Part shown: positions 1-64,000 of the stretch, in pieces | Numbering within the stretch: the first letter of the stretch is position 1 | How the letters are laid out: every line of letters begins with the position of its first letter | Assembly (NCBI RefSeq): GCF_020889705.1 | Contig: NZ_JACMYP010000006.1 | Coordinates: forward strand, 1-64,000 | Length of the DNA: 64,000 nucleotides | Direction: 5' to 3' | From: Bradyrhizobium altum | GTDB taxonomy: Bacteria > Pseudomonadota > Alphaproteobacteria > Rhizobiales > Xanthobacteraceae | Program-made: the position numbers and the translations under genes | Notes under the pieces: model-generated | Seen by the model: the letters and a program-made list of their open reading frames with translations, nothing else | Database searches by the model: none | Told to the model about the DNA's origin: nothing

Positions 1-2474
1 CGCTGGCCGTCGCCTTCGCCATCAGCGGCGCCCGCTTCCTCGCCGGCCACCCGCTCGTCGACGAGCCCTTCGGTCTCGTCGGTCTCGATCTCGGCCTCGT
101 ATTCGAACAGTTCTTCCTCGTCGTCGGCTTCGTCGGCCTGCGGCGGCGAGGCGGCAGCCTGGGCCACCAACAGCGCCTTGGCGGCCTCGAGCGTATGCAC
201 CTGCTCGCCGCGGTCGATAATGTAGGACTGCTGGGCGCTTACGGTGGCATCCGCGGCGACCGCCAGCGATACCTTGAAGGCGTCTTCGAGGTCGCGCAGA
301 TGGCCGCGCTTGTGATTGAGCACATAGAGCGCGACGTCGGTGCGGGTACGGACCACGAGATTGTGGGTCGCGCCCTTCATCAGGATTTCCTCGATGCCGC
401 GCAGCAGTTGTAGTGCCACCGACGAGACCGAGCGGACGTGGCCCGAGCCGCCGCATTGCGGGCAGGGCTCCGTCGAACTATCCAGCATGCTGGCGCGGAT
501 GCGCTGGCGCGACATCTCCAGCAGACCGAAATGCGAGATGCGGCCGACCTGGATCCGCGCACGGTCCTGGCGCAGGCAGTCCGACAGCTTGCGCTCGACC
601 GCGCGGTTGTTGCGCTTCTCGTCCATGTCGATGAAGTCGATGACGATCAGGCCCGCGAGGTCGCGCAAACGCAATTGACGCGCGACTTCTTCCGCGGCTT
701 CCAGATTGGTCTTGAGCGCGGTGTCCTCGATATGGTGCTCGCGCGTGGCGCGGCCGGAGTTGACGTCGATCGAGACCAGCGCCTCGGTCTGGTTGATCAC
801 GATGTAGCCGCCGGAGCGCAACTGCACGGTCGGCGAGAACATCGCATCGAGCTGGCTTTCGACGCCCATGCGCGAGAACAGCGGCTGGCCGTCGCGATAT
901 TGCTTCACCGCGCGCACATTGGCCGGCATCAGCATCTTCATGAAGTCGCGCGCTTCGCGGTAGCCGGCTTCGCCCGCCACCTGGATCTCGTCGATCTCCT
1001 TGTTGTAGAGGTCGCGCAGCGAACGCTTGATCAGCGAGCCTTCCTCGTAGACCAGGGTCGGCGCCTGCGACTTCAGGGTCAGGTCGCGCACCGTCTCCCA
1101 CATCCGGATCAGGTACTCGAAGTCGCGCTTGATCTCCGGCTTGCTACGGGAGGCGCCGGCGGTGCGCAGGATGATCCCCATGCCCTCGGGCACGTCGAGG
1201 TCCTGCACCACTTCCTTCAGCCGCGAGCGGTCCTGGGCGGAGGTGATCTTGCGGCTGATGCCGCCGCCACGCGCGGTGTTGGGCATCAGCACGGCGTAGC
1301 GGCCGGCGAGCGACAGATAGGTGGTCAGCGCGGCGCCCTTGTTGCCGCGCTCTTCCTTGACGACCTGCACCAGCATCACCTGCCGGCGCTTGATCACTTC
1401 CTGGATCTTGTACTGGCGACGGGGGCGGAACGCGCGCTCCGGAACCTCCTCGAGCACATCGTCGCCGCCGACGGACTCGACGACATCCTCTTCCTCGCCT
1501 TCCTCGCCGTCATCCTCGTCATCGTCTTCGCCGGCATCGTCGCCATGCCGAGCCTCGGGCGCGGCTCCGTCCGCAAGCGTTGCGTACTCGGCGACGGCGT
1601 GCTCATCGGCCGCGGCGTGGACTTCGTCGGCAGCCACATGCGGCGCGTCGTCGGCATGCGCGGCGTTTTCCGCAACCTGCTCCTCATGGGCCCGCTCGGG
1701 CTCATGATTGACCTCGGCGGTCTCGACGAATTCCGGCGCGGCTGACGCAACGGAGGCTTCGACCACCGCGACAACGGGGTCGGACGGGGCGTCGGCGGCC
1801 GGCGCCTCGCTCGTTACGGGGGCGTAGCCGTGATCATGGTGGTCATGATCGTGATCATCGTGGCCATGATCGTCGTGACCATGGTCATGGTGATGTTCAT
1901 GATCGTGGTGATGCTCGTGGTCGTCGTGATGCGCATGATCATGCGCCTCATGCTCGTGCCCCTCATAGGCGGCCACGCCGTGCTCGTGATGCCCGGCATC
2001 GTGTTCATGATGCCCGACATCGGCGGGGTGTTCGTGAGCCTCGGCTGCCGGCAGCGCCTGTGCGTCGCCTGCACCCTCGATCACCTCGCTCTGGACACGG
2101 TCGCCATGACCGCGGCGGCGGGCATTGCGATGGCGCGACCGGCGGCGATGGCCGCGGTTCTCGTGCTCTTCCTCGGCCTCGCGATGGGCGCGCTCGTCGG
2201 CTTCGATCAGCGCCTGACGGTCGGCGACCGGGATCTGGTAATAGTCGGGATGGATTTCGCTGAAGGCGAGGAAGCCGTGCCGGTTGCCGCCATACTCGAT
2301 GAAGGCAGCCTGCAGTGACGGCTCTACGCGCGTGACCTTGGCGAGGTAAATGTTGCCGCGCAGTTGCTTGCGCTGGGCGGTCTCGAAATCAAACTCTTCG
2401 ACGCGATTGCCACGGACCACGACGACCCGGGTTTCTTCCGGGTGGGTGGCATCGATCAACATCTTGTTGGGCAT
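1..2474 (-). CDS. rne: Ribonuclease E (rne), 3' end beyond the left edge
   Basis: Endoribonuclease of the RNase E/G family, which initiates mRNA decay and processes rRNA and tRNA precursors. About 824 residues are visible and the C-terminus lies outside the window. The N-terminus (MPNKMLIDATHPEETRVVVV) begins an S1 domain that is interrupted at about residue 90 and resumes at about residue 350 (RRQYKIQEVIKRRQ, then VKEERGNKGAALTT). The roughly 260-residue insert is acidic and contains a His/Asp/Glu tract at about residues 147-216. The catalytic region is intact: metal-binding Asp570 in SIDVNSGRATRE, Asp613 in LIVIDFIDMDEK, and the Zn-link CPQC at 671-674. The ATG start has no strong Shine-Dalgarno sequence. 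The gene is transcribed away from the amidase gene, with about 700 bp between them, so a long 5' leader as in other rne genes is possible. Inserts in the S1 domain are known in alphaproteobacterial RNase E; the His-rich composition is the odd part. Confidence 0.96.
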   Translation of the reverse strand, partial: MPNKMLIDATHPEETRVVVVRGNRVEEFDFETAQRKQLRGNIYLAKVTRVEPSLQAAFIEYGGNRHGFLAFSEIHPDYYQIPVADRQALIEADERAHREAEEEHENRGHRRRSRHRNARRRGHGDRVQSEVIEGAGDAQALPAAEAHEHPADVGHHEHDAGHHEHGVAAYEGHEHEAHDHAHHDDHEHHHDHEHHHDHGHDDHGHDDHDHDHHDHGYAPVTSEAPAADAPSDPVVAVVEASVASAAPEFVETAEVNHEPERAHEEQVAENAAHADDAPHVAADEVHAAADEHAVAEYATLADGAAPEARHGDDAGEDDDEDDGEEGEEEDVVESVGGDDVLEEVPERAFRPRRQYKIQEVIKRRQVMLVQVVKEERGNKGAALTTYLSLAGRYAVLMPNTARGGGISRKITSAQDRSRLKEVVQDLDVPEGMGIILRTAGASRSKPEIKRDFEYLIRMWETVRDLTLKSQAPTLVYEEGSLIKRSLRDLYNKEIDEIQVAGEAGYREARDFMKMLMPANVRAVKQYRDGQPLFSRMGVESQLDAMFSPTVQLRSGGYIVINQTEALVSIDVNSGRATREHHIEDTALKTNLEAAEEVARQLRLRDLAGLIVIDFIDMDEKRNNRAVERKLSDCLRQDRARIQVGRISHFGLLEMSRQRIRASMLDSSTEPCPQCGGSGHVRSVSSVALQLLRGIEEILMKGATHNLVVRTRTDVALYVLNHKRGHLRDLEDAFKVSLAVAADATVSAQQSYIIDRGEQVHTLEAAKALLVAQAAASPPQADEADDEEELFEYEAEIETDETEGLVDERVAGEEAGAADGEGDGQ

Positions 2475-3179
2475 TTTGGAGCTCTTGACGGCGGCGGGCG
2501 CGGATCATGGCGCGCGCAAACTGCGCCGCCCGGTGACGCGACGGTCCACCTGATTCGGGGGTGAGGGGAAGGCCAAAACGCGTCTCGCGGCGCAGCGCCG
2601 GACGGGAACCCACCGGGATGATGCGACGGGCGAAGTTTTCACCTCGCGTCAGCGCGATCATTCGGGGGATCCTGGTCGGCAATGCAGTCTGGCGCATTAA
2701 GCGTCGGCCCGTCTAAACATGTTGGCGGCGAAAATTACCGCCGTATCCTTTGCTGAAAGCCCCGCCTGGCGCCGAAGCGCCCGCCGGCCATCGCATATCG
2801 AGGCCCCAAGGGACCGGATAATCAGTTATGCCTTGTCTCAAACCGTCCCTCTGGCGAGGGAGTGTGTCTGGGACCGGACGCCGCTCGGGCTTGAATCCGC
2901 CTCTCCGTGTCAGCCGCGCGCGGCGCTGGCTGGGGAGGGACCGGAAAAACACGGCGGGATCTTCGACTTGGAAGGTTCCACCGTTGCACCGAGAGGCTGA
3001 ACGCGACACAACCGGGAGTACTAGCCGTCAGCACTCCGTACATACGTGGATTGCCCGCCGCGTGCAAGGGAAGCGTCACGCCGCCGCAACACTCGGCTCT
3101 TTTCGCCCGCGCGTCATTAGGGTGCGATTAACCGTGTGGTTCTAATGCGGTAAGAAGCAGCTGGGAGGCTCCGAATCGG
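2475..3179. other. Intergenic region between rne and the amidase gene, no supported gene
   Basis: About 705 bp separate the divergent rne and amidase starts. Short open frames exist on both strands, but they overlap one another, lack good ribosome sites and resemble no family I know. The region probably carries both promoters and an rne leader; E. coli rne is autoregulated through such a leader. I could not fold it reliably by eye. Confidence 0.5.
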
Positions 3180-4505
3180 GTGGAGAACCGCGCAAAACAC
3201 CTTATTTTCTTGGGATGCGGGCTGTTGTGCGCTGCAGCATTGGCGCTTGGCGTGGCCAGCGCCCCGAGCGCGGCCGAAGGGCCACCGGAGGGGCAGCCGG
3301 CGCCGGCCGCAAGCGCCTCAGCCGCCAGTGCGCCGAATTTCCCGATCGCATCCGGCGCCAGGCTTGCCGGCGACGACAAGCAGACCCGATTCATCCTCGA
3401 TCTCGACCGCAAGATCGAATTTCGCGCCTTCCCATTGGCCGACCCCTACCGTGTCGTGGTCGATATCCCGCAGGTCAATTTCCAGCTCGCTGCCGGCACC
3501 GGCTCGGCGGCGCGGGGATTGGTGAAGGCGTTCCGCTATGGCCTCGTGATGCCCGGCGGCTCCCGGATCGTGTTCGACATGACCGGCCCGGTGAAGATCG
3601 CCAATTCCTATGTGCTCGATGCCGCCAACGGTCAGCCACCGCGGCTGGTGCTGGATTTCGAGCAGGTCGATCGCACCAGCTTCGTGCAGTCGCTCGCGCC
3701 GGAGAGCCGGCCCGAATTGAAGCCGTCGATTTCCGAAGCCACCACGGCGACCATTCCGGCCGTCACCACGGCGGCGCTGCCGCCGGTTGCGGCCACCGAC
3801 TCGCGCCCGCTGATCGTGATCGATCCGGGGCATGGCGGCATCGACAACGGCACCCAGTCCGGCGACCAGACCGAGAAAAACCTGGTGCTGGGCTTTGGCC
3901 TCGCTTTGCGCGACCGGATCGAGAAGTCGGGCAAATATCGGGTAGTCATGACCCGGTCCGACGACACCTTCATCCCGCTCAACGACCGGGTGAAGATCGC
4001 GCGTTCGCAATCCGCGGCGCTGTTCGTCTCGATCCACGCCGATGCCTTGCCGCGCCGCGAGGGCGACGCCCAGGGTGCCACGATCTACACCGTGTCGGAC
4101 AAGGCGTCCGACGCGGAGGCCGAGCGGCTGGCGGAAGCGGAGAACAAGGCCGACGCGATCGCCGGCGTGAACCTGACCGACGAGCCGACCGAGGTCGCCG
4201 ACATCCTGATCGACCTCGCGCAGCGCGAGACCAAGACCTTCTCCAACCGTTTCGCTCGTCTGCTGATGGACGAGATGAAGTCCACGGTGCGGATGCACAA
4301 GCATCCGCTGAAATCGGCCGGCTTCCGGGTGCTGAAGGCGCCCGACGTGCCGTCCGTTCTGGTGGAGATCGGCTATGTCTCCAACAAGGGCGACCTCGAG
4401 CATCTGGTCTCCGAGAACTGGCGCAACAAGGCCGTCGGATCGATGGTCCAGGCGATCGACACGTTCTTCTCCAAACGGCTGGCAACCGCCGGACCGGCAA
4501 AGTGA
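3180..4505 (+). CDS. N-acetylmuramoyl-L-alanine amidase (AmiC-type)
   Basis: Periplasmic zinc amidase that cleaves the bond between N-acetylmuramic acid and the stem peptide, used to split septal peptidoglycan. The 441-residue protein has an N-terminal signal (hydrophobic LIFLGCGLLCAAALALGVA, Ala-rich cleavage zone), an AMIN domain at about 55-140 that targets the division site in this family, a low-complexity linker, and an Amidase_3 domain from about 210 to the end. The zinc and catalytic residues are visible: His218 in IDPGHGGIDNGT, Glu232 in DQTEKNLVL, His286 in SIHADALP and Glu396 in LVEIGYVSN. The start is GTG at 3180, preceded by GGGAGG at a suitable distance. It lies upstream of PBP1A on the same strand, so cell-wall cutting and building genes are neighbours. 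Confidence 0.95.
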   Translation: MENRAKHLIFLGCGLLCAAALALGVASAPSAAEGPPEGQPAPAASASAASAPNFPIASGARLAGDDKQTRFILDLDRKIEFRAFPLADPYRVVVDIPQVNFQLAAGTGSAARGLVKAFRYGLVMPGGSRIVFDMTGPVKIANSYVLDAANGQPPRLVLDFEQVDRTSFVQSLAPESRPELKPSISEATTATIPAVTTAALPPVAATDSRPLIVIDPGHGGIDNGTQSGDQTEKNLVLGFGLALRDRIEKSGKYRVVMTRSDDTFIPLNDRVKIARSQSAALFVSIHADALPRREGDAQGATIYTVSDKASDAEAERLAEAENKADAIAGVNLTDEPTEVADILIDLAQRETKTFSNRFARLLMDEMKSTVRMHKHPLKSAGFRVLKAPDVPSVLVEIGYVSNKGDLEHLVSENWRNKAVGSMVQAIDTFFSKRLATAGPAK

Positions 4506-4666
4506 AATTGGTCGCCTGAAAAGCCGGGGCCGTTGCCCGGAAGCCCTAGTTTGGCCACAGCGGCGACGCTATAGACAAGGGATCGCAGGTCCGCAGAATC
4601 GACCATATTGTCCGGCGGCTCTTGTATATTCGCGTGCGCAAGGCGGCTCGCTGGGCCAAGGCTTTG

Positions 4667-4724
4667 ATGTAAAGGCCTCGATGCAAAGGCCTCGCTATGT
4701 GAGCCTTCGTTGTGTGAGGCTTCG
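4667..4724. repeat. Short degenerate tandem repeats upstream of PBP1A
   Basis: Two 14-bp units with the pattern ATGYAAAGGCCTCG (4667-4680 and 4681-4694) are followed at once by two 15-bp units ending in GAGSCTTCG (4695-4709 and 4710-4724). All four share a GAGG/CCTC-like core with a period of 14-15 bp. They end 60 bp before the PBP1A start codon. No function is evident; local slippage is enough to explain them. Confidence 0.6.
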
Positions 4725-4784
4725 CACTTTTGGACAGGCGCTTCTGACGATTGGGCGCCGGAGGGTAGGAACGGAACGTCGATA

Positions 4785-7286
4785 ATGCGCCTGCTCGTGC
4801 GGTTCATGGGTTTCTTGTTCGCCGCCGGAACCGTCGTGTTCCTGGTCGGTGTCGCCGCCGTCGCTGGCGCCATCTGGCATTTCTCCAAGGATCTGCCCGA
4901 CTACTCGCAGCTCCAGGACTACGAGCCGCCGGTGATGACCCGCGTGCACGCCGCCGACGGCGCGCTGCTCGGCGAATACTCCAAGGAGCGGCGGCTTTAT
5001 CTGCCGATCCAGGCAGTGCCGAAGCTCGTGATCAACGCGTTCCTCGCCGCCGAAGACAAGAACTTCTACGAGCACGGCGGCATCGACTATCAGGGCATGG
5101 CGCGCGCTGCGATCCTCTACGCGCAGAACTACGGCTCCAACCGCCGCCCGCAGGGTGCCTCGACCATCACCCAGCAGGTCGCCAAGAACTTCCTGCTGAC
5201 GAACGAGGTCTCGTTCGCGCGCAAGATCAAGGAAGCCTTGCTGGCGATGCGCATCGAGCGCGCCTATTCCAAGGACCGCATCCTCGAGCTCTACCTCAAC
5301 GAAATCTATCTCGGGCTCGGCGCCTACGGCATTGCGGCGGCGTCGCTGGTCTACTTCGACAAGTCGGTCAACGAGCTGACGATCGCGGAAGCGTCCTATC
5401 TCGCCTCGCTGCCGAAGGCGCCGGCCGCGCTGCATCCGGTCCGCAACCGTGACCGCGCGATCGAGCGCCGCAACTATGTGATCGACCGCCTGCTGGAGAA
5501 CGGCTGGATCAAGCAGGCCGACGCCGACAAGGCGCGCAAGGACCCGCTCAACGTCACCAGCCGCTCGAACGGCGCACACATCTTCGCGGGCGAGTATTTC
5601 GCCGAGGAAGTCCGCCGCGACATCTTCGAGCGCTACGGCGAAAAGAAGCTTTACGAGGGTGGCCTGTCGGTTCGCACCACGCTGGATCCCAAGATCCAGG
5701 TGATGGCGCGCAAGACCATGGTCGCCGGCCTCGTCAACTACGACGAAGCGCAGGGTTGGCGCGGTGCGCTGCACAAGCTCGACGTCTCCGGCGACTGGGG
5801 CGTCAAGCTTGCCGACGTCAAATCGCTCTCCGACATCTCGCCGTGGCGGATGGCGGTCGTGCTGGAAACCAGCGATCAGTCGGCGCGGATCGGCTTCCAG
5901 CCGGGCCGCGAGCTCGGCGGCGCGGTCAGCAAGGAGCGGCAGACCGGCATCATCTCGATAGACGGCGTGCGCTGGGCCAAGAGCAAGGGCAAGGCGCCGA
6001 CGGCGGTCTCGCAGGTGCTGCAGCCCGGCGACGTGATCTATGCCGACCCGCTGGTGACCAAGGAAGGCACTGCGGTTGAGGGCCAGTATCGCCTGCGGCA
6101 ATTGCCCGAGGTCTCCGGCGCCATGGTGGCGATGGATCCGTGGACCGGCCGCGTGCTCGCGATGGTCGGCGGCTTCTCGTTCGACCAGAGCCAGTTCAAC
6201 CGCGCGACGCAGGCCTACCGGCAGCCCGGATCGTCGTTCAAGCCGATCGTGTACTCGTCGGCGCTGGACAACGGCTATACGCCGTCGACCACGGTGATCG
6301 ACGCGCCGATCGAGATCGATCAGGGGCAGGGCGCCGGCGTGTGGCGTCCGGAGAACTATTCGACCGGCAAGTATTACGGCCCGACCACGCTGCGCAACGC
6401 GTTGCAGCGCTCGCTCAACACCGTGACGGTGCGGCTCGCGCAGGACATCGGCATGCCCCTGGTTGGCGAATATGCCAAACGCTTCGGCGTTTATGACGAA
6501 CTGCCAAACTATCTGTCGTATGCGCTGGGTGCCGGCGAAACGACCGTCATGCGCATGGTCACGGCGTATTCGATGTTCGCCAATGGCGGCCGCCGGGTGA
6601 AACCGACGCTGATCGATCGCATCCAGGACCGCTACGGCCACACCATCTTCAAGCACGACACCCGCGAATGCCGCGGCTGCGACGCGCCCGGCGGCTGGAA
6701 GAGCCAGTCGGAGCCGCAGCTCGTCGACCGCCGCGAGCAGGTGCTCGATCCGATGACGGCCTACCAGATCACCGAGATGATGGAAGGCGTGGTCCAGCGC
6801 GGCACCGCGACCGTCGTCAAGGAGGTCGGCAAGCCGATCGCCGGCAAGACCGGCACCACCAATGACGAGAAGGACGTCTGGTTCGTCGGCTTCTCGCCGG
6901 ATCTCGCAGTCGGCGTCTATATGGGTTACGACAAGCCGCGCAATCTCGGCCGCACCGCCACCGGCGGTCACGTGGCGGCGCCGATCGCCCGCGACTTCCT
7001 CAAGCTTGCGCTCGCCGACAAGCCGCCGACCCCGTTCAAGGTCCCGGCCGGCATCAAGCTGATCCGCGTCGACGCCAAGACCGGCATGCGGGCCGGCCCG
7101 GGCGATAGCGGCAACACCATCCTCGAAGCCTTCAAGCCGGGCACCGCGCCGCCGGACAACTACTCGGTGATCGGTGTCGCCGACGCCGATGGCCGCGGTC
7201 CTGCGCCCGGCCCGCAGCCGTCGCAGGGTGGCGGACAGCCGGATGGCGGCTTCTTCATGCGGCCGGGAACCGGGGGACTCTACTAG
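4785..7286 (+). CDS. mrcA: Penicillin-binding protein 1A, bifunctional transglycosylase/transpeptidase
   Basis: Class A PBP that polymerises lipid II and cross-links peptidoglycan at the outer face of the inner membrane. The 833-residue protein starts MRLLVRFMGFLF with one membrane anchor at about 5-30. The GT51 domain has catalytic Glu90 in EDKNFYEHGG and the motif QGASTITQQVAKNF. The transpeptidase domain has Ser483 in SSFK, an SLN motif (RSLNTV) and KTGT with Lys688. The region between about 320 and 430 fits the OB-like domain of PBP1A. The C-terminus is a Gly/Pro-rich tail. The chosen ATG at 4785 follows GAGGGTAGGA; an upstream in-frame ATG at 4710 would add 25 non-hydrophobic residues before the anchor and is unlikely. 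Confidence 0.96.
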   Translation: MRLLVRFMGFLFAAGTVVFLVGVAAVAGAIWHFSKDLPDYSQLQDYEPPVMTRVHAADGALLGEYSKERRLYLPIQAVPKLVINAFLAAEDKNFYEHGGIDYQGMARAAILYAQNYGSNRRPQGASTITQQVAKNFLLTNEVSFARKIKEALLAMRIERAYSKDRILELYLNEIYLGLGAYGIAAASLVYFDKSVNELTIAEASYLASLPKAPAALHPVRNRDRAIERRNYVIDRLLENGWIKQADADKARKDPLNVTSRSNGAHIFAGEYFAEEVRRDIFERYGEKKLYEGGLSVRTTLDPKIQVMARKTMVAGLVNYDEAQGWRGALHKLDVSGDWGVKLADVKSLSDISPWRMAVVLETSDQSARIGFQPGRELGGAVSKERQTGIISIDGVRWAKSKGKAPTAVSQVLQPGDVIYADPLVTKEGTAVEGQYRLRQLPEVSGAMVAMDPWTGRVLAMVGGFSFDQSQFNRATQAYRQPGSSFKPIVYSSALDNGYTPSTTVIDAPIEIDQGQGAGVWRPENYSTGKYYGPTTLRNALQRSLNTVTVRLAQDIGMPLVGEYAKRFGVYDELPNYLSYALGAGETTVMRMVTAYSMFANGGRRVKPTLIDRIQDRYGHTIFKHDTRECRGCDAPGGWKSQSEPQLVDRREQVLDPMTAYQITEMMEGVVQRGTATVVKEVGKPIAGKTGTTNDEKDVWFVGFSPDLAVGVYMGYDKPRNLGRTATGGHVAAPIARDFLKLALADKPPTPFKVPAGIKLIRVDAKTGMRAGPGDSGNTILEAFKPGTAPPDNYSVIGVADADGRGPAPGPQPSQGGGQPDGGFFMRPGTGGLY

Positions 7287-7392
7287 CGGTTGGCCGATCC
7301 AAATCGCCGGGATAGCGTGGCCAAGCCGATTGCGCTTTGCCGCGCCGGTCGCTACATCCCCGGCAAGCTTTTTCACCAACACCTGAAAGACC

Positions 7393-8524
7393 ATGCGCGC
7401 GGAAATCGAACGCCTTGTTGAAGAGATCAAGCAGTCAGTCGGGCTGCTGAGGAGGCATCTTTGACGTCGAACAATCGACGGCACGCCTCGCTGAGCTGAA
7501 CAAGCTCGCTGAAGACCCCAATCTTTGGAACGATCCACAGAAGGCCCAGCGGCTGATGCAGGAGCGCACCTCGCTGGAGGACGCGCTCTCGGGCATCGGC
7601 AAGGTCGAGCGCGAGCTCGAGGACAACATCGGCATGATCGAGCTCGGCGAGGCCGAGAACGATGCGGCCGTGGTCGCCGAGGCCGAGAAGGCGCTCAAGG
7701 ACCTCAAGAAGGAAGTCGCCCGGCGCGAGCTGGAAGCGCTGCTCTCTGGCGAGGCCGACAAGTTCGATTCCTATCTCGAAGTCCATGCCGGCGCCGGCGG
7801 CACCGAGAGCCAGGACTGGGCGCAGATGCTGCTGCGCATGTACACGCGCTGGGCGGAGAAGCACGGTTTCAAGATCGAGTTCCTCGAGGAGTCCCAAGGC
7901 GAAGAGGCCGGCATCAAGTCCGCCACCATCCAGATCTCCGGCCACAACGCCTATGGCTGGCTGAAGACCGAGGCCGGCGTGCATCGCCTGGTGCGCATCT
8001 CGCCGTTCGATTCCAACGCGCGGCGGCACACGTCGTTTTCGTCGGTGCAGATTTTCCCGGTGATCGACGACAGCATCAAGATCGAGATCAAGGAGGCGGA
8101 TGTCCGCACCGACACCATGCGATCGGGCGGCGCCGGCGGTCAGCACGTCAACAAGACCGAGTCGGCGGTGCGCCTGACGCATATTCCGACCGGCATCGCG
8201 GTGGTCTGCCAGGCCGGCCGCTCCCAGCACAAGAATCGCGCACAGGCCTGGGACATGCTGCGCGCGCGGCTTTATGAGATGGAGCTGAAGAAGCGCGAGG
8301 AGCAGGCCGCCGCCGATCAGGCCGCCAAGACCGAGATCGGCTGGGGTCACCAGATCCGCTCCTACGTGCTGCAGCCCTACCAGATGGTGAAGGATTTGCG
8401 CACCGGTGTGCAGACCTCCGACACCTCGGGGGTGCTCGACGGTGATCTCGATGAGTTCATGGCGGCGACCTTGGCGCAACGTGCCTTCGGCACCGGGCCC
8501 GGCTCCGTCGAGGATGTGGATTAG
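7393..8524 (+). CDS. prfB: Peptide chain release factor 2, programmed +1 frameshift
   Basis: RF2 terminates translation at UGA and UAA. The gene is in two frames: codons 1-23 run from ATG 7393 to CTT 7459-7461, then an in-frame TGA at 7462-7464. Skipping T7462 resumes at GAC 7463 and reads to TAG 8522-8524, giving 376 residues, normal for RF2. The recoding site has the standard parts: AGGAGG at 7450-7455, three bases before CTT, then TGA followed by C. The SPF codon-recognition tripeptide is at about 203-205 and the GGQ peptidyl-hydrolysis motif at about 248-250 ([14 protein letters not shown]). RF2 thus controls its own synthesis, because low RF2 lets the ribosome pause at TGA and shift. The oxidoreductase gene starts 3 bp after the stop. 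Confidence 0.97.
7450..7466 (+). promoter_or_regulatory. RF2 recoding site (internal Shine-Dalgarno, CTT TGA C)
   Basis: AGGAGG, CAT, CTT, TGA, C. This is the conserved autoregulatory frameshift signal of bacterial prfB: the internal Shine-Dalgarno-like sequence pulls the ribosome forward one base at the slippery CTT when UGA is decoded slowly. Confidence 0.95.
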
Positions 8525-8527
8525 CCC

Positions 8528-9397
8528 ATGACACGCGTCGCTTTCATCGGATTGGGGCGCATGGGCCACGGCATGGCCGGCCGTTATCTCGATGCCGGTT
8601 TCACCGTCGCGGTATGGAACCGGAGCAAGGCCAAGGCCGAGGATTTGATCGCGCGCGGCGCGCTGTGGGCGACCTCGCCGGAGGACGCCGCGATCGATGC
8701 CGATGCCGTCGTGACCATGGTCGCCGACGACGAGGCATCGCGCGCGGTCTGGCTGACCCGGGACGGCGCCGCCGCCACCATGAAGGCCGGCACGCTCGCG
8801 ATCGAATGCTCCACGGTTTCGTATCAGCACACGCTGGATATGGCGCGCGAGCTCAACAGCCGCGGCCTGATCTACATCGATTGTCCGGTCACCGGGCTCC
8901 CCGAAGCGGCGGCCGCGGGCAAGCTGACGCTGCTGGTGGGCGCCGATGCCGCTGATCTCGACAAGGCACGGCCGTTCCTCGCGCCGATCGGCAGCACGAT
9001 CCGCCATTTCGGCGCGGTCGGCACCGGCACCGCGTTCAAGCTGATCAACAATCTGATCGGCGCGGTGCAGATCGCAAGCCTCGCCGAAGGCGTCGCGATC
9101 GCCGAGCAGGCCGGCCTCGACATGCAATTGGTGGCCGAGGCGCTGGCGAGCGGCGCGATCGCGAGCCCGCAGATCATCCGCCACAGCAAGCGGATGATCG
9201 ACCGCAACTTCACCGGCGCATCCTTCACGGCGGCGCTGCGCCACAAGGATGCCGACTACGCCGTGCGGCTTGCCGAGACGCTGCTGCCCGGCGTGCCCGT
9301 GAGCCGCGCCGCGCTCACCGCCTACGACAAGGCCAAGGCCCACGCGCCCGATGGCGACGAAGGCCAGATGATCGAGATCGTGTCGCGGCCGAAATAG
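8528..9397 (+). CDS. NAD(P)-dependent beta-hydroxyacid dehydrogenase family protein
   Basis: A 289-residue member of the 3-hydroxyisobutyrate / 6-phosphogluconate-type dehydrogenase family. The N-terminal Rossmann fold starts at once (VAFIGLGRMGHGMAGRYL, a GxGxxG nucleotide site). A substrate-binding block near 120 (DCPVTGLPEAAAAGKLTLL) corresponds to the family DAPVSGG region. The catalytic Lys171 sits in TAFKLINNL, and the helical C-terminal domain is complete. The substrate cannot be told from sequence; hydroxyisobutyrate, tartronate semialdehyde and glyoxylate/succinic semialdehyde reduction are all possible. It starts 3 bp after prfB, so the two are probably cotranscribed without an obvious functional link. 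Confidence 0.88.
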   Translation: MTRVAFIGLGRMGHGMAGRYLDAGFTVAVWNRSKAKAEDLIARGALWATSPEDAAIDADAVVTMVADDEASRAVWLTRDGAAATMKAGTLAIECSTVSYQHTLDMARELNSRGLIYIDCPVTGLPEAAAAGKLTLLVGADAADLDKARPFLAPIGSTIRHFGAVGTGTAFKLINNLIGAVQIASLAEGVAIAEQAGLDMQLVAEALASGAIASPQIIRHSKRMIDRNFTGASFTAALRHKDADYAVRLAETLLPGVPVSRAALTAYDKAKAHAPDGDEGQMIEIVSRPK

Positions 9398-9481
9398 GCA
9401 GAGCCGCCATTCACGGAAATCGGGTGGCCAGCGCCGCCCCGGGCGGCTAGGCATCTGCGCCAGCGCAGATGAGTGCCCGCC

Positions 9482-10417
9482 ATGCCTTCCGCCGACAACA
9501 GGATCGATCGCCGCGACTGGGGGCTGCTCGGCTTTCTGTCGGTGCTGTGGGGCGGCTCGTTCTTCTTCAACGGCGTGATCCTGCGCGAATTGCCGCCGCT
9601 GACGCTGGTGCTGCTGCGCGTCGTGCTCGGCGCGCTCATCCTGCTGCCGCTGCTGCGGGCGCGGAAGATCGAATTCCCGCATGGCCTGGCCGGCTGGGCG
9701 CCGTTCGCCGCGATGGGGCTGTTCAACAACGCGCTGCCGTTCTCGCTGATCGTGTTCGGCCAGACCTATATTCCGAGCGGGCTGGCCTCGATCCTCAATG
9801 CGACGACGCCGCTGTTTGCGGTGGTCGTGATGGCGGTGGCCGGCGAGGAGCGGTTGCAGGCGCGCCGCGTGGCGGGCGTGGTGGTCGGGCTGATCGGGGT
9901 CGCGATCCTGCATGGTGATGCGCTCGGCTTCGAGAGCAGGCAGGGCATCGGCATCCTGCTGTGCCTCGCCGGTGCCTTCAGCTACGGCATCGCGGCGCTG
10001 GTCGGGCGGCGGCTGCCGCAGCGCGTGCCGCCTTTGGGCACGGCGACGTTCCAGATGATGGCCTCCAGCGTGATGATGGCGGTCGTCGCCGGCGTGGCCG
10101 AACGACCCTGGCTGCTGCCGATGCCGCATCCGACCACATGGCTCGCCGTGCTCGGGCTCGCGGCGCTGTCGACGGCGCTAGCCTACATCGTGTTCTTTCA
10201 GATCCTGCAGCGCTCCGGCGCGACCAATGTGATGCTGGTGACGCTGCTGCTTCCGGTCACCGCGATGCTGCTCGGATATCTCGTGCTCGGCGAGCCGGTC
10301 GCGCTGCGCGAGGTGATCGGCGCGCTCGTGATCGCCAGCGCGCTGCTCCTGATCGACGGGCGCGTCTTGACCTGGTTCAGCCGCGCGCCTGTTTCCACGC
10401 CGCATACCAGCCGGTGA
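9482..10417 (+). CDS. DMT superfamily transporter (EamA family)
   Basis: Inner-membrane permease of about 311 residues with around ten hydrophobic segments forming two EamA repeats (about 10-140 and 150-290). The first helix carries LGFLSVLWGGSFFFNGV, typical of the family, and the second repeat ends with the conserved LLPVTAMLLGYLVLGEPV pattern. Members export amino acids or other small metabolites; the substrate is not predictable. The start is uncertain: ATG 9482 is used here, and an in-frame GTG at 9473 adds three residues. The last 41 bp overlap the convergent carbamoyltransferase gene. Confidence 0.86.
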   Translation: MPSADNRIDRRDWGLLGFLSVLWGGSFFFNGVILRELPPLTLVLLRVVLGALILLPLLRARKIEFPHGLAGWAPFAAMGLFNNALPFSLIVFGQTYIPSGLASILNATTPLFAVVVMAVAGEERLQARRVAGVVVGLIGVAILHGDALGFESRQGIGILLCLAGAFSYGIAALVGRRLPQRVPPLGTATFQMMASSVMMAVVAGVAERPWLLPMPHPTTWLAVLGLAALSTALAYIVFFQILQRSGATNVMLVTLLLPVTAMLLGYLVLGEPVALREVIGALVIASALLLIDGRVLTWFSRAPVSTPHTSR

Positions 10418-12530
10418 AGCGGCCGCTGTCGCGCTCGCCGCCGTGCCAGGCGGCGTAGGCGGTGCCGTCGTCGGCGACCAGCACCACGGCATCGAGCCCC
10501 TTGGAGCGGCGCAGCGTGTCCATCGCCTGCGCCGGCGTCTGCGCGATCGGGCCCGCGACGTTGAACGACGTGTTGACCGACATCTCGACGCCGATATGGC
10601 GGCCGAGCGCCTTCAGATAGGCATAGGTGAGGGGATCGTCGGCCTCACGCACGATCTGGATGCGGCCGGTGCCGTCGGCATGCACCACGGCGGGAATCTT
10701 GGCGCGGGCCTCCGGCTTCGAATGCGCCGTAAGCACCATGTAGTTGTAGGCGTTGTAGTCGTCGTCGGATGCGCCGTCTTCCAGCTCGAAATAGTCGCGT
10801 GCGGCCTGCAGCGTCGCCATCGGCGCCAGCGGCCGGATCGCCTCGCGATACTTGACGCGCTCGTTGAGCCGCTCGCGCACCTCGGGGTCGCAGGGATTGG
10901 CGAGGATCGAGCGATGGCCGAGCGCACGCGGCCCGGTCTCGGCCGCGCCCTGATAGATCGCGATCACGCCGCCTTGCGCCACCATGCTGGCCATCAGATC
11001 GGCAACCGCATCGCGTCCTTCCGATGTCGCGACATTGCCGATCTCGGTGGAGGCGACGTCGTCGGCGCGCAGCGCCGCGGCGATGTCGGCGTTCGAGGGC
11101 GGCAGGCCGCAATAGAAGGCGTGCGACAGCGGCGCACCGCGCGCAGCGCCCGCCATGTGCGCGAACAGCCAGGCCGCGCCGATCGGCACGCCGGGATCGC
11201 CGGGCACCGGCGGCACCCACATATGCAGGCGTGTCTTGCGCTGCTGGGCGCGTTCGAACCAGGCCTCGTCAAAGTGCTCGAGCAGCCGCATGTTGCCGAG
11301 CGCATTCAGCGCCACGCCGCCGGTCAGCACCAAACGGTCGGTGCCGGTGATGCGCAAGAGATGATCGATGACATGGATCATCGCGTCCTCGAACACCAAT
11401 TGCGTCGCGGCGGCCTTGTCGACGCGGTCTTTGGTGTCGGGGCGGTGATTGATGTCCTCGACGCGCAGCACGGCGTCGGGATTCCAGAGCTGGTCGGGCC
11501 GCAGCGGCGCGCCCAGAATATCGATCAGCGGCTGATGATAGGGATTGTCGGCGGGGTCGGCGTACCAATTGGCCATCGCGCGATTGAGCTGCACGCTGCC
11601 ATTGGGCCCGAGCTGCAGCACTGCCTTCAGGCGCTGATAGTAGGGATTGGTGGCGCGGTTCATGTCGCCCCAGGCGGCGGCGCCCATGTAGCGGCCCTCG
11701 CTGGAGAGCCAGGTCCAGCCGCCCTGGCTCGACGAGATCACAGTGTAGAAGGCACCGAGCGAATCGAACAGGCTCTCATTGCAATAGAGCTGCTTCATCT
11801 CGTCGTTCTCGGCGACATAGAGCGAGATCGAGCCGACGTCGCCGGTGCCGTCGAGCACCGCGATCGCGACACGCTCACGCACCTCGGCGAATGGCGAGGC
11901 CGTAAATGAGTACCAGGCGTGATTGTCGTGATGCGGCATGCAGATCAGCGGCAGCTGCTCGCCGAGCCCGTACATCTTGGCGAGCCTGCGCGAGATGCGC
12001 CGCACCTGGTCCATCTGTCGCAGGTTGATCGCGGGCGCGATCGGTGCCCGCAGCAATTTGAGACTGGCCGGCGCTTCCTCGAACGAGGTGCGGATCAGCA
12101 TCGCCATCAGCGCCGGATAGTCCCACGTCGTGACGAAGGCTGCGATGTCGCCGATATCGCGGCCCATCCGCTGCAACACCTTGCGCATGTCGTCGAGCGC
12201 GTATTGCGGAAACTCGTTGGTGTGTTTGTTTCCGGAAAAACGCTCTTCCTCGTTGTTGACGATCAGGCGCGGGCCGTCCTTCTGGGTGACTTCGACCAGT
12301 GCAACGCCGGTGTTGTGCGTGCCGGGGCAGGCGAGGCCTGCGATGTAGACGGTCTCGCCACGCTGCAGCTTGTCGCGGATCGAAGCGATCGTGCGCTGCG
12401 CGAACTCGCTATCGGCCTTGTGCAGGCCAAGCTTCGCCATCGCACGTTTGCTGAGGCGGCGCGTGATCTCATAGCCCGCGGCCGCAAAACGCGGATGCCG
12501 CGGACCGGTACGAATGTCCGGTTTACGCAA
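10377..12530 (-). CDS. Carbamoyltransferase of the NodU/CmcH/TobZ family
   Basis: Predicted O-carbamoyltransferase of up to 717 residues, which transfers carbamoyl from carbamoyl phosphate via a carbamoyl-adenylate to a hydroxyl on a sugar or other product. The N-terminal Kae1-like domain shows MPHHDNHAWYSF (metal-binding His cluster), VLDGTGDVGSISLY, TGGVALNALGN and VPPVPGDPGVPIGAAW. The YrdC-like C-terminal domain carries the family signature GPRALGHRSILANP. It is longer than typical NodU, mostly at the N-terminus. The reading frame begins with TTG at 12530, and an ATG at 12440 (MAKLGLHKADSEF) is a good alternative. No glycosyltransferase or antibiotic cluster lies beside it, so the acceptor is unknown. 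It converges on and overlaps the DMT transporter gene by 41 bp. Confidence 0.88.
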   Translation of the reverse strand: MRKPDIRTGPRHPRFAAAGYEITRRLSKRAMAKLGLHKADSEFAQRTIASIRDKLQRGETVYIAGLACPGTHNTGVALVEVTQKDGPRLIVNNEEERFSGNKHTNEFPQYALDDMRKVLQRMGRDIGDIAAFVTTWDYPALMAMLIRTSFEEAPASLKLLRAPIAPAINLRQMDQVRRISRRLAKMYGLGEQLPLICMPHHDNHAWYSFTASPFAEVRERVAIAVLDGTGDVGSISLYVAENDEMKQLYCNESLFDSLGAFYTVISSSQGGWTWLSSEGRYMGAAAWGDMNRATNPYYQRLKAVLQLGPNGSVQLNRAMANWYADPADNPYHQPLIDILGAPLRPDQLWNPDAVLRVEDINHRPDTKDRVDKAAATQLVFEDAMIHVIDHLLRITGTDRLVLTGGVALNALGNMRLLEHFDEAWFERAQQRKTRLHMWVPPVPGDPGVPIGAAWLFAHMAGAARGAPLSHAFYCGLPPSNADIAAALRADDVASTEIGNVATSEGRDAVADLMASMVAQGGVIAIYQGAAETGPRALGHRSILANPCDPEVRERLNERVKYREAIRPLAPMATLQAARDYFELEDGASDDDYNAYNYMVLTAHSKPEARAKIPAVVHADGTGRIQIVREADDPLTYAYLKALGRHIGVEMSVNTSFNVAGPIAQTPAQAMDTLRRSKGLDAVVLVADDGTAYAAWHGGERDSGRFTGWYAAWKQARG

Positions 12531-12691
12531 TCAGAACGCCTCGACTCGTGATCCCCAGATCGACCTTCAATCACAACTAGCGCCAGGCAACAATGCCGTT
12601 TCGCCCAACGGAAAAACCCGGTGCTTGCCAGCATGTTCGTCCCTTGCGAGACTTGCCGCTAAAACCAACGACAACAATCGGGGAGAAAACA

Positions 12692-13927
12692 ATGCGGGCT
12701 CGTTCTGGATATATTGGCGCAATCGCGGCGTTCGCAAGTGCGGCATTGATCGCGACCTCGGCCACCGCGCAGAAGAAGTACGATCCCGGCGCGACCGACG
12801 CGGAAGTCAAGATCGGCAACATCATGCCGTATAGCGGCCCGGCATCGTCCTACGGCGTGATCGGCAAGACCGAGGCCGCGTTTTTCCGGATGATCAACGC
12901 CGAGGGCGGCATCAACGGTCGCAAAGTCGACTTCATCAGCTACGACGACGCCTATTCGCCGCCGAAGGCGATCGAGCAGGCGCGCAAGCTGGTCGAGAGC
13001 GACGAGGTGCTGTTGATCTTCCAGGCGCTCGGCACGCCGTCGAATTCGGCAATCATGAAATACATGAATGCCAAGAAGGTGCCGCAATTGTTCGTCGCCT
13101 CGGGCGGCACCAAATTCGGCGACCCCAAGAACTTTCCCTGGACGATGGGCTTTCAGCCCAACTACCAGAGCGAAGGCCGCATCTACGCGAAATACATTCG
13201 CGACAACTTCCCCAACAGCAAGATCGCGGTGTTCTGGCAGAATGATGACGCCGGCAAGGATCAGTTCAAGGGCCTGAAGGACGGGCTCGGCGACAAGGTC
13301 AACATGATCATCGCCGACAAGTCCTACGAGGTCTCCGATCCATCGATCGATTCGCAAATCGTCGCGCTGCACGATTCCGGCGCCGACATCTTCTTCTCCT
13401 GGGCGGCGCCGAAGGGCTCGGCGCAGGCGATCCGCAAGGTCGGCGAGCTCGGCTGGAACCCGAAATTTTTTCTCGCCAACACCGCGACCACGGTCGCCTC
13501 GGTGTTGAAGCCGGCGGGGCTCCAATACGCCAAGGGCATCATCTCGACGCAATACCTGAAGGATCCAACCGATCCGACCTGGGACAAGGATCCTGCCGTC
13601 GTGAAATGGCGCGAGTTCATGGACAAATATTATCCGGAAGGCGACAAAGCCAACTTCAACAACGTCTATGGCTATGTGCAGGCCGAGGCGATGGTGCAGG
13701 TGCTGAAGCAGTGCGGCGACAATCTCACTCGCGAGAACGTGATGAAGCAGGCCACCAGCCTGAAGAATTTCCACTCCGACCTGATGCTGCCGGGCGTCAT
13801 GGTCAACACCTCGCCGGACGACTACTTCCCGATCGAGCAGATGCAGCTGATGCGCTTCAACGGCGTGGCGTGGGAGCTGTTCGGCGACGTCATCACAGGC
13901 GAGGTCGGGCACGAGGCGACGAGGTAG
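12692..13927 (+). CDS. ABC transporter substrate-binding protein, branched-chain amino acid type
   Basis: Periplasmic type I binding protein of 411 residues (Peripla_BP_6 / LivJ-like). The signal peptide (GYIGAIAAFASAALIATSATAQ) is cleaved near residue 27. The mature protein begins with the family pattern VKIGNIMPYSGPASSYGVIGK, followed by FFRMINAEGGINGRKVDFIS, and both lobes are complete. The ATG at 12692 has GGGGAG upstream. No permease or ATPase genes are adjacent, so it is an orphan binding protein, common in rhizobia, and probably borrows a Liv-type permease. The ligand cannot be assigned; many relatives bind aromatic acids, amides or short-chain compounds rather than Leu/Ile/Val. Confidence 0.9.
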   Translation: MRARSGYIGAIAAFASAALIATSATAQKKYDPGATDAEVKIGNIMPYSGPASSYGVIGKTEAAFFRMINAEGGINGRKVDFISYDDAYSPPKAIEQARKLVESDEVLLIFQALGTPSNSAIMKYMNAKKVPQLFVASGGTKFGDPKNFPWTMGFQPNYQSEGRIYAKYIRDNFPNSKIAVFWQNDDAGKDQFKGLKDGLGDKVNMIIADKSYEVSDPSIDSQIVALHDSGADIFFSWAAPKGSAQAIRKVGELGWNPKFFLANTATTVASVLKPAGLQYAKGIISTQYLKDPTDPTWDKDPAVVKWREFMDKYYPEGDKANFNNVYGYVQAEAMVQVLKQCGDNLTRENVMKQATSLKNFHSDLMLPGVMVNTSPDDYFPIEQMQLMRFNGVAWELFGDVITGEVGHEATR

Positions 13928-13972
13928 GCGGTCGATTACTACAAAGGCGCTGTTCGCGCCGCAAACTCCTCC

Positions 13973-14136
13973 GTCGTCCCGGCGAAAGCCGGGACCCATA
14001 ACCACAGGCGCCTGTTGTTGGAATGAGCTGCGGCCCCAGCTTTGCAAGCCAATGGGCATTTGTGGTTATGGGTCCCGGGTCGCGCTTCCACCTTCGCTCG
14101 TTGAGCTACGGCGGACAAGTCGCTGCCCGGGACGAC
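13973..14136. repeat. Intergenic palindromic repeat (REP-like)
   Basis: An imperfect long inverted repeat. The left arm (13973-14007) runs from GTCGTCCCGGCG through GGGACCCATAACCACAG. The right arm has TGTGGTTATGGGTCCCGGG at 14061-14079 and closes with CCCGGGACGAC at 14126-14136. Sequences of this look are common between genes in Bradyrhizobium and relatives (family memory, not searched). It could fold into a branched RNA, or act as a transcription end after the binding-protein gene. Confidence 0.75.
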
Positions 14137-14184
14137 ACCGAGTTTGTTGCACCGGTGGTGAATTAAACATCCGCGTCCTTGCCG

Positions 14185-14568
14185 TCACTCCCGGCGTGCC
14201 GCGGCGGAGCCAGTCAGGACCTTCTCCGGCCGGCGGGCGCGGAGTGCCATGCCGCCGGCGACGCCGATCACGTAGATCCAGCCCTCGTGAAAATCGGACA
14301 AATGCGAATTGAGCAGCGAGCTCGTGATGTTCTGCACGACGACGGCGAGCCCGATCCAGGCCACGAGATCGCGGCCGGCGAACAGGCGGATGTGGCTGAA
14401 CCACATCGCGTAAAGCAGCAGGACGCCAGTGAGCCCCCACTGGATCGCGACATTGAGGGTCTGGTTGTGCGGGTTGTTGATCACCTCGGCCTCTGGGCCG
14501 GTTTGTCCAACGGCATCCTGCGTGAACATGTGCTTGATCGAGCCGGTGCCGTGCCCGAACCCGTGACA
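14185..14568 (-). pseudogene. O-antigen ligase family remnant (C-terminal part only)
   Basis: The minus-strand frame open from 14568 to the stop at 14185 encodes the tail of a WaaL/Wzy-like polytopic protein: GFGHGTGSIKH, NNPHNQTLNVAIQWGLTG, two or more membrane helices, then a basic end. The NPHN motif followed by a Gly/Leu-rich helix is typical of the last periplasmic loop and helix of this family. A full gene needs about 400 residues, but the frame is closed by TGA at 14569-14571 and the next gene starts soon after on the other strand. Most of the gene has therefore been lost. An internal ATG at 14529 could be used, but a functional ligase is not possible from this fragment. Confidence 0.7.
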
Positions 14569-14607
14569 TCAGCGCCCGCAAGCGCGTGCGTCCGGAGGTA
14601 ACTTTTG

Positions 14608-14661
14608 TTTCCCATAGGTGGGAAAATGTCACACGTCAAAGGAGGTGGGATTGTATCCCAC
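14608..14661. promoter_or_regulatory. Two palindromes with TGGGA cores upstream of the DUF6502-type gene
   Basis: The first is TTTCCCA (14608-14614), four bases, TGGGAAA (14619-14625). The second is GTGGGA (14645-14650), five bases, TCCCAC (14656-14661). Both are perfect inverted repeats with the same TGGGA/TCCCA core, and their centres are about 37 bp apart. They lie 24-77 bp before the ATG at 14685. This looks like a pair of operator sites for one dimeric regulator, but the regulator is unknown. Confidence 0.45.
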
Positions 14662-14684
14662 GCGGCGGGCGGCTAAAGTTAGGC

Positions 14685-15558
14685 ATGAATGCCAAGGCCC
14701 CCAAGTCGAAGCCGGGATCGACTGCGCCGATCGCCGCAGCGAAGCTGCACGCGCCCTTGGCGCGGATGCTGCGTCCGCTGGTCCGGCTTTGCATTCGCGG
14801 CGGCATGACATTTCCGGCGCTGACCCAGCTGCTGCGCGAGCTCTATGTCAATGTCGCTGAACGCGACTTCGCGCTCGAAGGCAAGGAGCAGACCGACAGC
14901 CGCGTCAGCCTGTTGACCGGCATCCACCGCAAGGAGGTGGCGCGGCTGCGCGGCGCCGGCGCGCCGGTCAATGCGGTGCCGGCGACGCTGTCGCGCACCA
15001 GCGCGATCATCGCGCGCTGGCTGGCCGCGCCCGAATTCACCGACGCCAAGGGCGTTCCGCTGCAGCTGCCGCGCACCGCGGATGACGCGCGCGTCGTTCG
15101 AGACGCTGGTCGAATCGATCACCAAGGATGTGCGGCCGCGCGCGGTGCTCGACGAATGGCTCGACCGCAAGCTCGTCACCATCAATGACGACGACGAGAT
15201 CATGCTGGTCGAAGAGGCCTTCGTCCCGCATGGCGACGACGACCGCAAATGGCATTATCTCGGACGCAATTTGCACGACCATGTCGCGGCCGCCGAGCTC
15301 AACGTGTCCTCGGCCACGCCGCGCTTCCTCGAACGCGCGGTGCATTACGACGGGCTGTCGGCCAAGCTCGCCAAGCGGCTTGAGGGGCGCTCGCGCGAGC
15401 TCGCGATGGAGGCGCTGAAGGTCGCCAACCGTGAGGCCAACCGCGCCTTGGCCAAGGACAAGGGCGGCGACCATCGCTGGAATTTCGGCATCTACATCTA
15501 TCGCGAGGGTCCGGACGGCCCTGTCGACGATGATGCCGACGAAGGCGGCGTATCATGA
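14685..15558 (+). pseudogene. DUF6502-family gene, broken by a frameshift
   Basis: The first part (14685 to about 15090) encodes LARMLRPLVRLCIRGGMTFP, QLLRELYVNVAERDFAL and QTDSRVSLLTGIHRKEV, a helix-turn-helix-like N-terminus I associate with DUF6502. The homology then moves to another frame (ASFETLVESITKDVRPRAVLDEW onward) and runs to TGA 15556-15558. The switch falls in a (CG)4 run at 15086-15093. Adding one CG unit would restore a single frame through TADDARASFETLV. The frame left behind runs on as nonsense to a later stop. The break may be a true mutation, slippage in the dinucleotide run, or a sequencing error. The intact product would be about 290 residues of unknown function. Confidence 0.72.
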
Positions 15559-15644
15559 AGCGCTCGCCGCTCATCTCGCGCCGCGCACTGCTGATCGGCG
15601 CAAGCGAGACCGCTTGCGCCGGTGTTCAGATCAATCGAGATTGA
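15555..15644 (+). pseudogene. Truncated gene after DUF6502, probably DUF5666-type lipoprotein start
   Basis: An ATG at 15555 overlaps the DUF6502-type stop as ATGA, the usual sign of translational coupling. It encodes a 29-residue peptide beginning MKRSPLISRRALLIGAS, which looks like the basic start of an exported protein or lipoprotein, then stops at 15642. DUF6502 genes are usually followed by a DUF5666 gene (recalled association), so this is probably its stump. A perfect 10-bp hairpin at 15597-15620 begins where the plausible signal sequence ends. Confidence 0.5.
15597..15620. repeat. Perfect 10-bp inverted repeat with a 4-base loop
   Basis: GGCGCAAGCG, AGAC, CGCTTGCGCC. It lies inside the truncated reading frame and 26 bp beyond the stop of the convergent M23 gene. 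No T-run follows on either strand, so it is not a standard intrinsic terminator. It may mark the deletion joint that removed the rest of the DUF5666-type gene. Confidence 0.7.
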
Positions 15645-15645
15645 G

Positions 15646-17001
15646 TTAGCCCGCGCTGAGCCGGACGCCAGCGCGGAGGAATTTCTGCGGATCGACCGCT
15701 TCGCCGTCGATGCGGGTCTCATAGTGCAGATGCGGACCGGTGGAGCGGCCGGTCGAACCGACGGCGCCGATCACCTGGCCGATCTTGACGTATTCACCGA
15801 CCTTGACGCCGATCTCTGAGAGATGGCCGTAGCGGGTCGAGAGGCCATTGCCGTGATCGACCTCGACCATGCGGCCGTAGCCGCCGGCCCAGCCCGCCGA
15901 CACCACCTTGCCGTTGGCGGTGACGCGCACCGGATCGCCCTGCGCGGCGCGGAAGTCGAGCCCGGTGTGCATCGCCGGACGGCCGAGGAAGGGATCGGAG
16001 CGAACGCCGAAGCCGCTGGTGAATTCGACCTCGCCGACGACGGGCTTGCGGTAAGGCACCAGCGCCAGCGTCTGATTCAAGCGCTGCAGCTGCGCGCGGT
16101 TGATGTTGATGCGATAGAGCTGGCGCTCGAACGCGCCGGCGTCGGGCGCGAGCTTCACCGGCACATAGGGGCCGCCCATGCCGGAGCGCGGCGTCGCGGC
16201 TTCGAGCTGCGCCATGTTGAGGCCGAGATCGGAGATCACGCCGCGCATCCGGCGCACCCGCGATTCGATGCCGTCCTCGACCGAGGAGAGCGCGGCGACC
16301 TGGCGCCGCTCGACCTGGTCAAGCGAGGTTTGCAGACGGACCAGGACGTTGTCGACGCCCTGAGCCTTGGCGAACTGGTTCGGCTGCGCCTTGGCGATCA
16401 GCGGCGCGCGCGATTCCAGCCGCGCCTCGCGATCCGGCGGTGCCACGAAGATCACGGTGTCGCTGATCGGGGAGGGCTTTGGCGTACCGGATGACGGCGC
16501 GGCGTCGGCGCGGCCCTGCGGCCTGATCGATCCGGTGGTCGCAACATCAGGCATTGCGCCGAGCGCGGTGGCGCGCGATTCCAGCGCCGACTGCCGCTTC
16601 ATGATCTGGTCGAGCTTCTGGTCGAACTGCTCCTGATCGAGCAGCTGGCGGCTGGTGGTGCGGTCGACCTTGGCGCGCAGCTCCGAGATGCGGTCCTCAT
16701 AGGCGTATTGCATCTCGGCCTGGCGCGCGATCAGCCGGGTCAGGACGTCGTCACGGAACGCGAAATACGTCGCGGTCGCCGCCGACCACATGCCGAGCAG
16801 GACCACGGTGCCGACCGCGATCCAGAACACCACCGGTCCGAACCGGACCTGCTTGCCGGCATGAACCAGGGTATAGCCCTCGCCGGAGGCCGCCGCGGCA
16901 GCCGCCGGTGCGGCATGCTGGGCCACCGGACGGCGTGCCGGCGACCGGCCATGGTCTTGCGGATGATGGTGTTTCTGGTGATGACCGGACCGGCTCGACA
17001 T
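15646..17001 (-). CDS. M23 family metallopeptidase, membrane-anchored
   Basis: Predicted periplasmic peptidoglycan hydrolase or LytM-type divisome activator of 451 residues. It has a His/Pro/Arg-rich cytoplasmic start, one membrane helix at about 52-76 (VVFWIAVGTVVLLGMWSAAT), a coiled-coil stretch at about 90-150, and a C-terminal LytM domain at about 335-440. The zinc motifs are present (HTGLDFRAAQGD, and HLHYE near the C-terminus), so it should be catalytic rather than an EnvC-like inactive form. The start at 17001 (MSSRSGHHQKH) is preceded by GGGAG; an upstream in-frame start at 17070 would add 23 residues without a better ribosome site. Confidence 0.92.
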   Translation of the reverse strand: MSSRSGHHQKHHHPQDHGRSPARRPVAQHAAPAAAAAASGEGYTLVHAGKQVRFGPVVFWIAVGTVVLLGMWSAATATYFAFRDDVLTRLIARQAEMQYAYEDRISELRAKVDRTTSRQLLDQEQFDQKLDQIMKRQSALESRATALGAMPDVATTGSIRPQGRADAAPSSGTPKPSPISDTVIFVAPPDREARLESRAPLIAKAQPNQFAKAQGVDNVLVRLQTSLDQVERRQVAALSSVEDGIESRVRRMRGVISDLGLNMAQLEAATPRSGMGGPYVPVKLAPDAGAFERQLYRININRAQLQRLNQTLALVPYRKPVVGEVEFTSGFGVRSDPFLGRPAMHTGLDFRAAQGDPVRVTANGKVVSAGWAGGYGRMVEVDHGNGLSTRYGHLSEIGVKVGEYVKIGQVIGAVGSTGRSTGPHLHYETRIDGEAVDPQKFLRAGVRLSAG

Positions 17002-17100
17002 CGGTACTCCCGCGGCCGGTCGGACCAAGCTCCGTACGGCTAATTTGCGGGGCCGATTTGAGCCCGCCATGGTTAATTTTCAGGAAACGGAACCATCCGG

Positions 17101-17847
17101 TCAGAGCGATCGGGCGGCCTCCAGTACCGCTTCGGCGTGGCCGTCGACCTTCACATGACGCCAGATCCGGGCGACTTTTCCACTGGAATCGACCAGAACC
17201 GTGGTGCGAATAATTCCCATGAAGGTCCTGCCATACATGGATTTTTCGCCCCAGGCGCCATACGCCTCCAGCATCTGATGAGCCGGGTCCGAGACCAGCG
17301 GCACCGACAGCTGGTGTTTGTTTCGAAATGACTCCTGCGCCTTAACCGTATCGGCGGAAATGCCGACCACCTCGGCACCGGAAGCCGCGAACTCATTCTT
17401 GAGCCGGGTGAAGTCGATCGCTTCTCTGGTGCAGCCGGGGGTGTCGGCGCGGGGATAGAAGAACAGCACCAGCTTCTTGCCGGCAAAATCCCGCAGTGAA
17501 ACGCTGCCTCCGCCGTCGCGCGGCAGGTCGAAGCCAGGCGCCGCGGCGCCCTCAGTGAGTGTGACGGCGGACGACTTGGTCACGGTCGCGGCCGGCTCAG
17601 CCTTTAACGGTTTCGATGCGGCCTTGTGCGAGACTTTGTCTGGAACACCCGCTGCGGTCTTGGCGGTGGTCTTGGCCTTTGCCTTCGTTGCTTTCTTGGT
17701 TGCTTTCTTGGCCGCGGCCTTCTTCGCAACCGTTGTGCGGGTTTTCGTCGCGGACTTCCCAGTGCTTGCGCTTGCGGCGCGCGCAACCTTTGTTGCGACC
17801 CGCTTTCCGGTTGTGTTGGAGGATTTCTTGCGCGTTTTCTTGGACAT
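17101..17847 (-). CDS. Peroxiredoxin (BCP/AhpC-TSA family) with a Lys/Ala-rich N-terminal tail
   Basis: Thiol peroxidase of 248 residues that reduces hydrogen peroxide or organic peroxides. The peroxiredoxin domain covers about 95-248 and contains LVLFFYPRADTPGCTREA with the peroxidatic Cys. The resolving Cys five residues later in E. coli Bcp is absent here (TREAIDF), so it is probably a one-Cys or differently resolved enzyme. Residues 1 to about 75 are Lys/Ala/Thr-rich (KKAAAKKATKKATKAKAK), like bacterial histone-H1-like tails, which suggests DNA or polyphosphate association. The ATG at 17847 follows AAAGGAAGG. It lies 99 bp upstream of the M23 gene on the same strand. Confidence 0.9.
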   Translation of the reverse strand: MSKKTRKKSSNTTGKRVATKVARAASASTGKSATKTRTTVAKKAAAKKATKKATKAKAKTTAKTAAGVPDKVSHKAASKPLKAEPAATVTKSSAVTLTEGAAAPGFDLPRDGGGSVSLRDFAGKKLVLFFYPRADTPGCTREAIDFTRLKNEFAASGAEVVGISADTVKAQESFRNKHQLSVPLVSDPAHQMLEAYGAWGEKSMYGRTFMGIIRTTVLVDSSGKVARIWRHVKVDGHAEAVLEAARSL

Positions 17848-18073
17848 ACGCCTTCCTTTCGTCGCTTTCCGAAGCTCAACCATTGGGGTATTGCGGGTCT
17901 CATTCGCAGCGGCGGATTCGCATCGGCTGCTGGGCAAGTTTGATGGCCACGGAGTATGGTGACAAGGAATTCGACGCGTTACCCGTCCGCTTGCTGAATT
18001 GGCTTTTGATTGGTTGTTTTGGTCCGTTCCGGGGCCATCGGCGAGTAACATGATTAGGCGAGGATAGGCGGCG

Positions 18074-21000
18074 ATGCCGGCAAGGGAGCGCTCGATAACA
18101 GTCGACGGGCGCCCCGATGGCGGCGATCAGCTTCGCCGTCAGCACCGAGAGGCAATGGCAAGGAACACGTCGCCGCAGGGTCCAAATCCGCGCGCCGGGA
18201 CTGACTTCTCGCAATGGGAAGACGACGCCGCGTGGGACGAGCAGGATGAGGCGGCGGGCAACCGTGCGCGGCAATTGCTGGCGCGTTCCAACACCAACCT
18301 GCATCGTTTCACCGATTTCTGCTCCGGCATGCAGCGCTGGCTGAACGGCGAACGCTGGATCCGCCGCATCGGACTGGTGCTCGTGGTGCTGGTCGTGATG
18401 TTCGCGACCTGCTTCGGCGCATTGTGGTGGCGGCTCGGCGCCGGTCCGATCAATCTCGATTTGGCGACGCCATGGCTTGCCGCGGCGATCGAGGAGAATA
18501 TCGGTCACGGCAACACGGTCGAGGTGGGCGGAACGCAGATCGAGCGCGCCGGCCGCGTCAGGATCGCGGTGCGCATCCGTGACATCATCGTCCGCGACCG
18601 CGACCACGCGGTCGTTGCCAGCGCGCCGAAAGCCGAAGTGCGCTTGTCGGGAACGGCATTGCTGATGGGCCAGTTGCGGGCGGAGAGCCTTAATCTGGTC
18701 GATGCGGAACTGTCGGTGCGCATCACGCCCGACGGCAATGTCACTGTGTCCGCCGGCGACACCGCAAAACCGCTCGCCACCGGCGTTGCATCCAAGCGGG
18801 AGGCGGGGCTGCCGCCAACATTCCCGCGGCCGACGACCGCTGCGCCGCCGCCACCGGTTGCCTTGCCTCCAGTTGCCTTGCCTCCGGTTGCCTCCGGGCC
18901 CTCGGCAGCTGCACCCGATTCGGCCCAGAGCGGGCTGCTCGCCGGCCTCGACTGGCTCGACAGCCTCAGCATGACCGGCCTCGACGGTCAGAACCTCAAC
19001 GAGATCGGCCTGAAGAACGGCAATCTCGTCGTCGACGACCAGCAGCGCGGCAACAAATGGAGCTTTGAGAATATCAGCCTGAGCCTGCGGCGCCCGAGCG
19101 GCGGCGGCGTTGCGCTCAGCTTCGGCGAGGACGGCGCGAAGCCCTGGTCGGTCCGCGTCCTGGTTGGACCGCAGCAGAACGGCGTGCGCTCGGTCGACAT
19201 CAAGGCCGACAATGTTTCCACCCGCAACATCCTGCTCGCGATGCGGACCAAGGATCTCACCTATACCGCCGACCTGCCGCTGTCGGGCGAGATGAAGGGC
19301 GAGCTCGGCCGCGACGGCCTGCCGACCTATTTCCGCGGCAAGATCAATGTCGGCGCCGGCAACATCATCGACACCGACACGCCCGACTACCCGATGCCGG
19401 TCGATTCGGCCGAGATGAGCGTCGAATGGGATTCGGGGCGCCGCGTGCTGCTGGCGCCGATCAAAATCGTCTCGGGCGCCAACCGCATCACGCTGCTCGG
19501 CCATCTCGAGCCGCCGAACGACAACGTCACCGACTGGCAGGCGGGCCTGTCGGGGGGCACCATCGTGCTGGCCGGCGCCGACAAGAATGAACCGCCGCTG
19601 ATCTTCAATCGCATCAACGTCGGCTTCCGGTTCGACACCGAGAAGAAGCGGGTGCTGCTGACCCAGGCCGATATCAGCAATGGCGAGATCGGCGTCGCCG
19701 GCACCGGCAGCGTCGACTATTCCGGCGAGCCGCGGTTGCAACTCGGCTTCGCGGGCACCCCGATGTCGGCCTCCGCGCTGAAGCGGATGTGGCCGATCAT
19801 CATCGTGCCCGAGGTGCGCGAATGGGTGCTCGAGCGGATCGACCGCGGCACGCTCCAGCGCATCGATGTCGGCGTCAATTCGCCGGTACATAATCTGTCG
19901 CGCAAGGGACCACCGATCCCGGATGACGGTCTCTCGGTCAACATCGTCGCCTCGGGTGTCACGGTGCGCCCGGTGGATCAGATGCCCCCGGTGCATGACG
20001 CGGATCTGAAAGCCAGGGTGACCGGCCGCACCGCGACCGTGACCATCAACCAGGGCATCGCCGACACGCCGGCCGGCCGCAAGATCACGCTGTCGGATTT
20101 CACCTTCGAGGTGCCCGACATGGCGCCGAAACCGTCGCCGTCGAAGGTCAAGTTCCGGGTCGACTGTCCGGTGCCGGCGGCCGCCGAAATCCTCGCATCC
20201 GACCGGCTCAGCGATCTCTCCGGTCCGCCGATCGATCCCAACGCCAGCAAGGGCAACGTCACGGCCACGATCAATCTCGGCATGCCGGTGACGGGCGGGC
20301 TGACCAAGGCCGACACGCAATATTCCGTCACCGCCGACATCTCCGGCGTTGCCGTCGACAAGCTGGTGATGAACCAGAAGCTCGAGGCCAACACGCTGAA
20401 GGTGGTTGCGAGCAACGCCGGCTTCCAGGTCAAGGGCGACGTCAAGATCAACGGACAGGCGGCCTCGCTCGACTACCGCAAGCCGGCCGACGGCGATGCC
20501 GACGTCAAGCTGCAGGCGACACTGGACGACGCGAGCCGCGCGCGCCTCGGGCTTGATCTCGGCCCCGCGGTCTCGGGCGCGATCCCGATCAAGCTGAACG
20601 GCAAGATCGGCAGCGGCGACAATCCCACCACCAAGATGGGCGTCGAGGCCGACCTGACCCAGCTCAAGCTCGACAACATCCTGCCGGGCTGGGTCAAGGC
20701 GCAGGGCAGGGGCGGCAAGGCGACCTTCAACGTGGTGCCGAAGGGGCAGTCGACGCGGTTCGAGGATATCTCGATCGAAGGCAGCGGCGTCTCGATCAAG
20801 GGCGCGCTCGAGGTCGACCAGAACGGCGACCTGATGAATGCGAACTTCCCGACCTATGCGCCTTCGGACGGCGACAAGACATCGCTGCGGGCCGATCGCG
20901 GTCCCGACGGCGTGATCAAGGTGACGATGCGCGGCGACGTGTTCGATGGCCGCGGCTTCCTGAAATCGGCGATCTCCGGCCGCGATAGCGATCCCAAGAG

Positions 21001-21793
21001 CAAGACCAAGACCACCGATTTCGATGTCGATCTGAAGCTCGGCGCGGTGGCCGGGTTCAACGGCGAGGCGCTGCGCGGCGTCGACGCCAAGATTTCGCGC
21101 CGCAACGGGTTCTTCAAGGCGTTCACGCTGAGCGGCAGGGTCGGCCGCGACACCCCCGTCAGCGTCGATATGCGCGGACGCCAGCAGGGCCGCGAGGTGA
21201 TCTACCTGCAGACCGGCGACGCCGGCGCGTTCCTGCGCTTCATCGACACCTATTCGAAGGTGGTCGGCGGCCAGCTCACGCTGGCGATGGAGCCGCCGAT
21301 CCCCGAGCCGAGCCCGAGGGAAGGACTCATCAACATCACCGGCTTTTCGGTGAAGGGCGAAACCCAGCTCGACCGCGCCGTCGCCGGCGGGCCGGTCAGC
21401 ACCCAGAACGGCATCGGGTTCGACGCGTTGCGCGCCGAGTTCACGCGCCAGAGCGGCCAGCTTTCGATCCGCAACGGCGTGGTCAAGGGACCGAGCATCG
21501 GCGCGACCATCGAAGGCAGCATCGACTATGTCGGCAACCAGGTGCGGATGAACGGCACCTTCATTCCGATGTACGGGTTGAACAACATGTTCGGCCAGAT
21601 CCCGTTCTTCGGGATTTTCCTCGGCGCCGGCAGCAATGAAGGCCTGATCGGCGTGACCTATGAAGTGGTCGGCACGCCGAGCCAGCCGGTGCTGCGCGTC
21701 AACCCGATCTCGGCGCTGGCGCCCGGCCTGACGCGCAAGATCTTCGAGTTCAAGCAGTACGGCCCGAACGATCTGCCGACGACGAACAATTAG
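18074..21793 (+). CDS. AsmA-like / YhdP-type large envelope protein (DUF3971 region)
   Basis: A 1239-residue protein with a cytoplasmic acidic start, one membrane anchor at about 97-118 (IGLVLVVLVVMFATCFGALWW), and a very long periplasmic part rich in beta-strands. It has a Pro/Ala-rich linker at about 255-280. The end region (QVRMNGTFIPMYGLNNMFGQIP and the following FFGIFLGAGSNEGLIGVTYEVVG) matches the AsmA-like C-terminal domain of YhdP relatives. These proteins bridge inner and outer membranes and are linked to phospholipid transport. The function is inferred from family. The start at 18074 has GAGGATAGG upstream; an ATG at 18155 is a possible alternative. Confidence 0.85.
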   Translation: MPARERSITVDGRPDGGDQLRRQHREAMARNTSPQGPNPRAGTDFSQWEDDAAWDEQDEAAGNRARQLLARSNTNLHRFTDFCSGMQRWLNGERWIRRIGLVLVVLVVMFATCFGALWWRLGAGPINLDLATPWLAAAIEENIGHGNTVEVGGTQIERAGRVRIAVRIRDIIVRDRDHAVVASAPKAEVRLSGTALLMGQLRAESLNLVDAELSVRITPDGNVTVSAGDTAKPLATGVASKREAGLPPTFPRPTTAAPPPPVALPPVALPPVASGPSAAAPDSAQSGLLAGLDWLDSLSMTGLDGQNLNEIGLKNGNLVVDDQQRGNKWSFENISLSLRRPSGGGVALSFGEDGAKPWSVRVLVGPQQNGVRSVDIKADNVSTRNILLAMRTKDLTYTADLPLSGEMKGELGRDGLPTYFRGKINVGAGNIIDTDTPDYPMPVDSAEMSVEWDSGRRVLLAPIKIVSGANRITLLGHLEPPNDNVTDWQAGLSGGTIVLAGADKNEPPLIFNRINVGFRFDTEKKRVLLTQADISNGEIGVAGTGSVDYSGEPRLQLGFAGTPMSASALKRMWPIIIVPEVREWVLERIDRGTLQRIDVGVNSPVHNLSRKGPPIPDDGLSVNIVASGVTVRPVDQMPPVHDADLKARVTGRTATVTINQGIADTPAGRKITLSDFTFEVPDMAPKPSPSKVKFRVDCPVPAAAEILASDRLSDLSGPPIDPNASKGNVTATINLGMPVTGGLTKADTQYSVTADISGVAVDKLVMNQKLEANTLKVVASNAGFQVKGDVKINGQAASLDYRKPADGDADVKLQATLDDASRARLGLDLGPAVSGAIPIKLNGKIGSGDNPTTKMGVEADLTQLKLDNILPGWVKAQGRGGKATFNVVPKGQSTRFEDISIEGSGVSIKGALEVDQNGDLMNANFPTYAPSDGDKTSLRADRGPDGVIKVTMRGDVFDGRGFLKSAISGRDSDPKSKTKTTDFDVDLKLGAVAGFNGEALRGVDAKISRRNGFFKAFTLSGRVGRDTPVSVDMRGRQQGREVIYLQTGDAGAFLRFIDTYSKVVGGQLTLAMEPPIPEPSPREGLINITGFSVKGETQLDRAVAGGPVSTQNGIGFDALRAEFTRQSGQLSIRNGVVKGPSIGATIEGSIDYVGNQVRMNGTFIPMYGLNNMFGQIPFFGIFLGAGSNEGLIGVTYEVVGTPSQPVLRVNPISALAPGLTRKIFEFKQYGPNDLPTTNN

Positions 21794-21963
21794 CGCGTCG
21801 GCACATTCCCTCCGCTGTAGCCGAGGGCCCGGGCGAGATTGCCGGGCATGACCGACTTGATCATCCATCGTGACGAGCGTGATGCCGCAGTGGACATGCG
21901 GTCGATTGTCGCACGCCCGTAACAGTCCGCCCGCAGATTGCGCGCGCCGACCGCCGACATGGC

Positions 21964-21987
21964 GGGCGGTTACGCCGCCCTCGTTTT
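21964..21987 (+). terminator. Probable intrinsic terminator after the AsmA-like gene
   Basis: Stem GGGCGG (21964-21969) with CCGCCC (21975-21980) and loop TTACG, followed by TCGTTTT. It is 30 bp before the next start codon, so it could instead fold in the leader of the secreted-protein gene. Confidence 0.4.
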
Positions 21988-22017
21988 CTGAAAAAATCTT
22001 ACATTGGGAGAAAAGCA

Positions 22018-23772
22018 ATGATCGCCAAAGGATTGCGCCCGCCTGTGGGGCTTCCGCTGTCTCGGCCGGTTTTTGCGTTGACGCTGCTCGCCTCCACGGC
22101 GCTGGCCAGCAGTCTTGCGCACGCCGACGGCGACGACGTTCATTTCCGGCCGGGTCATCTGTTGTTGAGCCGTGCGGTGTTCGTCAACAACGCCGTCACC
22201 ATCGCGCCCGGCGTGACGCAATTGCCGCCGAACTGCGTGTCGCCCAATTGCGTGACCGCCACGGCGGACGGCACCTATCCGACGGTGTTCAACAACGACG
22301 GCGTCGACGGCTCGTTCGGCCTGACCGCGAAGATTCTGCTCGACGAACTGCGTCTCGACGGCAGACATGTGCAGTCGCTCGAGGTGCCGAACAGCGCCCA
22401 GCGCGGTGTGTCCCAAAACAAGGACCAGATGGTCACCAGCTTCTCGTCAAAATCCGAGCTGGCGCTGAATCTGTCGCTCGATCATCGCAGCGTGACCTTC
22501 ATGGGCTATCTCGCTCCGATCGGCGCCATCGACGTGTCGAACTCCAACACCCCTGACGTCATCGATCCGACCAATCCGGTGCCCGGCACCTATTATCGCC
22601 TGGTCGCCGAAGTCGACCAGAACGGTCGCTTCCACTTCACCAAGGTGAACGGCTATAGCGGCAACAACGGCCGCGCTGCGATCTTCAACGATCGGCATGG
22701 TGCCGGTGTGTTCTACACCGCCGGCAACGCGGGCAATGGCGGCAACCCGCAGCCTGCGGGCGTCATCACGGGCGCCGGCATGCAGATCGCGAGAGAGGCC
22801 GACGCGCCGCTCGCGCGGCAGGCGGACCCGGGCGGACCTTTCCCGCTCGGCAGCTTCAACATCACCGAACTCGGCCAGAAGGCCGACAAGATCGGCAAGG
22901 ACACCAATTTCCGCGGCCTCACCGTGTTCAACAACGTGATCTACACGACCAAGGGCAGCGGCGGGAACGGAATCAACACCGTCTACTTCATCGACACCAC
23001 CGGCAACGCCGCCAACGGCAGTCCGAAGGCGTGCCCGAATGGCGTCGGCCTGCCGGCTCCGTCTGCGTCGCTGCCGACGACGCAGATCTTCTACGATGGC
23101 TCGAAGTTGGCGGGGCAGGGTGTCACGCCGTATAACATGTGTGTGCTGAGCGGTTTCCCGACTGCGCTCAAGAGCACGGGCTCGTTCCCGTTCGGCATCT
23201 GGTTCGCCGACGCGAACACGCTCTACGTCGCCGACGAGGGCAACGGCACCGCGACATTCGACCCGACATCGAACAGCTATACCGCTGCCAAGGCGCAGAC
23301 CACCGCCGGATTGCAGAAGTGGGTGTTCGACAGCACGGCCGGCGCGTGGAAGCAAGCCTACACCCTGCAGGCGGGACTTGACCTCGGTGTGCCCTACACG
23401 GTGCAGGGCTATCCGACCGGCAACAACGCCGCGACCGGCAAGCCGTGGTCGCCGGCGACCGACGGCCTGCGCAACATCACCGGCCGCGTCAATCGCGACG
23501 GCAGCGTGTCGATCTGGGCGATCACCTCCACGGTGAGCGGCAGCGGCGACCAGGGTGCCGATCCGAACAAGCTCGTGATGATCACCGACAAGCTTTCCGC
23601 GGCCACGCTGCCGGCCGGCGAGCGTTTTGTCACGCTGCGGACCGCGAACGCCGGCGAGGCGCTGCGTGGCGTGTCGTTCACGCCGGGCACCGGCGATGGC
23701 CGGGAGGAAGCCCATGACCACGGCTCCTGCGGCCGCGACCACCGCGGCGACGATTGCCGCGACACCGATTGA
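22018..23772 (+). CDS. Secreted protein of unknown function, beta-propeller-like
   Basis: I do not recognise the family with certainty. The 584-residue protein has a Sec signal (PVFALTLLASTALASSLAHA) cleaved near 36, so it is exported. The body is Gly/Asn/Thr-rich with spaced motifs such as GLTVFNNVIYTTKGSGGNG, FGIWFADANTLYVADEGNG and LRNITGRVNRDGSVSIWAIT, which look like blades of a beta-propeller. Four Cys residues (near 74 and 79, and in the middle) could form disulfides. The tail, HDHGSCGRDHRGDDCRD, is rich in His, Asp and Cys and may bind metal. The ATG follows TGGGAGAAAAGC. It stands alone between an AsmA-like gene and a convergent transporter gene. Confidence 0.8.
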   Translation: MIAKGLRPPVGLPLSRPVFALTLLASTALASSLAHADGDDVHFRPGHLLLSRAVFVNNAVTIAPGVTQLPPNCVSPNCVTATADGTYPTVFNNDGVDGSFGLTAKILLDELRLDGRHVQSLEVPNSAQRGVSQNKDQMVTSFSSKSELALNLSLDHRSVTFMGYLAPIGAIDVSNSNTPDVIDPTNPVPGTYYRLVAEVDQNGRFHFTKVNGYSGNNGRAAIFNDRHGAGVFYTAGNAGNGGNPQPAGVITGAGMQIAREADAPLARQADPGGPFPLGSFNITELGQKADKIGKDTNFRGLTVFNNVIYTTKGSGGNGINTVYFIDTTGNAANGSPKACPNGVGLPAPSASLPTTQIFYDGSKLAGQGVTPYNMCVLSGFPTALKSTGSFPFGIWFADANTLYVADEGNGTATFDPTSNSYTAAKAQTTAGLQKWVFDSTAGAWKQAYTLQAGLDLGVPYTVQGYPTGNNAATGKPWSPATDGLRNITGRVNRDGSVSIWAITSTVSGSGDQGADPNKLVMITDKLSAATLPAGERFVTLRTANAGEALRGVSFTPGTGDGREEAHDHGSCGRDHRGDDCRDTD

Positions 23773-23794
23773 ACGACCGACGTCGCAGCCTTCG

Positions 23795-23824
23795 GCCTCT
23801 CCCCATGTGCCTGTGGGGGGAGGC
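23795..23824. terminator. Hairpin between convergent genes
   Basis: GCCTCTCCCC (23795-23804) pairs with GGGGGGAGGC (23815-23824), with one G-T pair and a 10-base loop. It sits between two convergent stop codons, the right place for a shared terminator, but has no clear T-run. Confidence 0.4.
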
Positions 23825-23856
23825 TGTCGAACCAGCCAAGTTCATGAGCACTCGGC

Positions 23857-25104
23857 TCAGCGCCGCAGCGCCGGCACCACCAGGAACGGGATCAGGCCGA
23901 GCACCACGTTGACGAGGGCGAAGGCGATCAGCGGATTGTAGCTGTGGGTCCAGTCATGGATCAGCCCGCCGCCCCATGAGCCGAGCGCCGATCCAAGGCC
24001 GCTGCCGATCATGATGGTCCCGTAGATCGTGCCGACGCGTTCGCCCCGGAATATCTTCAGCGCGGTCGAAGTGATCAGTGGGCCACGCGAGCCGATCATG
24101 CTGCCGAAGCAGATCACAAAGCCGGTCAGCAGCCAGTAGTTCGGATACCACTGCAACAGCCAGAGCAGAATGATGCCGAGGATCGACACGCCGTAGCTGA
24201 ACAGCACGCTGGGACGGCGGCCGATGATGCCATCGAGCGTGGATACGCCGAGCATGCCGACGAACAGCGCGACGCCGGAGAAGCCCCAGGCGGTCGCTGC
24301 CTGCAGCGGCGGGAAGCCGACATCGATCAGGTAGGCGACGATCTGCGCCGTCAGCGCATACATCGCGACTGCCGTGAAGAAGAAGGTCGAGAACAGCGCC
24401 CAGAAGGCATGGTGGCGCATCGCGGCCAGCAACGTCCAGCCTTCTTCGGCGAGCCCGGCTTGCGCCTTCCTGACGATGTGCGGCGATCCGCCGGCGAGCA
24501 GCCGCCACGGCAGGAACACCAGCGGGACAAGCAGGCCAAGCGCACTGATGCCGAACACCTGATAGGCCTCGCGCCAGCCGATCCGGTCGATCAGCACCTG
24601 CGACAGCGGCAACAGCACGAGGAGACCGGCGCCGGTCGCCGAATACATCACGGCCATCGCCGTCGGGAGCCGCGGTCCGAACCAGCGGCCGAGCAGGATC
24701 GAGTTCGATACGTTGCCGATCAGCGCGGTACCGAAGCCGACGCAGAGGCCGACGCTGAGCTGGAATTGCCAGAGCTGCTCGGCACGTGAGGCGATGAGGA
24801 ATGCGCAGCCGAGCAGCGACAGGCCCAGCGCATAGACGACGCGCGGACCCGAGCGGTCGAACAGGCGTCCGACCAGGGGCGCGGTGAGGCCGCTGGCGAG
24901 CCAGGTCAGCGAATAGACCGACACGACCGAGGCGCGGTCCCAGCCGAAATTGTCCGAGATCGGTTTGAGGAAGACCGTGAAGCTGTCGCTGAGACCGCGC
25001 CCGAGCACCGACAGCACGAAGCAGAGTGCGAGCACGTTCAGCGCGACGCGCGACTGTTTCGCCGGCGTTGCAAGCGTGTCGTTCGGAGGCGTGGTCTGGT
25101 CCAT
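23857..25104 (-). CDS. MFS transporter
   Basis: Inner-membrane permease of 415 residues with about 12 hydrophobic helices. The cytoplasmic loop between helices 2 and 3 carries motif A (VGRLFDRSGPRVVYALG), and the midpoint has a long loop, as expected. The general look fits the OxlT / monocarboxylate-like branch, but the substrate is not predictable. The ATG at 25104 gives a hydrophilic start MDQTTPPNDTL before helix 1. It lies 56 bp downstream of tyrS on the same strand, so readthrough transcription is possible. Confidence 0.88.
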   Translation of the reverse strand: MDQTTPPNDTLATPAKQSRVALNVLALCFVLSVLGRGLSDSFTVFLKPISDNFGWDRASVVSVYSLTWLASGLTAPLVGRLFDRSGPRVVYALGLSLLGCAFLIASRAEQLWQFQLSVGLCVGFGTALIGNVSNSILLGRWFGPRLPTAMAVMYSATGAGLLVLLPLSQVLIDRIGWREAYQVFGISALGLLVPLVFLPWRLLAGGSPHIVRKAQAGLAEEGWTLLAAMRHHAFWALFSTFFFTAVAMYALTAQIVAYLIDVGFPPLQAATAWGFSGVALFVGMLGVSTLDGIIGRRPSVLFSYGVSILGIILLWLLQWYPNYWLLTGFVICFGSMIGSRGPLITSTALKIFRGERVGTIYGTIMIGSGLGSALGSWGGGLIHDWTHSYNPLIAFALVNVVLGLIPFLVVPALRR

Positions 25105-25160
25105 CAGAAAAGAGGGAGCGCGCTTTCGGCACCCCCTGCAACCGTCAAATACGAATGCGC

Positions 25161-26414
25161 CTATGCAGGCCTCAGCAGGACGTGCCGCTTCTTGCCGAGC
25201 GACAATTTGACCACGCCTTCCGGCGTCAGATTGGCCGGCGTCAGCAGCATCTTCTCATCGGTGACGGCAGCGTCGTTGACGCGCAGTCCGCCACCCTTGA
25301 TCTGCCGGCGCGCTTCGCCGTTGGACGCGACGAGCTCGGCCTTGACGAAGGCGGCGAGCACGCCGACGCCGGCTTCGAACTCGCCGCGCGGAATTTCCAC
25401 CGTCGGCAAGGTCTCGGCCAGCGCGCCTTCCTCGAAGGTGCGGCGCGCGGTCTCGGCGGCTTCATTGGCCGCATCGCGGCCGTGGAGCAGGGCGGTGGCC
25501 TCGGTCGCCAGCACCTTCTTGGCTTCGTTGATCTCGCTGCCACCGAGCGCTGCGAGCTTGCCGATCTCGCTCATCGGCAGGATCGTGAACAGCTTGAGGA
25601 ATTTGACGACGTCGGCGTCCTCGACGTTGCGCCAGTACTGCCAGAAGTCGTACGGCGAGAACTGGTCGGCGTTGAGCCACACCGCGCCCTTGGCGGTCTT
25701 GCCCATCTTGTCGCCGGAGGCGGTGGTCAGCAACGGCGTGGTCAGCGCGAACAGTTGCGGCGAGCCCATGCGGCGGCCGAGATCGACGCCGTTGACGATG
25801 TTGCCCCACTGGTCGGAGCCGCCCATCTGCAGCCGGCAGCCGGCGCGGCGCGACAGCTCGACGAAGTCGTAGGCCTGGCAGACCATGTAGTTGAATTCGA
25901 TGAAGCTCATCTCCTGCTCGCGCTCGAGCCGGAGCCGCACCGAATCCATCGTGAGCATGCGGTTGACCGAGAAATGCCGGCCGATGTCGCGCAGCATCTC
26001 GATCCAGTTCAGCTTGGTCAGCCACTCGGCGTTGTCGAGCATGATGGCGTCGGAAGGCCCATTGCCATAGCGCAGCACCTTGGCGAACACGCCGCGGATG
26101 CTCGCCTTGTTGGATTCAATCTCCGCGACGGTACGCATCGCGCGCGTCTCGTCCTTGCCGGAGGGGTCGCCGACCATCGTGGTGCCGCCGCCCATCAAAG
26201 TTATCGGCTTGTTGCCGCTCTGTTGCAGCCAGTACAGCATCATCATGGTGAGGAAGTTGCCGATGTGCAGCGACGGCGCTGTGCAGTCAAAGCCGACATA
26301 GGCGGTCGCCTCGCCCTTGGCGGCAAGCGCGTCGAGGCCCTCGAAATCGGAGCACTGGTGGACGAAGCCGCGTTCCTGTAGAGTGTTCAGGAAATCCGAT
26401 TTAAATGCAGTCAT
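25161..26414 (-). CDS. tyrS: Tyrosyl-tRNA synthetase
   Basis: Class I synthetase that charges tRNA-Tyr, 417 residues, normal for the family. The Rossmann fold has the HIGH-type motif PSLHIGN (His50), the tyrosine-binding region [15 protein letters not shown] and [11 protein letters not shown], and the KMSKS-type loop [11 protein letters not shown] near 235. The C-terminal S4 RNA-binding domain (about 350-417) contains [20 protein letters not shown]. It is divergent from anmK, with about 150 bp between the two starts. Confidence 0.97.
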
Positions 26415-26566
26415 TTGTCGGCGAGCCAGATCATTCTTGTTTTACGGTTTTTGCATCTATTTGCGGAACCTTGACGCTTGAGGCTGCCGCAGGCGGACGC
26501 GCAGTGGCATTATAGGATGTACTTGTTTGAGACAAGCCGGGGGTTCCCGGCTGGGGCGCTTCCACG

Positions 26567-27670
26567 ATGATGTTAACGGCACTCGGTCTGATGAGCGGGA
26601 CCTCGCTCGACGGGGTCGACGTGGCACTGATCGAGACCGACGGCCGCCAGATCAAGGCCTTCGGACCTACGGGCTATCGACCCTATACCGACAGCGAGCG
26701 CAGCCTGCTGCGTCAGGCGCTGACCGAGGCCGTCCATCTGACACAGCGCGACGCCCGGCCGGGGATCTTGCGGCAGGCCGAGCAGGCCGTCACGTCAGCC
26801 CATGCCGAGGCGGTCGCCAGCTTCACGGCGCAGACCCGGATCTCCGCCCAGGACATCGACATCGTCGGGTTCCATGGCCAGACCGTGCTGCATCGCCCGG
26901 AGCGGAAGTTGACGGTCCAGATCGGCGATGCCCTGGCGCTCGCCAGGGCGATCCACATTCCGGTAATGCATGATTTCCGTGCAGCCGACGTCGAGGCCGG
27001 CGGGCAGGGCGCGCCGCTCGTGCCGGTCTACCACCGCGCGCTGGCGCAATCGCTGAACCGCGCGGGGCCAACCGTCGTGGTCAATATCGGCGGCGTCTCC
27101 AACATCACCTATATCGACGGCACCGACACGCTGATCGCCTGCGACACCGGACCCGGCAACGCGCTGCTCGACGACTTCATGTTCCGCCAGATGCATCAGC
27201 CGTTCGACACCGCCGGAAAGTTCGCCGCGCTGGGCAAACCGGACGAAGCCTGGATCGCCCAGGCGCTCAGGCTGCCGTTCTTCGCGCTGCCGCCGCCGAA
27301 ATCGCTCGACCGCAACGACTTTGCCGGCCTGAAGCTCGGTGCCGTGGCGCCGGCCGATGGCGCGGCGACATTGACCGCTTTCACGGCGGCCGCGATCGCC
27401 CGCGTGGTGCCGCTGCTGCCGAAGGTGCCGAAGAGCTGGATCATCTGCGGCGGCGGCGCCTCCAACCTCACCATGCTGCGGATGCTTCGCGAGCGCCTGA
27501 CGCCGGCGCTCGTCGAGCCCGCCGAGGCGCTCGGCTGGGCGGCGGACGCGATCGAGGCGCAGGCATTCGGCTTCCTTGCCGCGCGCGGAATGAAGGGGCT
27601 GCCGCTGAGCTACCCCGCCACCACGGGGGTGCCGATCCCGATGACCGGGGGCATCATCGCGCGACCGTGA
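26567..27670 (+). CDS. anmK: Anhydro-N-acetylmuramic acid kinase
   Basis: Cytoplasmic kinase that phosphorylates and opens 1,6-anhydro-MurNAc to MurNAc-6-phosphate in cell-wall recycling. The 367-residue protein has the N-terminal phosphate-binding motif LGLMSGTSLDGVDVALIE, the FHGQTVLHRP segment, NIGGVSNITYID, and the catalytic/nucleotide region DTGPGNALLDDF. The near-C-terminal ICGGGASN motif fits the ASKHA fold. The length is standard. The ATG at 26567 is followed directly by a second ATG, and either could serve. Confidence 0.95.
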   Translation: MMLTALGLMSGTSLDGVDVALIETDGRQIKAFGPTGYRPYTDSERSLLRQALTEAVHLTQRDARPGILRQAEQAVTSAHAEAVASFTAQTRISAQDIDIVGFHGQTVLHRPERKLTVQIGDALALARAIHIPVMHDFRAADVEAGGQGAPLVPVYHRALAQSLNRAGPTVVVNIGGVSNITYIDGTDTLIACDTGPGNALLDDFMFRQMHQPFDTAGKFAALGKPDEAWIAQALRLPFFALPPPKSLDRNDFAGLKLGAVAPADGAATLTAFTAAAIARVVPLLPKVPKSWIICGGGASNLTMLRMLRERLTPALVEPAEALGWAADAIEAQAFGFLAARGMKGLPLSYPATTGVPIPMTGGIIARP

Positions 27671-27673
27671 TTT

Positions 27674-27737
27674 AGATGCAAATGCATCTACCTTGACAGT
27701 TCCATGCCGCAGCATTTAATTCGATGCAGTTGCATTG
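27674..27737 (+). promoter_or_regulatory. Promoter flanked by two matching palindromic operators
   Basis: Operator 1 is AGATGCA, AA, TGCATCT (27674-27689), a perfect inverted repeat. Three bases later is TTGACA (27693-27698), a full -35 match, and at 16-17 bp spacing a -10-like TTTAAT (27715-27720). Operator 2 is GATGCA, GT, TGCATT (27723-27736), just after the -10. Centres are 48 bp apart. It precedes the GST gene at 27753. The layout fits repression by a dimeric (perhaps MarR-type) regulator blocking both promoter elements. Confidence 0.7.
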
Positions 27738-27752
27738 AACGCGAGGTTCGTC

Positions 27753-28430
27753 ATGGCCGCCCTAAAGCTGATCAGCCACAAGCTCTGTCCCTATGTGCAA
27801 CGCGCGGTGATCGCGCTGCACGAGAAGGGCGTGCCGTTCGAGCGGATCGACATCGATCTCGCCAACAAGCCGGACTGGTTCCTGAAGATCTCGCCGCTCG
27901 GCAAGGTGCCGGTGCTGGTCGTGACCGGTGACGACGGCAAGGAAGTCGCGCTGTTCGAGAGCAATGTGATCTGCGAGTACATCGAGGAGACGCAAGGCGG
28001 CGCGAAGCTGCATCCCGAGAACGCGCTGACGCGCGCCAAGCATCGCGCCTGGATGGAGTTCGGCTCGGCCATTCTCGGCGACCTCTGGGGGCTCGAGACT
28101 GCGACCGATGCCGCGACCTTCGAGGGCAAGCGGCAGGCGGTCGCCGCGAAGTTCGCGCGCGTGGAGGCTGCGCTCGGCGCGGGGCCGTTCTTCGCAGGCG
28201 AGAGATTCAGCCTGGTGGATGCGGTGTTCGCGCCGGTCTTCCGCTATTTCGATCTGTTCGACCAGCTGACCGATCTGGCTGTTTTCACCCACACGCCAAA
28301 AGTTCGCGCGTGGCGCAGCGCGCTGGCGCAGCGGCCGAGCGTGCGCAGCGCCGTTTCACCTGATTATCCCGCGCTGCTGCACGCGTTCCTGGTCGGCCAC
28401 CGCGCGCACATGCTGAAGCTTGCCGCGTAA
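27753..28430 (+). CDS. Glutathione S-transferase family protein
   Basis: Cytosolic GST of 225 residues. The N-terminal thioredoxin-like domain (1-80) carries LISHKLCPYVQRAVIALHEKG, with a CPYV site and Cys12 in the active-site position, as in omega- or beta-like GSTs that act as thiol transferases. The cis-Pro glutathione site is in SPLGKVPVLV, followed by LFESNVICEYIEE. The helical C-terminal domain has FSLVDAVFAPVFRYF. The ATG at 27753 has GAGG seven bases upstream; an in-frame TTG at 27735 overlaps the downstream operator and is unlikely. The SMR gene starts 3 bp after the stop, so the two form an operon, probably a detoxification pair. Confidence 0.92.
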   Translation: MAALKLISHKLCPYVQRAVIALHEKGVPFERIDIDLANKPDWFLKISPLGKVPVLVVTGDDGKEVALFESNVICEYIEETQGGAKLHPENALTRAKHRAWMEFGSAILGDLWGLETATDAATFEGKRQAVAAKFARVEAALGAGPFFAGERFSLVDAVFAPVFRYFDLFDQLTDLAVFTHTPKVRAWRSALAQRPSVRSAVSPDYPALLHAFLVGHRAHMLKLAA

Positions 28431-28433
28431 GCC

Positions 28434-28763
28434 ATGTCGCACTCCATTGCCTGGATCGCGCTGGTCGTCGCAGGTCTTCTCGACGTCGGATGGGCCATCT
28501 CGATGAAATATGCCGAAGGCTATACGCGCCTCGGCTGGACGCTGGTCTCGCTGCTGCTGCTCGCCGCGTTCGTGTTCCTGCTCGGGCGCGCGTTGCAGGT
28601 GCTCGGCGTCGGCGTCGCCTACACGGTATGGACCGGCATCGGCGCGGTCGGCACGCTGACCATGGGCGTGCTGCTGTTCAACGAAGCCTTGAACCCGATG
28701 AAGGTCGCCGGGATCGCGCTGGTGCTGGTCGGCATCGCGGCGCTGAAGTTCGCGCCGGAGTGA
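28434..28763 (+). CDS. SMR family transporter, SugE/Gdx-like, with Asp in place of the key Glu
   Basis: Small four-helix inner-membrane exporter of 109 residues, working as an antiparallel dimer in this family. Helix 4 and the GTAYAVWTGIGAVG-type block (here GVGVAYTVWTGIGAVG) point to the SugE/Gdx guanidinium subtype rather than to EmrE. In the first helix the proton-coupling Glu (position 13-14 in Gdx and EmrE) is replaced by Asp17 (VVAGLLDVGWAISMKY). Asp can keep some coupling, but it changes proton affinity and probably substrate range. It is cotranscribed with the GST gene 3 bp upstream. Confidence 0.9.
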   Translation: MSHSIAWIALVVAGLLDVGWAISMKYAEGYTRLGWTLVSLLLLAAFVFLLGRALQVLGVGVAYTVWTGIGAVGTLTMGVLLFNEALNPMKVAGIALVLVGIAALKFAPE

Positions 28764-28774
28764 GAGTAGGGACC

Positions 28775-28851
28775 GTAGCCCGGATGAGCGAAGCGATATC
28801 CGGGGCCTGTCTTGGCTGCGACACGCATATCGCTTCGCTCATGCGGGCTAC
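28775..28851. repeat. Intergenic palindromic repeat
   Basis: The left arm GTAGCCCGGATGAGCGAAGC (28775-28794) continues into GATATCCGG. The right arm, ATATCGCTTCGCTCATGCGG followed by GCTAC, ends at 28851. The arms are nearly complementary. This type of element is scattered through Bradyrhizobium-like genomes (recalled, not searched). It lies between convergent genes and may help end transcription. Confidence 0.8.
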
Positions 28852-28869
28852 GAGTTGACGCCTGCGCGC

Positions 28870-29517
28870 TCAGCGCACGTTGGCGAGACGCATGTCGAGA
28901 TAGCCGGTCACCGTCTCCATCAGCGGCTCGAGCTTGCCGTCGAAGAAATGGTTGGCGCCCGGGATGACCTGCTGGTCGATCACGATGCCCTTCTGGGTCT
29001 TCAGCTTCTCGACCAGCGTGTTGACGTCCTTGGGCGGCACCACGGCATCCTTGTCACCATGCACGATCAGGCCCGACGACGGGCAGGGCGCGAGGAACGA
29101 GAAGTCGTAGAGATTGGCGGGCGGCGCGATCGAGATGAAGCCCTCGACCTCCGGCCGGCGCATCAGAAGCTGCATGCCGATCCATGCGCCGAACGAGAAA
29201 CCCGCAACCCAGCAGGCGCGCGCCTCCGGATTGATCGCCTGCGCCCAATCAAGCGCGCTCGCGGCGTCTGACAATTCGCCGGTGCCGTGATCGAACGAGC
29301 CTTGGCTGCGGCCGACGCCACGGAAGTTGAAGCGCAGCACCGAAAAGCCGCGATGCGCGAACGCGTAGTAGCACTGGTAGACGATCTGGTGGTTCATCGT
29401 GCCGTGGAACTGCGGATGCGGATGCAGGATCATCGCAATCGGCGCGTTCTTCTGCTTGGCCGGGTGATAGCGGCCTTCGAGACGGCCAGCAGGGCCGGTG
29501 AAAATGACTTCAGGCAT
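28870..29517 (-). CDS. Alpha/beta hydrolase
   Basis: Cytosolic serine hydrolase of 215 residues, of the small family often annotated as dienelactone-hydrolase-like or as a predicted alpha/beta superfamily hydrolase. It shows an oxyanion-side segment LHPHPQFHGTMNH, FNFRGVGRSQG, the nucleophile elbow GFSFGAWIG, Asp in IVHGDKDAVVP and His in PGANHFFDG, so the triad is complete. The substrate is unknown. The start at 29517 follows AAGGGAAC, which is part of a duplicated 17-bp unit. In several alphaproteobacteria this gene sits beside the Fe-S assembly operon, as here. Confidence 0.88.
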   Translation of the reverse strand: MPEVIFTGPAGRLEGRYHPAKQKNAPIAMILHPHPQFHGTMNHQIVYQCYYAFAHRGFSVLRFNFRGVGRSQGSFDHGTGELSDAASALDWAQAINPEARACWVAGFSFGAWIGMQLLMRRPEVEGFISIAPPANLYDFSFLAPCPSSGLIVHGDKDAVVPPKDVNTLVEKLKTQKGIVIDQQVIPGANHFFDGKLEPLMETVTGYLDMRLANVR

Positions 29518-29520
29518 TGT

Positions 29521-29565
29521 GTTCCCTTGATTGACGCGTTCCCTTGATTGACGTCGATCAATCAA
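29521..29565. promoter_or_regulatory. 17-bp direct repeat and an 8-bp inverted repeat before the hydrolase gene
   Basis: GTTCCCTTGATTGACGC occurs at 29521-29537 and again, with one change, at 29538-29554. On the minus strand the first copy supplies the hydrolase ribosome site. The second copy runs into a palindrome with arms TTGATTGA (29544-29551) and TCAATCAA (29558-29565), six bases apart, which looks like a TetR-type operator. The duplication thus doubles the ribosome-site motif next to a candidate operator. Confidence 0.55.
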
Positions 29566-29990
29566 CCGGTTGGAGCCATCTTCGGCGACGGGCGCGAGCA
29601 GAGCGGCTCATGATGAAATCAGCGCAGGCGCCGCCGGGCGGCACGCTGGAAGGCCTTCTAGCATGACGCAAGGGGCAAAAATCAAGGAAATTGTGCCGCT
29701 TGGCAGAGGCTAATCCGCTCCGTGATGCACGCGTAGCCGGCGCGTCGGCGGCGATCCGGATCAACACGCCGAATTGCTCGGTGGCTACCTGAAGTTTTGC
29801 TTTGTCATATTGCTATCGCGCGCGGGGGGCGGCGCAAAGAACTGCGAATGTCTTGCCAGGCAACACGTTGGGACTCCCGGCGAGCGTGAAAAATCGCTGG
29901 CATTGGTGACTCTGATCTGGTCTCGCTGCCCGACTGTCGTTATGTCGCAGTGGAAGGCCGCAACCACGGTGGTTGCCGCGGACAAGCTCG
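29566..29990. other. Intergenic region upstream of the suf operon, no supported gene
   Basis: About 425 bp between the divergent hydrolase and cysteine desulfurase genes. I see no convincing small gene and no iscR/rirA-type regulator gene. A 7-bp inverted repeat (GCAACCA, CGG, TGGTTGC; 29960-29976) lies just before the operon's first start codon. I could not recognise a clear Irr or IscR site. Confidence 0.5.
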
Positions 29991-31148
29991 ATGGCCGATC
30001 GCGTCTATCTCGACTGGAATGCCACCACGCCGCTTCGCCAGGAGGCGAAGGCGGCGATGACTGCGGCATGGGAATTGAGCGGCAACCCGTCCTCGGTGCA
30101 CAGCGAGGGACGCCGCGCGCGCCGGCTGGTCGAGGATGCCCGCAATGCGGTGGCGAATGCGGTCGGCGGTCGGGCGCAGGACGTCGTGTTTCTCTCCGGC
30201 GGGACCGAAGCCAACGCGCTCGCACTGACGCCGGGACTGCGCCGCGGTGCGGGCGCGCCGGTCAGCCGGCTCCTGGTGTCCGCGATCGAGCATGCGTCTG
30301 TCCTCGCGGGCGGGCGGTTCGCGCGTGAGGCCACCTTCGCGATCAATGTCACGCGCGCCGGGGTGATCGATCTCGATCATCTGCGCGCGCTGCTGGCCGA
30401 CGGTGCGCCCGCGCTGGTCTCGGTGATGCTGGCGAACAACGAGACCGGCGCCATCCAGCCGGTGGCTGACGTCGCCGAGATCGTCCACGCGGCCGGTGGC
30501 CTGCTGCATGTCGACGCGATCCAGGCGTTCGGAAAGATCCCATTCGATCTCGCCTCGACCCAGGCCGATCTCGTGACGCTGTCGGCGCACAAGATCGGTG
30601 GACCGAAGGGCGCAGGCGCACTGGTGCTTGCCGAAGGCGTCGAAGGGCTGGAGGCGTTCCTGCGCGGTGGCGGGCAGGAGCTCGGGCGACGGGCAGGGAC
30701 CGAGAACGTCGCAGGGATTGCCGGCTTTGGTGCGGCCGCGAAGGCCGCGATGGTGGCGCTGAAGGCCGACGCCGCCCGCGTCAGGGGGCTGCGCGATCGG
30801 CTCGAGCATGGGCTGCGGCAGACGCCGGACGTGCAGGTCTTCTCCGATGACGTAAAGCGGTTGCCGAATACCGTTCTGTTCACCGCGCCCGGCATGAAGG
30901 CCGAAACGGCGGTCATCGGATTCGACCTGGCGGGGGTAGCGGTGTCTTCGGGTTCCGCTTGCTCGTCGGGCAAGGTCCAGCCGTCGCACGTCCTGGAGGC
31001 AATGGGATACCGTTCAGAGGTGTCCCAGGGAGCGGTGCGGCTCAGTCTTGGCTGGTCTACCACGGAGCCAGACGTGGATTTGACCCTCAAGGCTTGGCGA
31101 AAGCTCGCCGATACCTTAGTTAAGGGAGAGCGACGAAACACAGCTTGA
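29991..31148 (+). CDS. Cysteine desulfurase, NifS/IscS-like, first gene of the suf operon
   Basis: PLP enzyme of 385 residues that takes sulfur from cysteine as a persulfide for Fe-S cluster building. It has VYLDWNATTPL at the start, the His/Asp PLP-side residues (SAIEHASVL, HVDAIQAFGK), PLP-lysine Lys201 in SAHKIGGPKG, and catalytic Cys324 in SSGSACSSGK, the group I (IscS/NifS) loop. The loop type separates it from SufS, which is also in the operon. The ATG at 29991 lacks a strong Shine-Dalgarno; a TTG at 29973 is the alternative. sufB follows after 96 bp. Confidence 0.92.
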   Translation: MADRVYLDWNATTPLRQEAKAAMTAAWELSGNPSSVHSEGRRARRLVEDARNAVANAVGGRAQDVVFLSGGTEANALALTPGLRRGAGAPVSRLLVSAIEHASVLAGGRFAREATFAINVTRAGVIDLDHLRALLADGAPALVSVMLANNETGAIQPVADVAEIVHAAGGLLHVDAIQAFGKIPFDLASTQADLVTLSAHKIGGPKGAGALVLAEGVEGLEAFLRGGGQELGRRAGTENVAGIAGFGAAAKAAMVALKADAARVRGLRDRLEHGLRQTPDVQVFSDDVKRLPNTVLFTAPGMKAETAVIGFDLAGVAVSSGSACSSGKVQPSHVLEAMGYRSEVSQGAVRLSLGWSTTEPDVDLTLKAWRKLADTLVKGERRNTA

Positions 31149-31244
31149 ACAGTTCTAAGCGGGTGATTTCGTCTTCAAAGCATCGTAAGAGACTTCGGAA
31201 CTTGAGATCCACCGCGGTCCTTGAAACCGCGAGCGGAGGATTGA

Positions 31245-32741
31245 ATGCCTGCTGTACAAGAGACGGTCGAGCGCGTCCGGCGCATCGACGTCGACCAGTA
31301 TCGTTATGGATTTGAGACGCTGATCGAGTCCGACAAGGCCCCGAAAGGCCTGTCGGAAGACACCGTCCGCTTCATCTCGGCAAAGAAGGATGAACCGGCC
31401 TGGATGCTGGAATGGCGTCTGGAGGCGTATCGCCGCTGGCTGACCATGACCGAGCCGACCTGGGCGCGCGTCAACTATCCGAAGATCGACTATCAGGATC
31501 TTTATTATTACTCGGCGCCGAAGCCGAAGAAGACGCTGTCCTCGATCGACGAGATCGATCCGGAAATCCTCAAGACCTATGAGAAGCTCGGCATCCCGCT
31601 CCGCGAAGTCGCCGTTCTCGAGGGCGTCGAGCCGCCGCCCGGCGGCCCGCCGTCGGCCAATCGCAAGATCGCGGTCGATGCCGTGTTCGATTCGGTGTCG
31701 GTCGCAACCACCTTCCAGAAGGAGCTGAAGGCCGCCGGCGTGATCTTCATGCCGATCTCGGAGGCGATCCGCGAGCATCCCGAGCTGGTGCAGAAATATC
31801 TCGGCACCGTGGTGCCGACCTCGGACAATTACTTCGCGACGCTCAACTCGGCGGTGTTCTCCGACGGCTCGTTCGTCTACGTGCCGCCGGGCGTGCGCTG
31901 CCCGATGGAGCTGTCGACCTATTTCCGCATCAACGAGCGCAACACCGGCCAGTTCGAGCGCACGCTGATCATCGCCGACAAGGGCTCCTACGTCTCCTAT
32001 CTCGAAGGCTGCACCGCGCCGCAGCGCGACGAGAACCAGCTGCACGCCGCCGTGGTCGAGCTCGTCACGCTCGATGACGCCGAGATCAAGTATTCGACGG
32101 TGCAGAACTGGTACCCCGGCAATTCGGAAGGCAAGGGCGGCATCTACAATTTCGTCACCAAGCGTGGCGATTGCCGCGGCCGGAATTCCAAGATCTCCTG
32201 GACCCAGGTCGAAACCGGTTCGGCGATCACCTGGAAGTACCCGAGCTGCATCCTGCGCGGCGACAATTCGAGCGGCGAATTCTACTCGATCGCGATCTCG
32301 AACGGCTTCCAGCAGGTCGACTCTGGCACCAAGATGATCCACCTCGGCAAGAACACGTCGAGCCGGATCATCTCCAAGGGCATCGCCGCCGGCAAGTCGC
32401 AGAACACCTATCGCGGCCTCGTCAGCGCGCACCGCAAAGCCACCGGTGCGCGCAACTACACCGCCTGCGACTCGCTGCTGATCGGCGACAAATGCGGCGC
32501 GCACACCGTGCCATATGTCGAGGCCAAGAATTCCTCGGCGACGTTCGAGCATGAGGCGACGACGTCGAAGATTTCCGAGGACGTGCTGTTCTACTGCATC
32601 CAGCGCGGGCTCTCGCAGGAAGAAGCCGTCGGCCTCGTCGTCAATGGTTTCGTGAAGGACGTGCTGCAGCAACTGCCGATGGAGTTCGCGGTGGAAGCGC
32701 AGAAGCTGATCTCGATCAGCCTTGAAGGTTCGGTTGGCTAA
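31245..32741 (+). CDS. sufB: Fe-S cluster assembly protein SufB
   Basis: Scaffold subunit of the SufBC2D complex, where the nascent Fe-S cluster forms; 498 residues, normal length. The protein is mostly parallel beta-helix, with conserved blocks [77 protein letters not shown] and [22 protein letters not shown]. Several conserved Cys are in place. The ATG at 31245 follows AGCGGAGGATTG. It is in one transcription unit with the desulfurase gene before it and sufC after it. Confidence 0.98.
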
Positions 32742-32799
32742 TCCATCCCGCTAACGGCGCGGCCGACGCGCCTTGCGGATGATGCTCAGGAAAAATCAG

Positions 32800-33552
32800 A
32801 TGTCTCTGCTTGAAGTGAAAGATCTGCAGGTTCGTGTTGAGGAGCGCGAGATCCTCCACGGGCTGTCGCTCACGGTGAACCCGGGCGAGGTGCACGCGAT
32901 CATGGGGCCGAACGGTTCCGGCAAATCGACGCTCTCCCACGTCATCGCCGGCAAGCCCGGCTATGAAGTCACCGGCGGCCAAATCCTGTTCAAGGGCGAA
33001 GACCTCCTGGAGATGGCGCCCAATGAGCGCGCCGCCAAGGGCGTGTTCCTGGCGTTCCAGTATCCGGTCGAGATCCCCGGCGTGACCACTTGGAACTTCC
33101 TGCACGCGGCGCTCAACGCCCAGCGCAAGGCGCGCGGCGAGGACGAGATCTCGTCGCCGGCCTTCCTCAAGAAGGTCCGCGAAGTCGCCAAGTCGCTGAA
33201 CATCCCGCAGGACATGCTGAAGCGCGGCGTCAATGTCGGCTTCTCCGGCGGCGAGAAGAAGCGCAACGAGATCTTGCAGATGGCGCTGTTCGAGCCGGCC
33301 GTCTGCATCCTCGACGAAATGGATTCCGGCCTCGACATCGACGCGCTGCGGATCGCCGCCGACGGCGTCAATGCACTCCGCTCGCCGGAGCGCGCGATGG
33401 TCGTCATCACCCACTATCAGCGGCTGCTCAACTACATCCTGCCTGATTTCGTGCACGTGATGTCGAAGGGCCGGGTGGTGAAGAGCGGCGGCAAGGAACT
33501 GGCGCTGGAGCTGGAAGAGTCCGGTTACGCGCAGTTCGAAGACGCTGCCTGA
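32800..33552 (+). CDS. sufC: Fe-S assembly ATPase SufC
   Basis: ABC-type ATPase of 250 residues that drives rearrangement of the SufBC2D complex. It has Walker A GPNGSGKST, the Q-loop FQYPVEIPG, the signature SGGEKKRNEI, Walker B CILDEMDSGLD and the H-loop ITHYQRLL. The ATG at 32800 follows CAGGAAA; a longer in-frame start at 32773 is less likely. Soluble, with no membrane segment, as expected for SufC. Confidence 0.98.
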   Translation: MSLLEVKDLQVRVEEREILHGLSLTVNPGEVHAIMGPNGSGKSTLSHVIAGKPGYEVTGGQILFKGEDLLEMAPNERAAKGVFLAFQYPVEIPGVTTWNFLHAALNAQRKARGEDEISSPAFLKKVREVAKSLNIPQDMLKRGVNVGFSGGEKKRNEILQMALFEPAVCILDEMDSGLDIDALRIAADGVNALRSPERAMVVITHYQRLLNYILPDFVHVMSKGRVVKSGGKELALELEESGYAQFEDAA

Positions 33553-33569
33553 CAAATGCGGGTTCTCAG

Positions 33570-34892
33570 ATGAACGTTGTTGCAAAGACCGAGACCGGGC
33601 GCGCCCTGGGCGATGCATTCGCCGTCGCGCGCGACCGTCTGCCGGGCAAGGGCAAGATCGCCGATCAGCGCCGCCAGGCGTTCGAGGCCTATGAACGCTC
33701 AGGCCTGCCGCATCGCCGGATCGAAGATTGGAAATACACCGACCTGCGCGCGCTGATGCGCGAGGTGCTGCCGCTGGCCCCTGCGCCGGATGCGGCGGCA
33801 TTGGGTCGCGCCGCTGCTGCCATCAAGCTGCGGGCGATCGACGGCGTACGCCGCCTGGTGCTGGTCGATGGCGCGTTTGCGCCCGACCTCTCCGACCTCG
33901 GTAATCTCGATAAGGGTCTGAGCATCCGCCCGCTGCGCGAGGTGCTCGACGCCGGCGAGGACGCGCTTTCCGCGCAGGCCTTTGCGTCAGACACGTCCAA
34001 TCCGATGATTGCGCTGAACGGCGCGATGGCGACCGATGGCGTCGTCATCGACGTCGCCAATGGCACGGTGCTGGCCCAGCCGCTGCACATCGTCCACGTC
34101 GCCTCTGGCGCGACGCCGGCCGCGATGTTCACGCGCTCGCTGCTGCGGCTCGGCCGCGATACCGGCGTGACTCTGGTGGAGAGCTATCTCGCCGGCGAGG
34201 GCGCCAAGGCCTACCAGACCCATGACGGGCTGATCGTCGCGATCGGCGACAATGCGCGGCTCGATCATGTGCGTCTGGTCGAAGACAGTGTCGATGCCTT
34301 CAACATTTCTTCGGCGACCGTGACGCTCGGCGCGCACGCCCAATTCAACACGTTTGGTCTGACCTCGGGCGGTCATGTCAGCCGCTATCAGCTGACGGTC
34401 ACCTGCGCCGGCGAAGGCTCCAATGTCGAGACCAACGGCGTCAATCTGATCAACGGCAAGCAGCACGCCGACACCACGCTGTTCATGGATCACGCGGTGC
34501 CGCACTGCGCGAGCCGCGAGATCTTCCGTGCCGTCGTCGACGACCGCGCCCATTCCGTGTTCCAGGGCCGCATCATCGTCCGTCCCGACGCCCAGAAGAC
34601 CGACGCCAAGATGATGACCCGCGCGCTGCTGCTGTCCGACGACGCGGAAGCCGACAACAAGCCCGAGCTCGAGATCTTCGCCGACGACGTCACCTGCGGT
34701 CATGGTGCGACCACCGGTGCGCTCGACGAGAGCCTGCTGTTCTACATGCGCGCCCGCGGACTGCCCGAGAAGGAAGCGCAGGCGCTTCTGATCCAGGCCT
34801 TTGTCGGCGAGGCGATCGAGACGATTGCCAGCGACGCGTTGCGCGAGGTCGCAATTGCCACCGCGCAGCGTTGGCTTCAGGCGAGGGCGTGA
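33570..34892 (+). CDS. sufD: Fe-S cluster assembly protein SufD
   Basis: SufB paralogue that completes the SufBC2D scaffold and is needed for iron acquisition; 440 residues. The N-terminal helical region has HRRIEDWKYTDLRALM, a SufD hallmark. The beta-helix follows, ending in the conserved SufB/D core DDVTCGHGATTGALDESLLFYMRARGLPEKEAQALL. It starts 17 bp after sufC, and its stop is two bases from the sufS start. Confidence 0.96.
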   Translation: MNVVAKTETGRALGDAFAVARDRLPGKGKIADQRRQAFEAYERSGLPHRRIEDWKYTDLRALMREVLPLAPAPDAAALGRAAAAIKLRAIDGVRRLVLVDGAFAPDLSDLGNLDKGLSIRPLREVLDAGEDALSAQAFASDTSNPMIALNGAMATDGVVIDVANGTVLAQPLHIVHVASGATPAAMFTRSLLRLGRDTGVTLVESYLAGEGAKAYQTHDGLIVAIGDNARLDHVRLVEDSVDAFNISSATVTLGAHAQFNTFGLTSGGHVSRYQLTVTCAGEGSNVETNGVNLINGKQHADTTLFMDHAVPHCASREIFRAVVDDRAHSVFQGRIIVRPDAQKTDAKMMTRALLLSDDAEADNKPELEIFADDVTCGHGATTGALDESLLFYMRARGLPEKEAQALLIQAFVGEAIETIASDALREVAIATAQRWLQARA

Positions 34893-34894
34893 GC

Positions 34895-36136
34895 ATGCAC
34901 AAGGCGGTCGCCAACGGTTCTTATGACGTCGCTCTGGTGCGGCAGGATTTCCCGGCGCTCGCCATGCAGATCTACGGCAAGCCGCTGGTCTATCTCGACA
35001 ACGCGGCTTCGGCGCAGAAGCCGAATGCGGTGCTCGACCGCATGACCGAGGCCTACAAGAGCGAATACGCCAACGTGCATCGCGGCCTGCATTACCTCGC
35101 CAATGCCGCGACGGAGGCCTATGAGGGCGCCCGCGGCAAGGTCGCGCAGTTCATCAACGCCCGCCGCACTGAAGAGATCGTCTTCACCCGCAACGTCACC
35201 GAGGCGATCAACCTGGTGGCATCGTCCTGGGGTGGGGTGAACATCAAGGAGGGCGACGAGATCGTCCTCTCGATCATGGAGCACCACTCCAACATCGTGC
35301 CGTGGCATTTCCTCAGGGAGCGCCATGGTGCCGTTATCAAGTGGGCGCCGGTCGACGACGAGGGCAACTTCCTGATCGAGGAGTTCGAGAAGCTCCTGAG
35401 CCCGCGCACCAAGATCGTCGCGATCACCCAGATGTCGAACGCGCTCGGCACCCTGGTTCCGGTCAAGGAGGTGGTTCGGCTCGCGCACGCCCGCGGCATT
35501 CCGGTGCTGGTCGATGGCGCACAGGGCGCGGTGCATCTGCCGATCGACGTCCAGGACCTCGATTGCGATTTCTACGCCTTTACCGGCCACAAGGTGTACG
35601 GGCCGACCGGCATCGGTGCGCTGTACGCCAAGCACGAGCATCTGGTGGCGATGCGGCCGTTCAACGGCGGCGGCGAGATGATCCGTGAAGTGGCCAAGGA
35701 CTGGGTCACCTATGGCGATCCGCCGCACAAGTTCGAGGCCGGGACGCCGCCGATCGTCGAGGCGATCGGGCTCGGTGCTGCGATCGACTACGTCAATTCG
35801 ATCGGCAAGGAGCGCATCGCTGCGCATGAGCATGAGCTGCTGACCTACGCGCAGGACCGCTTGCGCGAGATCAACTCGCTGCGCGTGATCGGAACCGCCC
35901 GCAACAAGGGTCCGGTGATCTCGTTCGAGATGAAGGGCGCGCATCCCCACGATGTCGCGACCGTAATCGACCGGCAGGGCATTGCGGTGCGTGCCGGCAC
36001 CCATTGCGTGATGCCGCTTTTAGAGCGGTTCAACGTGACGGCCACCTGCCGCGCATCCTTCGGGATGTATAATACAAGGGAAGAAGTCGACCATCTGGCG
36101 CAAGCGCTGATCAAGGCGCGGGAATTGTTCGCATGA
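34895..36136 (+). CDS. sufS: Cysteine desulfurase SufS
   Basis: Group II PLP desulfurase of 413 residues feeding sulfur to the SufBCD scaffold. It has PLVYLDNAASAQKP, NVHRGLHYLANAAT, FTRNVTEAINLVA, PLP-lysine Lys233 in FTGHKVYGPTG and catalytic Cys371 in RAGTHCVMPLL, the short group II loop. The ATG at 34895 follows GGCGAGGG; an earlier in-frame codon at 34871 overlaps sufD. The usual partner SufE/SufU is not encoded in this operon, so it must come from elsewhere. Confidence 0.97.
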   Translation: MHKAVANGSYDVALVRQDFPALAMQIYGKPLVYLDNAASAQKPNAVLDRMTEAYKSEYANVHRGLHYLANAATEAYEGARGKVAQFINARRTEEIVFTRNVTEAINLVASSWGGVNIKEGDEIVLSIMEHHSNIVPWHFLRERHGAVIKWAPVDDEGNFLIEEFEKLLSPRTKIVAITQMSNALGTLVPVKEVVRLAHARGIPVLVDGAQGAVHLPIDVQDLDCDFYAFTGHKVYGPTGIGALYAKHEHLVAMRPFNGGGEMIREVAKDWVTYGDPPHKFEAGTPPIVEAIGLGAAIDYVNSIGKERIAAHEHELLTYAQDRLREINSLRVIGTARNKGPVISFEMKGAHPHDVATVIDRQGIAVRAGTHCVMPLLERFNVTATCRASFGMYNTREEVDHLAQALIKARELFA

Positions 36137-36504
36137 CCGATACAGCCGAAGTCAAGACGGCCACCATGGAAACCACCTCGGCACTGCCGGTGGAGGAGAC
36201 CGAGCGCATGAGCGGCGAGATCGTCGCGGCGCTGAAGACGGTGTTCGACCCGGAAATCCCGGCCGACATCTACGAGCTCGGCCTGATTTACAAGGTCGAT
36301 CTCAAGGATGACCGGTCGGTCGACATCCTGATGACGTTGACCACCCCGAACTGCCCGGCCGCCGGCGAGTTGCCGCAGATGGTCGAGAACGCGGTTGCCA
36401 GCGTCCCCGGCGTCGGCGTCGTCAGCGTCAACCTGGTGTGGGATCCGGCCTGGACGCCGGACCGGATGTCGGACGAGGCGCGCCTCGTCCTCAATATGTG
36501 GTGA
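36133..36504 (+). CDS. sufT: SUF system assembly protein, DUF59/MIP18 (SufT-like)
   Basis: A 123-residue DUF59 (MIP18) protein. After a variable start it has VFDPEIPADIYELGLIYKV, then TLTTPNCPAAGELPQMVE with the conserved Cys, and LVWDPAWTPDRMSDEARL. Members help mature Fe-S proteins, and this is the form found in alphaproteobacterial suf operons. The ATG overlaps the sufS stop as ATGA, so translation is probably coupled. The symbol is by family; naming varies. Confidence 0.93.
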   Translation: MTDTAEVKTATMETTSALPVEETERMSGEIVAALKTVFDPEIPADIYELGLIYKVDLKDDRSVDILMTLTTPNCPAAGELPQMVENAVASVPGVGVVSVNLVWDPAWTPDRMSDEARLVLNMW

Positions 36505-36559
36505 TGCGTTAGGGGATTGAGCCTAAGCTCGAGATTGAATTGCCGCTGGGACTGACCAC

Positions 36560-36958
36560 ATGAGTGACATGACACAAGCCTCACCGACCCCAGCCAAGCC
36601 GAAGCGGCCGCGCCCGCAGGTCATGAGACTGACCGATGCCGCGGCGGAGCGGATCACCGAGCTGACCAAGCGCGCCGATTCCGAGATCGTCGGCCTGCGC
36701 GTCGGCATCAAGAACGGCGGCTGCGCCGGACAATCCTACACCGTCGAATACGCCCATGAGATCCGCCCGACCGACGAAGTGGTCGAGGACAAGGGCGTGA
36801 AGATCCTGGTCGATCCGAAGGCCGTGCTGTTCCTGCTCGGCACCGAGATGGACTACGTGGCCGACAGGATGCAGGCCCAGTTCGTGTTCAACAACCCGAA
36901 CCAGGTCTCCGCCTGCGGTTGCGGCGAGTCGGTGCAGCTCAAGCCGGCGACGGTCTGA
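36560..36958 (+). CDS. sufA: A-type Fe-S carrier SufA/IscA
   Basis: HesB/IscA family protein of 132 residues that carries clusters from the Suf scaffold to target proteins. The three cluster-binding Cys are present: Cys55 in NGGCAGQSY, and Cys119 and Cys121 in SACGCGES. The N-terminal extension (AKPKRPRPQVM) is basic. It lies 55 bp after the DUF59 gene and closes the operon. Whether to call it SufA, IscA or ErpA is a matter of context; the suf location favours SufA. Confidence 0.94.
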   Translation: MSDMTQASPTPAKPKRPRPQVMRLTDAAAERITELTKRADSEIVGLRVGIKNGGCAGQSYTVEYAHEIRPTDEVVEDKGVKILVDPKAVLFLLGTEMDYVADRMQAQFVFNNPNQVSACGCGESVQLKPATV

Positions 36959-37104
36959 TCGCTGTCGCCCCGGGCCGGGCGCGCAACATGCGCGCTCCAA
37001 AGGCCGGCAATCGATAACCACCATTGTTGCGGGTCGACGCGGTCGTCGACCATACTCTCGCCATACGCGCGGCATGTGGACGCGCGCCGAGCAAGGGTGG
37101 ATAC

Positions 37105-37575
37105 ATGGACCGCGAATTCCTGACCGACCTGTTCGCCGATTTCGGCCCGGTCACGCTGCGCCGGATGTTCTCCGGCTACGGCATCTCCGCTGACGGCACC
37201 AACTTTGCGCTCGCGCTACGCGCCGGGCTCTACTTCCGCGCCGATGAGGAGACCATCCCGCAATTCGAGGCCGAAGGCTGCGGGCCGTTCCAGTACCAGA
37301 CGCGCGCCAAGACGGTGACGGTGAACTCGTACTGGCAACTGCCGGCGCGGCTGTTCGATGATGCCGAGGAGCTTGCGGTCTGGGCACGCTCGGCGCTCGG
37401 CGCCGCCCAGCGCGCCGCGCTGCGCAAGCGGCCGAGGAAACGATCCGCTGCGCGGACGGCGAAGGCGCCGGTGAAGAAGGCAGCTGCAAAGAAGGCAGCG
37501 GGAAAGAAGACGGCGGCACGGAAGCCGAGGGCAAGGCCGTCCTCAGTTTCGAAGAAGCGCGCAAAACGGAAATAA
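37105..37575 (+). CDS. TfoX/Sxy N-terminal domain protein with a basic tail
   Basis: A 156-residue protein. Residues about 5-95 match the TfoX N-terminal domain (FADFGPVTLRRMFSGYGIS, YFRADEETIPQFEAEG, YWQLPARLFDDAEELAVWARSAL). The C-terminal 45 residues are Lys/Ala/Arg-rich (KKAAAKKAAGKKTAARK), so nucleic-acid binding is possible. It lacks the TfoX C-terminal domain of the competence regulator Sxy, so a competence role should not be assumed. The ATG at 37105 follows AAGGGTGG. It is downstream of the suf operon with about 145 bp between. Confidence 0.88.
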   Translation: MDREFLTDLFADFGPVTLRRMFSGYGISADGTNFALALRAGLYFRADEETIPQFEAEGCGPFQYQTRAKTVTVNSYWQLPARLFDDAEELAVWARSALGAAQRAALRKRPRKRSAARTAKAPVKKAAAKKAAGKKTAARKPRARPSSVSKKRAKRK

Positions 37576-37620
37576 TCCTGAGCGGCGTGCATTGCGCGCG
37601 TCTCAAGGCACGTTCAGGGT

Positions 37621-38721
37621 TCACGCCACCCGGGTCTGGGTCTCTGCGCTGTATTCCGGATCGGCTTCGCAGATCACGCGGTTGCGGCCGGCGCGCTTGG
37701 CGCCGTAGAGGCAGGCATCGGCGCGCTCGATCAGGGAGTCGGTGTCGTCGGCCGGCTTCAGCATGGAGACGCCGACCGAGATCGTGACACGGCCGAGGAT
37801 CTCGCCGGTCGACTTCTTCTTCAGTTCCTTGGCCATCACGGCGCGGCGGATGTGGTCGGCAACCGTCAGCGCCTGGCGCAACGCGGTGTTGGGCAGCACC
37901 ACCGCGAATTCCTCGCCGCCGTAGCGGGCGGTGATGTCCTGGCCCTTGATGGTCTGCTTCAGCGTTTGTGCCACCAGCCGCAGCACCTGATCACCGGTGA
38001 GGTGGCCGTAGGAGTCGTTGAACGACTTGAAGTGATCGATGTCGAACATCAGGAGCGACAGCGGCTCGCCGCTGGCGAGCGCAGTCTGCACCGCCATGTC
38101 GATCGAGCGGTCGAAATACTTCCGGTTGCCGAGGCCGGTGAGCGGATCGGTCAGGCTCTCGGCGCGGATCGCCTCGAGGCTGTGCTGCAGATCGCTGATC
38201 TCCGACTTCGACAGCGCGAGCCGGTTCTCCAATGCCTGATTGGTCTCGCGCATCTCGCGCGTCGATTTGGCCAGCCCCTCGACGATGATCTTGATCTGGT
38301 CGCGGGTGGTCGCGGTCGAGAGCCGGTCGCTGGCGCCGACGAGGCTCGCGTCGTAGTTCGCGGACACGCCGAGCGCATCGGTGATCAGCCGCATGACGGC
38401 GTCGATCTCGCCGATGACGCGCGCGCCGACCTTGTCGATGCGGTCCGAGGTCTTGATGTGCGAAAGGTAGGTTTCGTAGATCTGCTCGAGATCGGATTCA
38501 GAGAGCTTGCCGCTGCGCGCCAGCGTCTCGTTGATGACCTTGTTGAGCGGTGCGTTGTATCCGGTCGCGTAGACGTACCAGATTTCGTAGTTGCGCGGCA
38601 CGGCGGTCTGGCGAAGCGAGCGAATCTGACCAAGCGCGACTTCGGCAAAGGCCAACGTACGTTCGTGTTCGTCCAGCAGCTTGACCACTGTCACGTCCTC
38701 AATGCGCGCAATGCCGGTCAT
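37621..38721 (-). CDS. Diguanylate cyclase (GGDEF domain)
   Basis: Predicted c-di-GMP synthase of 366 residues, soluble. The N-terminal 180 residues are helical, without a recognised sensor domain, and end in a coiled coil (KSTREMRETNQALENRLALS) leading into the GGDEF domain (LTDPLTGLGNRKYFDRSIDMA). The active site is GGEEF (ARYGGEEFAVVLP), so catalysis is expected. The inhibitory I-site RxxD is KGQD here, so product feedback may be weak. The start at 38721 (MTGIARIED) is an ATG; a TTG at 38733 would add four residues. Confidence 0.9.
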   Translation of the reverse strand: MTGIARIEDVTVVKLLDEHERTLAFAEVALGQIRSLRQTAVPRNYEIWYVYATGYNAPLNKVINETLARSGKLSESDLEQIYETYLSHIKTSDRIDKVGARVIGEIDAVMRLITDALGVSANYDASLVGASDRLSTATTRDQIKIIVEGLAKSTREMRETNQALENRLALSKSEISDLQHSLEAIRAESLTDPLTGLGNRKYFDRSIDMAVQTALASGEPLSLLMFDIDHFKSFNDSYGHLTGDQVLRLVAQTLKQTIKGQDITARYGGEEFAVVLPNTALRQALTVADHIRRAVMAKELKKKSTGEILGRVTISVGVSMLKPADDTDSLIERADACLYGAKRAGRNRVICEADPEYSAETQTRVA

Positions 38722-39003
38722 GCCCGGCAGCAATGACTAAATTATTGGCGCGAGGGTACGGGACGAGAATGAAGGCAAGGTAAATAGTGGAACTACGGGG
38801 ATTTCGCCGCGACTAATGTCGTACGAGCTCGATTCCGTCGCGGATCGAGCCCGGCTTTGGCGAGCCTTTCGCTTGCTCGCCATTGCGTTGCGAAACTGAG
38901 CGCATTTGCTTCAAACGCAAGCGATCAGCGTGGGCGTCAGTCGCCGGCGGCGACACAGACTCCGCAGGATACCGCCGCTGGTGCGGCGGCATCGGAGCCG
39001 GCC

Positions 39004-40497
39004 TTAGGCGCGTGCGCGCACAGGTCGCAGCAGGAAGGCGGGCAGGTGCGAATGATCGGCGGGCTCGTGGTCCACCTCGCGCTGCGGCCGCCGTGGCTCG
39101 GCGCGCCCGATCGACGGCACGTGCGACGGGGTGGCCTGGGGCGAAGAGTTGCGGCCGTGGCGCGGTTCGCGCTCCGGCTTGGCTGCACGCTCCTGGCGGG
39201 GCTCCTGGTCCTGACGCGGCTCGCGATCACCGTGACGTGCCTCGCGTTCGCCCTGACGCGGCTCGCGTTCACGTCGCGGCTTGCGGCCGCCACGGGCGCC
39301 GTCGCGCGAACCTTCGCGGCTACGCGAGCGGCGCGGCGCGGCGTCCTCGTCGGAGGCCTCGCTGTGAACGGTGTGGTCGCCCTCGGCGCGCGGGATCGGC
39401 TGGCCAATCAGCTTCTCGATCGCAATCATCGACTTGCTGTCGAGCGAGGTGACGATGGAGATCGCGGTACCGGTCCGTCCGGCGCGGCCAGTGCGGCCGA
39501 TGCGGTGGACGTAATCATCGGGGTGGTGCGGCACGTCGAAATTGAAGACGTGGCTCACCGCGGGAATGTCGAGACCGCGGGCGGCGACGTCGGAGGCGAC
39601 GAGCAGCGGAATCTCGCCCTTGCGGAATTGATCCAGCGCCGCGGTGCGGGCGGACTGATCCATATCGCCGTGGAGGGCGCCGACACTGAAGCCGTGCTTC
39701 TGGAGTGATTTGTGAAGGACGGCGACTTCGCGCTTGCGATTGCAGAAGATAATCGCGTTGTTGAGATCCTTGGCGTCGCGCAGCAGGCGGCGGAGGATCT
39801 CGCGCTTGTCATGTGCCTCGCGACCGGCCGGGACCTGCAATTGCGTGACGGTGACGGCGGTGGTTGCGGGTTTGGAGACTTCGATCCGCGCAGGATTGTG
39901 CAGGAAGGCCTCGGTGATGCGGCTGATCTCCGGGGGCATCGTCGCGGTGAAGAACAGGGTCTGCCGCGTGAACGGGACGAGCTTGCAGATGCGTTCGATG
40001 TCGGGAATGAAACCCATGTCGAGCATGCGGTCGGCTTCGTCGATCACCAGCAACTCGACGCCGGTGAGCAGCAATCCGCCGCGTTCGGTATGGTCGAGCA
40101 GGCGGCCGGGCGTTGCGATCAGGACGTCGACGCCGCGCATCAGCTTGGAGTCCTGGTCGCCGAACGAGACGCCGCCGATCAGCAGCGCCACGTTCAATTT
40201 CTGACCGGCGCCGTATTTGTCGAACTGCTCCTTCACCTGCGCGGCAAGCTCGCGGGTCGGCTCGAGGATCAGGGTGCGCGGCATGCGTGCCCGGGCGCGG
40301 CCCTTCTCGAGGAGGGTGAGCATCGGGAGAACGAAGGCAGCGGTCTTGCCGGTGCCGGTCTGGGCAATGCCGAGGACGTCGCGCCGGGCGAGGACGTGCG
40401 GGATTGCCTGTTCCTGGATGGGAGTGGGGGTGGTGTAACCGGTGGCCGCCACTGCGGCGAGGACCTTATCGGACAGGCCTAGATTGGAAAAAGACAT
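39004..40497 (-). CDS. DEAD-box RNA helicase, RhlE-like
   Basis: ATP-dependent RNA helicase of 497 residues involved in RNA remodelling, typically ribosome assembly or cold-stress mRNA handling. The helicase core has the Q motif PTPIQEQAIP, Walker A AQTGTGKT, PTRELAAQ, DEADRMLDMGF, motif III TAT, VASDVAARGLDIP and HRIGRTGRAGR. The last 110 residues are a low-complexity Arg/Glu/Pro tail (EPRQGEREARHGDREPRQ), common in RhlE-type enzymes and likely to bind RNA or drive condensates. The leader region up to 40748 is about 250 bp, long enough for cold-responsive control, though I see no defined element. Confidence 0.95.
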   Translation of the reverse strand: MSFSNLGLSDKVLAAVAATGYTTPTPIQEQAIPHVLARRDVLGIAQTGTGKTAAFVLPMLTLLEKGRARARMPRTLILEPTRELAAQVKEQFDKYGAGQKLNVALLIGGVSFGDQDSKLMRGVDVLIATPGRLLDHTERGGLLLTGVELLVIDEADRMLDMGFIPDIERICKLVPFTRQTLFFTATMPPEISRITEAFLHNPARIEVSKPATTAVTVTQLQVPAGREAHDKREILRRLLRDAKDLNNAIIFCNRKREVAVLHKSLQKHGFSVGALHGDMDQSARTAALDQFRKGEIPLLVASDVAARGLDIPAVSHVFNFDVPHHPDDYVHRIGRTGRAGRTGTAISIVTSLDSKSMIAIEKLIGQPIPRAEGDHTVHSEASDEDAAPRRSRSREGSRDGARGGRKPRREREPRQGEREARHGDREPRQDQEPRQERAAKPEREPRHGRNSSPQATPSHVPSIGRAEPRRPQREVDHEPADHSHLPAFLLRPVRARA

Positions 40498-40748
40498 TGA
40501 GCCTCTGGTCGAAACCGCCGTTCGGCATCGCAGGTAAAAGGCTGTCGCGTTCGGCCCCGAAACGGCTCGCTTTTCTATAAAGCTCGGGGGCTCTGGCTAA
40601 CGCTGACGGACGGCAAACCTGACGAATCGCGTTTCGATCCGAGGGCCGCGTTGCCCGCAACATAGGGGCGAAAGCGGTAAAGTCAATCTTGGAACCAGCC
40701 GATAGCCGAAAAAGCTTAACGTTTTCGCCAAAATAAGCGCCGTTTCCG

Positions 40749-41447
40749 TCATTTGGCGGTCAAATGAATCGCCATTCCCGTATCCGATGGCGCGACCTCG
40801 ATGGGGGCCTTGGCGCGGTTTTTTGTCCTGAATTCGCCCGGCGTCAGGCCCTCGGATGCGCTGAAGATCCGGTAGAAAGTGGCCAGGCTGCCGAACCCGC
40901 AGGCGAGGGCGATATCGGCGATCGGCCGCGGCGGCTTTTCACAAAGCAGCCTTCGGCTCTCGCTCAGGCGCTCGGCGGTGACGGTCTGCGAAAAGCTCGC
41001 CCCCGTCGCTTCGAACAGGACGTGCAGGTAGCGGACCGAGACGCCGAGCATCTCGGCGACCATCCCCGGCGACAGCGACGGCTTCGCGAGATGGCGCGTG
41101 ATCAGGCGGCGCGCGAGGCTGAGTCGGCCGACGCGCAGCGCCTGCTGGGCGCGGCGGCTGCCCGGCCTGATCGTGCCGCGCTCGATCAAGGCGAGCTCCG
41201 CCACGATCTTGACCAGCGCGGGAATGCTCGCGGTATCACCGGCCTCGGTGGCCTCCTTGAAATCGGCAAGGCAGGCTTCGAGCAACGGCGCCCAGCCGCG
41301 ATTGCTCGTCGCCGGAGAACTCCGACGCGCAAGCGCGAGGGCTGCAGTCTGATCTACGCGCAGGTCCACGGTACCGGGAGCAAGAGCGCGAGCCGGGCCG
41401 GTCGATGGCGTTTCCGGGCTGTGATCTTCTTGCTTGCTGCGCATCAT
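40749..41447 (-). CDS. AraC-family regulator, short form
   Basis: DNA-binding protein of about 232 residues. The C-terminal 100 residues form the double helix-turn-helix of AraC proteins (LSPGMVAEMLGVSVRYLHVLFE, then IADIALACGFGSLATFYRIF). The N-terminal sensing domain of the full-length relative at 42521-43522 is missing; only a Pro/Ser-rich start and the helical linker (ALVKIVAELALIERGTIRPGS) remain. The ATG at 41447 follows GAGAGG. It may be a truncated duplicate that still binds DNA. An AT-rich stretch at about 41680-41750 upstream, unlike its surroundings, probably holds the promoter and an operator. Confidence 0.85.
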   Translation of the reverse strand: MMRSKQEDHSPETPSTGPARALAPGTVDLRVDQTAALALARRSSPATSNRGWAPLLEACLADFKEATEAGDTASIPALVKIVAELALIERGTIRPGSRRAQQALRVGRLSLARRLITRHLAKPSLSPGMVAEMLGVSVRYLHVLFEATGASFSQTVTAERLSESRRLLCEKPPRPIADIALACGFGSLATFYRIFSASEGLTPGEFRTKNRAKAPIEVAPSDTGMAIHLTAK

Positions 41448-41679
41448 GCATGACCTCTCGCTCTGCATCAGAGCGCGCGTCGCCGGTAAGGAAATTGGCG
41501 GTACCGAGCCCGGGCGAAGCGCCAGCGCGGTTCTGGCGAAATCGACGGAAATTATCTTCTCAATGCGCGCAGGCTGATCACTTCGGTGCAGAGGACGCGG
41601 GATCGCGCCACGATCGGCCGGGTCGTCGGTTTGTCCCATGTCAGCCATTCGAGACGCCTCCAAAGGTCTTGCGATGCAA

Positions 41680-41750
41680 TATCGTACATTTCACATAGTC
41701 ATGTAAAATATGAAATAGGTAACATTGTGCGTCAAAACTTATCCACGGCC
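41680..41750 (-). promoter_or_regulatory. AT-rich promoter region of the short AraC gene
   Basis: A local AT-rich island in GC-rich surroundings, with a loose inverted repeat TTTCACAT (41692-41699) and ATATGAAA (41707-41714). It precedes the minus-strand AraC gene by about 240 bp and lies beyond the end of the TetR gene. The position fits a promoter/operator; no clear sigma-70 pair was assigned. Confidence 0.35.
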
Positions 41751-41840
41751 CGGCGAGATAGTCCGGCCGGTCCCTGATGGTCGGTGGTCGGGAGGGTTTT
41801 GCTGAGTGGTGACCGCGGCGCGCGCGGGCCGTCGTGCGGA

Positions 41841-42455
41841 TTATTTCCGCTTCGGCATCACGGCGCAGCCGTAGAGCACCATCGCGCACATCTGGCGGTA
41901 GCGGGCCGAGAAGTCGTCACGGGCGATCGGCGGCAGCGCCTGGTTGACGGCACGTGCGCCGTCCGCAAGCGCCTGCGCGATCTGCGCTGGTTTGAACACG
42001 CCGTTCAGCTTCAGCAGCCGTGCGGCCTGCAAGTCGATCACCAGTCTTTCCAGATCAGCCTGGAACGAGATGGCGGATTTGATCATCAAATCGCGGCAGC
42101 GCTTGAAGGCCTCGGCATTGAGCTCGACGGTGTGCGGCGACTGCGTCAGCCGGCGCCGCGTCTCGCCGTAGCGGACGTCGAGGATGGTCGCGAAGATATC
42201 CAGCGCGCCGCCGCCCTTCGCCCGCATGGTGTGGCCGGCCTCCAGCGCGAGTGCCACGTCCTCGACGTGGCGCCAGGCGATGACGGCGCGAAACGCCTCT
42301 TCCTTGTTGCTGAAATAGTAATACAGCGCGCGCTGCGTGAAGCCGCAGACCTTGGCCAGCCCGACCATCGACAGCCCGCTATAGCCGTAGTCGAGAAAAG
42401 CCTGATTGACCTGCGCCAGCAGGTCAGGTCCAGGCTTGATCATCTTCTTCGACAT
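41841..42455 (-). CDS. TetR-family regulator
   Basis: Repressor of about 204 residues. The N-terminal helix-turn-helix has VNQAFLDYGYSGLSMVGLAKVCGFTQRALYYYFSNKEEAFRAV, a clear TetR_N domain; the C-terminal ligand domain is helical and unassigned. The start at 42455 (MSKKMIKPGP) places the HTH normally. It follows the AraC gene on the same strand after 65 bp, so the two regulators may be cotranscribed. Its target is unknown. Confidence 0.9.
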   Translation of the reverse strand: MSKKMIKPGPDLLAQVNQAFLDYGYSGLSMVGLAKVCGFTQRALYYYFSNKEEAFRAVIAWRHVEDVALALEAGHTMRAKGGGALDIFATILDVRYGETRRRLTQSPHTVELNAEAFKRCRDLMIKSAISFQADLERLVIDLQAARLLKLNGVFKPAQIAQALADGARAVNQALPPIARDDFSARYRQMCAMVLYGCAVMPKRK

Positions 42456-42520
42456 CAGGATTCCGGGGACGAGGAACGGCGCGTGACGCAGGGAATCCCG
42501 ATTACGGGCATCACGGCGCT

Positions 42521-43522
42521 TTAGCAACCCGCAACTGCCCGGTGTCCCGGCCGATCCGGATCGACGGTCAGGCCAACCCGTGCCCGGTAATCGCCTGGGG
42601 TCATCGATTCGGATGCATTGAAGAGGCGGTAGAACGTCGCGAGACTCTCGAAGCCGCAGGCAAACGCGACCTCGGCGATCGTCTGCCCGGATTGCTCGCG
42701 GAGCAGGCGGCGGCTTTGCGCGAGCCGAAGCGCGGTGACGGTCTCCGAGAAGCTCATCTCGGTCTCCTCGAACAGGATGTGCAGGTGACGCACCGAGATG
42801 CCGAGCAGGCCGGCAATCAGGGTTGGCGTCAGCGCCGCGTTCGAGAGATGCCGCCGGATCAGGCGGCGGGCCAACGACAGATGGGCGCTTCGCAGGGCCT
42901 GCTGCGCGAGCCGGCTCTTTGGCCGCATGATGCCGCGCTCGATCAGCGCGATATGGGCGAGCGCCTGCACCATCGGGGCCGTGTCCGCCGCGGTGGCGTC
43001 ATGGCCTTCGACGAGGTCGCGGAAGCAGGATTCGAGCAGTGGCCGCAGCGCGGTCTCATCCTGCATGGGTCTCGGGACCAGTTCGCCGAGCTCGGCACCC
43101 GGCGGGACGATGTTCGTCACCGGGATCTTGATGATGCGCAGGTGGAAGCCGTCATCGTGCAGCGGGACGGTGCGATAGGGCAGGTCCGAATAGCTGGTCG
43201 CGAACATGCCGTCGCGCACCGCGAATTCATCGAGCCGCGCGCCGCCGAACCAACCGCCACCGCCGAGCTGCTGGTAGATGCACAGGCTGTCGCTGCGCGC
43301 GTCTGCGATGTCGCCGGCGCGCCGCTCGACGCGGTAGGGCGAGGCACGCAGCTCGACCAGCCCGGCATCGCCGAGCTGGCGCAGCGAGAACTCGCCGAAG
43401 AAGTCGCGGCGGTGCTGGGGTTCGAGTTCTGCGGTGACGCCGAACAACCCCTTGGCGCGGACCTCGCGCCAATAGTCGAAGCGATCGCGGGGATCGACTT
43501 GCTCAGTGGACCATGTGTACAC
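42521..43522 (-). CDS. AraC-family regulator, full-length
   Basis: Transcription factor of about 333 residues. The N-terminal domain (about 1-175: QVDPRDRFDYWREV, then a cupin-like region with DSLCIYQQLGGGGWFGG) resembles the AraC-binding-like / FeaR type that senses small aromatic or amine ligands. The C-terminal AraC HTH pair is LTPTLIAGLLGISVRHLHILFEE and IAEVAFACGFESLATFYRLF. The open frame extends upstream into the divergent caspase-like gene. The GTG at 43522 is chosen because AGGGGC lies nine bases before it and it gives a usual family length. Confidence 0.88.
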   Translation of the reverse strand: MYTWSTEQVDPRDRFDYWREVRAKGLFGVTAELEPQHRRDFFGEFSLRQLGDAGLVELRASPYRVERRAGDIADARSDSLCIYQQLGGGGWFGGARLDEFAVRDGMFATSYSDLPYRTVPLHDDGFHLRIIKIPVTNIVPPGAELGELVPRPMQDETALRPLLESCFRDLVEGHDATAADTAPMVQALAHIALIERGIMRPKSRLAQQALRSAHLSLARRLIRRHLSNAALTPTLIAGLLGISVRHLHILFEETEMSFSETVTALRLAQSRRLLREQSGQTIAEVAFACGFESLATFYRLFNASESMTPGDYRARVGLTVDPDRPGHRAVAGC

Positions 43523-43772
43523 GGAAAAGCCCCTGGAGTGCCCTTGGGACGTGCGGAGAGCTCGCGCCGGATGGAAGCTGGAATCTATCACGCGGGCCGT
43601 AAAAAGAAACTTGACCTGGGACGGACGGGACGCCTCATGGGGGCCAAGAGGGACGCCAAGGGGGCGGTCACGACGGCCATTCGGCGTCGGCCTTGAACCG
43701 GCCAAACGGCTGATCCGACTATTAGGCGGCGGTCGCACGAGCCGCGCACTTGTCGTGCAGGCGGGAGTTGGG

Positions 43773-45269
43773 ATGAAGAGCTGGCTTTCGAGACTTTCAG
43801 CGGCCATGTTGGCGGTCGCCTTTGTCGGATCGGCGGCGCCCGCCCAGGCTGAAAAGCGCGTCGCGCTGGTGATCGGCAACAATGATTACAGGAACGTGCC
43901 CAAACTGCAGAAGGCGGTCAACGACGCCCGCACCATGGGCGATACGCTGAAGCAGCTCGGTTTCAACGTCATGGTGGCCGAGAATTTGAACCGGCAGGCG
44001 TTCTCCGAGACGCTGCTCGCCTTCGACCGCGCCGTGGAACCCGGCGACACCGCGTTCTTCTTCTATGCCGGTCACGGCTTCGAGATCGCGGGCCAAAATT
44101 TCCTGCTGCCGACCGACGTGCCGGCCGCCACCGAAGGGCAGGAAGAGCTGGTGCGCGACGCTTCGGTTCTCGCCGACCGCATCATCGAGCGGTTGCAGAA
44201 CAAGAAGGCGCGGACCTCGATCCTGGTGTTCGACGCCTGCCGCAACAATCCATTCGAGCGCGCCGGCACGCGCGCCGTTGCCGGCGGCGGTGGGCTGGCG
44301 CCGATGACGCAGCTGCCCGAAGGCGTGTTCTCGGTGTTTTCGGCGGGGCCGCGCCAGACCGCGCTCGACCGGCTCTCGAACGACGACGCCAATCCCAATT
44401 CGGTGTTCACGCGAACCTTTGCCAGGGAGTTGCTGCAGCCCGGTGAAAACCTGGTGCAGGTTGCCCAGCGTACGCGGCGCCTGGTCAGCGAGATGGCCGA
44501 GACCGTGAAGCACAAGCAGATCCCGGTTTATTTCGACCAGATGGTCGACGACGTCTTCCTGAACGGGATCGCGAAGGGGCAGGCCGAGGCGGCCAAGCCG
44601 TCCGCTCCGCCGCAGCAGGTGGCCGCGCTGCCGCCGGTCTCGGTGCCGAAGCTGCCGAAGGACGATTCCATCAACGCGCCGATCGCGAGCTTCTCGCGGC
44701 ACAATGGCGGCTGGACTGTCGTGTTCTCGATCGCCGATCCGACGCTCGGCATCTCCTGGCGGATCGGCGATAGCGGCGATTTCCGCGAAACCGGCTTCAT
44801 GGACACGCTCGATCCGCGCACGCGCAAGCGGATGCCCAATCCATCGATCGAGCTGCCGGCCGATGCGCCGGCGGCCACGATCGAGCTTCGCTATGTCGAT
44901 ACGCAGGGCGAGATGCAGGGGCCGTTCCCGATCAAGTTCGATCCCGACGCCGCGCTGATCCGCGACCAGCGCAAGATCCTCGACATGACCGCGACGAGCT
45001 GGCTGTCGTTCCGCGAGTTCAACGGGTTGCTCGTCTACTATACGCACCTGATGTCGTATCGCTGTGCGATCCGCGAGGTGCGGATCGGCATCGACACCGC
45101 GGTACCGGACAAGGTCTTGAAGATGCCGGCCTGCAATTCGCGCGATCCGAGCGCAATCCCGTCCGACGCGCAGCCCTATCTGAAGCTCGCGCCGCAGACC
45201 AAGTCGGTCTCGGTGGAGCTGACCTATCGCGACGGCAGCGTGTCGGAAATCAAGACGTTCAGGCGATAG
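43773..45269 (+). CDS. Caspase-family (metacaspase-like) protein, exported
   Basis: Clan CD cysteine protease-like protein of 498 residues. A signal peptide (MKSWLSRLSAAMLAVAFVG, cleaved after PAQA) sends it to the periplasm. The p20-like domain (about 25-250) starts KRVALVIGNNDYRNVPKLQKA and has both catalytic residues, His101 in FFFYAGHGFEI and Cys156 in VFDACRNNPF. A Pro/Ala linker follows at about 275-300, then a 190-residue beta-rich domain of unknown fold. Bacterial orthocaspases cleave after Arg or Lys. The ATG at 43773 follows GGGAG. It is divergent from the AraC gene, which could regulate it. Confidence 0.93.
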   Translation: MKSWLSRLSAAMLAVAFVGSAAPAQAEKRVALVIGNNDYRNVPKLQKAVNDARTMGDTLKQLGFNVMVAENLNRQAFSETLLAFDRAVEPGDTAFFFYAGHGFEIAGQNFLLPTDVPAATEGQEELVRDASVLADRIIERLQNKKARTSILVFDACRNNPFERAGTRAVAGGGGLAPMTQLPEGVFSVFSAGPRQTALDRLSNDDANPNSVFTRTFARELLQPGENLVQVAQRTRRLVSEMAETVKHKQIPVYFDQMVDDVFLNGIAKGQAEAAKPSAPPQQVAALPPVSVPKLPKDDSINAPIASFSRHNGGWTVVFSIADPTLGISWRIGDSGDFRETGFMDTLDPRTRKRMPNPSIELPADAPAATIELRYVDTQGEMQGPFPIKFDPDAALIRDQRKILDMTATSWLSFREFNGLLVYYTHLMSYRCAIREVRIGIDTAVPDKVLKMPACNSRDPSAIPSDAQPYLKLAPQTKSVSVELTYRDGSVSEIKTFRR

Positions 45270-45341
45270 CACAGCATCCTTGTCGTCCGATCTGCGTTAC
45301 AGTCGGCGCCTGAGAGGCGAGGCAGCGATAAGGACGGCATC

Positions 45342-46586
45342 ATGGATGCAGGCAATCCGGCAGCGCCGAAGACGCGTCAGATGAAGGTGCGCTGCTGCGT
45401 CGTCGGCGGCGGGCCGGCCGGCATGATGCTCGGCTATCTGCTCGGACGCGCCGGGATCGACGTCGTGGTGCTGGAGAAGCACGCCGACTTCTTCCGCGAC
45501 TTTCGCGGCGACACCGTGCACCCGTCGACCCTGCAGGTGATGGATGAACTCGGTCTGATCGACGGCTTTCTGAAGCTGCCGCATCAGGACATTCAGAAGC
45601 TCGACGGCATGTTCGGCGGCACCTCGGTGCGGATCGCCGACCTCAGCCGCCTCAGCGTCAAATATCCTTTCATCGCGATGATGCCGCAGTGGGACTTCCT
45701 CAGTTTCCTGCGCGAGAGCGGCAAGCGTTTCCCCTCGCTGCAGGTTTTGATGAGCGCGGAGGCGACCGACCTGATCCGGCGCGGCGACGCTGTTGCAGGC
45801 GTCCATGTGAAAACGCCTGATGGCCCCATCGAGATCGAGGCGGATCTCACGATCGGCTGCGACGGCCGCCATTCGATCGTGCGCGAGCGCGCCGGTCTCG
45901 ACCTCGAGGAGATCGGCGCGCCGATGGACGTGCTGTGGTTTCGCGTCGGGCGGCGTCGGGACGAGACCGAGAATTTGTTCGCCCGCATCGACCACTGCAA
46001 GATGATGGTGACGTTCGACCGCGGCGACTATTGGCAATGCGCCTATGTGATCGCCAAGGGACAATATGAGGCCGTTAAGGCGAGGGGATTGCCGGCGCTG
46101 CTCGACGACGTGCTGCGGCTCGCGCCGATCCTGAAGCCCGGCATCGGCGACGTGAAGAGCTTCGACGACGTCAAGCTGCTCACGGTCGCGATCAATCGCC
46201 TGACGCGCTGGACCCGTCCCGGCCTGCTCTGCATCGGCGATGCCGCGCATGCGATGTCGCCGATCGGCGGCGTCGGCGTCAACCTCGCGGTGCAGGACGC
46301 GGTCGCGACCGCAAACATTCTGGCGGCGAAGCTCGCACAAGGCTGCCCGCCGGAGGACGAACTCGATGCCGTGCGGCGGCGCCGCGAATTCCCGGTCCGG
46401 GTGACCCAACGCATGCAGGTGATTGCGCAGAACAACATCATCAGCGCTGCGCTGAAGGGTGGCGATCAACCGGTGCCGTTCGCGTTGCGGTTGATCACCG
46501 CGATGCCCTGGCTGCAAGGGCTGACGGCGCGCCTTGTCGCGATCGGGGTGCGGCCGGAGCACGTCCATTCGGCGGCGGCGCACTGA
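45342..46586 (+). CDS. FAD-dependent monooxygenase (aromatic hydroxylase family)
   Basis: Flavoprotein of 414 residues of the PHBH / PheA / UbiH group. The FAD-binding GxGxxG is in CCVVGGGPAGMMLGYLLGRAG, and the DG motif is in TIGCDGRHSIVRERAG. The second FAD motif is LLCIGDAAHAMSPIGGVGVNLAVQDA. The substrate region has PFIAMMPQWDFL. It is cytosolic. Family members hydroxylate phenols, ubiquinone precursors or tetracyclines; the substrate here is unknown. It begins 72 bp after the caspase-like gene, possibly on the same transcript. Confidence 0.9.
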   Translation: MDAGNPAAPKTRQMKVRCCVVGGGPAGMMLGYLLGRAGIDVVVLEKHADFFRDFRGDTVHPSTLQVMDELGLIDGFLKLPHQDIQKLDGMFGGTSVRIADLSRLSVKYPFIAMMPQWDFLSFLRESGKRFPSLQVLMSAEATDLIRRGDAVAGVHVKTPDGPIEIEADLTIGCDGRHSIVRERAGLDLEEIGAPMDVLWFRVGRRRDETENLFARIDHCKMMVTFDRGDYWQCAYVIAKGQYEAVKARGLPALLDDVLRLAPILKPGIGDVKSFDDVKLLTVAINRLTRWTRPGLLCIGDAAHAMSPIGGVGVNLAVQDAVATANILAAKLAQGCPPEDELDAVRRRREFPVRVTQRMQVIAQNNIISAALKGGDQPVPFALRLITAMPWLQGLTARLVAIGVRPEHVHSAAAH

Positions 46587-46785
46587 CAGGCGTCGCGCGC
46601 AGGGAAGGAATTTGTCAAGGATAACAGCTCCTTAAAGGAGCCGTTAGAAGTTGCGTGATTGCAACGGACAGACATGATTCGAAACCGGCGCACGTGGATT
46701 CTGCAGGGCCAGTTCCCGCGGTTTGCTTTTGGTAAGGGTCTCTCTGGGAAAGCTCGTCTCCATCAGACAATCTGGGGATGCCACC

Positions 46786-47562
46786 ATGTCTCATGCCAAA
46801 TTCATTGCCGCGCTGACCGTGACCACGGCGCTCGGCGTCGGCGCTGCATCGGCCGCCGACCTTGCCGCCCGTCCGTACACCAAGGCGCCGGCCTATGTGG
46901 AAACGCTCTACAACTGGTCCGGCTTCTACATTGGCGGCCATCTCGGCGGCGCCTGGACCAACGAGCAGTGGGTCAACAGCGCGAACACGACCGCGTTCGG
47001 CGATCTCGCGCCCGACCAGGGCTTTCGGCAGCGCGGCTCGGGCTTCATGGGTGGCGGTCAGATCGGCTACAACTGGCAGGCCAACAACTTCGTGTTCGGC
47101 GTCGAGGGCACGATCTCCGGGCTCGACAATTCCGGCCGCGTCACCAACACGGTGTTCGGCGTCGGCCGCGACGATCAATTCAGCTGGCGCTCGAACGTCA
47201 TGGCGACGATCGTCGGCCGTGCCGGCTACGCGATCCAGAACAACCTGCTCTATTTCAAGGGCGGCTATGCCGGCGTGAACAACCGCCTGTCCGTCGTCGA
47301 CAACCTTCCGCCGGCAACGGGCTCCGGCAGCCAGACCCATTGGGCGAGCGGCTGGACCGTCGGCGCCGGCTGGGAATACGGCATCACCCGCAACTGGACC
47401 ATCGGCGTCGAATACAATTACGCGGCCTTCGAGCGCCAGACCTATCAGCTCGCCGGCACCGCGGCGGGCACCTACACGTTCGACGCCAAGCCGCGCGACA
47501 TCCAGTGGGCGGTGGTGCGCATGAACTACAAGTTCGACGCGCCGGTCATCGCGCGCTACTGA
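46786..47562 (+). CDS. Outer-membrane beta-barrel protein, Omp25/31-like (first copy)
   Basis: Small porin-like barrel of 258 residues. The signal peptide ends at AASA, and the mature start is ADLAARPYTKAP, typical of rhizobial Omp25/31/RopB-like proteins. Alternating strands follow (WSGFYIGGHLGGAW, FVFGVEGTISGLD, NWTIGVEYNYAAF), and the protein ends in an aromatic residue (IARY) as required for BAM recognition. The start at 46786 gives the signal directly. A strong terminator follows the stop. A near relative is encoded at 48606-49397 on the other strand. Confidence 0.92.
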   Translation: MSHAKFIAALTVTTALGVGAASAADLAARPYTKAPAYVETLYNWSGFYIGGHLGGAWTNEQWVNSANTTAFGDLAPDQGFRQRGSGFMGGGQIGYNWQANNFVFGVEGTISGLDNSGRVTNTVFGVGRDDQFSWRSNVMATIVGRAGYAIQNNLLYFKGGYAGVNNRLSVVDNLPPATGSGSQTHWASGWTVGAGWEYGITRNWTIGVEYNYAAFERQTYQLAGTAAGTYTFDAKPRDIQWAVVRMNYKFDAPVIARY

Positions 47563-47588
47563 ACGACACTGAGGCGAACAGGATGCAG

Positions 47589-47620
47589 GAGCCCCGGCGA
47601 ATGCCGGGGCTCTTGTATTT
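47589..47620 (+). terminator. Rho-independent terminator of the first omp gene
   Basis: GAGCCCCGGC (47589-47598), loop GAAT, GCCGGGGCTC (47603-47612), then TTGTATTT. A 10-bp perfect stem and T-rich tail 26 bp after the stop codon. Confidence 0.9.
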
Positions 47621-47635
47621 CATGGATCCTGTGGT

Positions 47636-48406
47636 TCAGGCCATCACCGAATAGCCGCCGTCGACGGGGATCGCGGTGCCTGTGACGAAGTCCGACGCCG
47701 GCGAGGCCAGGAACACGGCGATGCCCGCGAAGTCGTCGATGGCTCCCCAGCGGGCCGCCGGCGTGCGTGCGAGCACGCGCTCGTGCAGCCCGGCGACCTG
47801 CTGGCGCGCGCCCTTCGTCAGATCGGTGTCGATCCAGCCTGGAAGGATGGCGTTGACCTGGATGTTGTCGGGGGCCCAGGCGTTGGCGCAGGCGCGGGTG
47901 TACTGCACGATGCCGCCCTTGCTCGCGGCATAGGCCGCAGCAAAGCTTGCGCCGAAGATCGACATCATCGAGCCGATGTTGATGATCTTGCCGTGGCCCG
48001 AGGCCTTGAGCGCCGGATAGGCCGCCTTCGAGCACAGGAAGGCGCTGGTGAGGTTGGTGTCGATCACCTTGCTCCACTCGTCGAGCTCGAGCTCGTGCGG
48101 CGGCTTGCGGATGCTCATGCCGGCGTTGTTGACGAGGATGTCGATCCGGCCGAGCTCGCCCGTGACCCGATCGACCATGGCCGCGACGGCAGCCTTGTCG
48201 GTCACGTCGGTTGCCACCGCGATCGCCTTGACGCCGCGCTTGCCCAGATCCTCGACGGCAGCCTTCGATTTCGCCTCGTTGCGGCCGACCACGGCAACCG
48301 CCGCGCCGGCATCCGCCAGGCCGCGCGCCATGCCAAGCCCGATGCCGCCATTGCCGCCGGTGACGATCGCGACCCGGCCGGAGAGATCAAACTGTCCGTT
48401 TCTCAT
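47636..48406 (-). CDS. SDR family oxidoreductase
   Basis: Short-chain dehydrogenase of 256 residues. The NAD(P) site is VTGGNGGIGLGMARGLADAG, then NNAG in LVNNAGMSIRK, and the catalytic Ser-Tyr-Lys in IGSMMSIFGASFAAAYAASKGG. The end VDGGYSVMA is typical of the family. The Asp/Arg pattern after the second strand (VVGRNEAKS) favours NADP. Related enzymes act on gluconate, 3-oxoacyl groups or glucose; the substrate is unknown. The ATG at 48406 is used; upstream in-frame codons to 48559 run into the neighbouring terminator region. Confidence 0.93.
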   Translation of the reverse strand: MRNGQFDLSGRVAIVTGGNGGIGLGMARGLADAGAAVAVVGRNEAKSKAAVEDLGKRGVKAIAVATDVTDKAAVAAMVDRVTGELGRIDILVNNAGMSIRKPPHELELDEWSKVIDTNLTSAFLCSKAAYPALKASGHGKIINIGSMMSIFGASFAAAYAASKGGIVQYTRACANAWAPDNIQVNAILPGWIDTDLTKGARQQVAGLHERVLARTPAARWGAIDDFAGIAVFLASPASDFVTGTAIPVDGGYSVMA

Positions 48407-48544
48407 TGTTGTTGTCCGCTGTGGTTTGAATCCGGTCGCGACAGTGCCCGATCGCCACAGCGCTGACCAGATCGGGCGCGGCCGGTCGGCCCTGCGCCAG
48501 GAGGCGTGCGCGCGAGATCGTTCTCGACAGCGCTCAGGCAACAA

Positions 48545-48572
48545 AAAAGCCCCGGACAATGCCGGGGCTTTT
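48545..48572 (-). terminator. Rho-independent terminator of the second omp gene
   Basis: AAAAGCCCCGG (48545-48555), loop of six, CCGGGGCTTTT (48562-48572). On the minus strand this is a GC stem followed by TTTTTT, 34 bp after the omp stop codon at 48606. It could also work on the plus strand. Confidence 0.9.
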
Positions 48573-48605
48573 CGTCTGCTATGTCAGCAGGGATCAGTAC
48601 TCAGC

Positions 48606-49397
48606 TCAGTACTTGGCAACAACCGGACCGGTCCAGTTGAAGCGATAGACCAGCGAGGTGCTGATGGTCTGGACGAACGGCTTGAAGGTGATGTCGCGGC
48701 CGTTCGAGATATTGGTGACGTCGGCGAGTTCCGAGATGTTCCTTTTGTCGTAGTAGGCAGCGCGGTACTCGGTCTTCATGAACCAGCCCGGCGCGGTGAT
48801 GCCGAAGATGTTCAGGTTGTTCTCGACGCCGCCGCCGACGAACCAGCCGCTGCGATCGAAGCCGTTGGTGTGCAGGCCGGACGGGAGAGCGGTCGCGGTG
48901 TTGAACAGCGTGGTGCCCTTCCAGTGCGAGCTGGAGTAACCGGCGTTGACGTAGGACAGAACGTTCGGAGCGACCAGATAACCGAGGCGCGCACCGGCAG
49001 CCCAGCTGTAGTCGTTCTTGATGTTGCCGGCGATGAACGGACCCTGATCCTGGATCGTGCCCTTCAGGCTGCCGAACTGACCGTCGGCGAACACGCCGAG
49101 GACCCAGCTGTTGGCGGTCTGCCAGTCGTAACCGGCACCGACGGTGCCGAACCAGCCATCGCCGCCCTGGCGCTGGTTGAAGCCGAGGATCGGAGCGCCC
49201 GTGGTGGTCGACTGAACGCCAGTGTCAGCATCCCAGATGCCGCCGCCGCCACCGCCGAAGATGTAGAAGCCGGTCCAGCTCGGCGCCACCGCGATCGGAG
49301 CAGGTGCCTTGGTGTAGGGGCGGGCGGCCAGATCGGCAGCCGACGCGGAACCCGTCATCGCAGCAACCGCGGTCAGAGCGAGCAAAATCTTCTTCAT
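48606..49397 (-). CDS. Outer-membrane beta-barrel protein, Omp25/31-like (second copy)
   Basis: Barrel protein of 263 residues with signal MKKILLALTAVAAMTGSASA and mature start ADLAARPYTKAP, identical to the neighbour at 46786. The strands include WTGFYIFGGGGGGIW, WVLGVFADGQFG and TISTSLVYRFNW, ending AKY. Apart from the start and the strand pattern the two proteins differ, so this is an old family pair rather than a recent duplication. The ATG at 49397 follows GAGG at a good distance; a TTG six bases earlier is unlikely. Its own terminator follows. Confidence 0.92.
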   Translation of the reverse strand: MKKILLALTAVAAMTGSASAADLAARPYTKAPAPIAVAPSWTGFYIFGGGGGGIWDADTGVQSTTTGAPILGFNQRQGGDGWFGTVGAGYDWQTANSWVLGVFADGQFGSLKGTIQDQGPFIAGNIKNDYSWAAGARLGYLVAPNVLSYVNAGYSSSHWKGTTLFNTATALPSGLHTNGFDRSGWFVGGGVENNLNIFGITAPGWFMKTEYRAAYYDKRNISELADVTNISNGRDITFKPFVQTISTSLVYRFNWTGPVVAKY

Positions 49398-49569
49398 ATT
49401 CAAATCCTCGACTTTAGCGTTCGATCGGGTCGCTGACGGGGGCGCGATGGCACCGATTCCCGAAACTCATGTCAGGACTATACGTGGTTCCGCCGGAAAT
49501 GCTGTTGCGGGTGAGACACAACCGCCTGAAAAGGAAACCGCAGGCATTCTCCGAAAGGGCGAATGAAAA

Positions 49570-49599
49570 CGGCCGCCCCGATCTGGAGGCGGCCGGAAA
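49570..49599 (-). terminator. Rho-independent terminator of parE
   Basis: CGGCCGCC (49570-49577) pairs with GGCGGCCG (49588-49595) around a 10-base loop. On the minus strand the stem is followed by TTTTCATT. It is about 30 bp after the parE stop codon. Confidence 0.85.
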
Positions 49600-49625
49600 A
49601 TCATTTCAAATCAGTTGGTTGGACC

Positions 49626-51686
49626 CTAAACGTCGAGCAAATCGTCGCTTGCGAATTCGGCCTTGTCGGAGATGAAGGCAAAGCGGGCTTCCGCCTTGGT
49701 GCCCATCAGCCGCTCGACCGAGTCGGCGGTGCCCTCGCGATCGTCGGCGAGCAGCACCACGCGCAGCAGCGTGCGCTTGGCCGGATCCATCGTGGTCTCC
49801 TTCAGCTGCGCCGGCATCATCTCGCCGAGGCCTTTGAAGCGATTCACCTCGACCTTGGCGTTTGCGTTGAATTCGCTCTTGAGCAACTCTTCCTTGTGGG
49901 CGTCGTCACGGGCGTAAACCGACTTGGTGCCGTGCTTCAATTTGTAGAGCGGCGGCACCGCCAGATAGAGATGTCCCTCGTCGATCAGCCGCGGCATCTG
50001 CCGGTAGAAGAAGGTGATCAGGAGCGATGCGATGTGCGCGCCGTCGACGTCGGCGTCGGTCATGATGATGATGCGCTGATAGCGCAAATCTTCTTCGCGG
50101 TAGTGCGCGAGCGTGCCGCTGCCGATCGCCTGCACGAGATCGGAGAGCTGCGCGTTGGCGGTCAGCTTGTCCTTGCCGGCGGAGGCGACGTTGAGGATCT
50201 TGCCGCGCAGCGGCAGCACGGCCTGCGTCTTGCGATCGCGTGCCTGCTTGGCGCTGCCGCCGGCCGAGTCGCCTTCGACGATGAAGAGTTCAGAGCCTTC
50301 GGTGCCGGCATCGGAGCAATCCGCAAGCTTGCCGGGAAGACGCAGCTTCTTGCCGGCGGTCTTGCGCGCGGTTTCCTTTTCCTGGCGGCGGCGCAGCCGT
50401 TCCTCGGCGCGATCGATCACGAAGTCGAGCAGCCGGTTGGCCTGGTTCGGATTGCCTGACAGCCAGTGGTCGAACGGATCCTTCATCGCCTGTTCGACGA
50501 TGCGCTGCGCTTCGGCGGTGGCGAGGCGGTCTTTGGTTTGACCCTGGAATTCAGGCTCGCGCACGAACACCGAGAGCATCACGGCCGCGCCCACCATCAC
50601 GTCTTCGGAGGTGATGGAGGCCGCGCGCTTGCCCTGACCGGCGCGCTCGGCGTGGTCCTTCAAGCCGCGCAGCAATGCGCTGCGCAGACCCGATTCATGC
50701 GTGCCGCCATCGGGCGTCGGCACCGTGTTGGTGTAGGACGACAGGAAGCCGTCGGCATCCGCAGTCCAGGCCACCGCCCATTCGCAGGCGCCATGCGCGC
50801 CGCTGCGGCCGGATTTGCCGGAGAAGATATCCTGATGCACCAGCGCGTCGGCATGGATCGCCGCGGCAAGATAGTCCTTCAGGCCGCCAGGGAAGTGAAA
50901 CTTGGCTTCCGCCGGGACGTCTTCGACGCCCTTCAACAGCTCCTGGTCGCAGCGCCAGCGGATTTCGACGCCGCCGAACAGGTACGCCTTCGAGCGCGTC
51001 ATCTTGAACAGGCGCTGCGGCTTGAAGGCCGCCTTGGCGCCGAAAATGTCGGTGTCCGGCTTGAAGCGGATTCGCGTGCCGCGGCGGTTGTTGATCTTGC
51101 CGAGGTCTTCGAGCTTACCCTTGGGATGGCCGCGCTCGAAGGTCATGCGGTGCAACTGCCCGCTGCGCGCAACCTCGACCTCGAGCCGCGAGGAGAGGGC
51201 GTTGACCACGGACACGCCGACGCCGTGCAGGCCGCCCGAGGTTTCGTAGACCTTGGAGTCGAACTTGCCGCCCGAATGCAGCGTGCACATGATGACTTCG
51301 AGCGCCGACTTCTTCGGGAATTTCGGATGCGGATCGACCGGGATGCCGCGGCCATTGTCGGTCACGGTCAGGAAGCCGTCGGTCGTCAACTCCACGTCGA
51401 TGAAGGTGGCGTGGCCGGCGAGGGCCTCGTCCATGCAGTTGTCGATCACCTCGGCGAACAGATGGTGCAGCGCCTTCTCGTCGGTGCCGCCGATATACAT
51501 GCCGGGCCGCCGGCGGACCGGTTCCAGCCCTTCCAGCACCTCGATATCGGCCGCCGTATAGCCGGCTTCGGCGCTTCCTGTGGAGCGGGAAGCAGCCTTC
51601 GCCGGGGCGCGTCCCTTCGGCTCCGGGGCTCCGAACAGATCGTCGGCGGATTTACTTTTGGCGTTTGACTTCAGCGGTTTGGACAT
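49626..51686 (-). CDS. parE: DNA topoisomerase IV subunit B
   Basis: ATPase subunit of topoisomerase IV, which unlinks daughter chromosomes; 686 residues. The N-terminal tail is basic and Ala-rich. The GHKL ATPase domain has LEGLEPVRRRPGMYIGG, EVIDNCMDEALAG, DNGRGIPVDPHPK and the GGLHGVG lid. The TOPRIM domain has IVEGDSAGGSAKQARDR and MTDADVDGAHI; the C-terminus has RFKGLGEMMPAQLKET. GyrB would be about 800 residues with the insert LPGKLADCQ; the length and the TKAEAR end fit ParE. An efficient terminator follows. Confidence 0.95.
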   Translation of the reverse strand: MSKPLKSNAKSKSADDLFGAPEPKGRAPAKAASRSTGSAEAGYTAADIEVLEGLEPVRRRPGMYIGGTDEKALHHLFAEVIDNCMDEALAGHATFIDVELTTDGFLTVTDNGRGIPVDPHPKFPKKSALEVIMCTLHSGGKFDSKVYETSGGLHGVGVSVVNALSSRLEVEVARSGQLHRMTFERGHPKGKLEDLGKINNRRGTRIRFKPDTDIFGAKAAFKPQRLFKMTRSKAYLFGGVEIRWRCDQELLKGVEDVPAEAKFHFPGGLKDYLAAAIHADALVHQDIFSGKSGRSGAHGACEWAVAWTADADGFLSSYTNTVPTPDGGTHESGLRSALLRGLKDHAERAGQGKRAASITSEDVMVGAAVMLSVFVREPEFQGQTKDRLATAEAQRIVEQAMKDPFDHWLSGNPNQANRLLDFVIDRAEERLRRRQEKETARKTAGKKLRLPGKLADCSDAGTEGSELFIVEGDSAGGSAKQARDRKTQAVLPLRGKILNVASAGKDKLTANAQLSDLVQAIGSGTLAHYREEDLRYQRIIIMTDADVDGAHIASLLITFFYRQMPRLIDEGHLYLAVPPLYKLKHGTKSVYARDDAHKEELLKSEFNANAKVEVNRFKGLGEMMPAQLKETTMDPAKRTLLRVVLLADDREGTADSVERLMGTKAEARFAFISDKAEFASDDLLDV

Positions 51687-51814
51687 GGTTCTTCAAGTGG
51701 TGCGCCGGTCATGGCGCAGCGAATCGGTTGCTCTGACTATGCCACGGATGGGCTGCCAAATGGGGGCGGCCGCGCCTTCAGGGCCCAGCCGCCTGTGTAG
51801 ATAGGAGCCCGCGA

Positions 51815-52182
51815 TTACGCCTGCGAGGTGCGAAATACAACGACCGTGAACAGGGCCATGGCGGCCACGACGATCAGCGATCCAACGATCGGGGCGGCTA
51901 TGAATGAGTCCCCTTTCAGCAGCACCAGGGCTACACCGGCCGGGAATAGGATGCCGCCTGCAATGTGCAGCCAGGCTTGCAGCTTCGCCAACGGCGTGGC
52001 CCGGCAGCCGGGAAAACCCGGTAGTACAGGCCGAACAGGAACAGCAGCACGCCGCCGACGAGATTGAGATGGGCATGCGCCGGCCCCAACGTGAAGTCGT
52101 GCTGGATACCCATAACGATGCCCGCGAGCATTCCGAACAACAAGACGAGAACGCCGACGCACATCATCAGTGACCCGATCAT
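51815..52182 (-). pseudogene. Small membrane protein with a HAHLN motif, broken by a frameshift
   Basis: The first frame, from ATG 52182, reads MIGSLMMCVGVLVLLFGMLA, then HDFTLGPAHAHLNLVGGVLLFLFGLYYRVFPA. Homology then continues in another frame (TPLAKLQAWLHIAGGILFPAGVAL through VVVFRTSQA) to the stop at 51815. The switch lies near 51998-52006 and fits loss of one base. The repaired protein would have about 120 residues and four helices. The GxxHxHLNLVG motif resembles short proteins annotated as cytochrome-c-oxidase subunit I-like, where His residues bind haem. The ATG is preceded by AAAGGAA. Sequencing error cannot be excluded. Confidence 0.7.
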
Positions 52183-52370
52183 CCAGTGATTCCTTTTTCT
52201 TATAAGGGAGGTGCCAGCCAGCCCGGACCGCAGGGGCCTTGCCGGAAATCACGTTTGATCCCCGCCTTTGTGACTTGATGTCACGCAATGGGCTGGCTTA
52301 CCTGTTCTTAGGCTGTGTGCCGCTACAAAGGTTCATTCAGTTTTCAACGCAGCGGAGGGCACTCGACGAG

Positions 52371-52901
52371 ATGGAAGACTTTGCGCGGGCCCTCGCCGAA
52401 TTCGTCCGCCATCACCAGGCTTGGGCCGCTCCGATCGTCATGCTGCTGGCGTTCGCTGAATCGCTCGCCTTCATCTCGTTGCTGGTGCCCGCCTGGGGTG
52501 CGCTGGTTGCGATCGGCGCCCTGATCGGCGTCAGCGGGATCAGTTTCTGGCCGATCTGGATCGCGGGCGGCATCGGGGCCGCGCTCGGCGACTGGGTCTC
52601 CTACTGGTTCGGCTATCGCTACAAGGAGCAGGTCGCGCAGATGTGGCCGCTGTCGCGTTACCCCGAGATTCTGCCGCGCGGCGAGGCCTTCGTGAAGACC
52701 TGGGGCGTGCCCAGTATCTTCATCGGCCGCTTCTTCGGCCCGCTGCGTGCCTCGGTGCCGCTTGCCGCCGGCATTTTCGAGATGTCGTACTGGCAGTTCC
52801 AGATCGCCAATTTCGTCTCCGCGCTGGTCTGGTCGGCCGCGCTACTGCTGTTCGGCGACGTCATCGGCCAGGTCGTCGAGTGGATGTGGCGGGTGGTGTA
52901 G
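52371..52901 (+). CDS. DedA family membrane protein
   Basis: Inner-membrane protein of 176 residues in the DedA/SNARE-associated (VTT) family, whose members flip lipid carriers or phospholipids. It has an N-terminal re-entrant segment with LLAFAESLAFISLLVPAWGALV. The conserved acidic and basic sites are GDWVSYWFGYRYKEQ and FIGRFFGPLRASVPLAAGIFEM. The length is a little short for the family (about 200). The start at 52371 follows GGAGGG; an upstream in-frame start at 52239 is possible but adds a non-conserved stretch. Confidence 0.9.
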   Translation: MEDFARALAEFVRHHQAWAAPIVMLLAFAESLAFISLLVPAWGALVAIGALIGVSGISFWPIWIAGGIGAALGDWVSYWFGYRYKEQVAQMWPLSRYPEILPRGEAFVKTWGVPSIFIGRFFGPLRASVPLAAGIFEMSYWQFQIANFVSALVWSAALLLFGDVIGQVVEWMWRVV

Positions 52902-53052
52902 TGAGTTTCGGAATAAGGCCATGGTGCAGGGGTTAGCCGGGAGAACAATAGCGCGCGCTGTCGTCATCGCGCGAGCATCGAAACGCTGATACAACCTCGC
53001 CCCACAAGGCGAATTCACCGGGCGCATCACTATCTCGTTGGAAGGACAATAC

Positions 53053-54042
53053 ATGGAATTGACACGACGTCGCGCTCTCACCGGCGCTGCCGGTATCGCC
53101 GCCACACCGTTGCTGCCCGCCGTTCCCGCGGCCGCCGCAGCGTCCGCCGCCGACAAGCAGGCGCCGAGCTTCTATCGCTACAAGGTCGGCGACATCCTGG
53201 TCACCGCGGTGTCCGACGGCAAGAATGTCTTCAAGCTGGAAGACTCCTTCATTCCGAATGCGAAGCGGGACGACGTCAATGCTGCGCTGGAGAAGGCATT
53301 CATGCCGCGCGACATGATGACGATCTGGTTTGCGCCGCTGGTGCTCAACACCGGCGGCAAGCTCGTGGTGATCGACACCGGCAATGGCGCACTGGCAAAG
53401 GCCGGCACGAAGGGGGCCAATGGCTTGTTCGCCGACAATTTCGTCGCGGCCGGTTTCGATCCCAAGAATGTCGATATGGTCGTGATCTCGCACTTCCACG
53501 GCGACCACGTGAATGGCCTGCTGACCGCCGAAGGCACGCCGGCATTCCCGAACGCCGAAGTGCTGGTGCCGGCGACCGAATGGAAGTTCTGGATGGATGA
53601 CGGCGAGATGAGCCGGGCGCCGGCCGGGCGCATGGCGGGCCTGTTCAAGAACAACCGCAACATCTTCGAGGCCGGCCTGAAGAAGAAGGTCACGCCTTAC
53701 GAGTGGGGCAGGGAGATCGCGCCGGGCCTGACTTCGGTCGAGACCGTCGGGCATACGCCGGGCCACACCTCCTACGTGCTGGCCTCGGGCCCGGACAAGG
53801 TCTTCATCCAGTCCGACGTCACCAACAATCCGAACCTGTTCGCCACCAACCCCGGCTGGCATGCGTTCTTCGACCAGGACGGCGACGTGGCGGAGAAGAC
53901 CCGCCGCCGGATCTACGACATGGTGGTTGCGGAGCGGCTCCAGGTGCAGGGCTTCCATTATCCGTTCCCGGGCCTCGGCAACGTGGTCAAGGACGGCGTT
54001 GGTTACCGCGTCGTGCCGGCGCCGTGGAATCCGGCGATCTGA
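53053..54042 (+). CDS. Metallo-beta-lactamase-fold hydrolase with a Tat-type signal
   Basis: Exported MBL-fold hydrolase of 329 residues. The start TRRRALTGAAGIAATPLLP has the twin-arginine pattern followed by an Ala-rich stretch, so export by Tat in folded form is likely. The zinc motif is complete: His147, His149, Asp151 and His152 in VVISHFHGDHVNGL, then TVGHTPGHTSYVL, and Asp in FIQSDVT, with the last His in VQGFHYPFPG. Relatives include quorum-quenching lactonases and alkyl-type hydrolases; the substrate is open. The ATG at 53053 follows GGAAGGA. Confidence 0.93.
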   Translation: MELTRRRALTGAAGIAATPLLPAVPAAAAASAADKQAPSFYRYKVGDILVTAVSDGKNVFKLEDSFIPNAKRDDVNAALEKAFMPRDMMTIWFAPLVLNTGGKLVVIDTGNGALAKAGTKGANGLFADNFVAAGFDPKNVDMVVISHFHGDHVNGLLTAEGTPAFPNAEVLVPATEWKFWMDDGEMSRAPAGRMAGLFKNNRNIFEAGLKKKVTPYEWGREIAPGLTSVETVGHTPGHTSYVLASGPDKVFIQSDVTNNPNLFATNPGWHAFFDQDGDVAEKTRRRIYDMVVAERLQVQGFHYPFPGLGNVVKDGVGYRVVPAPWNPAI

Positions 54043-54064
54043 ACGGTTTTTCTTGACGTCAAGG

Positions 54065-54088
54065 GGGCGCGGCCTTATAGCCGCGCCC
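54065..54088 (+). promoter_or_regulatory. Strong hairpin just before the Arg-rich mini-ORF
   Basis: GGGCGCGGC (54065-54073), loop CTTATA, GCCGCGCCC (54080-54088): a perfect 9-bp GC stem. The base after it is the A of an ATG. There is no T-run, so it is a poor intrinsic terminator. It could end the MBL gene transcript or control entry to the mini-ORF. Confidence 0.55.
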
Positions 54089-54163
54089 ATGATCAACGCC
54101 GCGACCATCGTCATCGCCCGCCGCCGCCGCATTCTCGCGGTACGGGCGGTCGCTCGCGTTTAA
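54089..54163 (+). CDS. Candidate Arg-rich leader peptide upstream of the argC locus
   Basis: A 24-codon open frame from ATG 54089 to TAA 54161-54163. It starts MINAATIVIA, then has four consecutive CGC arginine codons (54119-54130), and two more Arg before the stop. It ends 100 bp before a gene that overlaps argC. Arginine-rich leaders are what attenuation of an arginine operon would use. Against this, there is no good ribosome site (the start abuts the hairpin), and I see no clear terminator/antiterminator pair downstream. Treat as a hypothesis. Confidence 0.35.
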   Translation: MINAATIVIARRRRILAVRAVARV

Positions 54164-54263
54164 GACCATCGCCTCTGCCGCCGGATCTCCTCCCGCGGCG
54201 CTCTCCTGAAAAAAGACACGCGGTTCGATCTGGCGGCTCCTTCGTCATGCAGGAGTTTCGACC

Positions 54264-54935
54264 ATGTATACGCCACCGCCCTTCAAGCCTGACCGCGCCG
54301 CGAGCCTCGGCTTTGCGGAAGCGCGCGGTTTCGGCATCGCCTGCGCGTGGGACGGCGGCAAGCCGATCGCCTCCGCGCTGCCGTTCTATTTGACCTACGC
54401 CGCCGACGGCACGCCGCGGGCGCTGTTTCATGTTGCCCGTCACAATCCGCTGGTAAAGCTGGCGCACGCGGGCCCTTGGCTGCTGGCCGTCACCGGCGCG
54501 GATGCCTATGTGTCGCCGGACTGGTATGTGTCGCCCGATCAGGTGCCGACCTGGCTCTATCAGGCCGTGCATCTGACCGGGCCGGTGCGGACCCTGTCGG
54601 ACGAGGAACTTGCGGTTCAGATCGACGCGCTGAGCGCCAAGTTCGAGGACCGGCTGCTGCCGAAGAAGCCGTGGGTGTCGGGCAAGATGACCGCCGCGCG
54701 GCTGGAAGCAATGAAGAAGGCCATCGTGGGCCTCGAGATGATGGTGGAAGAGGTGGAGGGCAGTTTCAAGCTGAACCAGCACAAGTCTGAAACCGATTTC
54801 GCGGCGGTCGGCAACACGCTCGCATTACAGGCCGAAGCCGGTGCCCGGGACATCGCGGCTTTGATGCGCGAGGTGCGCCCGCAGGCTTTCGCGATGATAC
54901 AGGCCGAGATGACTACGCTTCCGAGGAGCGAGTAA
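54264..54935 (+). CDS. FMN-binding PaiB-like protein
   Basis: A 223-residue protein of the PaiB / FMN-binding split-barrel family. It starts MYTPPPFKPD, typical of the family, and has ALFHVARHNPLVK, AYVSPDWYVSPDQVPTWLYQAVHLTG (the FMN/pyridoxamine-oxidase-like core), and MVEEVEGSFKLNQHKSETD. PaiB in Bacillus affects protease and sporulation genes, but relatives are mostly uncharacterised and may be enzymes or haem/flavin binders. The stop overlaps the argC start (TAATG), so translation is coupled to arginine biosynthesis. Confidence 0.88.
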   Translation: MYTPPPFKPDRAASLGFAEARGFGIACAWDGGKPIASALPFYLTYAADGTPRALFHVARHNPLVKLAHAGPWLLAVTGADAYVSPDWYVSPDQVPTWLYQAVHLTGPVRTLSDEELAVQIDALSAKFEDRLLPKKPWVSGKMTAARLEAMKKAIVGLEMMVEEVEGSFKLNQHKSETDFAAVGNTLALQAEAGARDIAALMREVRPQAFAMIQAEMTTLPRSE

Positions 54936-55981
54936 TGACGAAGAAGAAAATCGGAATTTTGGGCGCGTCCGGCTACACCGGCGCCGACGCGGTGCGCCTG
55001 TTGGCGCGACACCCGAATGCCGAAATCACCGCGCTTACCGCCAACACCCATGCCGGCAAGGCGATGAGCGAGGTGTTTCCGCACTTCTTCATGCTCGACC
55101 TGCCAAAACTCGTGGAATGGGAAAAAGTCGACTGGACGCGGCTCGATGCCGCGTTCTGCGGACTGCCGCATGGGACGACGCAGGAGATCATCGCCGCGGT
55201 GCTGAAAGCCAATCCCAGAATCAAGATCCTCGATATGTCCGCGGATTTCCGGCTGCGCAACAAAGACAGCTACGCGCAATGGTACGGCCATGAGCACCGG
55301 GCGCTCGAATTGCAGGACGAGGCCGTCTATGGGCTGACCGAACTCTACCGGGAGAAGGTCACGGCCGCGCGGCTGGTGGCCTGTCCCGGCTGCTATCCGA
55401 CGGCGGTGCTGCTGGCGCTTGTTCCGCTGGCGAAGGCAAAGCTGATTGACGTCGACGATATCGTCATCGACGCAAAGTCGGGCGTCACCGGCGCCGGACG
55501 CGGACTGAAGCAGAACACGCTGTTCAGCGAGGCCGGCGAAGGGTTGTCGCCCTATTCGATCGGAAGCCATCGACACTCGGCGGAGATCGAGCAGGAGATC
55601 GGCGCAGCCGCTGGCTCGGCTGTGACAGTGAACTTCACCCCGCATCTCATTCCGATGGCGCGGGGTGAGTTCTGCACATCTTATGTCAAGCTCAACGGGG
55701 CTACGCCCGACGATTTGCGCGCCGAGCTGGAAAAGGCCTACGCCAACGAGCCGTTCGTATATGTGACGAAGAAGGGCGTGCTACCACAGACGCAGAACGT
55801 GCGCGGTTCGAATTACGTTCAGATCGGCGTCGTCGCCGACCGGATCAAGAACCGCGCCATCGTGCTCTCGACGCTCGATAATCTTGTGAAGGGGTCGGCC
55901 GGACAGGCGATCCAGAATATGAACCTGATGTTCGGCTTGCCCGAAACCACCGGGCTGGAGCAGATCGCGCTGTTTCCGTGA
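54935..55981 (+). CDS. argC: N-acetyl-gamma-glutamyl-phosphate reductase, type 1
   Basis: NADPH-dependent reductase for the third step of arginine synthesis, 348 residues, the length of type 1 enzymes. It has the nucleotide motif IGILGASGYTGADAVRLLARHP, FCGLPHGTTQEI, DMSADFRLRNKDSY, and the catalytic Cys153 in VACPGCYPTAVLLAL. The C-terminal domain has VNFTPHLIPMARGEFCTSYV and the His for catalysis. It overlaps the PaiB-like gene by one base. A second, different argC starts 121 bp later. Confidence 0.96.
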   Translation: MTKKKIGILGASGYTGADAVRLLARHPNAEITALTANTHAGKAMSEVFPHFFMLDLPKLVEWEKVDWTRLDAAFCGLPHGTTQEIIAAVLKANPRIKILDMSADFRLRNKDSYAQWYGHEHRALELQDEAVYGLTELYREKVTAARLVACPGCYPTAVLLALVPLAKAKLIDVDDIVIDAKSGVTGAGRGLKQNTLFSEAGEGLSPYSIGSHRHSAEIEQEIGAAAGSAVTVNFTPHLIPMARGEFCTSYVKLNGATPDDLRAELEKAYANEPFVYVTKKGVLPQTQNVRGSNYVQIGVVADRIKNRAIVLSTLDNLVKGSAGQAIQNMNLMFGLPETTGLEQIALFP

Positions 55982-56102
55982 GCGGGGGTTGTTGTCGTGG
56001 ACCAGGATGCGCTCAATCTAGGGATAACAGCCCCGGATCGGCAGCGGAGGTGCGGCCAGACGTGTTAGCAAACGAAACGAACGAGCTCGAAAGGAGCATG
56101 TC

Positions 56103-57083
56103 ATGACCGTCACCGATACCAACCAGCCGAAAGCCAACAGCGGTGCGATCAAGGCCACCGTGTTCGTAGACGGGGCGTCCGGCACCACCGGCCTCGGCAT
56201 CCAAGAGCGGCTGCACTCCATTGGTGACGTCGCGGTGAAGCACATCGCCGACGACAAGCGGAAGGACGCAGGCGCCAAGCGTGCGCTGATGGAGCAGGTG
56301 GATCTCGTGATCCTCTGCCTGCCCGACGAGGCCGCCAAGGAGACCGTCGCGTTGATCGACACGATGGGCAATTCGGCGCCGAAGGTGCTCGATGCGTCGA
56401 CCGCCTATCGCGTCGCGCCCGACTGGGCCTACGGTTTCGCCGAGCTCGCGCCCGACCAGGCCGACAAGATCCGCAATGCGCAGAAGGTCTCCAATCCGGG
56501 CTGCTATCCGACCGGTGCGATCGCGCTGCTGCGGCCGATCGTCGATGCCGGCCTGCTGCCCGCGGACTATCCCGTCACCGTCAACGCGGTGAGCGGCTAT
56601 TCGGGCGGCGGCAAGTCGATGATCGCGAGCTTCGAGGACGGCTCGGCGCCGGCCTTCGAGCTCTATGGCCTCGGCTTCGAGCACAAGCACGTGCCGGAGA
56701 TGCAGCTTTACTCGCATCTGACGCGGCGGCCGATCTTCATCCCGTCGGTCGGCAACTACCGGCAGGGCATGCTGGTCTCGGTACCGCTGCAGCTCGACAC
56801 GTTGCCGGGCAAGCCGACCGGCGCCGACCTGCAGGCTGTTCTGGCGAAGTGGTATGCCGGCAGCAAACACGTCTCGGCGATGCCGCTGCAAAACGAAGCG
56901 GCGAAGGGCGGCCGGATCGAGCCGGAGGCGCTCAATGAGACCAACCAGCTCGAGCTTTATGTGTTCGCCAGCGACAAGCATCGCCAGGCGGTGCTGGTTG
57001 CCCGGCTCGACAATCTGGGCAAGGGCGCCTCGGGCGCCGCGGTGCAGAACATGCGGCTGATGCTCGGGCTGGCCGACGGCTGA
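56103..57083 (+). CDS. argC: N-acetyl-gamma-glutamyl-phosphate reductase, type 2
   Basis: The shorter type 2 form of ArgC, 326 residues. It has FVDGASGTTGLGIQERL as nucleotide site, LDASTAYRVAPDWAYG, the catalytic Cys134 in VSNPGCYPTGAIALL, and AVSGYSGGGKSMI. The catalytic Cys region aligns with type 1, but most of the sequence does not, so this is not a recent duplicate. The start at 56103 follows AAAGGAG. Either enzyme could serve arginine synthesis; one may have another acyl-phosphate substrate. Confidence 0.95.
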   Translation: MTVTDTNQPKANSGAIKATVFVDGASGTTGLGIQERLHSIGDVAVKHIADDKRKDAGAKRALMEQVDLVILCLPDEAAKETVALIDTMGNSAPKVLDASTAYRVAPDWAYGFAELAPDQADKIRNAQKVSNPGCYPTGAIALLRPIVDAGLLPADYPVTVNAVSGYSGGGKSMIASFEDGSAPAFELYGLGFEHKHVPEMQLYSHLTRRPIFIPSVGNYRQGMLVSVPLQLDTLPGKPTGADLQAVLAKWYAGSKHVSAMPLQNEAAKGGRIEPEALNETNQLELYVFASDKHRQAVLVARLDNLGKGASGAAVQNMRLMLGLADG

Positions 57084-57099
57084 TGGCGAGGGGCGCATC

Positions 57100-57693
57100 G
57101 TGGACGACGCCACGCTGCAATTCTACCGGCGCAATGCCGAGGCCTATGCCGGGTGGGCGAAAGCACCGTCCGCCCGGCTGACAGGTTTTCTCAAGCTGCT
57201 GCCGCCAGGAGGCGCGATCCTCGAACTCGGCTGCGGTGCCGGCAATCATGCCGCGGTCATGCTCGCCGAAGGCTTCGTGCTGCGCGCGACCGACGGCTCA
57301 CCCGAGATGGCTGACGTCGCGGCGCGCCGCATCAACCATCCCGTTGAGGCGATGCTGTTCGATGAGCTCGAGGATCGTGGGGCTTATGACGGCGTCTGGG
57401 CCAGCGCCTGCCTGCTGCATGTGCCGCGCGACGAACTGGTCGGCATCCTCGGCCGCATCCATCGGGCGCTGAAACCCGGCGGCATCTTCTACGCGAGCTA
57501 CAAGATCGGCCATGGCGATGGCCGCGACAGCATCGGCCGCTACTACAATTATCCCGCGACCGACTGGCTGGCGGCGACCTACGCCGAGTCCGGGGCGTGG
57601 ACCCAAGTCTCGTCCGACACCGGCGAGATCAAGAGTTTCGACGAGGCGCCGGCGACGATGCTGCACATCGTGGTGCGCAAGGGCGAGGAATAG
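57100..57693 (+). CDS. SAM-dependent methyltransferase, class I
   Basis: Small methyltransferase of 197 residues. The SAM-binding motif I is ILELGCGAGNHAAVMLAEG, with ATDGSPEMADVA as the acidic second motif, YDGVWASACLLHVPRDEL as motif post-II and ALKPGGIFYASYK as motif III. The GTG start at 57100 is 16 bp after argC type 2, so it is probably in the same operon. The substrate is unknown. Confidence 0.9.
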   Translation: MDDATLQFYRRNAEAYAGWAKAPSARLTGFLKLLPPGGAILELGCGAGNHAAVMLAEGFVLRATDGSPEMADVAARRINHPVEAMLFDELEDRGAYDGVWASACLLHVPRDELVGILGRIHRALKPGGIFYASYKIGHGDGRDSIGRYYNYPATDWLAATYAESGAWTQVSSDTGEIKSFDEAPATMLHIVVRKGEE

Positions 57694-57734
57694 CGCCGGC
57701 GCGGCCATCACCGCCGCCGGCGCGAATGTGTTGC

Positions 57735-58133
57735 TCAGACGATCTTGAAGATCGCGAGCGCCAGCACCGCCTGGGCGATGAAACCGACCGTGAAGGCCAG
57801 GGTGCGGAACACCGGCAGGCCGAGCGTGTAGACGATCAGATGCGCGACGCGGGCCCAGAAGTAGACGGCGCAGGCCAGCACGGTCCATTTGGTGGAATAG
57901 TCGGCCGCGTTCAGGATCAAGACCAGCGGCGCGAAGATCACGAGATTCTCGACCGCGTTGTCGTGGGCGAACATCAGCCGGTTGGCCCATTCCGCATGCG
58001 GCTTGTCGGTGCGCGAGGGATTGCCCATGGCGCCGGAGAGGCCGCGCACCTGGCAGCGGTTGATGATGTAGGGAATCCACAGCAGCCCGGTCAGGATCAC
58101 CGTCAGCGACAGCCAGAACAGTTCGCGCGTCAT
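57735..58133 (-). CDS. MAPEG family membrane protein
   Basis: Four-helix membrane protein of 132 residues in the MAPEG family (microsomal GST / leukotriene synthase type). It has helix 1 LSLTVILTGLLWIPYI, then a loop with NPSRTDKPHAEWANRLMFAHDNAVENLVIFAPLVL (the N-xx-E core), and WARVAHLIVYTLGLPVFRTLAFTVGF. Function in bacteria is mostly unknown; membrane glutathione chemistry is possible. It converges with the methyltransferase gene. Confidence 0.88.
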   Translation of the reverse strand: MTRELFWLSLTVILTGLLWIPYIINRCQVRGLSGAMGNPSRTDKPHAEWANRLMFAHDNAVENLVIFAPLVLILNAADYSTKWTVLACAVYFWARVAHLIVYTLGLPVFRTLAFTVGFIAQAVLALAIFKIV

Positions 58134-58194
58134 CGTCTCCCCCTCACGTGAATTCGATTCCCGACCGTCGGGACCATCTGTTTATAGCTGAGCG

Positions 58195-58248
58195 GAAGAC
58201 TTGGCGCTACGCGAAGACTTTGCGGTACGCGAAGACTTGGCGCTACGC
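58195..58248. repeat. Three tandem 18-bp repeats over the phaC stop codon
   Basis: GAAGACTTGGCGCTACGC at 58195-58212 and 58231-58248, with a middle copy differing at two positions (58213-58230). The third unit holds the phaC stop codon (complement of CTA, 58243-58245). The unit is six codons long, so copy number does not change the frame, and stop codons in further copies stay in phase. Probably local duplication. Confidence 0.9.
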
Positions 58249-60051
58249 GCGGACGCGGACATAGCTGCCCGGAGCGTCCTCGAGCACCGACGCCCCGTTC
58301 GAGCCCACAATGCGCGCCGGCACCATCTCCGGATCATGGCTTTCCAGCCAGCCGCGCCAGTCGGGCCACCACGATCCCTTGTGTTCCTCGGCGCCCTTCA
58401 GCCAGTCGGCGAGCTTCATGTCCTTGATGTTGTCGTTGGTCCAGTACTGGTACTTCTTCGAGGCCGGCGGATTGACCACGCCGGCGATATGGCCGGAGCC
58501 GGACAGCACATATCTCACCGGGCCGCCGAAGAACTGCGAGCCGTAGAGCACCGATTCCGCCGGCGCGATGTGATCCTCGCGTGCCGCGAGGTTGTAGACC
58601 GGCACCTTCACCTTCGACAGATCGAGCAGCGTGTTGTCGAGCACCATCGTGCCGGTCGACAGCCGGTTCTCCAGATAGCAGTTGCGCAGATAGTAGGAGT
58701 GGTTCGACGAGGGCATCCTCGTCGCGTCCGAATTCCAGTGCAGGAGGTCGAATGAGGAGGGCGACTGGCCCTTCAGATAATTGTTCACGACATACGACCA
58801 GATCAGGTCGTTCGAGCGCAGCATGTTGAAGGCCATCGCCATCTTGCTGCCTTCGAGGACGCCGGATTCCTGCATATCGCGTTCCAGCGCCGAGATCTGG
58901 TCCTCGTCGACGAACACCAGAAGGTCGCCGGCGTGGGTGAAGTCGACCTGCGCGGCAAAGAACGTCGCCGACGTCACGCGCTGGCGGCGCTTCTCGGCGA
59001 GATAGGCGAGCGTCGAGGCGAGCATGGTGCCGCCGACGCAATAGCCGGCGGTGTGCACCTTCATCTCGCCGGTGACCTTCTCGATCACGTCCATCGCCGT
59101 GAGCGGGCCTTCGGCCATGTAGTCGGCCCAGGTCTTCTTGCCGAGCTCCTTGTCCGGATTGACCCAGGAGATCACGAACACCGTAATGCCTTGGTCGACG
59201 CACCATTTGACGTAGGATTTCTCGGGGCGCAGATCGAGGATGTAGAACTTGTTGATCCATGGCGGCACGATCAGGAGCGGCGTGCGCAGCACGTTCTCCG
59301 TCGCCGGCGAATACTGGATCAGCTGCATCAGCTCGTTCTGGTAGATCACCTTGCCCGGCGTCGTCGCCATGTTGACGCCGACCTCAAGGTTGCTCGAATC
59401 GGACTGGCGGATCCGCAGCGTGCCGTGGCCGGCCTCGATATCCTCGGCCAGCATCTTCATGCCACGGACCAGATTGTCGCCATTGGTCTCGACGGTGGCG
59501 CGCAGCACTTCCGGATTGGTCAGCACGAAATTCGATGGCGCCAGCGCGTTGGTGATCTGCTGGACGTAGAATTCGGCCTTCTTGCGGGTGTGCGGATCGA
59601 TTCCGTCGGCGTCGTGGACCAGCTGCTGCGCCCATTTCGCGGTCAGCAGATAAAGCTGGAGGATGAAGTCGAAGAACTGATTCGACTTCCACTCCGGATC
59701 CTGGAAGCGCTTGTCGCGCGGGGCCGGCGCGATCGCGGGCTTGGCATCGGCTTCGCCGGCCATGCGGCGCACGGCCGATCCCCAGAGATCGAGGTAATCC
59801 TTGCCGAGCTGCATCTGCAGCGAGGAGGCGCGCTCCTTGTCAGCCAGCCAGTATTCGGCGATCACGCTGAAGGTCTTGATGACCTCACCGAGCTCGTTCG
59901 GCGGCTTGTCGCGGACTTCCCCGGTCTGGCGCGGCTTGAGATAGGCTGCCAGCGCCTGGCCGCTGCTCTCCATCGCCCGCGCGATGTTCATGGCGAAGGC
60001 TTCGGCGTTGAATTTCGGGGCGGCTTGGGTGTCGGTACTGACGTTGCTCAT
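58243..60051 (-). CDS. phaC: Poly(3-hydroxyalkanoate) synthase, class I
   Basis: Polymerase that builds PHB-type storage polyester from 3-hydroxyacyl-CoA at the granule surface; 602 residues, class I length. The variable N-terminal domain is about 1-220, and the PHBC_N to alpha/beta-hydrolase core has LLIVPPWINKFYILDLRPEKS, then VHTAGYCVGGTMLA with catalytic Cys338 in the lipase-like box. The general-base Asp and His lie in the C-terminal part, with His in LSGSGHIAGVVNPP. The start MSNVSTDTQ at 60051 is chosen; an ATG at 60087 is the alternative. No phaA, phaB or phasin gene is adjacent. Confidence 0.96.
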   Translation of the reverse strand: MSNVSTDTQAAPKFNAEAFAMNIARAMESSGQALAAYLKPRQTGEVRDKPPNELGEVIKTFSVIAEYWLADKERASSLQMQLGKDYLDLWGSAVRRMAGEADAKPAIAPAPRDKRFQDPEWKSNQFFDFILQLYLLTAKWAQQLVHDADGIDPHTRKKAEFYVQQITNALAPSNFVLTNPEVLRATVETNGDNLVRGMKMLAEDIEAGHGTLRIRQSDSSNLEVGVNMATTPGKVIYQNELMQLIQYSPATENVLRTPLLIVPPWINKFYILDLRPEKSYVKWCVDQGITVFVISWVNPDKELGKKTWADYMAEGPLTAMDVIEKVTGEMKVHTAGYCVGGTMLASTLAYLAEKRRQRVTSATFFAAQVDFTHAGDLLVFVDEDQISALERDMQESGVLEGSKMAMAFNMLRSNDLIWSYVVNNYLKGQSPSSFDLLHWNSDATRMPSSNHSYYLRNCYLENRLSTGTMVLDNTLLDLSKVKVPVYNLAAREDHIAPAESVLYGSQFFGGPVRYVLSGSGHIAGVVNPPASKKYQYWTNDNIKDMKLADWLKGAEEHKGSWWPDWRGWLESHDPEMVPARIVGSNGASVLEDAPGSYVRVRA

Positions 60052-60345
60052 CTGAGGGACAATATCGCGTCGTTTGGAGGGCGTCATCGCGCGGTGCGGT
60101 AGCGAGAATCGGTCAAAAGCCGATGTTTCGCTCTGTTGCGGTGCGATAAAGAAATCTTTGTTCCGTCATATTGAAGCCTCAGGGGTCGCTTTTGGTGTTC
60201 CCGCTTTAAGCGTTTCGGGCGACAATGGTTTGAAACGTCTAAAGCTGGGATTAGATGCAGCGGGGACGCTGCAAGGCTCGTACCAGTGCGACCCGTGTCG
60301 GCAATGTGCGACGTGCGCGCTAGCTTGTTGGGGACAATTCGGCGC

Positions 60346-60633
60346 ATGCCGATCGATCGAATGAACAGGGGGCTCGCGGCCGCAGCGCTGCTCGCGTCGA
60401 TGCTGGCGCTGAGCGGGTGCTCGAGCACGATTGCCGATATGGCCATGCCGGCCGATGCGCCGGCGCGGCCAAAGGATGCCAACGGCTACCTCCCGGTCCA
60501 CGATATTCCGCCCGATCGCGCCGATCCGACGATCAAGCCGGCGGATCAGGCCAAGATCGAGCAGGAGCTGATTGCCGCACGCGATCGCCAGGCCCAGGCT
60601 CAGGCCGCGACGGCAGCCCAAAGCGGGAAGTGA
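60346..60633 (+). CDS. Small lipoprotein of unknown function
   Basis: Exported 95-residue protein with a lipobox. The signal (RGLAAAALLASMLALSGC) ends in LSGC, so the Cys is lipidated. The mature part is short and hydrophilic (PADAPARPKDANGYLPVHDIPPDRAD) and ends with an Ala/Gln-rich segment. No enzyme motif is present. It is divergent from phaC with about 290 bp between. Starts at 60346 or 60361 are both possible. Confidence 0.78.
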   Translation: MPIDRMNRGLAAAALLASMLALSGCSSTIADMAMPADAPARPKDANGYLPVHDIPPDRADPTIKPADQAKIEQELIAARDRQAQAQAATAAQSGK

Positions 60634-60848
60634 GCGCGCGAGATCGGCCGATCAGCGCTGGCGCCGCCCGGCGGCCGTGCTAAAAGAAACCCAATTCAAC
60701 CGCAGATCCGGCCGCTGTCCCCAGACCGTGCGCCTGAATTCGCTCTAAATCATTGATTCAGTGCGATTTCTGTAAGAGGCCGAGCCGGCTTCCGCAAGTC
60801 AACCAAGGGGGACGATTCTGGCATTGCGGTTGTCGGAGCAAGGGTCCC

Positions 60849-62069
60849 ATGGAAGATTTTTACCGCATTCGCCGTCTGCCGCCTTACGTCTTTGAAAAGG
60901 TCAACCAGGCCAAGGCGGCCGCGCGCAATGCCGGGGCCGACATCATCGACATGGGCATGGGGAACCCGGACCTGCCGACCCCGCCCCACGTCATCGAGAA
61001 GCTCAAGGAGACGCTGGGCAAGCCGCGGACCGACCGCTACTCGGCCTCGCGTGGCATCAACGGCCTGCGCAAGGCCCAGGCCGCCTATTATGCGCGCCGC
61101 TTCGGCGTCAAGCTGAACCCCGATACCCAGGTGGTTGCGACGCTCGGCTCGAAGGAGGGGTTTGCCAACGTTGCGCAGGCGATCACCGCGCCCGGTGACG
61201 TCGTGCTGTGCCCGAATCCGAGCTACCCGATCCATGCGTTCGGCTTCCTGATGGCGGGCGGCGTGATCCGCTCGGTGCCGTCGGAGCCGACGCCGCAGTT
61301 CTTCGAGGCGGTCGAACGGGCGATCCAGCATTCGATTCCGAAGCCGATCGCGCTGATCGTCTGCTATCCGTCGAATCCGACCGCCTATGTCGCGGACCTC
61401 GACTTTTACAAGGATCTCATCGCGTTCGCGAAGAAGCACGACATCTTCATCCTGTCGGATCTCGCCTACGCGGAAGTCTATTTCGACGAGAACAACCCGC
61501 CGCCATCAGTGCTGCAGGTACCCGGCGCGCTCGACGTCACCGTCGAATTCACCTCGATGTCGAAGACGTTCTCGATGGCCGGCTGGCGCATGGGCTTTGC
61601 GGTCGGCAATGAGCGCATCATCGCGGCACTTGCGCGGGTCAAATCATACCTCGACTACGGCGCCTTCACGCCGGTCCAGGTGGCGGCGACCGCCGCGCTG
61701 AACGGTCCCGACGACTGCATCCGCGAGATGCGCGACACCTACCGCAAGCGCCGCGACGCGCTGGTTGAGTCATTTGGCCGCGCCGGCTGGGACATTCCGC
61801 CGCCGCAGGCCTCGATGTTCGCCTGGGCGCCCCTGCCCAAGGCATTCGAGGCGGTCGGCAGCATGCAGTTCGCCACCCTGATGGTGGAGAAATCCGGCGT
61901 CGTGGTGTCGCCCGGCGTCGCATTCGGCGAGCATGGCGAAGGCTATGTCCGTATTGCGATGGTGGAGAACGAGCAGCGCATCCGGCAGGCCGCGCGCGGC
62001 GTGCGCCGCTTCCTTGAAAGCGGCATCGAAACGTTGCACAACGTCGTTCCTCTCGCCAACCGGCGCTAA
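60849..62069 (+). CDS. Aminotransferase class I/II, AlaC/DapL-like
   Basis: PLP aminotransferase of 406 residues, fold type I. It has the N-terminal FYRIRRLPPYVFEKVNQAK, found in AlaC-type alanine transaminases, then DMGMGNPDLPTPPHVIE, SYPIHAFGFLMAGG, CYPSNPTA, and PLP-lysine Lys239 in TSMSKTFSMAGWRMG. The Arg that binds the substrate carboxylate is in EGYVRIAMVEN. It is followed 38 bp later by homoserine dehydrogenase, so a role in alanine or aspartate-family amino acid metabolism is likely. The start at 60849 follows AAGGGT; an upstream in-frame start at 60753 would add 32 unrelated residues. Confidence 0.93.
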   Translation: MEDFYRIRRLPPYVFEKVNQAKAAARNAGADIIDMGMGNPDLPTPPHVIEKLKETLGKPRTDRYSASRGINGLRKAQAAYYARRFGVKLNPDTQVVATLGSKEGFANVAQAITAPGDVVLCPNPSYPIHAFGFLMAGGVIRSVPSEPTPQFFEAVERAIQHSIPKPIALIVCYPSNPTAYVADLDFYKDLIAFAKKHDIFILSDLAYAEVYFDENNPPPSVLQVPGALDVTVEFTSMSKTFSMAGWRMGFAVGNERIIAALARVKSYLDYGAFTPVQVAATAALNGPDDCIREMRDTYRKRRDALVESFGRAGWDIPPPQASMFAWAPLPKAFEAVGSMQFATLMVEKSGVVVSPGVAFGEHGEGYVRIAMVENEQRIRQAARGVRRFLESGIETLHNVVPLANRR

Positions 62070-62107
62070 TCCTTCCAGGTTGCTTAATCTCCAGGTCCCT
62101 TAAATCC

Positions 62108-63427
62108 ATGGTCGCACCCCTGAACGTGGGCATAGCGGGGCTCGGCACCGTCGGTGCCGATGTCGTCCGCCTCATCGAAACGCAAGGACGGGCGCTGGCC
62201 GAGCGCAGCGGCCGCGGCATCCGCGTCGTCGCGGTCACCGCGCGCTCGAAAGCCAAGAAGCGCGGCCTCGACCTGCGCGGCATCGCCTGGGCGAAGAGTC
62301 CACAGGCGTTGGCCGAAGATCCCAATATCGACTGCTTCGTCGAGTTGATGGGCGGCGCCGGCGATCCCGCGCTCTCCGCGATCGAGACCGCGCTGAAGGC
62401 AGGCAAGTCGGTCGTGACCGCCAACAAGGCGCTGATCGCCAAGCACGGGCTGCGGCTTGCCGCCGCCGCCGAGAAGCACGGCGGCGCGTTGAACTTCGAG
62501 GCGGCGGTCGGTGCGGCGATCCCGGTCATCAAGACGCTGCGCGAGGGCCTCGCCGGCACCAGCGTCAACCGCGTCTACGGCATCCTCAACGGCACCTGCA
62601 ATTACATCCTGACCCGGATGGAGCAGGAGGGTTTGTCGTTCGAGGAATGCCTGAAGGATGCCCAGCGGCTCGGCTACGCCGAAGCCAACCCGTCGTTCGA
62701 CGTCGATGGTCACGACACCGCGCAGAAGCTTGCGATCCTGGCGAGCCTCGCTTTCGGAACCAAGGTCGCCGAAAGCGCGGTCTATGTCGAAGGCATCTCC
62801 TCGATCACGCCGGAAGACCTCAAGGCCGCCGCGGAACTCGGCTACCGCGTCAAGCTGCTCGGCGTCGCCGTGCGCACCGCAAAGGGCATTGAGCAGCGCG
62901 TGCATCCGACCATGGTGCCGAAATCATCCTCGATCGCGCAGGTGATGGGCGTCACCAACGCGGTGGCGATCGACGGCGAGGGAATTCCGCCGATCACGCT
63001 GGTCGGCCCCGGCGCCGGCGGCGGTGCGACCGCCTCGGCCGTGGTCGCCGACATCGCCGACGTCGCCCGCGGCATTCGTGCCAAGCCGTTCGGGCGTCCG
63101 GTGGAGCGGTTGCGCGACACCTCCAAGGCGCCGATGGAACGCCATGAGGGTGGTTACTATATCCGCCTGATGGCGCGCGATCTTGCAGGCACTGCCGCAA
63201 CAATCGCCACCCGGCTCGCGGAACAGAAGATATCTCTGGAGTCCATCGTGCAACGGCATCCGGATGGCGTCGATGTGAACGGTGCGGCCAAAAAACCTTC
63301 ACCGGTCCCGGTCATTCTGATTACCTACGCGACCAGCGAGGATGCGGTGCATCGTGCGCTGGCCGCGGTGCAACGCGATAAGGTCATCAGCGGCCGGCCG
63401 CAGGTGATCCGGATCGAGAAAAACTAA
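62108..63427 (+). CDS. hom: Homoserine dehydrogenase
   Basis: NAD(P)-dependent enzyme that reduces aspartate semialdehyde to homoserine, for threonine and methionine; 439 residues. It has LNVGIAGLGTVGADVVRLIE, the conserved TANKALIAKHG, and GILNGTCNYILTRME with EANPSFDVDGHDTAQKLAIL (substrate site). A C-terminal ACT domain (about 355-435: YYIRLMARDLAGTAATIATRLAEQ) indicates threonine feedback. It follows the aminotransferase on one strand and precedes glpX. Confidence 0.97.
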   Translation: MVAPLNVGIAGLGTVGADVVRLIETQGRALAERSGRGIRVVAVTARSKAKKRGLDLRGIAWAKSPQALAEDPNIDCFVELMGGAGDPALSAIETALKAGKSVVTANKALIAKHGLRLAAAAEKHGGALNFEAAVGAAIPVIKTLREGLAGTSVNRVYGILNGTCNYILTRMEQEGLSFEECLKDAQRLGYAEANPSFDVDGHDTAQKLAILASLAFGTKVAESAVYVEGISSITPEDLKAAAELGYRVKLLGVAVRTAKGIEQRVHPTMVPKSSSIAQVMGVTNAVAIDGEGIPPITLVGPGAGGGATASAVVADIADVARGIRAKPFGRPVERLRDTSKAPMERHEGGYYIRLMARDLAGTAATIATRLAEQKISLESIVQRHPDGVDVNGAAKKPSPVPVILITYATSEDAVHRALAAVQRDKVISGRPQVIRIEKN

Positions 63428-63507
63428 CGCATGACCTGAACGGGTCGGGCGTGAGACGATTGATGCGGGCAGGCTGGCCTGTCCCCCGAGGCTTAAGGAG
63501 TACGCCG

Positions 63508-64000
63508 ATGTCGACCCATATTTCCGTTCCGCCGCAGATGCTGCTCGAGCGCATCCTGACGCTCGAAATCGTGCGCGTGACGGAGCGCGCAGCGGTGTCG
63601 GCCGCCCGGCTGCGCGGCCACGGCCAGGAGAAGGCCGCCGACAAGGCCGCGGTCGACGCGATGCGGCGCGAGCTCAACAAGCTGCCGATCGAGGGCACCG
63701 TCGTGATCGGCGAGGGCGAGCGCGACGAGGCGCCGATGCTGTTCATCGGCGAGAAGGTCGGCCTCAACGCCGGCCCGAAAGTTGATATCGCCGTCGACCC
63801 GCTCGAAGGCACCACGCTGTGCGCCAAGAACATGCCCGGCTCGATCGCCACCATGGCGATGGCCGATGGCGGCACGCTGCTGCACGCGCCTGACGTCTAC
63901 ATGCAGAAGATCGCGATCGGTCCGGGCTACGCCAAGAACGTGATCGAACTCGACGCGCCGCCGGCCGACAACGTCCGCCGGCTCGCCAAGGCCAAGGGCG
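63508..64000 (+). CDS. glpX: Class II fructose-1,6-bisphosphatase GlpX, 3' end beyond the right edge
   Basis: First 164 codons of a lithium-sensitive, Mn-dependent phosphatase of gluconeogenesis; in bacteria with a Calvin cycle it may also hydrolyse sedoheptulose-1,7-bisphosphate. It has LLERILTLEIVRVTERAAVSAARLRG, the metal and catalytic acidic sites VVIGEGERDEAPMLFIGE and VDPLEGTTLCAKN, and the start of the active-site loop MPGSIATMAMADGG. The start at 63508 follows AAGGAG. The rest is outside the window. Confidence 0.96.
   Translation, partial: MSTHISVPPQMLLERILTLEIVRVTERAAVSAARLRGHGQEKAADKAAVDAMRRELNKLPIEGTVVIGEGERDEAPMLFIGEKVGLNAGPKVDIAVDPLEGTTLCAKNMPGSIATMAMADGGTLLHAPDVYMQKIAIGPGYAKNVIELDAPPADNVRRLAKAKG

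Follow-up and report, generated by a model that had tools for sequence, protein, structure and literature searches.

Two distant argC genes in one Bradyrhizobium slot point to xenologous gene displacement at a two-gene stage

Why would a bacterial genome carry two distant forms of N-acetyl-gamma-glutamyl-phosphate reductase (ArgC) side by side, and do the two forms serve the same substrate? The question is raised by a stretch of 64,000 nucleotides of Bradyrhizobium altum (the window), in which a type 1 argC (T1) is followed by a type 2 argC (T2). The gene order is parE - DedA - MBL - FMN gene - T1 - T2 - methyltransferase - MAPEG-like - phaC, where the FMN gene encodes an FMN_bind_2 protein and the MAPEG-like gene is named from what we take to be its family. 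The features of the argC slot are summarized in Table 1.

Table 1. Features of the argC slot in the window.
Feature	Coordinates	Strand	Remarks
FMN_bind_2 (PF04299) gene	54264..54935	+	left border of the argC slot; Pfam 133.9 bits
type 1 argC (T1)	54935..55981	+	348 aa; presumed incoming xenolog; TIGR01850 414.7 bits; Cys153
scar between the two argC genes	55982..56102	.	from sequence; scored against shuffles
possible methyltransferase 5´ relic	55996..56013	+	16/18 bases match; score 26 vs maximum 24 (10 shuffles)
putative decayed copy of the resident FMN 3´ tail	56044..56097	+	54 bases, directly before T2; score 63 vs T2-only leaders
type 2 argC (T2)	56103..57083	+	326 aa; presumed resident; TIGR01851 416.8 bits; Cys134
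methyltransferase-domain gene	57100..57693	+	right border of the slot; PF13649 50.9 bits, synteny
conserved right flank gene (MAPEG-like)	57735..58133	-	synteny; NCBIfam: no match

T1 matches the NCBIfam model TIGR01850 (argC) over residues 5–348 and T2 matches TIGR01851 (argC_other) over residues 18–323, and both scores exceed the curated cut-offs (233.6 and 229.85 bits, respectively). Both proteins contain the PGCYPT motif and the HxH motif, the Cys and His residues of which presumably play the catalytic roles in ArgC. The two motifs are present in 61/61 Bradyrhizobium T1 proteins longer than 300 aa (the divergent copies of G499 and G531 excluded), and the catalytic Cys and His motifs in 81/81 T2 proteins longer than 300 aa; loci L138 and L140 are left out of both counts. 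T1 and T2 share 27% identity across 291 columns, which makes them distant homologues rather than unrelated enzymes, and the C-terminal domain PF22698 of Pfam is common to both. The family matches, the PGCYPT motif and the exact coordinates thus bear out the initial annotation, which had placed a type 1 and a type 2 argC, each with its catalytic Cys, side by side. When TIGR01850 is searched against the B. altum genome, T1 is found at E 1.2e-123 and T2 at 6.5e-39, and the next among the matches listed, which extend to an E of about 4e-18, is at 1.9e-18.

The start codon of T1 overlaps the stop codon of the FMN gene (TAATG). Shine-Dalgarno-like sequences precede T1 (GAGGAG, 54923–54928) and T2 (GAAAGGAGC, 56090–56098), and a promoter and terminator scan found none between T1 and T2; the scan gave fewer such sites in the region than in shuffles, an uninformative result. 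The GC content of T1 is 61.2%, versus 64.8% for the window, and its GC3 is 0.797, versus 0.82–0.88 in T2 and four neighbours, a composition that is only suggestive of foreign origin.

The distribution of the two forms was surveyed in 107 genomes of the genus. T2 alone is present in 60 and T1 alone in 10, which fits the view of the initial annotation that one argC normally suffices. The two genes are adjacent in 31 genomes, 12 in the order T1>T2 and 19 in the order T2>T1; four carry both types apart, and two carry neither (G525, and G530, which is 75% complete). Among the four, G452 resembles a pair split between contigs; the type-1 match of G499 and G531 is a divergent ArgC elsewhere in the genome. 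It had been reasoned beforehand that transfer would be unlikely if both types were always paired in the genus; with 60 T2-only, 10 T1-only and 31 paired genomes, they are not. In a sample of 149 genomes of the family, type 2 exceeds the cut-off in 32, and at least four genomes, among the matches listed, carry both types (adjacent in G000, G122 and G107, far apart in G095). The argC forms are therefore mostly mutually exclusive in the family sample and often paired in Bradyrhizobium. In G107, type 2 lies beside a type 1 of the kind usual in the family.

Whichever type is present, the slot is the same. Among the 80 genus loci retrieved (of 108 planned regions, with 32 of the 60 T2-only genomes covered), argC is preceded by the FMN-binding gene and followed by the methyltransferase or MAPEG-like gene in 72; named loci with T1 DNA identical to that of a retrieved genome were dropped. 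The eight exceptions comprise three loci at contig ends (the two of G452 and the T1 locus of G480), copies elsewhere (L137, L138 and L140), L139, which has no right flank, and L166, which has no detected FMN gene.

The divergence of each copy was compared with that of rpoB, an unlinked single gene. Across 75 genomes, the pairwise dS of T2 follows that of rpoB (Spearman 0.82, 2016 pairs), as does the dS of four flanking genes (0.69–0.87), whereas the correlation for T1 is only 0.28 (820 pairs); T1 and T2 had to be aligned over at least 90% of their length (41 and 64 genomes, respectively), and badly frameshifted T1 copies such as that of G538 were excluded. The same picture is obtained for the 435 pairs in which both genomes hold both types (T1 0.38, T2 0.80) and for a 60-genome subset (T1 0.28, T2 0.83). 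Individual pairs show the discordance directly. Between G475 (T1>T2) and G491 (T2>T1), where T1 lies on opposite sides of T2, dS is 0.094 for rpoB and 0.214 for T2, versus 0.547 for T1; G523 and G454 present the reverse case, with a dS of 0.112 for T1 and 0.378 for T2. The T1 of the window's own clade differs from that of the sister-lineage locus L181 by a dS of 0.77, and the corresponding medians for T2 and the flanks, measured to the sister loci L146, L172 and L181, are 0.27–0.43. T1 clades in line with the backbone are rejected by approximately unbiased (AU) tests (p 0.029 and 0.026, for groups named after the dS values had been seen).

The rpoB tree comprises 75 of 79 genomes (two had no match and two had partial genes; G511 and G459 are represented by their longest piece); the backbone tree excludes L134, L136, L137, L138 and L140. 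On the rpoB tree, the presence of T1 requires at least 16 changes (200 shuffles: mean 24.6, minimum 18) and that of T2 at least 5 (mean 9.5, minimum 5). T1 is thus clustered beyond random, which indicates that it is partly inherited and partly exchanged.

In a FastTree phylogeny of 131 T1 proteins, which includes frameshifted T1 with out-of-frame ends, the 60 slot-type Bradyrhizobium rows form one clade together with proteins of G027 (79% identity), a Reyranella metagenome-assembled genome (MAG; 83%) and an Afifellaceae MAG (72%). The other 22 T1 proteins of the family that were compared, which are 53–59% identical to the T1 of the window, form a separate clade, and the divergent copies of G499 and G531 are placed far off. 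In a sample of 385 genomes from across the class, the highest identity of any match from another genus is 67%. Caution applies to the Reyranella sequence, which comes from a short MAG contig that may be mis-binned. From its place in the tree, the putative T1 donor lineage lies outside the T1 that is usual in the family. T2 is taken to be the resident because its dS follows that of rpoB, and T1 to be the mover because its dS does so with a rho of only 0.28 and because its ArgC clade is not that of the 22 other family members compared; the direction of travel is inferred from these ancestries. The earlier suggestion that one copy may have moved in, to be checked by a phylogeny of each copy, is hence supported with T1 as the mover, since the newcomer is discordant with the host and the resident concordant.

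The FMN gene upstream carries a breakpoint. Its last ~130–160 bases (from about 54777–54807) differ in ancestry from the rest of the gene. When the own clade (10 genomes) is compared with the T2-only sister G504 in 30-base windows, the mean identity is 0.92–0.95 for windows starting at 54717–54762, falls to 0.85 at 54777 and 0.65 at 54792, and then ranges from 0.47 to 0.72 to the end of the gene. Across the same last stretch, the T2-only genomes G504 and G439 are 0.77–0.97 identical to each other. The same drop is observed in T1>T2 genomes of a second group, here called japonicum-like after one of its records, in four pairs (three against T2-only genomes and the fourth against a neighbour with the order T2>T1). 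Identity of the FMN 3´ part to the nearest T2-only neighbour is below 0.75 in 15/15 T1>T2 and 14/14 T1-only genomes, a measure with a noisy control, as 12/35 T2-only and 7/30 T2>T1 genomes also fall below 0.75.

The missing FMN tail appears to be retained between the two argC genes. In T2-only genomes, the FMN gene runs into T2, and the 54 bases directly before T2 in the window score 63 against these T2-only leaders (shuffled mean 19.4) and 23 against type-1-type tails. Forty-five tandem spacers (16 T1>T2 and 29 T2>T1) were compared in this way. A T2-type FMN tail is found in 16/16 T1>T2 spacers (scores 49–83; shuffled means 16.5–20.6; T1-type scores 17–33), and a T1-type tail in 23/29 T2>T1 spacers (score at least 28 and above the T2-type score); the six T2>T1 spacers without a clear tail are 17–32 bases long. 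The start of the methyltransferase gene is detected in 15/29 T2>T1 spacers (35–69; no shuffle above 29). The corresponding relic scores 31–36 in 5/16 T1>T2 spacers and is at or close to the chance level in most of the rest, and for the window the match gives a weak hint of such a relic. Since the ribosome-binding site of argC lies within the FMN tail, selection may help to keep this tail.

We then consider the reaction. Arginine genes were searched in all ten T1-only genomes, four T2-only genomes and three tandem genomes. argB is present in 17/17 and argJ in 18/18 (including G027), and argH is over the cut-off in 16/17, the exception being G442 (93% complete). Because the T1-only genomes and the tested T2-only genomes keep argB and argJ, either ArgC form is probably enough for arginine, as judged from gene content. 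Among solved chains, T1 is closest to 1xyg (408 bits), which we take to be an ArgC chain of plant origin, and scores 157–161 bits with 5ein and 5eio, whose chains are named glutamyl/aminoadipyl-phosphate reductase and which are presumably LysY. The ten solved chains that match T2 best bear the names ArgC or semialdehyde dehydrogenase and have E 8e-20 to 4e-16. The LysW carrier was found in 0/6 tested genomes at E 0.001, by a search that gave a hit in 4/14 controls. T1 and T2 are thus predicted, most likely, to share one step, the NADPH-dependent reduction of N-acetylglutamyl phosphate.

A LysY-like or other product-specific role of the extra ArgC was considered and rejected, as argB and argJ are kept in T1-only genomes, LysW was found in 0/6 genomes, and T1 is nearer to the plant ArgC chain than to the presumed LysY chains (408 versus 157–161 bits). 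On these grounds, the idea in the initial annotation that one copy serves a different acyl phosphate, such as that of LysY, is not upheld.

Both genes are maintained in the window's own clade, where the frames of T1 and T2 are full-length in 11/11 genomes examined. The own-clade dN/dS is 0.080 for T1 and 0.101 for T2, values close to those of phaC (0.085) and the MAPEG-like gene (0.088), with parE at 0.026. In the japonicum-like group, the dN/dS of T2 is 0.111 alone and 0.107–0.112 in pairs, and in another group that of T1 is 0.068 alone and 0.063 in pairs. Purifying selection therefore acts on both copies, and neither is visibly relaxed in the pair; the two may accordingly not be redundant, and a selective reason for the persistence of the pair is possible. 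Signs of decay occur elsewhere in the genus. T1 is frameshifted in 3/31 paired genomes (G538, G458 and G468; single assembly frameshifts could be errors), and G449 and G502 carry extra 3´ pieces of T2 downstream of T1.

We consider it highly probable that the window represents in situ xenologous gene displacement at a two-gene stage, rather than the acquisition of a LysY-like enzyme. The resident argC of the locus would be T2, inherited together with its flanks, into which a foreign T1 would have entered by recombination. The incoming piece would consist of an FMN-gene tail, T1 and perhaps the first bases of a methyltransferase gene, with a junction within the last ~130–160 bases of the resident FMN gene, so that the original FMN tail would be left as a relic before T2. 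In the simplest reading, units of FMN tail, argC and methyltransferase start were set side by side, and the inner junction eroded afterwards. Within the genus, such invasions of the slot would have occurred repeatedly, both upstream and downstream of T2. How many separate insertions took place is uncertain, because in the T1 tree all T1>T2 copies lie on the same side of a weakly supported branch (76/70). Afterwards the pair may persist, as in the window's clade, or the newcomer or the resident may be lost. The newcomer is found at the resident's locus with conserved flanks (72/80 loci); loss of the resident is observed in 10/107 genomes of the genus, and the window itself keeps T2.

Several other explanations were weighed. 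The outside origin of T1 and the purifying selection on both tandem copies would also be expected if T1 served another acyl phosphate, LysY-like or for a special product, and only T2 made arginine. However, T1 is the sole ArgC in 10/107 genomes, all ten of which keep argB and argJ, and its constraint in the one group compared is equal alone and beside T2; together with its 414.7 bits to the ArgC model, the plant ArgC chains far above 5ein and 5eio, and LysW in 0/6 genomes, these data make a separate substrate highly improbable. A pair that is ancestral in the genus, with single states arising by differential loss and no transfer within the genus, would account for both gene orders and for the partial clustering of T1 on the rpoB tree, but is most improbable: the dS of T1 fails to track rpoB as that of T2 does, the T1 of the own clade lies at 0.77 from L181 when the medians of the other genes to L146, L172 and L181 are 0.27–0.43, the AU tests oppose it (with their post hoc groups), and the FMN breakpoint is abrupt. 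An ancestral pair shaped by loss only is accordingly disfavoured by the dS of T1, the AU tests and the FMN breakpoint. An artefact of assembly or contamination deserves mention, as the assembly of the window consists of 613 contigs with 2.8% contamination; its probability is negligible, since independent assemblies carry the same arrangement, such as G440 on a contig of 9.25 Mb. The 89-kb contig of the window, and the same T1>T2 order at the same place in 10/10 other own-clade genomes examined, likewise make an assembly accident unlikely.

Two further proposals concern why the pair is kept. On top of displacement, T1 and T2 may be a specialised pair whose members are both needed because they differ in how they are regulated, in their sensitivity to inhibitors or in the cofactor they use, a possibility that we regard as doubtful. 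It agrees with the full-length state of both genes in the 11 own-clade genomes, with the low dN/dS (0.08 and 0.10) and with the adjacent pair in 31/107 genomes; set against it are the 60 genomes with T2 alone and the 10 with T1 alone, the frameshifted T1 in 3/31 pairs, and a constraint that is much alike in single and paired copies. It seems rather unlikely that the argC slot is a target-swapping locus, at which the recurrent import of T1 next to T2, in both orders, and the long retention of both genes reflect selection that discriminates between the two enzymes. If it were, the selector could be an antimetabolite, some stress or a condition in the nodule, and the essential biosynthetic step would resemble a balanced polymorphism.

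Returning to displacement, cases in which a distant homologue has replaced a biosynthetic gene are mostly deduced from the finished state. Bradyrhizobium instead offers, at its argC slot, the resident, the newcomer, both orders and broken or fragmentary copies, with a readable scar and breakpoint, which makes it testable how a cell gets through the stage with two genes and whether chance or selection decides the outcome. It also carries a warning that a second, "redundant" argC need not imply a new substrate. Among the literature matches listed, no title deals with argC displacement, or with argC genes of two types, in Bradyrhizobium.

Each protein of the window is a clear member of one known family, TIGR01850 or TIGR01851, and the difference here is that the two are found together and adjacent. 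The in situ form of xenologous gene displacement was reportedly described by Omelchenko et al. in 2003. The term "xenologous gene displacement" is used in the available part of PMC1274311. As in the in situ form, a foreign homologue appears to replace the resident, here at the same chromosomal place; unlike the usual case, the resident, the newcomer, both orders and the newcomer alone coexist in one genus together with their scars. The steps of displacement are visible because all of these stages and the recombination scars coexist in Bradyrhizobium. Ortholog replacement of argC in Sinorhizobium meliloti is said to have been carried out by Diaz et al. in 2011. According to the available part of PMC3198989, which discusses this swap, stand-ins from Rhizobiales were tested and success varied. 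Unlike the laboratory swap of orthologs, two distant ArgC types share one slot in nature. We know of no antagonist of argC. The sequential displacement of type VI effector-immunity genes in Vibrio cholerae, as described in the available part of PMC5361080, is similar in that acquired units lie beside kept residents and homologous recombination is frequent; it differs in that those loci are under antagonistic selection, whereas argC is a housekeeping biosynthetic gene. The process at the argC slot is hence of a known kind, and is unusual in presenting its stages at one slot in one genus, insertion on both sides of the resident, a readable scar and the lasting co-retention of both genes.

Two Bradyrhizobium genomes, G499 and G531, encode a third, divergent ArgC-like protein outside the argC slot, which shares 38% identity with type 1 ArgC and carries the motif NPGCFPA. 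In G499, its gene is adjoined by lysA and argH. The argH open frame comprises 759 codons, with a tentative start codon, and matches argH from residue 301 onward only. A second ArgC-like reading frame (327 aa) is also present in G013, from another genus of the Xanthobacteraceae.

In the Bradyrhizobium genomes G449 and G502, type 1 argC is followed downstream by the truncated 3´ part of another type 2 argC; in G449, a methyltransferase fragment is located between type 1 argC and this part.

Loci of additional argC-like genes and remnants
Feature	Genome	Locus
Divergent ArgC-like gene	G499	L138:5995-6969
Divergent ArgC-like gene	G531	L140
Second ArgC-like frame	G013	G013:C1:1130807-1131532
Type 2 argC piece	G449	L107:6317-6553
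Type 2 argC piece	G502	L118:6302-6481

Outside Bradyrhizobium, type 1 argC is present at 83% identity on a 3.5-kb contig (L205) of a Reyranella MAG; either this lineage is close to the donor, or the contig was mis-binned. The argC slot of G107 (L272), from another genus of the family, contains the FMN-binding gene followed by type 2 argC and then a family-type type 1 argC, and this pair appears to be a separate case with a different type 1.
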